From: a virus
Reading direction: 5' to 3' (one strand)
Virus record (IMG/VR): IMGVR_UViG_3300035660_000081
Coordinates: 1-23,903 of that record
Length of the DNA stretch: 23,903 bases
The position numbers were made by a program, and so were the translations under genes. Below are positions 1-23,903 of this stretch, piece by piece (position 1 is the first letter of the stretch; every line of letters begins with the position of its first letter). Below the pieces are notes generated by a model. It saw only the letters and a list, made by a program, of their open reading frames with translations, ran no database searches and was not told the origin of the DNA.

Positions 1-2
1 TT

Positions 3-1454
3 GTAATTCAAAGGGCTATGTCCGCAGCTATACTAAGTGGTAAGGCAAAGAGAGAACTTAGAGAGTTTTATTATACCTTAAGGACTACTCCAGAGTTGGT
101 TAAGCCTTTCATTACAGGAAACCCAGACAACATATATCCTATGACCCTTGGGGCTATTAACGATTTAGAGATACTATGTGATATTAATAGGGACACCTTC
201 ACTATGGGAAACTTAAGCAAGGGCTTTATCTATTACTTCCACTCTCCAGTATTTGGACATAAGGAACGAAAGGTAGCCTTTACTGAAGTAATAGCTAGGA
301 CTATTATGAAGCCAGAGAAGGAAGAGGAATGGCAGTGTGGTGCATGTGAGAATATTATTGTTGTTGAGAAGAATGCTGCAGCTAACCGGTTAGTAGAGCT
401 AGGTATATCTGAGTTTACTAACTCTATTATAGTAACTGTAGGTGGAAACTTTAGTCGGGCTATATGGGAATTAGCTTCTAGGTTCAAGGATGATAAAAAT
501 ATGGTATTTCTAGCGGATGCTGATGCTTATGGAGTAGACATGCTAAGGACTATTCAAGTAGGTACAGAGGCTAGTAGACACTTAAGCTATAAATTCCCGC
601 CTAGCCAACATCCTAAAGTATATCTAGCTGGCTTCTATCCTTCTATTGGAGAAAGTCTAAACTTACCTAATGACATAGAACAGAAAAGACCACTACAAAA
701 TCCTTATGTTAGGCAGCGGGTAAACTTCCTTATGACCTATGGGTTACTAGATAAGAAGGACTATGACACGTGGGCTAGGGATAAGACCTATGAACTAGAG
801 TCTCTTTCTGCTGGTTTTGAGAATGATAAGGGTGAACCCATAGGTCTTGGTATCTATCTAGTAGAATATATGAGACTATTTGGAATACCAGTTAAACCGC
901 CAATGCCTCCGGATCTTGAGCTTAAGAAAGAGTTTGATGAAGCGGCTAAAGAAGAACTAAAGAGAGAGATAGACGAGCAGATAGCTTATCCTAAGTTCTT
1001 CTGGGACTATTATCATTGGCTAACTGAACTAAAGGAAACACTCAAGTCAGATATATATGAGCAGATGCTACCGGCCTATGAGAAAGCTCTAGCTGAGATT
1101 GGACCTAAAGAGATTAAGTATCATATATGGAAGCAGTTTGAAGAGAATCCAAAGAGGGCTAGTTATGACCTAGCAGCAATAGCACATAAGATAAAGACTA
1201 AGTTTGACATAATAATACACTGGGCTTTAGAGAAGTTTGAGGATGCTCTTAAAGAAGCTAAAGAAGATTATGAGGGACCAGAGCCAGAGCTAGATACTAA
1301 CTTTAAGCCTATACATAATGAAGAGAACTATGACCCTAACGGTTATGACCTAATAGAGAAGCGGATTGGGGCTAAAGATAAAGATGTTACTAAAGTTAGG
1401 CAAGCACTATTGACTAGGTTCATGGGTGATCCTAGAATAAAGGAGACTGAATAA
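3..1454 (+). CDS. Topoisomerase VI A subunit / Spo11-like protein, 5' end cut off by the window
   Basis: Family role: the A subunit makes the transient double-strand break through a tyrosine and needs a B ATPase subunit. Numbering from the ATG at 18: an R-E-F-Y-Y motif at 15-19 matches the catalytic-tyrosine RDxYY motif (Y19 by alignment). A Toprim domain follows with IIVVEK (E117) and LADADAYG (D167, D169). After it comes the usual Topo VI A tail up to about residue 300, including ELESLSA at 259-265. The frame stays open upstream to base 3 and the family normally has about 70 residues before the tyrosine, so the true start is probably outside the window. Residues 300-478 are a charged helical extension not expected in Topo VI A, which is usually near 360-390 aa. 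No B subunit is visible here. A B-less 'Mini-A' type protein is the main alternative. Confidence 0.85.
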   Translation, partial: VIQRAMSAAILSGKAKRELREFYYTLRTTPELVKPFITGNPDNIYPMTLGAINDLEILCDINRDTFTMGNLSKGFIYYFHSPVFGHKERKVAFTEVIARTIMKPEKEEEWQCGACENIIVVEKNAAANRLVELGISEFTNSIIVTVGGNFSRAIWELASRFKDDKNMVFLADADAYGVDMLRTIQVGTEASRHLSYKFPPSQHPKVYLAGFYPSIGESLNLPNDIEQKRPLQNPYVRQRVNFLMTYGLLDKKDYDTWARDKTYELESLSAGFENDKGEPIGLGIYLVEYMRLFGIPVKPPMPPDLELKKEFDEAAKEELKREIDEQIAYPKFFWDYYHWLTELKETLKSDIYEQMLPAYEKALAEIGPKEIKYHIWKQFEENPKRASYDLAAIAHKIKTKFDIIIHWALEKFEDALKEAKEDYEGPEPELDTNFKPIHNEENYDPNGYDLIEKRIGAKDKDVTKVRQALLTRFMGDPRIKETE

Positions 1455-1455
1455 A

Positions 1456-1581
1456 ATGAAGATGTACAAAACAGTAGAACGATTAGATGAAGCCGGTTGG
1501 CATAAAGTAGAAATAGAAGTTGAGGCCGGCTTCGATGATGCTGGGTATTATGAGATAAAGAGGGATAAGGATGCAATTTAA
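1456..1581 (+). CDS. Small hypothetical protein (41 aa)
   Basis: An ATG begins two bases after the topoisomerase-like stop. The frame runs 41 codons and overlaps the next ATG by 11 bp, the same tight packing as the rest of the window. The product is charged and soluble-looking (MKMYKTVERLDEAGWHKVEI at the N-terminus), with no motif I recognise. It is supported by position, start codon and lack of any gap; function unknown. Confidence 0.55.
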   Translation: MKMYKTVERLDEAGWHKVEIEVEAGFDDAGYYEIKRDKDAI

Positions 1582-1807
1582 AACTATTGATGGAAGCTAT
1601 AAGTGGCCAGAGGTAGTAGCATTAAGGGCTACGCTAACCTATTCACAGTATGTCTCTTGCCGGAATGAATATAGTGTTATAGAACATGAGAGGAAGGATG
1701 CTACTATAGAACTATGGCTTGTTGGTAAGTTGCTTATTTACCAGAGCGATGAGGAAATGAATGCTCATATGAAGGAAGAAAAACAGAAAGATTCTTATGT
1801 AAGGTAA
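1571..1807 (+). CDS. Hypothetical protein (78 aa)
   Basis: A 78-residue soluble protein starting with ATG inside the end of the 41-aa gene. It has aromatic residues in its first half and an acidic/lysine-rich tail (EEMNAHMKEEKQKD). No signal peptide, membrane segment or metal-binding motif is seen. The family is not recognised; it is called a gene because it fills the interval in phase with its neighbours. Confidence 0.6.
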   Translation: MQFKTIDGSYKWPEVVALRATLTYSQYVSCRNEYSVIEHERKDATIELWLVGKLLIYQSDEEMNAHMKEEKQKDSYVR

Positions 1808-1821
1808 AAGAAGGTGATAAG

Positions 1822-2088
1822 GTGGTACGATTAAATATTGGAATACATACCTTTCTAAGTCAAGACGCTCTAGATGCTGTATTAAAGAGTATGCTATTGA
1901 AGCAATATGACTTTAGTGCTGAGGCTAGAGAGGAACACGACAAAGATGTAATATTCAGGGATGGAGTAAAGATTAAATCTACTGAAGAAGAAAGAGCTAG
2001 TTATTGGAGCAGTATAATACAGACACCTAGAAAGAAACTTAGACCTATTAGTGAAGGTGAAGAGGTAGCTAATATATGGATAAAGTAA
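1822..2088 (+). CDS. Hypothetical protein (88 aa), GTG start
   Basis: The GTG start is chosen because AGGTGA lies a few bases upstream (about 1812-1817), a good archaeal ribosome binding site. The product is 88 aa, mixed charged and helical, with the middle rich in Glu/Arg. Its last 13 bases overlap the start of the methyltransferase, suggesting translational coupling. Family not recognised. Confidence 0.6.
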   Translation: MVRLNIGIHTFLSQDALDAVLKSMLLKQYDFSAEAREEHDKDVIFRDGVKIKSTEEERASYWSSIIQTPRKKLRPISEGEEVANIWIK

Positions 2089-2837
2089 ATACAACAGAGT
2101 TAGGGTATAAGATAGAACATCTAGGTTGGGCTAGAAACCAGATTCATAGGGATTATATAGCTCACTGTCTAAGATGGCAATATGTACTAAGACATGTAAA
2201 GAGAGGAATGAATATTATAGATATAGGCTGTGGCTCTTTTCCTTTACTTAAGGCTCTATATTCTAATAAGCTTAAACCTAACCTTTATGTAGGTATAGAT
2301 ATTAGGAAAGCTGAAATAGAAAAGCTAATGCAATTTAAAACTAACTTTACTGTAATAGGTTGCCAGATTGATATAAGAGTTAATCCTTTACCTAGTATTA
2401 GAAATATAACCTTTAGTACCGATAGAACTGATGGATGGAATAACTATGATATAGCAGTATGCTTAGAGGTAGTAGAACATTTTGAGGCTGAATATATTAC
2501 TCATGTACTAAACCAGATTAGAAGAGTTCTTAAGCCTAATGGTTTATTATTTTTATCTACTCCTAACTATGATGCTAAGGTAGGAATGGCTAAAGCTCAT
2601 ATACATGAGTACACTGATGAAGAGTTAAAGAGTTATCTTAGGCAATTCTTTACTATAGAAAAGGCTATAGGTATATTTGCTAGCCAGAAGGATATAGAGC
2701 TAGTGCTTACTAGGGCTGAGAAGGAAGTTTATGACGAATTAAAGCCATGGTTCAGTCCGGACATACTGTCTACTATCTTTAGTTCTACTCATCCATATCA
2801 GAGTAGGAATATATTATGGGTTTGTAGGAAGGATTAA
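2076..2837 (+). CDS. Class I SAM-dependent methyltransferase
   Basis: Rossmann-fold methyltransferase of the UbiE/Methyltransf_11 type. Motif I is IIDIGCGSFPLL (about residues 47-58). Motif II is VGIDIRKAE, with the acidic residue expected to bind the SAM ribose. Motif IV-like CLEVVEHFE is followed by the usual RRVLKPNGLLFLSTPN strand-turn and the HEYTDEELKSYL helix typical of this group. At 253 aa it is full length. The substrate cannot be read from the sequence; in viruses such enzymes act on small molecules, sugars, proteins or nucleic acid. It sits just upstream of the nucleotide-metabolism cluster, but its link to that pathway is only positional. Confidence 0.88.
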   Translation: MDKVNTTELGYKIEHLGWARNQIHRDYIAHCLRWQYVLRHVKRGMNIIDIGCGSFPLLKALYSNKLKPNLYVGIDIRKAEIEKLMQFKTNFTVIGCQIDIRVNPLPSIRNITFSTDRTDGWNNYDIAVCLEVVEHFEAEYITHVLNQIRRVLKPNGLLFLSTPNYDAKVGMAKAHIHEYTDEELKSYLRQFFTIEKAIGIFASQKDIELVLTRAEKEVYDELKPWFSPDILSTIFSSTHPYQSRNILWVCRKD

Positions 2838-2939
2838 ATGAGCTGCAATGAAGTTAAGGTAAAGATAGGCATGATATTAGTAGCTGTTGGATTCATACTA
2901 GAGGTTTATGTAATTTACCGGTTAATGGTAGGGATATAA
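2838..2939 (+). CDS. Tiny single-pass membrane protein (33 aa)
   Basis: ATG follows the methyltransferase stop without a gap. The 33-residue product has a short polar start, then an uninterrupted hydrophobic stretch (about residues 10-27, IGMILVAVGFILEVYVIYRL) that could span a membrane once. It ends at TAA 2937-2939, and the same frame continues as a Zn-ribbon coding stretch with no canonical start. Function unknown; it is one of five very small membrane proteins in this window. Confidence 0.5.
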   Translation: MSCNEVKVKIGMILVAVGFILEVYVIYRLMVGI

Positions 2940-3101
2940 ACGACTAGCTTAAGATGTCCAAAATGTGCTAGAGAAGGAAAGAAAGGGAGACTAAGAATAG
3001 AGAAAATAAACAAGTTTGATAAGCCGGTTGTTCCAACATATAAATGTAAAAAGTGTAGTAGAAGATATTTTAAGGTGAATAGGCAGTGGAGAAGTTTCTA
3101 A
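2940..3101 (+). CDS. Zn-ribbon coding stretch without a canonical start codon
   Basis: The frame directly after TAA 2937-2939 encodes T-T-S-L-R-CPKC, then a basic linker, then CKKC and RRYFKVNRQW, ending at a TAA that overlaps the glycosylase start by 16 bp. Two CxxC knuckles about 30 residues apart make a convincing Zn ribbon. There is no in-frame ATG, GTG or TTG before the first cysteine. The first codon after the stop is ACG, six bases after GGG of GGTAGGGAT; almost the same GTAGGGATAT precedes the TTG start of the C5-methyltransferase homologue near 7770. Options are ACG initiation, readthrough of the TAA from the 33-aa gene, a sequencing error, or a decayed gene. Confidence 0.45.
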   Translation, partial: TTSLRCPKCAREGKKGRLRIEKINKFDKPVVPTYKCKKCSRRYFKVNRQWRSF

Positions 3102-3673
3102 GTAAAGATCAAGCTTTCTATAAGCTAGTAGAGGAAGTAAGTAAGTGCAAAGCTTGTAAACTTTGTGGTCTATGTCAACATAGGTGTCCGGGGCTAGGAA
3201 ACTTGAATGCTAAAGTAATGTTTATAGGAGAAGCGCCCGGTAGAGTAGATAACCCAGAGCTTAGAAGTTTACCCTTTGTTGGTAATAAGTCTAGTGATCT
3301 ACTCTTAGAATGTATATACTCTAATTGGGAGTATGGATATGATGATGTTTATATTACTAATGTAGTTAAGTGTAACCCACCCATGAATAGGAAACCAGAA
3401 GATGAAGAGATATATGCTTGTACTAAGTTTCTTAAGGAAGAGATTAAGCTAGTGGACCCGAAGATAATAGTATGTCTAGGAAGGACAGCAGCCAATTGGT
3501 TTGGTATAAGAGAAGGTTTAAATAGCTGTTTAGATAAAGAGTATAAGTGGGAAGGGCGCTTGGTTAAGGTCTTGTACCACCCAGCATACGTTCTACGTTT
3601 TGGGAATCAAGCAGCCCTTCAATATTTAGCTTTATTTAAACTAATGAAAAAGAGGATTAATAAAATATGTTAG
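3086..3673 (+). CDS. Family 4 uracil-DNA glycosylase (Fe-S)
   Basis: Removes uracil from DNA to start base-excision repair. The GTG start is followed by CxxC (C21, C24), motif 1 GEAPG (48-52), PFVG (63-66), TNVVKCNPPMNRKP (91-104) with the third cluster cysteine C96, C112 as the fourth, and motif 2 HPAYVLR (165-171). The cysteine spacing is that of family 4 enzymes, which carry a 4Fe-4S cluster and are typical of archaea and thermophiles. The stretch after PFVG (GNKSSDLL) differs from the usual GxxGxLL. There are extra cysteines near the N-terminus (C27, C30, C34). It overlaps the kinase gene by 7 bp. A phage-encoded glycosylase fits control of uracil in a virus that also has a dUTPase-fold protein. 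Confidence 0.9.
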   Translation: MEKFLSKDQAFYKLVEEVSKCKACKLCGLCQHRCPGLGNLNAKVMFIGEAPGRVDNPELRSLPFVGNKSSDLLLECIYSNWEYGYDDVYITNVVKCNPPMNRKPEDEEIYACTKFLKEEIKLVDPKIIVCLGRTAANWFGIREGLNSCLDKEYKWEGRLVKVLYHPAYVLRFGNQAALQYLALFKLMKKRINKIC

Positions 3674-4233
3674 TTATAATTGAAGGTGTCGATGGGACAG
3701 GAAAAACGACATTAATAGAAGGGCTTAAGAGGTTCTTTTCTAGACCAATATACATAATAAACTATAGCTATCCTACCGGCTGGCATATGAATATAGAGGC
3801 TGGAATTGCTAGAGGGGAATACTTAGCTAGTATTAGGATATTCAAGGAGATACTATCTAAGCAGCCAGATGCAATAATAATATGTGATCGGTTCCACTTA
3901 GGAGAGTATGCTTACGGACCGGTTAAGAGGGGCTATCCAGAGTGGTTAGCAGAGAAGACCTTTGAAATAGAGGACGAGCTAATAAAAGAACTAGGTAAAG
4001 AGAATATCCGGTTAATAGTAATGGGTATGTCTAAACCAGAGATAGCTTTAGAGCGGTCTAATAGGAAGGGTGAGTATCTGAAGGAACTTGATGAGTATAA
4101 GATGGTTAACAATAGATATGGTACGGCCTGTGGTATAACTAAGTTACCTTACCTTGTAGTTCATGCTGATATATTTGGTAGGTATCAAGTCCTTGACCGT
4201 GTTATCAATTTTATAACTGAGGAATATACTTGA
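3667..4233 (+). CDS. Thymidylate-kinase-like deoxynucleoside monophosphate kinase
   Basis: P-loop kinase of the dTMP-kinase superfamily: Walker A EGVDGTGKTT at residues 6-15, the DR(F/Y)-type motif CDRFHLGEYAYG near the middle, and a C-terminal lid-like basic stretch (ERSNRKGEYLKELDEY). Family members transfer phosphate from ATP to a dNMP. At 188 aa it is slightly short for Tmk. It sits with only a 43-aa gene between it and the thymidylate-synthase homologue. Because that neighbour looks like a dCMP hydroxymethylase, the natural substrate may be hydroxymethyl-dCMP, as for T4 gene 1 kinase; this is inference from context. Confidence 0.82.
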   Translation: MLVIIEGVDGTGKTTLIEGLKRFFSRPIYIINYSYPTGWHMNIEAGIARGEYLASIRIFKEILSKQPDAIIICDRFHLGEYAYGPVKRGYPEWLAEKTFEIEDELIKELGKENIRLIVMGMSKPEIALERSNRKGEYLKELDEYKMVNNRYGTACGITKLPYLVVHADIFGRYQVLDRVINFITEEYT

Positions 4234-4364
4234 TGGATGAGTTTGGAGAATATCTAAGGCAACAAGCACTTAATACTATAAGAGACGTTACTCTAATATG
4301 CATAGGGATAGTATTGGTTATACTAGCAGTAAGTTTCATATTCTATTATTTGGAGAGAAAGTAA
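4233..4364 (+). CDS. Small single-pass membrane protein (43 aa)
   Basis: ATG overlaps the last base of the kinase stop (TGATG), and its TAA is followed directly by the next ATG. The 43-aa product has a polar N-terminus (MDEFGEYLRQQALNTIRDV) and one hydrophobic segment, about residues 20-38 (TLICIGIVLVILAVSFIFY), ending in a short basic tail. The topology would be single-pass. No family is recognised. Confidence 0.6.
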   Translation: MDEFGEYLRQQALNTIRDVTLICIGIVLVILAVSFIFYYLERK

Positions 4365-5366
4365 ATGGAGCAATTTAAAGGGAATAATATTCCGGGTCTA
4401 TATACCAGAATTTTAGAGAAAATATTGAATGATGGGAAAGAAGTGGGTCCAAGAGGATTAAAGACTAAAGAACTATCACCGGTATGCATAGAGGTTACTG
4501 ATCCTAGACGTAGACTATTTGGACACCCTTACCGTAAGGATGTTAGCATATTTACCTATATTGAAGGTCTGTGGATGCTGAAGGGTGAGGCTAGACCGGA
4601 TAGATTAGTTAGGTATGTACCGGCTATGGCTAACTTTACTAATGAAGCTACTAAGGGATTAGATGGGGCATATGGACCGGCTATAAACCTTACTAAGTAT
4701 GGCTATAAGATAAACCAGTGGGAGAATGCATATAATAGATTGACTATGGATCCAGATACTAGACAAGCTATAATAATGATTAACCAACCAACTATTCACC
4801 AATTACCGAGTAAGGACTACCCATGTACACTAAGCTTTCAGTTCTTACTTAGGAATAAACTATTAGATATGATAGTTACTATGAGAAGCCAAGATGCATG
4901 GTTAGGTCTAATCTATGATACCGGAGAGTTTCAATGGTTCCAAGAGATAATGGCCGGTTGGCTAGGTGTAGGGCTAGGAAGGTATATTCATATTGATGGT
5001 AGCTTACATCTCTATGAGAGGGACTGGGTTAAAGCTAGAGAGGTAGTAGATAATGATGCTAACTTTAGTGTTTATGACAAAGCTGCTGTACTAGATGCTA
5101 GGGTATCTAAGGACCAGTTTGATAGTACACTAGAAACTCTAGCTCTATGGGAAACTAGTTGCAGGGCTGGTAAGTTTGAGGCTGTAGTCTCTAGAAGACC
5201 TAGCGGGTTACTATGGAAAGATAATAAGTTCTATATGAACCTAGTAACTATGATAATGGCTTATAACTTTAGATTGGAAGGGTACAAACTAGAGGCTTAT
5301 GAGCTAGTACAATACAATAGGTCTGACTTAGGGATTATCTATGAACAGAGGTGGAGACCGCAATGA
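4365..5366 (+). CDS. Thymidylate-synthase homologue, probable dCMP hydroxymethylase
   Basis: The ThyA fold is clear: E67 in YIEGLWMLKG, GAYGP (101-105), DPDTRQ (129-134), catalytic cysteine C154 in DYPCTLSFQF, R174-S175 and D177, and the H215/Y217 pair in SLHLYERD. Aligned to E. coli ThyA from its C146, the spacing to R166, D169, N177, H207 and Y209 is kept without gaps. The position of Asn177, which selects uracil, is Asp185 here (GLIYDTGE). In T4 gene 42 the same Asn-to-Asp change marks a dCMP hydroxymethylase. The likely product is therefore 5-hydroxymethyl-dCMP from dCMP and methylene-tetrahydrofolate. At 333 aa it is longer than ThyA (about 264). dTMP synthesis remains the alternative, less likely because of D185. 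Confidence 0.85.
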   Translation: MEQFKGNNIPGLYTRILEKILNDGKEVGPRGLKTKELSPVCIEVTDPRRRLFGHPYRKDVSIFTYIEGLWMLKGEARPDRLVRYVPAMANFTNEATKGLDGAYGPAINLTKYGYKINQWENAYNRLTMDPDTRQAIIMINQPTIHQLPSKDYPCTLSFQFLLRNKLLDMIVTMRSQDAWLGLIYDTGEFQWFQEIMAGWLGVGLGRYIHIDGSLHLYERDWVKAREVVDNDANFSVYDKAAVLDARVSKDQFDSTLETLALWETSCRAGKFEAVVSRRPSGLLWKDNKFYMNLVTMIMAYNFRLEGYKLEAYELVQYNRSDLGIIYEQRWRPQ

Positions 5367-5503
5367 AGATAAGATTAAGAATAGATACCCGTAGTATATT
5401 TACATCTATCTTACTTGCATTAGTATTGGTTGCGATAGATGAGCCTTGGTACTGCTGGGTAGTATTTGCCTTTACCATTATAGGAATAAATATATCTAGG
5501 TGA
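5363..5503 (+). CDS. Small membrane protein (46 aa)
   Basis: ATGA overlap with the thymidylate-synthase homologue. The protein has a basic start (MKIRLRIDTR) and two short hydrophobic stretches, about 11-24 and 29-43, separated by DEPWY, consistent with a two-helix membrane hairpin. No known family is recognised; a holin-like or membrane-accessory role would be guesswork. Confidence 0.55.
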   Translation: MKIRLRIDTRSIFTSILLALVLVAIDEPWYCWVVFAFTIIGINISR

Positions 5504-5510
5504 AAAGGCT

Positions 5511-5636
5511 ATGGAAGAGACTGAAGCACCAAATCACTATTGTTATTGCATCGTTCCTATATACAGAATTAGAAAGGATAAATATGGATATTATGGGGTA
5601 TGTGAACTATGCGGTGGTCTTCTAGTTGCTCAGTGA
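5511..5636 (+). CDS. Zn-ribbon miniprotein (41 aa)
   Basis: ATG start seven bases after the previous stop. The 41-aa product carries CYC at residues 11-13 and CELC at 31-34, spaced like a small zinc ribbon. The last 11 bases overlap the TTG start of the dUTPase-fold gene. Function unknown; such domains usually bind nucleic acid or protein. Confidence 0.55.
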   Translation: MEETEAPNHYCYCIVPIYRIRKDKYGYYGVCELCGGLLVAQ

Positions 5637-6045
5637 TCTAGAGATAAAGAAGCTTCTTAAAGGTGGTCAATTAAATATCTACCACTTTAATGAGAAGAGA
5701 TTGGGTCCGGTGAGCTATGATATTTTTACTAGGCTAGAGAAAGAGGATGAAGAGAGTCTCTATTTAGTATCTGAGGAAATCTTTATTTTACCTAGAGATA
5801 TAGCCGGTATAGTATGCCTTAGAAGTAATAGTAGCAAACGAAGCAGTCCGGTAGTAGCCTCATATAGTCAGCTAGTTGATCCGGGATATGAAGGTAAGTT
5901 GATATTTAGGGTGTTGAAGTTGAAATATCCTATTGGAAACTTAACCAATTTATTCCAAATATTATTCTTTAGGGTAGATGGTAAAGTTGGTACATCTTAT
6001 GATGAGAGGAAGACGAGCACTGCAATTGGTAGAAAGGGCTTTTAG
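5626..6045 (+). CDS. dUTPase / dCTP deaminase-fold protein
   Basis: The TTG start gives MLSDLEIKKLLKGGQLNI, the standard opening of Dcd proteins. The trimeric dUTPase-superfamily motifs follow: LGPVSYDI (26-33), CLRSNSSKR (64-72, corresponding to RSSLAR), LVDPGYEGK (83-91) and QILFF (111-115). The residue matching the Dcd catalytic Glu138 (E. coli numbering) is Arg95, which argues against deamination; D85 of the DPGY motif is kept. It may hydrolyse dUTP or, in a virus with hydroxymethyl-dC, dCTP, removing the unmodified precursor. At 139 aa it is shorter than Dcd (about 190). Confidence 0.72.
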   Translation: MLSDLEIKKLLKGGQLNIYHFNEKRLGPVSYDIFTRLEKEDEESLYLVSEEIFILPRDIAGIVCLRSNSSKRSSPVVASYSQLVDPGYEGKLIFRVLKLKYPIGNLTNLFQILFFRVDGKVGTSYDERKTSTAIGRKGF

Positions 6046-6214
6046 AGATAAAGCCTTAAGGAAGACCCTAGTGTATAGGGTGCTGGGGGTAGCTAGTGGC
6101 TTTACTATAAGCTATCTTATGTTTAGAACCTTAGAGACTTGCCTAGAACTTACAATAGTTATAGAGGCTTTCCACTCGGCTTTATATTATGTAATGGAGC
6201 GTTTCTGGAAGTGA
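5978..6214 (+). CDS. DUF2061-like membrane protein (78 aa)
   Basis: The sequence from residue 23 follows the DUF2061 pattern: R-D-K-A-L-R-K-T-L-V-Y-R-V, a hydrophobic segment (about 36-48), a second hydrophobic segment (55-71) containing an IEAFHSALYY stretch, and the closing E-R-F-W. DUF2061 proteins are small two-helix membrane proteins of unknown role. The start is uncertain. ATG 5978 gives a 68-bp overlap with the preceding gene; ATG 5999 or 6002, or TTG 6026, would shorten it and still keep the domain. Confidence 0.7.
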   Translation: MVKLVHLMMRGRRALQLVERAFRDKALRKTLVYRVLGVASGFTISYLMFRTLETCLELTIVIEAFHSALYYVMERFWK

Positions 6215-6507
6215 ATTACTCGGTTAGACTACCTAATGAAGATGGAGAAGCTTGTATAAAAGGTACTTTAGTAATTCTTGTTCGTAGAGAAATAATACTT
6301 AGGGAACATAAGACATTTGGGGTTAAGCGGTGGAGAGCTAAGACGGAAGATTTAATGGTTGAGATATTAACACATGAGGTTTTACATTTAGTAATATTGG
6401 ATCTTGAGGGTGAGATAGCTTCTACAGCTTTAGATAATATATGTGGTTGGGATTCTTACCATCCAATAATAGAATTTGGTAAGCTGTCTAAATGTCAAAC
6501 AAGTTAA
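6211..6507 (+). CDS. Small HExxH putative metalloprotease (98 aa)
   Basis: I place the start at GTG 6211, whose GTGA overlaps the upstream TGA stop, rather than at an ATG 72 bases further up that lies deep inside the DUF2061 gene. The product has an HEVLH zinc-peptidase motif (H55, E56, H59), followed by DLEGEIAS, where an acidic residue could supply the third ligand. The preceding EDLMVEILT helix matches the helix that carries HExxH in zincins. At 98 aa it is short for a complete protease. Substrate unknown. Confidence 0.6.
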   Translation: MNYSVRLPNEDGEACIKGTLVILVRREIILREHKTFGVKRWRAKTEDLMVEILTHEVLHLVILDLEGEIASTALDNICGWDSYHPIIEFGKLSKCQTS

Positions 6508-6596
6508 TAGAAAGACTTATAAACTCTGGTGTGCATAGTATAGTAATGCTTACTCCAAGGCCAAGGGGTAAGTTGTACTCTCTCTATAGCGGTTAG
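6492..6596 (+). CDS. Possible 34-aa protein
   Basis: ATG lies inside the end of the HExxH gene (16-bp overlap) and the frame reads 34 codons to TAG, ending SLYSG. It is basic with no recognisable motif. Its 3' part overlaps the first stem of the structured region at 6580, so it may be a chance frame or a leader peptide. Weak support. Confidence 0.3.
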   Translation: MSNKLIERLINSGVHSIVMLTPRPRGKLYSLYSG

Positions 6597-6731
6597 GTGG
6601 ACGCTTGATAGAGAGGGATTAATGCCACCGTAAGTATATCATCTCGAGAAACTGACCGCTACTCAACGGATCAAGGCTCGAGCGGTAGTAGAAGAATCCC
6701 GACGGGGATTAAATCAATGAGCCTACTACCG
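6580..6731 (+). ncRNA. Structured RNA candidate (about 150 nt) in an untranslated gap
   Basis: From 6597 to 6756 no convincing reading frame exists, in a window where genes otherwise touch. The interval is rich in perfect inverted repeats. CTCTCTAT 6580-6587 pairs with ATAGAGAG 6608-6615. Inside it AGCG 6588-6591 pairs with CGCT 6602-6605. GGTGG 6596-6600 in that loop can pair with CCACC 6625-6629, a pseudoknot. CTCGAG occurs at 6643 and 6677 and can self-pair. CGGTAGTAG 6683-6691 pairs with CTACTACCG 6723-6731, enclosing AATCCC 6695-6700 / GGGATT 6705-6710 with a GACG loop. ACCGCT 6655-6660 could pair with either AGCGGT copy (6588 or 6681), so alternative folds are possible. It ends 25 bases before the next gene and may be its leader. 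I do not recognise a named RNA family. Confidence 0.6.
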
Positions 6732-6756
6732 TATTTAATATTTATCTGGTGTTAAG

Positions 6757-7416
6757 ATGGAAAGTAAATTCTATATCATAAGTGAAATAATTAAGAATAG
6801 GCTGAAGGAACTGCTGCCACAATTTAGTCCTAGTGGTATAGACAATAAGCTTTTTGTTACAAGTGTAGAAGATTTTATTAACTATCTTAAGTTCTTATGG
6901 GATGGGAAACTTAGAGATTCTCAAGCACCGGCTAATATAGATAGTACAGATGAACCCTTAACTGGAAGAGACTTACATGAAGTATTTATGGAGTGGCTAG
7001 AGAGCTGCCCAGAAGCTACTAAGGAAGAAATAGACGCTTGGGTTAGTCTATGGTTATGTAAGTGGAAGGCTAGAGTACAGATACTATTTGGTGAAGAGAA
7101 TATACACAATAGAAACTTTAACCAGATGCAAGATGTAATAAAGAAGCATGATCCTATGGGATTCCAAGAAGAAAAGATGTATAGAGAACCGGTGATATTT
7201 ACTCTTATTAGTAATAGTGAGATAGTAGGTACAGAGATACTAGCTAAGGTTATTATTAATAAAGCTTATAGTAAGCTGAAGTCAAGACCTAGAGAGGTAA
7301 GAGAAAAGCTACAGTTTCTTAATGAGTGTATGAGAGAAGCTAAAGATATGAGTACAGTCAGTGGTAAGAGGATATTTATATCAGTTAAAAATTTTAAATG
7401 GTCTGTTAGTACATGA
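6757..7416 (+). CDS. Hypothetical protein (219 aa)
   Basis: The ATG lies 25 bases downstream of the structured RNA, with GGTG about 10 bases upstream. The 219-aa product is soluble and mostly helical, with a Trp-rich acidic middle (EWLESCPEATKEEIDAWVSL) and a basic C-terminus. No motif or family is recognised. It overlaps the next small membrane gene by ATGA. Being the first gene after the RNA, it is the one whose expression the RNA would most directly affect. Confidence 0.7.
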   Translation: MESKFYIISEIIKNRLKELLPQFSPSGIDNKLFVTSVEDFINYLKFLWDGKLRDSQAPANIDSTDEPLTGRDLHEVFMEWLESCPEATKEEIDAWVSLWLCKWKARVQILFGEENIHNRNFNQMQDVIKKHDPMGFQEEKMYREPVIFTLISNSEIVGTEILAKVIINKAYSKLKSRPREVREKLQFLNECMREAKDMSTVSGKRIFISVKNFKWSVST

Positions 7417-7589
7417 GAAGATATATGTTTATAGGGCTACTAATAGAATGGCTAGTGTTTACTTTAATATTAATGACCTTAGTAGATTTGACTATTCAAG
7501 TAGCTTTATCTATCTGGATGTTTTGTATAATCTTAGGTATAATAAGAATATGGGAATTGGTGAATGATGAAGACAAGAAGAAAATGTAA
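7413..7589 (+). CDS. Small two-helix membrane protein (58 aa)
   Basis: ATG overlaps the preceding TGA (ATGA), and the frame runs 58 codons. The product starts MRRYM and is almost wholly hydrophobic from residue 6 to 46 (two probable membrane helices, about 6-24 and 28-46), then ends in a charged tail NDEDKKKM. An overlapping longer frame on the same strand (7361-7567) lacks these features and looks like a shadow. Function unknown. Confidence 0.65.
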   Translation: MRRYMFIGLLIEWLVFTLILMTLVDLTIQVALSIWMFCIILGIIRIWELVNDEDKKKM

Positions 7590-7758
7590 GAGTTGTGGGC
7601 AGTTTAAATGGTTCACTATTCCTAAGACAGAAGGGGGTACTAAGAAGTTAGAATATAGTCTCTGTCAAAGGTGTAGGAATAGACTAACAATGTTTAAACA
7701 AAGAAATCCATGGTTGTTCAAAAAGAAACGTTTAAGTAAGTCAAAGAGTATAGTATAG
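7567..7758 (+). CDS. Zn-ribbon basic miniprotein (63 aa)
   Basis: A pair of ATG codons at 7564 and 7567 is preceded by GGTG; the second has the better spacing. The protein begins MKTRRKCKSCGQFKWF, has a second knuckle CQRC about 26 residues later, and a lysine/arginine-rich tail. It resembles small nucleic-acid-binding zinc ribbons. It overlaps the membrane-protein gene by about 23 bp. Confidence 0.65.
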   Translation: MKTRRKCKSCGQFKWFTIPKTEGGTKKLEYSLCQRCRNRLTMFKQRNPWLFKKKRLSKSKSIV

Positions 7759-7769
7759 GTAGGGATATT

Positions 7770-8753
7770 TTGAGAGCAGTTGTTTTTTATGCCACGTATG
7801 GTCATTGGTCTAAGAGTCTACTAAATGCTGGTATTCCTCTAAGGTCTCATTATCAACCGGATATTAGTATAGATCCAGAAAATAGAATGGAGCAAGATAA
7901 ACTTTCTAATATGATACTAACTATGAATTTTCCTAATATACCAATTCAAAAACCATTTAAGCCTATAGAGTTACATGATCCTATAGAACTTTTTGATAAT
8001 ATAAACCTTATGGTAGGTAGCCCACCATGCATAGGTTTTAGTCGCGTTAACCCTAACGCTAGGGAAGATCATCCGGCTAACAAGCATACTCTTAATTTTG
8101 CTAATTGGGTAGTGAAGGTAATACCTAAGTATTTCTTAATGGAGATGGTCCCGAATATACTAACAACCGGTAAATCTATTTGGGGAAAGTTCAGGGATAT
8201 AGTTAGACCGTATTACATTATTGATTATTGTATAATGGAAGCCTCTGAATATGGAGCGGCTCAAAAGAGAAAGAGGCTTTATGTATGGGGCAGAAGAAAA
8301 GATTTACCTAGAATAGAATCTCCATTATGTAGTTTACCTAAGAAGAAAGCTCTTACTATAGGAGAACTATTATTAGAAGGATTATCAGCTAAGTTTGATA
8401 TGTATATACCAGATGGTAAGCAGCTTATGAGTATGTATAAGAAAGATGGGACCGGTTTAAGCGCTGGACCATTTAGTTTACTTAGTACAGAAGAGAAGAG
8501 AAGAAAGAGAACCTTAAAGTTTTTTGGACAGATGTACACTATAGTAGGTACTTCAGTATGTAATTGTCTTCATCCTTCTGGTAGGCGTTTCTTATCTATA
8601 CCAGAAATAAAGTTGTTGATGGGCTTCCCGGTAGATTATAAGTTACCGGCTAAACTAAACGCTCAGCAAGCATGTAGGGTGATAGCCTCTGGTGTAGATG
8701 TTAGGTTTGCTAGTTATCTATTAGAACATATAAGGGATGTAATAGAAGAATGA
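7770..8753 (+). CDS. C5-cytosine DNA methyltransferase homologue
   Basis: Motif IV GSPPCIGFSR (catalytic C87), motif VI-like MEMVPN (E125, corresponding to ENV), motif VIII Q-K-R-K-R (165-169) and motif IX/X HPSGRRFLSIPEIKLLMGFP are present in order, so the catalytic centre looks intact. Motif I is degenerate: VVFYATYGHWSKSLLNAG instead of DLFAGxGG. The variable target-recognition region, between about residues 175 and 265, is short. TTG start with GTAGGG upstream. Family role: methylation of cytosine C5 in DNA for self-marking or restriction evasion. Its presence beside a dCMP-hydroxymethylase-like enzyme is odd, since hydroxymethylated C5 cannot be methylated. Confidence 0.8.
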   Translation: MRAVVFYATYGHWSKSLLNAGIPLRSHYQPDISIDPENRMEQDKLSNMILTMNFPNIPIQKPFKPIELHDPIELFDNINLMVGSPPCIGFSRVNPNAREDHPANKHTLNFANWVVKVIPKYFLMEMVPNILTTGKSIWGKFRDIVRPYYIIDYCIMEASEYGAAQKRKRLYVWGRRKDLPRIESPLCSLPKKKALTIGELLLEGLSAKFDMYIPDGKQLMSMYKKDGTGLSAGPFSLLSTEEKRRKRTLKFFGQMYTIVGTSVCNCLHPSGRRFLSIPEIKLLMGFPVDYKLPAKLNAQQACRVIASGVDVRFASYLLEHIRDVIEE

Positions 8754-9655
8754 GCCTAGAAGATAAACATAAATGTCCTAAGTGTGGAAGTAACAATACT
8801 GGAATGTACCATAAGCCAGATCGATATATGTGTAAGGATTGTGGTAAGAGCTTTAGAGAACCTATACTAACTGATAGTGAGATAGTTGTTAAAGCTATAG
8901 AAGGTCTAACTAGATTAGAGGTTAGCCTAAAGACTAAGGAAGACCGGATCCGACTAATACCTCTAGGAGATATTCATGTTGGAGCGCCCAAGGGTCAATG
9001 CGATTGGGGTAAGGTTAAGAGGGACTTAGACTATATACTGAATACTCCAGATACCTATATGCTAGGCATGGGTGATTATATGGATTGTGCTAAGAAGATG
9101 GTACCACAGCACGGTCCGAATATCTATGCATCTAGCCTAACACCAATGGAACAATATAACTTAATAGAGGAAGCCTTTAAGCCGTTAGCTAAGAAAGATA
9201 AGATATTAGGTTTACATGCTGGTAACCATGAGGAGTGGATTATGGAGCAGAGCGGTATAAGGGTAATAGACCTATTATGTAGAAGTCTTAATGTACCATT
9301 CTTAGGTTATGGTTGTGATCTAATACTAAACATTAACAAGCAGAGATACTTAGGGTATTCTCAACATGGATCTAGCAATGCTAGAATGAAACATACTAAG
9401 CTAGGAGCACTAATAGCAGCTACTAAAGATACATTTGCTGAGTTATTCTTATACGGGCATACCCATCAGATAGGAGTACAGAAGGGTGGAAAGAGGTTTA
9501 ATGGTAAGCAGATGAAAGCTTATTATATATTGACTGGGCACTTTTTGAACTGGCAAGGGTCATATGCTCAAGCGTTTGGTTTAGATGTTGCCCCGAGTGG
9601 CTGTCCACAAATAAAACTATTTACGGGCCGTCATGATATTCATGTGAGTGTATAG
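8750..9655 (+). CDS. Calcineurin-like phosphoesterase with an N-terminal Zn ribbon
   Basis: Residues 9-31 form a zinc ribbon (CPKC ... CKDCGKSF) like those in transposases and transcription factors. From residue 69 a metallophosphoesterase domain follows with all ligand motifs: GDIHVG (D74, H76), GDYMD (D109), GNHEEW (N159, H160, E161), SQHGS and GHTHQ. Such enzymes hydrolyse phosphodiesters or phosphomonoesters with two metal ions. Viral members may be nucleases, comparable with Mre11/SbcD. The ribbon suggests a nucleic-acid substrate, which is inference. ATGA overlap with the methyltransferase gene. Confidence 0.85.
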   Translation: MSLEDKHKCPKCGSNNTGMYHKPDRYMCKDCGKSFREPILTDSEIVVKAIEGLTRLEVSLKTKEDRIRLIPLGDIHVGAPKGQCDWGKVKRDLDYILNTPDTYMLGMGDYMDCAKKMVPQHGPNIYASSLTPMEQYNLIEEAFKPLAKKDKILGLHAGNHEEWIMEQSGIRVIDLLCRSLNVPFLGYGCDLILNINKQRYLGYSQHGSSNARMKHTKLGALIAATKDTFAELFLYGHTHQIGVQKGGKRFNGKQMKAYYILTGHFLNWQGSYAQAFGLDVAPSGCPQIKLFTGRHDIHVSV

Positions 9656-9664
9656 GTAGTAACT

Positions 9665-9877
9665 ATGAAACATTCAAGTAGAAAATATTATAAACATGGA
9701 AAACTTAGTACTTGGATGCAAGAAAAATGTATACAATGTAAAAGATTCTTACCTATGAATAAGAAAGTTCATCCAGTAAAATATTGTCCGGAATGTCGTA
9801 AAAAGTTAGAAGAGAGGCATAGTAAAGAATTTATGTTGGCTATTAGTTTACAAAGGAATAAAGAATGCCTAAGATAG
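9665..9877 (+). CDS. Zn-ribbon protein, paralogue family A (70 aa)
   Basis: Pattern G-K-L-S-T-W-x4-KC-x2-CKRFL, then YCPECRKK. The same order (G-x-L-x-S-W, C-x-C or CxxC, K/R-F-L/V, CxxC) recurs in the proteins at 17680 and 18367, so these three are paralogues inside one window. Strongly basic. Such N-terminal modules are commonly found at the front of phage HNH endonucleases, but no HNH part follows here. It overlaps the next gene by 13 bp. Confidence 0.65.
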   Translation: MKHSSRKYYKHGKLSTWMQEKCIQCKRFLPMNKKVHPVKYCPECRKKLEERHSKEFMLAISLQRNKECLR

Positions 9878-10047
9878 TAGTTAGTGGTTGGGTTGAAGCG
9901 GGTGAAGAGCCTAAGAATAATATACCTAAAATATGCAAGTATTGCGGAACTAAGATGAAAGTAACTAATGCTTTACAGCTTATTAGAATATTACTTGTAT
10001 GGTGCCCCAATAGTCAATGTAGATGGTGTTTAGAATTTGAGGAATAA
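9865..10047 (+). CDS. Zn-ribbon miniprotein (60 aa)
   Basis: A 60-aa product with CKYCG at about residues 24-28 and C-x4-C-x2-C (CPNSQCRWC) near the end, enough for one zinc site. A hydrophobic patch (ALQLIRILLVW) lies between the knuckles. It overlaps its upstream neighbour by 13 bp. Function unknown. Confidence 0.6.
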   Translation: MPKIVVSGWVEAGEEPKNNIPKICKYCGTKMKVTNALQLIRILLVWCPNSQCRWCLEFEE

Positions 10048-10049
10048 AT

Positions 10050-10127
10050 ATGGTACATAGAAGAAGTAAAAGTATGTTCAGTATAAGAAACTTAGTTAGA
10101 TGGATAAAGAGGAATATACATGGATAA
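10050..10127 (+). CDS. Possible 25-aa basic peptide
   Basis: ATG follows the previous stop by two bases, and the frame runs 25 codons to a TAA that overlaps the next ATG (ATGGATAA). The peptide is Arg/Lys-rich with an amphipathic middle (FSIRNLVRWIKR). It fills an otherwise empty 72-base gap between genes that usually touch. Too short to judge by sequence alone. Confidence 0.35.
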   Translation: MVHRRSKSMFSIRNLVRWIKRNIHG

Positions 10128-10368
10128 AGATATAAGTTTATCTGGAAGGGGTATAGGTAGAGGACCACCACCAGAACCTACTAGAGTTAAGAAAGTACCA
10201 GATGTAGATAAACAAATAACAGTCTGGAATCTTATATGTACAGAAAGATATCTTCATGGTGGTGGAGATAGTGGAAGGGCTTATAATATTCGTAAAGCTT
10301 TAGACCTTCTTAGTTCTAATTGGAGAGATATATCAGAATATAAGGAGATAATATTAAATGTCAAGTAA
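10120..10368 (+). CDS. Hypothetical protein (82 aa)
   Basis: Soluble 82-aa product with a Gly/Pro-rich start (SLSGRGIGRGPPPEPTR) that looks disordered, then a helical half. No metal-binding motif, no membrane segment, and no family recognised. It overlaps the HNH gene by 11 bp. Confidence 0.6.
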   Translation: MDKDISLSGRGIGRGPPPEPTRVKKVPDVDKQITVWNLICTERYLHGGGDSGRAYNIRKALDLLSSNWRDISEYKEIILNVK

Positions 10369-11053
10369 AGATAGTAGAAAGAACTTTCCTATTAAGATAG
10401 TAGAGGAAGTATTTAGTGAGCGGGGTGGGTTATGTGGTAAATGTGGTAAGTCTCTCATGTATGGTTATCATGTACACCATAAGGATGGAGACAATACTAA
10501 TATAGCTAAAGAGAATTGTCAATTACTATGTAAAGCTTGTCATGGTGGAGAACAATATATTACCTTACAGAGTCAGAAGCAAGCGATAATAACCGACCTA
10601 GATGCTCTTGTTAAGAAGGGTGTAGAAGGTGGGCTAGCCGGTGCTACTATAGAGAGACTACTTGATGCTATTAAATTAAAGCTAAGTTTACAAGGACAAA
10701 TATATGATGACCCTAGTATAGAACCGCCTATAGAAACTAGAATGAAGGACTATCAAATAGTAATGGAGCATGGACTGAGAGAATATGAGAAGGGTGTTAA
10801 GGAAGGTTTAGGTAAAGGTATAGATTTATGGAAACCAGATTTTAGTACAACTATGAGTATTAAAACTGGTGAACATATAAAGGAAAAGGAGAAGGTTTCT
10901 TTATCTAAGAAAGGTTGGTGTTATTGTAAAGAACATAATGTGGATTATCCTTGTGCTAATGGATGTCCTAAGTGTGATGATGACAATGACCCATATAAAC
11001 CAGATAAGGATTCAGAAGCTTTGATAATAGAGAAGAAAAAGAAGGATAGGTAA
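10358..11053 (+). CDS. HNH endonuclease-like protein with a C-terminal Cys cluster
   Basis: The HNH core spans residues 26-62: CGKC (C26, C29), YHVHHKDGDNTN with H40-H41 as the catalytic pair and N48, then NCQLLCKACH (C58, C61). The four cysteines bind the structural zinc and the histidines the catalytic metal. A helical linker of about 110 residues follows. A second cysteine group then appears (CYCKEHNVDYPCANGCPKC), ending in an acidic/lysine tail. HNH proteins in tailed viruses act as homing endonucleases, packaging cofactors or nicking enzymes; no terminase is nearby, so the role is open. Confidence 0.75.
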   Translation: MSSKDSRKNFPIKIVEEVFSERGGLCGKCGKSLMYGYHVHHKDGDNTNIAKENCQLLCKACHGGEQYITLQSQKQAIITDLDALVKKGVEGGLAGATIERLLDAIKLKLSLQGQIYDDPSIEPPIETRMKDYQIVMEHGLREYEKGVKEGLGKGIDLWKPDFSTTMSIKTGEHIKEKEKVSLSKKGWCYCKEHNVDYPCANGCPKCDDDNDPYKPDKDSEALIIEKKKKDR

Positions 11054-11054
11054 A

Positions 11055-11255
11055 ATGGATAAACTAGAAGCTATAGCTAGAGAAATAAAGTCTCATCTTA
11101 AGGATATTGAGAACCTTATTGATGAGTTTATAGATGCTGTCGAAGATAATGAAGAATCTACTAAGCAAGAGGGATATGATAATGGCTATGAGATTGGGTA
11201 TAAGACTGGCTATGGAGAAGCTGAAAAAGAGTCTAAGAGTGGGGTTGGTAATTGA
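11055..11255 (+). CDS. Acidic helical protein with G-Y repeats (66 aa)
   Basis: Starts one base after the HNH stop. The N-terminal two-thirds is an acidic amphipathic helix with a heptad-like Ile/Leu pattern. The C-terminal part has a four-residue G-Y periodicity (GYDNGYEIGYKTGYGEA). The stop overlaps the RadA start (TGATG). Being directly upstream of RadA, it might be a partner protein, which is speculation. No family recognised. Confidence 0.55.
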   Translation: MDKLEAIAREIKSHLKDIENLIDEFIDAVEDNEESTKQEGYDNGYEIGYKTGYGEAEKESKSGVGN

Positions 11256-12367
11256 TGGGTAGAAAAGCTGGAAGTTTAAATAAACCTAAAGATAAAGAAC
11301 CTATTAAATTGGAAACCAGAATAGAAGATTTAAAAGCTGAAAAATCTACTGATGATAAAATACCGGCTAACCATGACGCTGAAGTCTCTAGCAGTGAAGA
11401 TAAAGGTTTAGAGACTATACCGGGTATTGGTCCTAAGACAGCAGAGAGGCTTAAGGAACTTGGATATACTACTCTTATTAGTATAGCTACTGGTAGGGCA
11501 GACGAGATCGGTGCTGAGATGAAGGTAGGCTATCCACAAGCTAAGGCTTGGGTTACATATGCTCAAGAAAAGGTATTAGCTAAGATGACTATGATAAACG
11601 CTATAGAGCAAGATAAGCTTAAGAAGAGTAAGCAGGTATTCTTACAAACCGGTTCTAAGGCACTTAATGACCTGATGGGTGGTGGAATAGCAAGTATGTC
11701 TAGCACCGGCTTAAGTGGTAGGTTTGCTACTGGTAAGACTCAGATATGCAATGATGCTATAGTAGATTGTTTAGGTAGGTTAAAGGAGAAGGCTATATAT
11801 ATAGAGACAGAGCCGGATAGCTTCCATTTGGATAGGCTAAAGGAAATAGCTAGGCTGAGAGGTCTTGCTTGTAATTGGGAAGACTTATATGTTTGCGGTG
11901 CTGATCAGATACCAACAGCTAAAGCTCAATTCTTACAATATAAACTAGTACAGAAGAAACTAGAAGCCGGAGAGAAGATAAGACTAATAGTAGTAGACAG
12001 TTTTAATGCTAAGTTTAGAGCTGGATATAGTAGGACAGAGATGCTACCAGTAAGAACTAGAGAGTTTGCAGAGCACTTCCAACTAATGGAATATCTAGAA
12101 GCTAAATATAATACAGCTTGGATGCTTACGTGTCAGACTATTGCGGCGCCTAGACCGGATCAAGGGTTGGGTAATATGATGAAGTTTGGAGATCAATTTT
12201 ACCCGGTAGGTGGAGACTTAGTGTTGCATAGTATTAACACTTGGATAGCTCTCACGCAGATAAAAGTAGAATTATGGAAAGCTACTCTATACGATTCAAG
12301 TTATCTTCCTAGAGCAACTATAGATTTTGTTATAACAGCTAAAGGACTGCAAGATGGTATAAGATAA
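11255..12367 (+). CDS. radA: RadA/RecA-family recombinase
   Basis: Strand-exchange ATPase of the archaeal RadA/Rad51 type. A lysine-rich, probably disordered N-terminus is followed by a helix-hairpin-helix domain (ETIPGIGPKTAERLKELGY, about 53-71). The core then has LQTGSKALNDLMGGGI, Walker A GRFATGKT (about 155-162) and Walker B LIVVDSF (about 244-250). Walker A differs slightly from the cellular GEFGSGKT. The ATG at 11255 overlaps the upstream TGA by one base; a TTG one codon earlier is the alternative. It is followed without gaps by two Zn-ribbon genes and the ERCC4 nuclease, a recombination-repair block. Confidence 0.9.
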   Translation: MGRKAGSLNKPKDKEPIKLETRIEDLKAEKSTDDKIPANHDAEVSSSEDKGLETIPGIGPKTAERLKELGYTTLISIATGRADEIGAEMKVGYPQAKAWVTYAQEKVLAKMTMINAIEQDKLKKSKQVFLQTGSKALNDLMGGGIASMSSTGLSGRFATGKTQICNDAIVDCLGRLKEKAIYIETEPDSFHLDRLKEIARLRGLACNWEDLYVCGADQIPTAKAQFLQYKLVQKKLEAGEKIRLIVVDSFNAKFRAGYSRTEMLPVRTREFAEHFQLMEYLEAKYNTAWMLTCQTIAAPRPDQGLGNMMKFGDQFYPVGGDLVLHSINTWIALTQIKVELWKATLYDSSYLPRATIDFVITAKGLQDGIR

Positions 12368-12519
12368 TGCCAAAGAAGAAAGTAAAATCTATAGTACCTA
12401 AACCTTTTACTATATGCCCGGTTTGTTTGGGCGGTAAGATGATCCCTAGAGTACATAACTATATGAGGGATGCTCTGGGATATGTAACGGTAATAAAGTG
12501 TCCAAGGTGTAATAAGTAA
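12367..12519 (+). CDS. Zn-ribbon miniprotein (50 aa)
   Basis: A 50-aa product from ATG overlapping the RadA stop (TAATG). Basic start MPKKKVKS, then CPVCLGG and KCPRCNK at the very end, two knuckles about 25 residues apart. Likely a single zinc ribbon. Function unknown; it lies between recombination genes. Confidence 0.6.
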   Translation: MPKKKVKSIVPKPFTICPVCLGGKMIPRVHNYMRDALGYVTVIKCPRCNK

Positions 12520-12659
12520 TGGTAAGATGTGAACAATGCGGAGTAGAATATACTAAGGGTGGTAGAATTTACAATAATCTATGTTCATTCTGTTTTCTAT
12601 TTGGTGATGATTGCAGTAAGTGTCCACTTAAAAATGTTTGTAAGAAGGAAAAAGTATAA
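12519..12659 (+). CDS. Cys-rich miniprotein (46 aa)
   Basis: TAATG start overlap with the previous gene and the same overlap with the next. There are seven cysteines in 46 residues: CEQC at 4-7, CSFC at 22-25, then C32, C35 and C41. This is enough for one zinc ribbon plus a second, incomplete site. No family recognised. Confidence 0.6.
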   Translation: MVRCEQCGVEYTKGGRIYNNLCSFCFLFGDDCSKCPLKNVCKKEKV

Positions 12660-13300
12660 TGCCACTTTATGTTGATGACCGAGAACCGGAAGAAATAGTC
12701 AAGTATCTTAGACGGTATAACTTAGCTGTAGAGGTTAAGCATATAGGGTCCGGCGATTATGTCTTTGGGGACGTAGCTATAGAGAGAAAGACTATTAGTG
12801 ATCTTGTTGGATCTGTAACCTCTGGTAGTAGGCACTTCTGGGACCAACTAGATACAATGAAGAGAACCTATACTAACCCTATATTATTCATAGAAGGAGA
12901 AATAGATCATAGAGATAGATTAGCTATGGGTATATTGACTACTGTTATCCTCTTCTGGAAGTATCAGACTATATTTACTAAAAACCTTAAAGATACTGCT
13001 GATTGGCTTGCAGCTCTATTCACTAAGTACGGTATGGGTAAGACTGGTAGAATACCGCCGGCAGCAGTTATTAGGCTAGACACTCCTAAAGAGATTAGAT
13101 GGGCTATGCTTCAATGTATTAAGGGAATAGGCGGTGTAGCAGCTAAGAGAATCTTAGAAGAGATACCGTATATGTTCATGATAAGGCAAGATGATGATCC
13201 CATATTGGACCCTAAGACTAGTTGGAGTAAGAAACTTAGTAAAGTAAAGGGATTAAATAAACAAGCTAAAGAGATGCTGGTTAGGGTGATAACTGAATGA
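12659..13300 (+). CDS. ERCC4-type nuclease (XPF/Mus81/Hef-like)
   Basis: Structure-specific endonuclease for branched DNA. The nuclease motif is complete: VDDREP (D6-P10), GSGDYVF (D33), then VAIERKTISD (E42, R43, K44, D48). A C-terminal helix-hairpin-helix region follows, LQCIKGIGGVAAKRILEE (about 151-168), with a second near KVKGLNKQAKEML. At 213 aa it equals the nuclease-HhH2 half of archaeal XPF, without a helicase domain. Gapless context with RadA suggests a role in resolving replication or recombination intermediates. Confidence 0.88.
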   Translation: MPLYVDDREPEEIVKYLRRYNLAVEVKHIGSGDYVFGDVAIERKTISDLVGSVTSGSRHFWDQLDTMKRTYTNPILFIEGEIDHRDRLAMGILTTVILFWKYQTIFTKNLKDTADWLAALFTKYGMGKTGRIPPAAVIRLDTPKEIRWAMLQCIKGIGGVAAKRILEEIPYMFMIRQDDDPILDPKTSWSKKLSKVKGLNKQAKEMLVRVITE

Positions 13301-13497
13301 ATAAACTATGGAGAATAAAACAATGGTTCAAGTATGAACCTAGTATATTCTTTGATAAGTGTGTGGCTAAACTATTTCATGGTCTAGCTGAACTAACTGA
13401 TAGACTAGGGTATTTAATATTTGGTAAAGTAAGATGGGAGAAAGCTAAGAGAGAACAGGCTTATAAAGATAAAGATTGTGGTTGTCAATGCGAATAA
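13297..13497 (+). CDS. Hypothetical basic protein (66 aa)
   Basis: ATGA overlap with the nuclease gene. It has many aromatic and basic residues and an amphipathic middle (FFDKCVAKLFHGLAELTDRL). It ends CGCQCE, a cysteine cluster that could bind metal. It is the last gene before a 49-base TATA-bearing gap, so it probably ends the upstream operon. No family recognised. Confidence 0.6.
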   Translation: MNKLWRIKQWFKYEPSIFFDKCVAKLFHGLAELTDRLGYLIFGKVRWEKAKREQAYKDKDCGCQCE

Positions 13498-13546
13498 GCA
13501 CTAGATTACATACATATATATACACATATATATAGAGGAAGAGAGA
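13498..13546 (+). promoter_or_regulatory. Promoter region with tandem TATA-like repeats
   Basis: This gap contains CATATATATA twice (13513-13522 and 13525-13534), then GAGGAAGAGAGA before the ATG at 13547, a plausible ribosome binding site. Archaeal TATA boxes lie about 25 bases upstream of transcription starts, which would put initiation near 13540. Assignment is by composition and position only. Confidence 0.5.
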
Positions 13547-13819
13547 ATGAGTATTAGTATAGATAACCAAAATATAAGAGGTAAACGAAATAGGATGTTG
13601 GAACTAGCCGGCATGCTTAAAGAAAGTAGGAGTGGCAATAAAGCTAAGTTGGAACGGATCATGGCTAGGTTCGGGATACAAGAAGGTTTAAGGTCTATAG
13701 TAGTAAAGAACTATATGAACCAGATGATAGTGGCCGGGCTAGTAAAAGTATCTGAAGGTAAGTCCCGGTGGAAGTATAGCTCAGAAGCTGAGTGGGAATT
13801 GTTCAAAGTAGCTATATAA
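13547..13819 (+). CDS. Small winged-helix-like DNA-binding candidate (90 aa)
   Basis: First gene of the replication block. The Arg/Lys-rich N-terminal half (KRNRMLELAGMLKESRSGNK) leads into helices and then VVKNYMNQMIVAGLVKVSEGKSRWKYS. The last part has the layout of a recognition helix followed by a two-stranded wing. No specific family is recognised. Its place between a TATA-rich gap and the replication genes fits an early regulator, which is inference. Confidence 0.5.
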   Translation: MSISIDNQNIRGKRNRMLELAGMLKESRSGNKAKLERIMARFGIQEGLRSIVVKNYMNQMIVAGLVKVSEGKSRWKYSSEAEWELFKVAI

Positions 13820-13848
13820 CATAAATAGTTACCCATGGTGGTGATAAA

Positions 13849-15039
13849 TTGGTTAGGAAAAATAAGGTTAGTGTGAAATTCTCAAAGACTGAAGAGGAAG
13901 CTGTAAGTAAAACAGCTAAACCGATTCATGGTCTCTATAAGGATATACCGGAAGCTGAACAACTGAGGCTACGCAATATAGCCAAGGCTAATAGTGTACC
14001 TATGGATAAGGTAATAGCCCAATTCACTGAGGAATCAGAGACTCTAAAGAAGCAAGGTATAACCATTAACTTAGAGCGACTAGCTGTCAATGCTGTAATG
14101 AATATCTATCGAAAACAGAAAGTTAGACAGATGGCCCCAAGGAAGAAAGCTGAAACAAGTGTTATCTATGGTTTCATAAGTGGAGATAAAGGTATATGGG
14201 ATAAAGTAGAAACAGTCCGTAAGCAAGTAAAGAAATTCATAGCTAAGAATGGCATACAAGCAGCGATAGAAGCACAGATGATTGACGGTGATAACAACAT
14301 ACTAGACCAGAGACAAAAAATCTATGGTAAGGATAACCCCAAATACCTACAGATTCTAGACCCTAAGCTCAAGGTGCTAGAACGAACCTTATATGGATTC
14401 TTTAGACATAATGGAGAAGAAACTTATAGGTACGGTTCAATACAAACAAGTGATAATAGGCTAGCTAGAGGGTGGGATAAGGTTAAGTTCTTCGTACCAT
14501 GCCAAGTAACCGCTATAATCAAGGAAGAGGTAGATGATGACATTAAGCTTGCTTCGTCTAGTGCTGAGGAAACTCTAAGTATATTCAAGGCTGTCAAGGA
14601 AGATGTAGATATTAAGAAGGTCATAGATGATACATTAGAAGGTAAATGGACTGGTATTGGTAAAGTAGAGGAACACCACGAGAAGTTCAAAGATGCTTGG
14701 GACCGAAAGATATTCATTAAGGGTATAGTAGCTTGGATAGGAACTGATAGACCAACGACTTATGGTATGATAAAGATGGGTCTAATGAATCCGGACAATG
14801 AAGATGAACTAGTGATAGTAGAGATACCAGAGCAGATAGCAATAGATTTTGGTGATCTTAGTGAAGTGTACGTCTTTGGTCAGACTAAGAGATCCAAATA
14901 CTATGATGACAATAAAGAGCTAGTGGATGGCGATGTAGCTATTAGTGCTACCGGGATATTCGTAGTAGTACCAACACCGAGAGAAGGAAGCTCTACAGAC
15001 AACTATGAAGAGAAAGTAGTTGATGGCTGGATGGAATAA
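13849..15039 (+). CDS. Replication-block protein of unknown family, possible OB-fold ssDNA-binding protein (396 aa)
   Basis: The TTG start is chosen for GGTGGTGAT just upstream. Residues 1-100 are charged and helical. From about 103 there are beta-rich segments (VIYGFISGDKGIWD; WDKVKFFVPCQVTAIIKEE; FIKGIVAWIGTDRPTTYGMIKMGL; GDVAISATGIFVVVP) that look like short barrels, and the C-terminus is acidic (NYEEKVVDGWME). An acidic tail plus OB-like barrels next to PolB would suit an RPA/SSB analogue, but no diagnostic motif is visible. It ends in a hairpin followed by T-rich sequence. Confidence 0.4.
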   Translation: MVRKNKVSVKFSKTEEEAVSKTAKPIHGLYKDIPEAEQLRLRNIAKANSVPMDKVIAQFTEESETLKKQGITINLERLAVNAVMNIYRKQKVRQMAPRKKAETSVIYGFISGDKGIWDKVETVRKQVKKFIAKNGIQAAIEAQMIDGDNNILDQRQKIYGKDNPKYLQILDPKLKVLERTLYGFFRHNGEETYRYGSIQTSDNRLARGWDKVKFFVPCQVTAIIKEEVDDDIKLASSSAEETLSIFKAVKEDVDIKKVIDDTLEGKWTGIGKVEEHHEKFKDAWDRKIFIKGIVAWIGTDRPTTYGMIKMGLMNPDNEDELVIVEIPEQIAIDFGDLSEVYVFGQTKRSKYYDDNKELVDGDVAISATGIFVVVPTPREGSSTDNYEEKVVDGWME

Positions 15040-15055
15040 TAACCATCCATTTTAT
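15028..15055 (+). terminator. Hairpin with T-rich tail at the end of the 396-aa gene
   Basis: TGGATGG 15028-15034 pairs perfectly with CCATCCA 15043-15049, with the loop AATAATAA holding the stop codon, followed by TTTTATT. It lies between a long gene and the separately promoted polymerase gene. Archaeal termination mainly needs T-tracts, so the hairpin may instead act on the RNA 3' end. Confidence 0.45.
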
Positions 15056-15058
15056 TGC

Positions 15059-15154
15059 TATTTCATAAGATTAAAATAGTATATAAGTAATTTAAGGATA
15101 TGAAATAATAATTGTTCAATAATGTTGAACATATATAAATAGGAGTAAACAAGA
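15059..15154 (+). promoter_or_regulatory. Polymerase gene promoter with two inverted repeats
   Basis: TATTTCATA 15059-15067 and TATGAAATA 15099-15107 are a perfect 9-base inverted repeat flanking a TATA-like AGTATATAAG (about 15079-15088). A second palindrome, TGTTCAA 15113-15119 / TTGAACA 15125-15131, lies next to another TATA-like ATATATAAA. AGGAG at 15141-15145 precedes the ATG at 15155. This is the second-longest protein-free gap here after 6597-6756, if a weak 30-codon frame at 21245 is counted as coding. Confidence 0.55.
15113..15131. repeat. Operator-like palindrome upstream of PolB
   Basis: Perfect 7-base inverted repeat TGTTCAA-TAATG-TTGAACA (19 bases overall), abutting a TATA-like element. 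The size fits one dimeric helix-turn-helix repressor site. The small regulators at 13547 or 19718 would be candidate ligands; this is inference. Confidence 0.5.
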
Positions 15155-17683
15155 ATGACTAAGATAGGAATAGTAACTGCTGAAACTCTTATGGTTAAGA
15201 ATGCAGATGGTGTAGAGATACCAACCGTAGTTCTAATTGGTAGGGATGAGAAGGGTAATAAGAAAGCATGGAGAAGTATATTCTATCCGTATCTTTACGT
15301 TACTGAAGAAGATTATAAAATGATTAAAGAGCAAGATGAATACTCTTTAACTAAGTATGTAAGAGAGACTGTAGGTGTTAGGGCTAGGACGCTAACTAAG
15401 AAAGCCTTAACTAAGATATTCCTTAAGGATAGTAAATATGTAACCGGTCTAGTTCACTTTCTAAGGAAATATAATAAGGTTACTACTGGAGAGCCTATGT
15501 ATACTTATGAAGGTGATCTGTCTGCTCCAACGATGCTTCCTATAAGATTCTTAATAGATAAGAAGATTAAGTCCGGTGTAGAGATAGATGATGATGGTAA
15601 GCTTACTCCTATAGATATGAATATTAAGCTTAGAAAGTGGTATATAGATTTTGAAGCTCTATCTAGTAAGCAGTGCGGTTCCGGTCCTAAGAAGGATGAG
15701 TCTATACCAATAGTAAGCTATTATGATAACTATGTAGATACTCTTTATACTCTTTATGTCATTAATCCTAAGTGGAAGACTGAACCGGTGTTCACTAAAG
15801 TGAACGGTAAGCATTGTATATTAAGCTTTAAGTCTGAAGCTTTAGTCTTAGATGCTTTAAGAAGTATGGTAGAGGACTATGACCCGGATCTATTTACTGC
15901 TTGGAACCTAGACCGGTATGATATAATAAAGTGGACCCAAAGAATGACAGCTAATAACCTAGACCCTAAAAGTCTAAGTCCATTCCGTAGTTTTAGTTGG
16001 AAGAGAATACCCTACCGTATTAAGGGTAGAATACTATTTGACTTAATGAAAGCATTTAAGAGGTTTACAGATTCGGAATTAAGGTCTTATGCTCTAGGAG
16101 CGGTTAGTGAAGAGGAAGGACTTAATATAGATAAGATACCACTTAAGAAGTCTATACAGTGGATATGGGATAATGAACCGGGAATATTATTCCAGAGGAA
16201 TGTTAATGATGTTCTTATTCTTAAAGCTCTAGATGATAAGTATGAACTAGTAGAGATGTTTGATGACCTTAGAAAAGAGTTTGGAGCATTGTTTAGTGAG
16301 GTACTACTTAACTATAGGGTATTAGATACAGCCCTAATGAGATTTATAAATAACAAGATAGTCCTTAAGACGTCCTTTAAAGCTCCAAAGAATAGAGAGT
16401 CTTACCTTGGGGCGTTAGTAATAGAACCTAAGCCCGGAGAATATGGTTATATAGCTCAGTTAGACTTTAACCGAGAATATCCTAGTCTAATGAAAGCTTT
16501 TAATATCTCTCCAGATACTTATAGAGAGCCGGGCTTTAAGGGTCAATGCTATACTATAACTTATGGTGATAAGATATTCAAGTTTGCTAAGAGTCCTAAA
16601 GGGCTATTGGTACAATTAATAGACTTTTTCTTTAATAAACGAGATGAGTATGAGAAGTGTTATCAAGAGGCTGTGAAGAGTAAAGATGAAGTCAAGATTA
16701 AGATGTGGTACCGAAAGGTATTTAATATTAAAAAGATGACCAATGCTATCTATGGTGTAATGGACTATCCTTCTTTCCGTCTATATAGACAAGAGTGTTC
16801 GGCTGCTGTTGCTATCTTAGGTAGGATAGGAGTTGAACAGATAGAGCTAATACTTAAAGGATATGGGTATGAACTAATATATGGAGATACAGATAGTAGT
16901 TTTGTTAAACTAAAGAGTAAGGATAAAGAGAATGCTGTCAAAGAAGCTAAGGATATTGCAGATAAGCTTAATGATATGCTATCAGAATACTTTAAGAGGG
17001 CTTATGGTTTACCTTCAGCTCCAAGTGGTTTAGGTGTTAAGAAGGTTTATGATTCATTCCTTTTAATAGCTAAGAAGAACTATGCAGGACGATCCTTTTG
17101 GGATGAGAAGAAAGGATACAAAGTGGACTATGACATGAAGGGTTTAGAGTCTATCAGATCCGACAGTAGTGATATAGAAAAATATGCTATTGAAACTATA
17201 GTAAAGTTTGTTTTGAATGGTGATAGGAAAGGTGTAGATATTACAAAGTTTGCTGTGTTAGATAGGGTTAAGCATAAAGATTATACTCCATTAGAAGTGG
17301 CTTACCCATTACAACTTAGAGGGAAATTAACTGACTACCCCAAGATAGATAAGAATGGTAGAAAGACAATGCCATCACATGTTAAGGCTAGTATATACTC
17401 TAATATGTTTCTTAATACAGACTTTGATATTGGAGACAAGCCTAGACGGTTACCGATAGTCTTAGATAAAAAGAAGAGGATAGTAAAAGGACAAAAGAGT
17501 CTATTTGATGAAGAGATATTCCCTACAGAGTTTAAGTGGAAAGGTTCTAAGTGTTATCTTAATGGTATAGGTATTACAGAAGATTTGGATATACCTAAGT
17601 GGTTCATGGATAGAATCTCATGGGGGCATATCTATAAAAGATTACAGAAAAAAATTGATAAAATTATAAGGTTGATAAAATGA
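15155..17683 (+). CDS. polB: Family B DNA polymerase with 3'-5' exonuclease
   Basis: Replicative polymerase of 842 aa. Exonuclease motifs: Exo I YIDFEA (D165, E167), Exo II FTAWNLDRYD (248-256), Exo III RNVNDV with D352. The tyrosine normally four residues before that aspartate is Arg348 here. Polymerase motifs: A QLDFNREYPSLM (D437), B KKMTNAIYG (526-534), C YGDTDSSF (D578, D580), then KKNYAGR. All polymerase carboxylates are present. The N-terminal domain, about 1-160, is a typical archaeal PolB start. It has its own promoter region and RBS AGGAG. No primase, clamp or helicase is seen nearby in the window. Confidence 0.95.
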   Translation: MTKIGIVTAETLMVKNADGVEIPTVVLIGRDEKGNKKAWRSIFYPYLYVTEEDYKMIKEQDEYSLTKYVRETVGVRARTLTKKALTKIFLKDSKYVTGLVHFLRKYNKVTTGEPMYTYEGDLSAPTMLPIRFLIDKKIKSGVEIDDDGKLTPIDMNIKLRKWYIDFEALSSKQCGSGPKKDESIPIVSYYDNYVDTLYTLYVINPKWKTEPVFTKVNGKHCILSFKSEALVLDALRSMVEDYDPDLFTAWNLDRYDIIKWTQRMTANNLDPKSLSPFRSFSWKRIPYRIKGRILFDLMKAFKRFTDSELRSYALGAVSEEEGLNIDKIPLKKSIQWIWDNEPGILFQRNVNDVLILKALDDKYELVEMFDDLRKEFGALFSEVLLNYRVLDTALMRFINNKIVLKTSFKAPKNRESYLGALVIEPKPGEYGYIAQLDFNREYPSLMKAFNISPDTYREPGFKGQCYTITYGDKIFKFAKSPKGLLVQLIDFFFNKRDEYEKCYQEAVKSKDEVKIKMWYRKVFNIKKMTNAIYGVMDYPSFRLYRQECSAAVAILGRIGVEQIELILKGYGYELIYGDTDSSFVKLKSKDKENAVKEAKDIADKLNDMLSEYFKRAYGLPSAPSGLGVKKVYDSFLLIAKKNYAGRSFWDEKKGYKVDYDMKGLESIRSDSSDIEKYAIETIVKFVLNGDRKGVDITKFAVLDRVKHKDYTPLEVAYPLQLRGKLTDYPKIDKNGRKTMPSHVKASIYSNMFLNTDFDIGDKPRRLPIVLDKKKRIVKGQKSLFDEEIFPTEFKWKGSKCYLNGIGITEDLDIPKWFMDRISWGHIYKRLQKKIDKIIRLIK

Positions 17684-17982
17684 ACTATATTAGCTTAGGT
17701 AATGGACTACTTTCTACTGGAATTAGGGTATATAAAAGGGTTAGAGTAAATCATCGTCAAGTATATAAGCTAGTTTCTTGGATTGATAAACGTTGTAAAT
17801 GTGGTAAATTTGTTAGAAAGAATAGTAGTTCTAATATTTGTAAACATTGCTCATTAATAAAAAGAACCATTAGATTAAAAAAATATTCTAAGAAATATTT
17901 TAAAGAGAAGTATAAAGATAAAAATTTTAGATTAAAAAGAAAAATACAGTGGAGAAGGTGGTATAATGAAAATACCAAATAA
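17680..17982 (+). CDS. Zn-ribbon protein, paralogue family A (100 aa)
   Basis: ATGA overlap with PolB. The YKLVSWIDKRCKCGKFV block followed by ICKHC matches the proteins at 9665 and 18367. The C-terminal 50 residues are extremely basic and aromatic (KKYSKKYFKEKYKDKNFRLK) and resemble the helical arm in front of the HNH domain of the protein at 19327. It may be a truncated HNH-associated DNA-binding arm. The coding sequence is visibly more A/T-rich than PolB. Confidence 0.6.
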   Translation: MNYISLGNGLLSTGIRVYKRVRVNHRQVYKLVSWIDKRCKCGKFVRKNSSSNICKHCSLIKRTIRLKKYSKKYFKEKYKDKNFRLKRKIQWRRWYNENTK

Positions 17983-18367
17983 GAACCTTATTGCTTACTT
18001 AAGTTATCCTTTTAGTAAAAACCCTAAAGGATTGACTGAAGAGGTTTGTGTCTATGCTAAGAAGATTATGGAGAAGTTCCCTAATATGTTTATTATAGTA
18101 CCGCATACCGCTGTAGATATTACTATGTTTGGACCGCCTAGAGAGAAAATTACTGACTATGAATTGAGGGATCATAGTCTAGCGCCGCAGTTAGAGTTTA
18201 CTATATTAAGTAAGATAGATGTCTTTATTCAAGGCGTACCAGATAACCCAACGGTTAGTGCTGGTTGCATCTGGGAACATGCGTTTTGTTTATGGTTAAA
18301 CACTTGGAGAAAAAGAAAAATAATAATAGTAACACTCAAGGAAATACTAAAAGGAATTGAAGATTAA
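17966..18367 (+). CDS. Nucleoside 2-deoxyribosyltransferase-like protein
   Basis: Layout of the NDT/DUF4406-type Rossmann-like fold: an N-terminal strand IAYLSYPFS (9-17), a helix, IIVPHTAVDITMFG in the middle, and the C-terminal signature SKIDVFIQGVPDNPTVSAGCIWEHAF (82-107), with E104 as candidate catalytic Glu in the S-x-G-x3-E-x-A arrangement. Family members exchange or hydrolyse the base of deoxynucleosides or their monophosphates. At 133 aa it is slightly short. Viral members are often found with nucleotide-modification genes. It overlaps its neighbour upstream by 17 bp. Confidence 0.65.
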   Translation: MKIPNKNLIAYLSYPFSKNPKGLTEEVCVYAKKIMEKFPNMFIIVPHTAVDITMFGPPREKITDYELRDHSLAPQLEFTILSKIDVFIQGVPDNPTVSAGCIWEHAFCLWLNTWRKRKIIIVTLKEILKGIED

Positions 18368-18570
18368 TGAACCATACAAATTTGAGAAGATATAATCTTA
18401 AAGGAGAATTAGTTAGTTGGAGACAGAAGAAATGTAAATGTGGAAGATTCTTAGGTATGAAACAGAAAGAATATTGTTCTAAATGTAAGAATGGGGCTTA
18501 TAATTCATATTATAAATTAAAGGGTAGAGTTCGTCATAATAGTAGTTTAAAGGTAGGAGATTATGTTTAA
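18367..18570 (+). CDS. Zn-ribbon protein, paralogue family A (67 aa)
   Basis: The TAATG overlap places the start. G-E-L-V-S-W-R-Q-K-KC-K-CGRFL then YCSKC reproduces the family pattern of the genes at 9665 and 17680; it is the closest to a consensus of the three. Basic C-terminus. No HNH residues follow. Confidence 0.62.
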   Translation: MNHTNLRRYNLKGELVSWRQKKCKCGRFLGMKQKEYCSKCKNGAYNSYYKLKGRVRHNSSLKVGDYV

Positions 18571-18916
18571 AATGAATACAGAAGAGATGGCTGAGAAACT
18601 TAGAGGGTTTATAGAACCATTAATTCGGTTGTTTATAGATAGGAACAAAGCCTATTCTGGTGAAGAGTATTGGGCATCTAATTTTGTTAGGAATGCTAAG
18701 TTAATAGAGGATTTAGACTTAAAGCAAATAATAGATAAGCCCTATGGGGTAAGTATAGACTATGTTGTTAAAAAGATTGAGCGGTTAGTTAATGAGCTTA
18801 AGCTCTATAAGAATGATGGAAGAATACCTACGCATGCTTCAGACTCTATTAGGGATAGTATAGTCTATCTCTTTATAACATATATGCTGTTAAAAGAGGC
18901 TGAGATAATTGAATAG
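18563..18916 (+). CDS. Nmad1/DUF1599-like all-helical protein
   Basis: A 117-aa helical protein with the pattern seen in DUF1599 (nucleotide modification associated domain 1): IDRNKAYSGEEYWASNF near residue 25 (like K-x2-Y-G), YVVKKIERLVNELKLY near 70, and HASDSIRDSIVYLFITYMLL at the end (like ES-x2-D-x3-Y). This overall arrangement also resembles MazG-type nucleotide pyrophosphatases, whose acidic E-x2-E/E-x2-D ligands are only partly matched. It was named by others for its association with base-modification loci in phages. Here it fits the dCMP-hydroxymethylase hypothesis but is not proof. Confidence 0.55.
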   Translation: MFKMNTEEMAEKLRGFIEPLIRLFIDRNKAYSGEEYWASNFVRNAKLIEDLDLKQIIDKPYGVSIDYVVKKIERLVNELKLYKNDGRIPTHASDSIRDSIVYLFITYMLLKEAEIIE

Positions 18917-19061
18917 AAGAAAGATAATAGAACTTCTTAAAGGATTAGAAAAAGAAATATGTAACCCTAGAACTTGTCCGGCTATGAAGTATGAGGACTG
19001 TGTGATATGCAATATTCATAAGATAGTAAATGATATACTGAATGAGTTGAATGGTTCTTAA
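18909..19061 (+). CDS. Cys-containing small protein (50 aa)
   Basis: A TTG start overlaps the previous stop and the TAA overlaps the next ATG, so the frame exactly fills the gap. The product has an N-terminal helix, then CNPRTCPAMKYEDCVIC (C18, C23, C31, C34), which could bind one metal, and a C-terminal helix. No family recognised. Confidence 0.5.
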   Translation: MNRRKIIELLKGLEKEICNPRTCPAMKYEDCVICNIHKIVNDILNELNGS

Positions 19062-19327
19062 TGCCATATATTCTTAAGGAGCATAGAGAGAAGTTTAAAG
19101 ATATAATAAATCTCTTAGTAGCTACTCTTAATGAGGACCATGAGAACTTAGCCGGAAATCTTAATTATGTTATTAGTACACTCCTTAAGAGGCTGTCTAA
19201 GGAACTTAGATATAAAAAGGCTAATGAGCTTATGGGTGTAATAGAATGCGTGAAGCAAGAATATTATAGAAAAATAGTAGGTCCATATGAGGATGAAGCT
19301 ATAAAACGTAATGGGGATATTGAGTAA
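19061..19327 (+). CDS. Conserved phage protein, DUF6899-like (88 aa)
   Basis: The order MPYI-x3-HRE, then AGNLNYVISTLLKRL, then MGVIECVKQEYYRKIVGPYEDE and a final NGDIE matches a small family common in bacterial and archaeal tailed viruses, which I recall as DUF6899. It is all-helical and of unknown function; length and ends agree with the family. ATG start by TAATG overlap, stop coupled to the HNH gene. Confidence 0.65.
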   Translation: MPYILKEHREKFKDIINLLVATLNEDHENLAGNLNYVISTLLKRLSKELRYKKANELMGVIECVKQEYYRKIVGPYEDEAIKRNGDIE

Positions 19328-19749
19328 TGGTTAGTCAAGAACAAAAAAAGAGTTACTATCAAAAACATAAAGATGAGAGAAGGAAATACCGTCAAATACA
19401 TAAAAAACAACTTAATGAATATTATAGAAAATACTGTAAAGAGCATAAAGAGAAAAAGGCTGAATATAGAAAGAAGAACTATCAAAAACTTAAATTAAAG
19501 GTTTTTGAGAAACTTGGTAATAAATGTTTTAATCCCTATAATTTATTCCATCCAGATTGGTGTAATGATTCTAGATGTTTACAGATAGATCATGTTAATG
19601 GTGGTGGGGTTGAAGAGCATAAAAGGGTTAATGTTTATAAATTTTTAAAGAGGGTCTTAGTTGATACTAATGGGAATTATCAATTACTTTGTGCTAACTG
19701 CAATTGGATAAAACGATATGAAAAGGGGGAAACTAATTATAAGAGATAA
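19327..19749 (+). CDS. HNH endonuclease (140 aa)
   Basis: Residues 5-60 are a highly basic, Tyr-rich helical arm. The HNH core follows: CFNPYNLFHPDWC, CLQIDHVNGGG (catalytic D-H), then NYQLLCANCNWIKR. All zinc cysteines and the DH pair are present, so it looks active. Free-standing HNH genes of this form behave as mobile homing endonucleases in phages, and it lies in the accessory region rather than next to packaging genes. The 3' end overlaps the next gene by 32 bp. Confidence 0.82.
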   Translation: MVSQEQKKSYYQKHKDERRKYRQIHKKQLNEYYRKYCKEHKEKKAEYRKKNYQKLKLKVFEKLGNKCFNPYNLFHPDWCNDSRCLQIDHVNGGGVEEHKRVNVYKFLKRVLVDTNGNYQLLCANCNWIKRYEKGETNYKR

Positions 19750-20047
19750 GTTTCTAATAGAGAAATATCTATTGCTTAAGATCATACGAAGATACCCAGA
19801 TTCTACTAGGTATCAGTTAATGTTGCGTATGAATAAATATTCGTATGGTCAGTCTATTACAGCTTTCTATTCTCTATTTAGAGGCTTAGAGGGCAATGAG
19901 TTAGTTAAGTCTATTCCTCAAACCAGTAGTCTAGGAAGATGTAAACTAAAAAAGAAATCATATTTAATTACCATTACCGATAAAGGTATTAAGACCCTAA
20001 CAGAATTAGAGTTTAAAATAAGGTCCGTTTTATTCGTAAGTGTTTAA
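19718..20047 (+). CDS. Winged-helix transcription regulator-like protein (109 aa)
   Basis: Pattern of a winged-helix DNA-binding domain: KYLLLKIIRRYPDSTRYQLM (helix 1-2), a recognition helix near SITAFYSLFRGLEGNELV, and a wing ending SYLITITDKGIKTL, a typical close for PadR/MarR-like proteins. No sensor domain. It is the last gene before a short TATA-bearing gap and the virion genes, so it could control late genes; that is inference. Confidence 0.55.
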   Translation: MKRGKLIIRDKFLIEKYLLLKIIRRYPDSTRYQLMLRMNKYSYGQSITAFYSLFRGLEGNELVKSIPQTSSLGRCKLKKKSYLITITDKGIKTLTELEFKIRSVLFVSV

Positions 20048-20098
20048 TAGTAAGAACGCTTAAATAAGCAAAACTGTAAGTAGATAATAGGGATAATT
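20048..20098 (+). promoter_or_regulatory. Likely promoter of the virion module
   Basis: This 51-base gap holds the palindrome GCTTA-AA-TAAGC (20058-20069), whose core TTAAATAA is TATA-like, and ATAGGGAT some 25 bases downstream, about 7 bases before the protease ATG. The palindrome could also be an operator overlapping the TATA element. Confidence 0.45.
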
Positions 20099-20986
20099 AT
20101 GACAACCTCTATAGATGCTTGTAAAAAGAAACATCAAGAGATATTATGGCCTACCGTAAGGATCCGGGCAGAGAAAGCTTGGGGTTCTGGTACAGTTATC
20201 TATTCTGGTAAGATTGGGGCCGGGCAGTTTGTAACCTATGTAATAACATGCCATCATGTCATAGCTGATAATATTAAGATAGAAAAGAAATTTGATCATA
20301 GAGTTGGTTACGACATAAAGAGAGAAAATAGAGTGCCTGCAGAGGTAGAGTTTTTCTACTATGAAAACTTATCTAAGTGCGGTGGTATAGCTGGATCTTG
20401 TAAAGCTGATATAGTAGCATACGATGAAGACGGTGATATAGCCTTGCTAGAATTAAAGAGGACTGTTGAAGTAGATCCGGTAGCGACTTTATTCCCTCTT
20501 GATAAGGTAAAGGAGATTCATGTGTTTGATGATACGTGGGCTTGTGGTGCAGCTCTAGCACATGAACCAATAACCACTAAGGGAATAATAAACTTTATGA
20601 ATGAAATACTAGATAACGGTATAGAATACTGGATGTCTAGTGCTCAGATTATCTTTGGAAACTCTGGTGGATCTATATTCAGGTATAGCGAAGAGCGGGA
20701 CAAGTATGAGTTTCTAGGTATACCGGCTAGGATAAGTATTAGTATGAATGGCTTCAGTGCAGATCCAATAACGCACATGGGGTTCTTTGTACCTATCACT
20801 AGAATATATAAGTTTCTAGATGATAACTTCTATAGCTTTATACACAACAAGGAAGAAACATATGAGTCTTGTAAGGCTAAGAGGGAAAAGTACGTACTAG
20901 AGAATGAGAAACTATTATTGGCTAAGTTTGGCGGTGCCCCAGAAACAGAAGACCCTAAGAGACGCCCGCCTCAAATACATCCTTAA
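20099..20986 (+). CDS. Trypsin-like serine protease (candidate maturation protease)
   Basis: Catalytic triad of the chymotrypsin fold: H53 in VITCHHVIAD, D113 in DEDGDIALLEL, S189 in IFGNSGGS. GSGTVIYSG at 29-37 is the usual first strand. MGFFVPITRIYKFLD near the end resembles the closing strand and helix of HtrA-type domains. There is no signal peptide and no PDZ domain; the last 40 residues are charged and Pro-rich. It lies two genes before the capsid gene, the place where tailed viruses keep the prohead protease, so capsid or scaffold processing is likely, though usual prohead proteases belong to other folds. Confidence 0.8.
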   Translation: MTTSIDACKKKHQEILWPTVRIRAEKAWGSGTVIYSGKIGAGQFVTYVITCHHVIADNIKIEKKFDHRVGYDIKRENRVPAEVEFFYYENLSKCGGIAGSCKADIVAYDEDGDIALLELKRTVEVDPVATLFPLDKVKEIHVFDDTWACGAALAHEPITTKGIINFMNEILDNGIEYWMSSAQIIFGNSGGSIFRYSEERDKYEFLGIPARISISMNGFSADPITHMGFFVPITRIYKFLDDNFYSFIHNKEETYESCKAKREKYVLENEKLLLAKFGGAPETEDPKRRPPQIHP

Positions 20987-21009
20987 TATAATAGACTAAG
21001 GGTATCTTT

Positions 21010-21237
21010 ATGGGGATTAGAGACGGCAAATGCGACTCTTGTGGGGACGATGTTCCTCTCCTTTTTCCTATAGCAGTATTAGATGAATTGCCTACCGGTG
21101 GAGAAGGAATGGTTCAGAAATGGTATTGTCTAGATTGTAGAGAAGACATGGAAGAGAACTATGAACCGGCCCCAGAGAAGGATGAAGATGAAGATAAGGA
21201 TGAAGAAGAGGAAACTTTCTATTTAATAGGTTTTTAA
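21010..21237 (+). CDS. Zn-ribbon protein with acidic tail (75 aa)
   Basis: CDSCGDD near the start and YCLDCRED about 35 residues later form a zinc ribbon. The C-terminal part is strongly acidic (EKDEDEDKDEEEE), then ends FYLIGF. Located between the protease and the capsid gene. It might be a virion-assembly accessory protein, which is inference from position only. Confidence 0.6.
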   Translation: MGIRDGKCDSCGDDVPLLFPIAVLDELPTGGEGMVQKWYCLDCREDMEENYEPAPEKDEDEDKDEEEETFYLIGF

Positions 21238-21356
21238 GTTGTGGATGGATAGGTTTATTAATAACCTTAATATCCTTTGGTGTACATTACTTATATATGA
21301 GATGAAATCTTTGCTCGATCTGGGCAGAGTATATTAAAGTATAGGAGATTAAAATT
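21238..21356 (+). promoter_or_regulatory. Capsid gene leader and promoter
   Basis: This 119-base gap precedes what should be the most strongly expressed gene. TTATATATGA at 21291-21300 is TATA-like and would place transcription start near 21320. GGAG at 21344-21347 lies nine bases before the ATG at 21357. No strong hairpin is seen. Confidence 0.45.
21245..21337 (+). CDS. Possible 30-aa peptide in the capsid gene leader
   Basis: ATG 21245 opens 30 codons (MDRFINNLNILWCTLLIYEM at the N-terminus) to TAA. It lies in the gap before the capsid gene and overlaps a TATA-like element, so it may simply be chance. Not recognisable as any family. Confidence 0.2.
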   Translation: MDRFINNLNILWCTLLIYEMKSLLDLGRVY

Positions 21357-22544
21357 ATGGACACTCGTAAAAAGCTAGTCGAAGCGAAAGAGACTGATGA
21401 AGAGATAAAACTCTTTATGGATCAATGTGCTAAGCAGTACCATCCATTCGTTGAGCGATGGGTTAAGAACTTCCCCTCAGATACCTTGAAAGAGGCTATT
21501 GGTGCAGCCGGTGCAGAACCAGAAATTGGTGCTGTAGTTGGTCAGACCGTTGGGGATCAAGCGGCTTATGCTACTAGGTCAGTTGTCGGTTTAACGGTAT
21601 TCAAGACCCTAGAGATATTCAACTCAGTGATTAGAGGTTTTACAAGATACCTAGATGATAGTTTCGTACGCAAGTACGTTACTGATAGTGTTATCTTTAA
21701 GATACCACTGGTTGAGTATAGAGAACTTGCCGCTGATATTGCTGTAGCTGAGTTCCCGCATACGGAAAAGCTTATAGATTATGCGACGGTTGATCTTTCT
21801 GGTCCAGAGTCAGAGAAGGGTGCTAAGTGCACTTGGACAAGGGCTTTGCTGGAAGATATAACCTTTGATGTGCAGGCCGAACTAATGGAAGGTTTGGGCC
21901 ATGCTATTGCCGTAAGGATGAATGTAGACATTATAAAATGTTTACTGGGTCTAGGATGGGTTAATGGTGTACATCAAACAACTGCATTGCAGGCTGCATA
22001 TGTGGCTAAGATGCCGTATGGTGCACTTAGAACAATATCTGATCCTATAACATGGGCACAATTTCTAGCTGTTATTGGGGATGTGGATATTGGTATCGAA
22101 GTAGACGATACAGCTATGGTTGGTATTGGTGATGGATATGATCTAAAGACTGCAGAAACTTTCATTACTCATAAGACCTATGGACCAGCGGACTTCTTCC
22201 TCTGTAGTCCTGAAATTTACTGGCAACTACTTAATATCATACAACTCACAAACGTTTTGTATGAAGGTAGCACGGACCCAGTAAAACTTGGTAGAATCAA
22301 GTTGGCTCTAGGAGTAACTATTATTAAGTGTGGTATGATGCCGAAAGGTGTCTGTATAGCACTGAATAGTGAGAAAGCTGTCGGTCTGGTTACACGCAGA
22401 ACACTGAAGATTGAACCCATTTTATTCCCAGTGTGGAATGAGTATGGTTTCCTTGGTTCAGTAAGATATGGTGTAACAGTCTTATATCCGGGCGCTATCC
22501 AAATAGGATGCGTTGCGAATACCTTCGAAGCTGAAACAACTTAA
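21357..22544 (+). CDS. Major capsid protein, HK97-like fold
   Basis: A 395-aa protein. An N-terminal charged helical region (1-60) is followed by alpha/beta sequence, and the C-terminus has the layout of HK97-fold capsid proteins: a strand VTIIKCGMMPKGVCIALNSEKAVGLVT, a basic turn RRTLKIEP, and the closing strand with GSVRYGVTVLYPGAIQIG. A long helix region near 165-200 (ALLEDITFDVQAELMEGLG) is as expected for the spine helix. Its codon use is more balanced than its neighbours' (more C/G at third positions), fitting high expression. No separate scaffold gene is visible. Position after the protease supports the call; fold recognition would settle it. Confidence 0.78.
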   Translation: MDTRKKLVEAKETDEEIKLFMDQCAKQYHPFVERWVKNFPSDTLKEAIGAAGAEPEIGAVVGQTVGDQAAYATRSVVGLTVFKTLEIFNSVIRGFTRYLDDSFVRKYVTDSVIFKIPLVEYRELAADIAVAEFPHTEKLIDYATVDLSGPESEKGAKCTWTRALLEDITFDVQAELMEGLGHAIAVRMNVDIIKCLLGLGWVNGVHQTTALQAAYVAKMPYGALRTISDPITWAQFLAVIGDVDIGIEVDDTAMVGIGDGYDLKTAETFITHKTYGPADFFLCSPEIYWQLLNIIQLTNVLYEGSTDPVKLGRIKLALGVTIIKCGMMPKGVCIALNSEKAVGLVTRRTLKIEPILFPVWNEYGFLGSVRYGVTVLYPGAIQIGCVANTFEAETT

Positions 22545-22560
22545 GTAGGTTGAATGTCTA

Positions 22561-22932
22561 GTGGACAATAAACCTAACTTTCCCCTTCTTTCTTATAAAA
22601 ATATTTCTGGTAAGAGTATAGTAGAGATAGACGTAAGTTTATTAATACCCATAACATCTTTACATCTTACTGATAGTATTGCTTATCGTACTTCTAAACG
22701 GTTTATGGATCTTAAGACAGATATAGAAAAGAATGGTATTAGAGAACCAGTAATTGTTATGTATGAGTTTCTAGGTAAGATTAAAGGTAAATATACTGTC
22801 TTAGAGGGTATTCATAGATATACAATAGCCAAGTTGCTAGGATATAAGACTATGAAGTGTGTAGTCCAAGAAGGAGAATTAGATTGGAGAAGTGGCACTT
22901 TAATACCGCCTAAGAGGATAAGTAAACAATGA
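22561..22932 (+). CDS. ParB-like N-terminal domain protein (123 aa)
   Basis: ParB/Srx-type core: VEIDVSLLIPI (start strand), FMDLKTDIEKNGIREPVIV (helix and strand), then KYTVLEGIHRYTIAKLLGYKTMKCVV, with G-x-HR as the nucleotide/phosphate motif. Only this domain is present, with no helix-turn-helix, so it is not a complete partition ParB. Stand-alone copies in phages include CTP-binding regulators and nucleases. GTG start 14 bases after the capsid stop; ATGA overlap with the next gene. Confidence 0.7.
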   Translation: MDNKPNFPLLSYKNISGKSIVEIDVSLLIPITSLHLTDSIAYRTSKRFMDLKTDIEKNGIREPVIVMYEFLGKIKGKYTVLEGIHRYTIAKLLGYKTMKCVVQEGELDWRSGTLIPPKRISKQ

Positions 22933-23603
22933 TATATTATTTTAGTATAAGCAAACTTAGTCATTTTGAATTTTGTCCTAAGAGAAGTAAGCTTGAGCTT
23001 TTTAATCAAGTGGGGGAGATTAAGGGAAACTTAGGCGCTGTGGCTAGAGGTAATAGACTACATTATTTATATAGTTATCCGAATAAGGGATTTGATAGAA
23101 TCTTAGTTAGGCTTAAACTTAAGAATATGAGTAATGTAAGCAGAGGTAGAAGTGTATTCCAGAAGCAAGTAGACAATATTATAGTTATAGGAATGTATGA
23201 TGATCTTAGAGTAATAAGGGATATTGGAACAAATAAGAAGTATTCTATTATAATAGAGGTTAAGACCACATCTAAGAAGTATATGTGGAGTCGAGAGATT
23301 AAGGCAGCAGTGAAGCAGCTTCAATTGTATATGTGGTTGCTAAAAGAGAAACTAGAGGGTCTGGGCTTTCCTTTATGGGTAAGGTCATATGTAGAGATAT
23401 ACAGTCAAAAGACTGGTTATCTAATGAAGTCTATACCGGTAAAGTATGATGATGATATAGAAGACTGGATAAGGTATGTGGTAGAATGCTTTAAGGGATT
23501 AAAGAAAGTGTCTCCACCGTCTATAGGTGTGTGCAAGACTTGTCCAAAGAATGTTAAATTAGCTTGTTCATGGTATTCTTTAATGAGGAAGTCAAGTGCC
23601 TAA
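22929..23603 (+). CDS. Cas4-like PD-(D/E)XK Fe-S nuclease
   Basis: RecB/Cas4 motifs in order: S-x-S-K-L-S-H-F-x2-CP (C16), H45 in GNRLHYLYS, D91/D92 in IGMYDDLRV, E110 and K112 in IIEVKTTSKK, QLQLYMW (Q130 and Y134 of the Q-x3-Y motif), and C202, C205, C213 near the end. Four cysteines in the Cas4 arrangement imply a 4Fe-4S cluster. At 224 aa it is typical of Cas4. No cas1/cas2 is seen, so it is a solitary viral copy: either a recombination/replication exonuclease or an agent against host CRISPR adaptation. Confidence 0.82.
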   Translation: MIYYFSISKLSHFEFCPKRSKLELFNQVGEIKGNLGAVARGNRLHYLYSYPNKGFDRILVRLKLKNMSNVSRGRSVFQKQVDNIIVIGMYDDLRVIRDIGTNKKYSIIIEVKTTSKKYMWSREIKAAVKQLQLYMWLLKEKLEGLGFPLWVRSYVEIYSQKTGYLMKSIPVKYDDDIEDWIRYVVECFKGLKKVSPPSIGVCKTCPKNVKLACSWYSLMRKSSA

Positions 23604-23903
23604 GAATAAGAAATTTAGAGATATAGAGTTTGGTAAGCTTATAGTTAGGTTAGACTTTAATAATTCTATAATCTACTTAGAAACTGCTAATCATAAACTA
23701 GTAGGATCAAGTGAATGGTTCATAGATAAGAAAGAAGTGGATATGTTTGTATCAGACTTTGGAATAGAATCTAGATATAGAGGTAAAGGTTATGGTAACT
23801 TTCTCGCTAGAATATTAATAGACCTAGCTAGACTATATCATCTTAAGACTATCACATTAATAGATGGTTCCACTCTAAAAGGGTTCTGGCAACATTTAGG
23901 GTT
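23596..23903 (+). CDS. GNAT-family N-acetyltransferase, 3' end cut by the window
   Basis: The GTG at 23596 overlaps the previous TAA by 8 bp, and the frame stays open to the window edge (102 codons). The acetyl-CoA binding motif A is clear: FGIESRYRGKGYGNFLARIL (R-x2-GKG-x-G), followed by a helix LIDLARLYHLKTITLID and FWQHLG, the usual last motif before the C-terminal strand. Little should be missing. The substrate is unknown; viral GNATs may modify host proteins or small molecules. Confidence 0.75.
   Translation, partial: MPKNKKFRDIEFGKLIVRLDFNNSIIYLETANHKLVGSSEWFIDKKEVDMFVSDFGIESRYRGKGYGNFLARILIDLARLYHLKTITLIDGSTLKGFWQHLG

Follow-up and report, generated by a model that had tools for sequence, protein, structure and literature searches.

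In the dCMP hydroxymethylase of bacteriophage T4 (gp42), the aspartate located three residues before the catalytic cysteine (D145) is required for hydroxymethylation and activates the water molecule that gives rise to the hydroxyl group, and a second aspartate, D179, selects dCMP as the substrate (PMC6400193). MilA prefers CMP, and the introduction of Ser and Arg at its positions Ala176 and Lys133 results in a preference for dCMP (PMC5175136). The MetaGPA study found that an aspartate at the position of T4 D179 marks the thymidylate synthase (TS) homologues of phage contigs with modified cytosine, and an engineered TS carrying the Asn-to-Asp replacement, as cited in the same paper, methylates dCMP (PMC8670742). 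Homologues from Mosigvirus have been named as 5-hydroxy-dCMP synthases (PMC13390438). As this aspartate is present in MilA, in the engineered dCMP-methylating TS and in relatives of the 5-hydroxy-dCMP synthases, it is insufficient on its own to identify a dCMP hydroxymethylase. Therefore, the residues that separate these activities from each other were tested in the present work.

The DNA of the cultured Stenotrophomonas phage AXL3 resists 35 of 37 restriction enzymes and is cut only by TasI and Tru1I, the sites of which consist of A and T. AXL3 has a separate ThyX for the synthesis of dTMP, and its gp28 was read by the authors as a normal thymidylate synthase (PMC7504290). The accessible literature on archaeal tailed viruses describes 7-deazaguanine bases and base methylation, and makes no mention of hydroxymethylated cytosine.

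Organization of the locus

The window, which is the whole stretch of 23,903 nucleotides analysed here, contains the following features:

2076 to 2837, plus strand: HEN1/UbiG-like class I SAM methyltransferase with the residues E131xxE134-H135 and H175; its proposed role is O-methylation of the hydroxymethyl group
3086 to 3673, plus strand: family-4 (archaeal-type) uracil-DNA glycosylase (UDG), a module member by profile matches and conserved gene order
3667 to 4233, plus strand: P-loop dTMP-kinase-like protein matching phrog_761 over its full length; proposed hm5dCMP kinase, the counterpart of T4 gp1
4365 to 5366, plus strand: putative dCMP hydroxymethylase of the TS superfamily, 333 amino acids from an ATG start, assigned from Pfam, PHROG and PDB matches and from its residues
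5626 to 6045, plus strand: dCTP-deaminase-fold (Dcd-like) protein lacking Glu138, Arg115 and Arg126 of Dcd
7770 to 8753, plus strand: C5-cytosine-methyltransferase homologue in which GSPPC is kept and SAM motif I is replaced

A gene-by-gene comparison of eight contigs finds the set of SAM methyltransferase, family-4 UDG, dTMP-kinase-like protein, hydroxymethylase and Dcd-like protein kept nearly throughout. The first 7 bp of the kinase-like gene are also the last 7 bp of the UDG gene. The kinase-like gene adjoins the hydroxymethylase gene in all relatives compared, and such neighbors are also found in MW202510, Sixama and DSL-LC01. Among the structural genes of a close relative, contig G005, there is a gene for a GT2-like glycosyltransferase (L031:12546-13088). 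Scanning the window for Rfam families and tRNAs gave no matches.

The Dcd-like protein was rejected as a dCTP deaminase because every member compared has Arg, Ile or Leu in place of the catalytic Glu138 of E. coli Dcd and because Arg115 and Arg126 are lost as well. By analogy with T4 gp56, it might be a dCTP pyrophosphatase or a dCTP binder that lowers the pool.

The C5-methyltransferase homologues retain an invariant motif IV Pro-Cys (GSPPC). The FxGxG SAM loop of motif I is gone, the sequence being Y-x-T-Y-G-H-W in most members, and the Pfam match of the window protein begins downstream of this motif; its motif X is ASGxDxR. The gene is present in seven of the eight contigs, directly beside the module in G006 and G012, and the only close relatives found are 7 IMG/VR loci, all of this virus group. 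The presence of such a protein would be odd if every cytosine were replaced.

Active-site residues of the predicted hydroxymethylase

The product of ORF 4365-5366 matches Pfam PF00303 (E 1.5e-17) and PHROG 5131 (phrog_5131, E 2.9e-50). It was aligned with E. coli ThyA, T4 gp42, SPO1 gp29, phage G gp319 and MilA. The catalytic cysteine is C154, and Asp185 occupies the position of ThyA Asn177, T4 Asp179 and MilA Asp186. The cysteine and the selector residue are 31 residues apart in the window protein, ThyA and T4 gp42, with no gap between them. C154, Asp185 and the gap-free alignment with ThyA and T4 gp42 had been reported in a preliminary description of the locus, and every number given there is correct. 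The TS core is present as E67, C154, R174, D177, H215 and Y217 (Glu58, Arg166, Asp169, His207 and Tyr209 in ThyA, besides the cysteine).

Several further residues bear on the activity. Asp151, at position -3 from the cysteine, coincides with T4 D145, and Thr155 follows the cysteine. A canonical ThyA was rejected, as it would be expected to have Asn177, Leu at -3 and His147 where the window protein has Asp185, Asp151 and Thr155. Ser175 and Arg133 correspond to S167 and R126 of ThyA. A MilA-type CMP enzyme, with Ala176 and Lys133 expected at these two positions, was likewise rejected; Ser175 and Arg133 predict that, unlike in MilA, the substrate is a deoxyribonucleotide (dCMP). Asp177 and Tyr217 are found as in folate enzymes. 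The preliminary description had predicted a dCMP hydroxymethylase from the Asn-to-Asp change. The prediction is supported, but that argument alone does not carry it: as judged from the alignment, the deciding residues beyond Asp185 are D151, S175, R133, D177 and Y217.

Gly101 is located at the position of T4 Ser94 (two residues before Tyr96), and the T4-type Ser/Thr signature is thus missing from the window protein. This serine does not have defining power for the wider class, because SPO1 gp29 has Ala and MAM1 has Gly there.

The signature D-x-x-C-T ... R-S ... D ... D ... H-x-Y is common to the window protein and its relatives, and thirteen close IMG/VR relatives have the same active-site residues. 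Asp185 is kept in nine aligned members, in further loci and in all 30 sequences of a broader alignment. The dN/dS ratio between close pairs of the gene is about 0.08, indicating purifying selection. Asp185 is thus due neither to chance nor to a sequencing error, and the gene is maintained. In 68 sequences residue 155 covaries with residue 185, Thr or Ser occurring with Asp, Asn with Asn, and His with Asn. The same two positions mark the modified-cytosine contigs in MetaGPA (PMC8670742). The residue pattern makes it very probable that the ORF encodes a folate-dependent dCMP hydroxymethylase.

A methyltransferase paired with Asp-type hydroxymethylases

The model of the protein encoded at 2076-2837 has a class I methyltransferase fold (pLDDT 88.9), and its profile matches include HEN1 (E 3.3e-9) and UbiG (E 7.3e-8). 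The metal-site pattern ExxEH ... H (E131xxE134-H135 and H175) is invariant in 38 methyltransferase sequences. The class I fold is common, and the model has more than 1,000 structural matches in the PDB; in the VIA-align comparison HEN1 (Z 17.7) is one of many class I methyltransferases with scores of 17-19 and is not favoured over them. N4-cytosine methylation by this protein was rejected, as the alignment contains no NPPY-type motif and the N6_N4_Mtase match is below the threshold.

A tblastn search with the methyltransferase found it in 5 of 50,697 phage records, which represent four phages, and in all four an Asp-type hydroxymethylase is encoded within about 3 kb. For scale, a relative of the window hydroxymethylase occurs in 818 of the same records (1.6%). 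An independent scan of IMG/VR with the methyltransferase alignment gave 281 relatives, and the neighborhoods of the best 80 loci were analysed. A TS homologue is situated no more than 8 kb from the methyltransferase in 67 of these 80 loci, and several of the loci without one are short fragments. The selector residue of the partner is Asp in each of the 66 readable cases and Asn in none. In all 65 measurable pairs the two genes are on the same strand, with a median gap of 1,350 nt. In the hydroxymethylase tree the partners lie on widely separated branches, some of them T4-gp42-like, and the link is therefore not a matter of simple co-inheritance. At two loci, L050 and L130, the methyltransferase has nearby a divergent hydroxymethylase of the Asp type in which the water-activating Asp is one residue further from the Cys (RDYVPC).

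The methyl group is transferred to a hydroxyl oxygen by both HEN1 and UbiG. Since the hydroxymethylase would create a hydroxyl group, O-methylation of hm5C is proposed to be the function of the methyltransferase. The linkage and the motif suggest this reaction as the step that follows hm5dC incorporation, a tentative assignment to which somewhat less than an even chance is given. O-methylated hm5C in phages was not found in a literature search. It is possible, and a little less probable than the tentative assignment, that the methyltransferase acts on RNA ends or on a metabolite, that its pairing with the hydroxymethylase is incidental and that hm5C, plain or glycosylated, is the final base. 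Class I methyltransferase folds are promiscuous, HEN1 itself is an RNA enzyme, and a GT2-like protein is encoded by the relative G005. An incidental link is, however, difficult to reconcile with partners that are invariably of the Asp type and on the same strand although they belong to distant branches, and glycosyltransferases of the T4, ATCCB and LuckyBarnes types are absent from the best 80 methyltransferase loci. As the methyltransferase is tied to Asp-type hydroxymethylases, the final base is probably capped rather than plain 5hmC.

Virus and host

Terminase, portal and capsid matches in the relatives identify the virus as a tailed one. Its host is very probably archaeal, judging from the gene content. 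The informational genes of the window are of archaeal type and comprise RadA (a model match of 164 bits, above that of RAD51), a Hef/XPF nuclease, Topo VI-A and the family-4 UDG, and the family-B polymerase (PolB) shares about 24% identity with its best matches, which come from tailed viruses of haloarchaea. A bacterial host would be consistent with the occurrence of most hydroxymethylase relatives in phages and with the failure of provirus searches of genome contigs, using the hydroxymethylase and the major capsid protein, to find any provirus; in view of the archaeal informational genes and of the best matches of PolB, it is improbable.

In one relative, G012, a gene for the anaerobic ribonucleotide reductase NrdD (L037:10078-11997) precedes the module by about 3 kb, which suggests an anaerobic host. 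The CpG observed/expected ratio is 0.45 in the window, 0.40 in G001 and 0.19 in G006, and at least 0.9 in G003 and G012; it may be related to the host or to the modification.

Some other proteins of the window are worth recording. The Topo VI A-like Toprim protein (3-1454) is 64-84% identical across relatives that are otherwise divergent, and no Topo VI subunit B was found among the window proteins searched. The product of 20099-20986, just upstream of the capsid gene, is 65-77% conserved, resembles a trypsin-type protease and has weak PADLOC matches to LmuA and RT-protease models. At 22561-23603, the gene for a ParB-like protein precedes that for a Cas4-like nuclease.

Fold, branch and other possible activities

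In a phmmer search of the PDB, the best match of the window hydroxymethylase is the CMP hydroxymethylase MilA (E 6.5e-35), followed at a distance by the best TS (4.5e-9) and the T4 enzyme (1.4e-5). The AlphaFold model (pLDDT 91.8) gives the same order in the VIA fold comparison for MilA (Z 36.7) and TS (about 22), with AfhB between them (24.3 and 23.6). In the tree, the window group is placed with phage G gp319 and the dUMP hydroxymethylases of SPO1 and EalM132 with moderate support (85-86), and T4 gp42 is located elsewhere. The preliminary description had called for a phylogeny with gp42-type enzymes; in this tree the window group is outside the gp42 branch. From its sequence, the predicted enzyme resembles gp42 in its action and does not belong to the gp42 subgroup.

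These comparisons also bear on other activities. A dCMP methylase similar to that of Xp12 would produce 5-methyl-dCMP, and 5mC would enter the DNA via the precursor pathway. The engineered Asn-to-Asp TS that methylates dCMP, as cited in PMC8670742, is a precedent, and the C5-methyltransferase homologue of the same genome suits a 5mC theme. This activity is nevertheless very unlikely: the residue at -3 is the Asp of hydroxymethylases and not the Leu of TS, the closest enzymes of known activity (MilA and SPO1 gp29) are hydroxymethylases, and no ThyA C-terminal tail is evident in the alignment. Still less probable is a flavin-dependent 5-hydroxy-dCMP synthase of the AfhB/Mosigvirus type, the product of which would be 5-hydroxycytosine that is glycosylated later. 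This family has the cytosine-selecting Asp as well, and the AfhB structures are second to MilA in fold, but MilA scores far above them. At -3 and at the positions of ThyA Asp169 and Tyr209, the window protein has Asp, Asp and Tyr, in contrast to Glu, Asn and Phe in the homologues from Mosigvirus and Kanagawavirus. An enzyme using O2 would also be ill-suited to the anaerobic host suggested by NrdD in G012. An ordinary thymidylate synthase or a dUMP hydroxymethylase supplying dTMP or hm5dU, as the family name, the dTMP-kinase-like neighbor and the closeness of SPO1-type enzymes in the tree might suggest, is the least probable, because every dU enzyme compared has Asn in place of the Asp (ThyA position 177) and His or Asn in place of the Thr that follows the Cys, and the two positions covary in all 68 sequences.

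Proposed pathway

Taking the ORF product to be a dCMP hydroxymethylase, it is possible to outline a pathway in which fold, family, residues, gene order and co-occurrence are read from the sequence and all subsequent chemistry is inferred. C154 would attack C6 of dCMP, and D185 would protonate N3 so that cytosine is chosen over uracil. A one-carbon unit would be taken from methylene-tetrahydrofolate or its archaeal equivalent, and a water molecule activated by D151 would complete 5-hydroxymethyl-dCMP. The dTMP-kinase-like neighbor may then make the hm5dC diphosphate while dCTP is kept low by the Dcd-like protein, and hm5dC would be built into the DNA by the family-B polymerase of the virus. Finally, the HEN1/UbiG-like methyltransferase might cap the hydroxymethyl group to give 5-methoxymethyl-cytosine, enabling the DNA to escape restriction.

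The pathway as a whole is considered likely, with the capping by the methyltransferase held more tentatively than the steps up to hm5dC incorporation. The preliminary description had concluded that an archaeal virus contains modified cytosine, with 5-hydroxymethyl-dC as the base. Modified cytosine in the virion DNA is indeed probable, but plain 5hmC is probably not the end product. A more speculative extension, regarded as possible though doubtful, is that the HEN1-like family (281 IMG/VR relatives) O-methylates hm5C and that the C5-methyltransferase homologue may add a further, SAM-independent step on hm5C in this virus group.

If the proposal is true, 5-methoxymethylcytosine would be a widespread and previously undescribed viral DNA base, extending here to archaeal viruses, and a dCMP hydroxymethylase in such a virus would bring DNA disguise of the T-even style to another domain of life. 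Archaeal hosts may use tetrahydromethanopterin instead of folate. As they may lack folate, the archaeal setting raises the question of the one-carbon carrier.

Comparison with known systems

MilA, from mildiomycin biosynthesis (PDB 5b6d, 5jnh and 5jp9), matches the window protein over nearly its full length (309 residues aligned, 28% identity) and shares with it the selector Asp (185/186), the Asp at -3 and the Thr after the Cys. It differs in the Ala176/Lys133 pair, and the window enzyme, unlike MilA, has a context of viral DNA metabolism. T4 gp42 is similar in the equivalents of D145 and D179, in the predicted reaction and in the kinase-type partner. The window enzyme, on the other hand, is on a different branch, has Gly for Ser94 and a long C-terminal extension, and is without the beta-glucosyltransferase neighbor. 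SPO1 gp29 and phage G gp319 form the nearest branch of the tree and have the Asp at -3. The cytosine-selecting Asp is also present in gp319, whereas in gp29 the two substrate-selecting residues are both Asn, in keeping with dUMP as its substrate.

The ExxEH and STPN regions of HEN1, a small-RNA 2'-O-methyltransferase, and of UbiG align with the viral methyltransferase family, which has invariant motifs of its own at the N-terminus (HRDY..H..R) and the C-terminus (P...RN..W). The hm5C carbamoyltransferase pairs of MetaGPA (PMC8670742) likewise combine an Asp-type TS homologue with a capping enzyme for the hydroxymethyl group. The group transferred there is carbamoyl, and methyltransferases are not named in the main text of that paper.

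A parallel in a cultured virus is AXL3, in which the methyltransferase (gp31) and the hydroxymethylase (gp28, with the Asp signature in the alignment) are encoded together with a dTMP kinase in the gp27-gp31 module. An NTP pyrophosphohydrolase and a dCMP deaminase are found where the window has the Dcd-like protein, UDG and the C5-methyltransferase homologue are not annotated in the gp27-gp31 region examined, the host is bacterial, and the methyltransferase is only 32% identical to that of the window. The restriction digest of AXL3 DNA is the outcome that cytosine replacement predicts, although guanine modification would also be compatible with it. As AXL3 combines the same pair of genes with unexplained restriction resistance, the new base modification can be tested cheaply in this phage. 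Compared with all these systems, the hydroxymethylase itself is of a known type in a new setting; what is new is its strict pairing with a HEN1-like methyltransferase in viral cytosine hypermodification.

Follow-up and report, generated by a model that had tools for sequence, protein, structure and literature searches.

The window, a 23.9-kb virus record analyzed over its whole length, encodes a topoisomerase VI A/Spo11 Toprim protein, RadA/Rad51, an ERCC4 nuclease, a family B DNA polymerase whose best phage matches are halovirus polymerases, and a major head protein. Collectively, this gene set points to the genome of an archaeal head-tailed virus. Within it, a gap of 249 nt (6508–6756) is bounded by an ORF ending at 6507 and by the gene o6757, which begins with ATG at 6757. 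The first-pass annotation had reported no reading frame here, and the ORF list likewise contains no ORF of at least 60 aa in the gap. Compared with related contigs from IMG/VR (L and G numbers), the gap and its RNA follow dcd and DUF2061 and take the place of the relatives' terminase. The o6757 protein (6757–7416) is conserved in the relatives L002, L005, L010, and G005, and has no match in Pfam or PHROG. Elsewhere in the window (21238–21356), a promoter-like GGATAGGTTTATTAATAACC precedes the major head protein gene, and G002 has a similar promoter-like box with the closely similar stretch TTGGTGTACATTA.

The gap had been read as a compact structured RNA at 6580–6731, and re-checking confirms the sequence, the coordinates, and the complementary segments: ACCGCT lies at 6655, AGCGGT at 6588 and 6681, GGTGG at 6596, and CCACC at 6625, and the 9-bp stem 6683–6691/6723–6731 pairs perfectly. 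This interval holds nine perfect helices of at least 6 bp against 2.3 expected from dinucleotide shuffles, and only 2 of 300 shuffles reach nine. The folding z-score is −2.65 for 6570–6740, −3.41 for 6540–6740 (none of 200 shuffles is as low), and −4.36 for 6643–6735. In a sliding scan, the lowest value of all window positions falls at 6631, and the gap as a whole (z of −4.1) is the lowest among the long gaps of the window. Thus, the interval is structured, as proposed, but the extent given to it was too short, since the element begins near 6546 with a further hairpin.

One homologue of this RNA was found among the relatives by blastn, at 2680–2773 of L001 (IMG/VR 3300032069_000017). It is 74% identical, and its location matches that of the window RNA, downstream of dcd and DUF2061. 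Three plus-strand hairpins are common to both. Hairpin H1 (6548–6573) consists of 9 bp and an 8-nt loop, AAGGCCAA in the window and AAGTCTAA in L001, which together read AAG(G/T)C(C/T)AA. Hairpin HA (6643–6682) is built from P1 (6643–6648/6677–6682) and the inner P2 (6653–6658/6667–6673), and hairpin HB (6683–6731) from P3, the 9-bp stem described above, and P4 (6695–6700/6705–6710), which is capped by a GACG loop. The loops AAAC and ACTCAA of HA and the AAG and GAGC internal loop of HB are invariant between the window and L001, an invariance that in two members is indistinguishable from recent common ancestry. The whole proposed RNA would span about 190 nt (6546–6735, plus strand), with both ends placed by prediction.

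The alignment with this related virus, a check suggested by the first-pass annotation, reveals compensatory changes. Across the two sequences, all 35 pairs compared are kept and none is broken; 12 of them are changed on both sides and 3 on one side. For H1, 9 of 9 pairs are kept and five are changed on both sides; for HA, the figures are 11 of 11 and three, and for HB, 15 of 15 and four. Taken together in the alignment of 6640–6740, HA and HB keep 26 of 26 pairs with seven double and two single changes, while sliding the partners by 1–3 columns leaves 27–41% of cells paired. The shuffle controls of covariation are modest (3/500 and 13/500) because only two sequences enter the comparison. Moreover, the paired cells contain six G-U and no A-C combinations on the plus strand, and the plus strand is therefore the functional one. 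The opposite outcome named by the first-pass annotation, stems lost while a protein frame is kept, was not observed, as no pair is broken and the frame is interrupted in the window. Collectively, these compensatory changes, drawn from two sequences, support a structured non-coding RNA.

The searches brought up two members in all. A covariance model matched only the window and L001 among the relatives' contigs. A loose pattern, GAAACTGN{4,10}ACTCAACG, hit at least 119 stretches in the viral contigs, and among the matches listed, L001 is the only true relative; stricter patterns run on viral and genome contigs returned nothing beyond L001. In L002, the closest relative by polymerase, an unrelated 171-aa ORF fills the corresponding interval, and the presence of the RNA is therefore patchy.

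The first-pass annotation had further proposed a pseudoknot and a switch with mutually exclusive pairings, and this part is not supported by the comparison. The spacer between H1 and HA is 11 nt in L001 versus about 69 nt in the window; therefore, the hairpin 6580–6615, GGTGG, CCACC, and the first AGCGGT all belong to an insert of about 58 nt specific to the window (6574–6635). Both segments of the GGTGG/CCACC pseudoknot and the AGCGGT copy at 6588 are consequently absent from the L001 element, which lacks ACCGCT, AGCGGT, and CCACC as such. For the alternative pairing of ACCGCT with AGCGGT at 6681, L001 reads GGCGTCC versus GGCGGT, which leaves a central G-G mismatch, and the stems competing with this pairing, P1 and P3, are those that carry the compensatory changes. 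A riboswitch with mutually exclusive pairing is thus not supported, since the alternative pairings are not kept in L001. The insert hairpin and the alternative pairings may still form in the window itself.

The first-pass annotation could match the RNA to no known family, and the database searches agree. Rfam 15 gave no match at the gathering threshold over the whole window, and at relaxed thresholds, the best sub-threshold matches of the window and L001 elements are at chance level. ARAGORN found no tRNA or tmRNA gene in the window, in line with the earlier reading, and blastn against phage and plasmid collections returned nothing relevant to the RNA. Weak Staphylococcus phage matches were rejected because they fall outside the fold, and likenesses to a k-turn and to the hairpin ribozyme, checked by eye, were not convincing. 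The window RNA thus appears to lie outside every described RNA family against which it was matched. The locus holds an element with a conserved fold, strand, and position that matches no known family.

Upstream of H1, a TATA-box-like TTATAAA (6517–6523, plus strand), preceded by GAAAG, lies 27 nt ahead of TAATGC (6544–6549). The same 27-nt spacing occurs in five loci, namely, the window, L001, where the box reads GAAAGGTTTATTAA, and the loci of a different RNA in L213 (G004), L012, and L016. This geometry would match that of an archaeal promoter and would fit a transcription start near 6546 (about 6545–6548), at the foot of H1. Because TAATGC also occurs at the start of a protein gene (12628–12660), the shared motif probably belongs to the promoter. 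Based on the TATA-like box, the conserved position, and the unrelated downstream genes, we favor a free-standing RNA gene rather than a leader.

A cis-acting 5' leader is the main rival, because no clear terminator follows HB and the next gene begins 25 nt downstream of it. Here, the promoter transcript would run into o6757, or into an 82-aa protein gene in L001, and the fold would control translation or mRNA stability. The distance from the end of HB to the start codon is 25 nt in the window (ATG 6757) and about 38 nt in L001 (ATG at 2806). Between HB and the downstream gene, neither sequence shows a clear terminator (by eye, TATTTAATATTTA and TATTTATATTC), so that transcription may continue into that gene, and no well-spaced separate promoter for o6757 was seen in the window by eye. 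However, the genes downstream of the RNA are unrelated to each other, the o6757-bearing relatives L002 and L005 lack the RNA, and the switch-type alternative pairing is not conserved. Like riboswitches and other leader elements, the window RNA is a compact fold shortly ahead of a start codon; unlike them, it has no Rfam match, and no consistent downstream gene accompanies it in the two loci available. A leader is thus possible rather than probable.

Related viruses carry other RNAs near their terminase genes. In L213 (G004) and L012, an RNA of about 140 nt, unlike that of the window and equipped with a TATA-like box, is flanked by the genes for the large terminase and the protease (L213:11771–11912 and L012:4618–4760) and is followed by a T-run. 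Its homologue in L016 (7866–8004), directly after the terminase, is 86% identical, with two double changes and one broken pair. A third kind of structured RNA is found between terminase and protease in L019/G010; in L019 (14009–14205), this RNA of about 165 nt has a closing stem AUGUGUCUC/GGGACACAU, a GGAAAGGTTTATTAA box, and a T-run. G006 possibly has a fourth kind of cassette after the terminase, while G005 shows a weakly folding stretch at the terminase-linked site. Where tested, these RNAs have no Rfam match, and neither blastn nor the covariance model detected homology between them and the window RNA. In G003 (L222, near 13518), the L012:4594–4767 block of about 174 bp, comprising promoter and RNA, is absent between flanks that are 95–97% identical; therefore, such RNAs can be dispensable. 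The window RNA would fit this pattern of accessory RNA genes in the virus group. Separately, G001 contains a gene-free stretch (4549–4969, L207) in which short perfect hairpins follow one another (fold z-score of −6.6); it may be an origin of replication or a transition region.

These positions raise the question of a DNA-packaging RNA with a role like that of phi29 pRNA. In G004/L012 and L019/G010, a structured RNA separates terminase from protease; in L016, and probably in G006, one directly follows the terminase. The window RNA comes after dcd-DUF2061, the site of the relatives' terminase. Similar to pRNA, it is a structured viral RNA of comparable size, and the relatives' RNAs adjoin the terminase gene; unlike pRNA, it shows no sequence match and no helix closing its 5' and 3' ends, and one relative lacks an RNA of this type. 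In that relative, G003, the terminase region is near-identical but has no RNA there or elsewhere in the part read, and this natural absence of the L012-type RNA speaks against a general need for packaging. Moreover, the terminase of the window clade differs and is placed elsewhere in the genome, and no homology of sequence or fold was detected among these RNAs. We therefore regard a packaging role as unlikely.

An RNA counter-defense factor would be a narrower form of the accessory RNA gene favored here, for instance, a mimic of the host CRISPR repeat or another decoy. RNA anti-CRISPRs (Racrs), which copy CRISPR repeats, occur in phages (PMC10651486) and provide a precedent; like the window RNA, they are small accessory viral non-coding RNAs. 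The window RNA is accessory, patchy, and apparently promoter-driven. Unlike Racrs, it is a three-hairpin scaffold without likeness to CRISPR repeats in Rfam, where no family, CRISPR repeat families included, matched at the gathering score. This specific form seems very unlikely. Finally, a protein-coding stretch is strongly disfavored and scarcely credible. In its favor, a frame of L001 (2527–3054) runs without stops through the RNA and on into the 82-aa gene, and both sequences have an ATG at the putative transcription start. However, stops interrupt that frame in the window, where the one plus-strand frame that stays open through the 3' part is closed several times in the 5' half. Moreover, any frame is shifted by the 1-nt indel found at alignment column 20, changes in the 3' part spread 7:4:6 over the three codon positions (hand count), and every stem change is compensated.

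We propose that, in this archaeal tailed virus, 6546–6735 on the plus strand encodes a small non-coding RNA, most likely a trans-acting accessory factor that can be dispensed with, and we give this reading an even chance. Transcription would start near 6546 from its own archaeal-type promoter, and the RNA would open with H1, followed by HA and HB. This fixed scaffold might display the invariant AAAC, CUCAAC, AAG, and GAGC elements for a protein of the host or the virus, a target at which we can only guess; antisense matches in the virus's own genome are at chance level. The effect could be, for example, interference with host defense or metabolism. Phage morons are autonomous accessory cassettes, and those known encode proteins. 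The window RNA resembles them in its own promoter-like box and patchy presence, as does a relative's RNA cassette in its clean presence or absence; it differs in that the cargo is RNA, and it might be called an "RNA moron".

The corresponding genome region of sister viruses appears to hold RNA cassettes of other kinds. This archaeal tailed-virus group might hold exchangeable RNA-only accessory genes in the dcd-DUF2061-terminase-protease region, with a common role, for instance in packaging or counter-defense, but lineage-specific families, an extension that we consider doubtful. Collectively, the covariation, defined position, and probable promoter offer a starting point for asking whether RNA genes may serve archaeal viruses as accessory weapons or as packaging parts.
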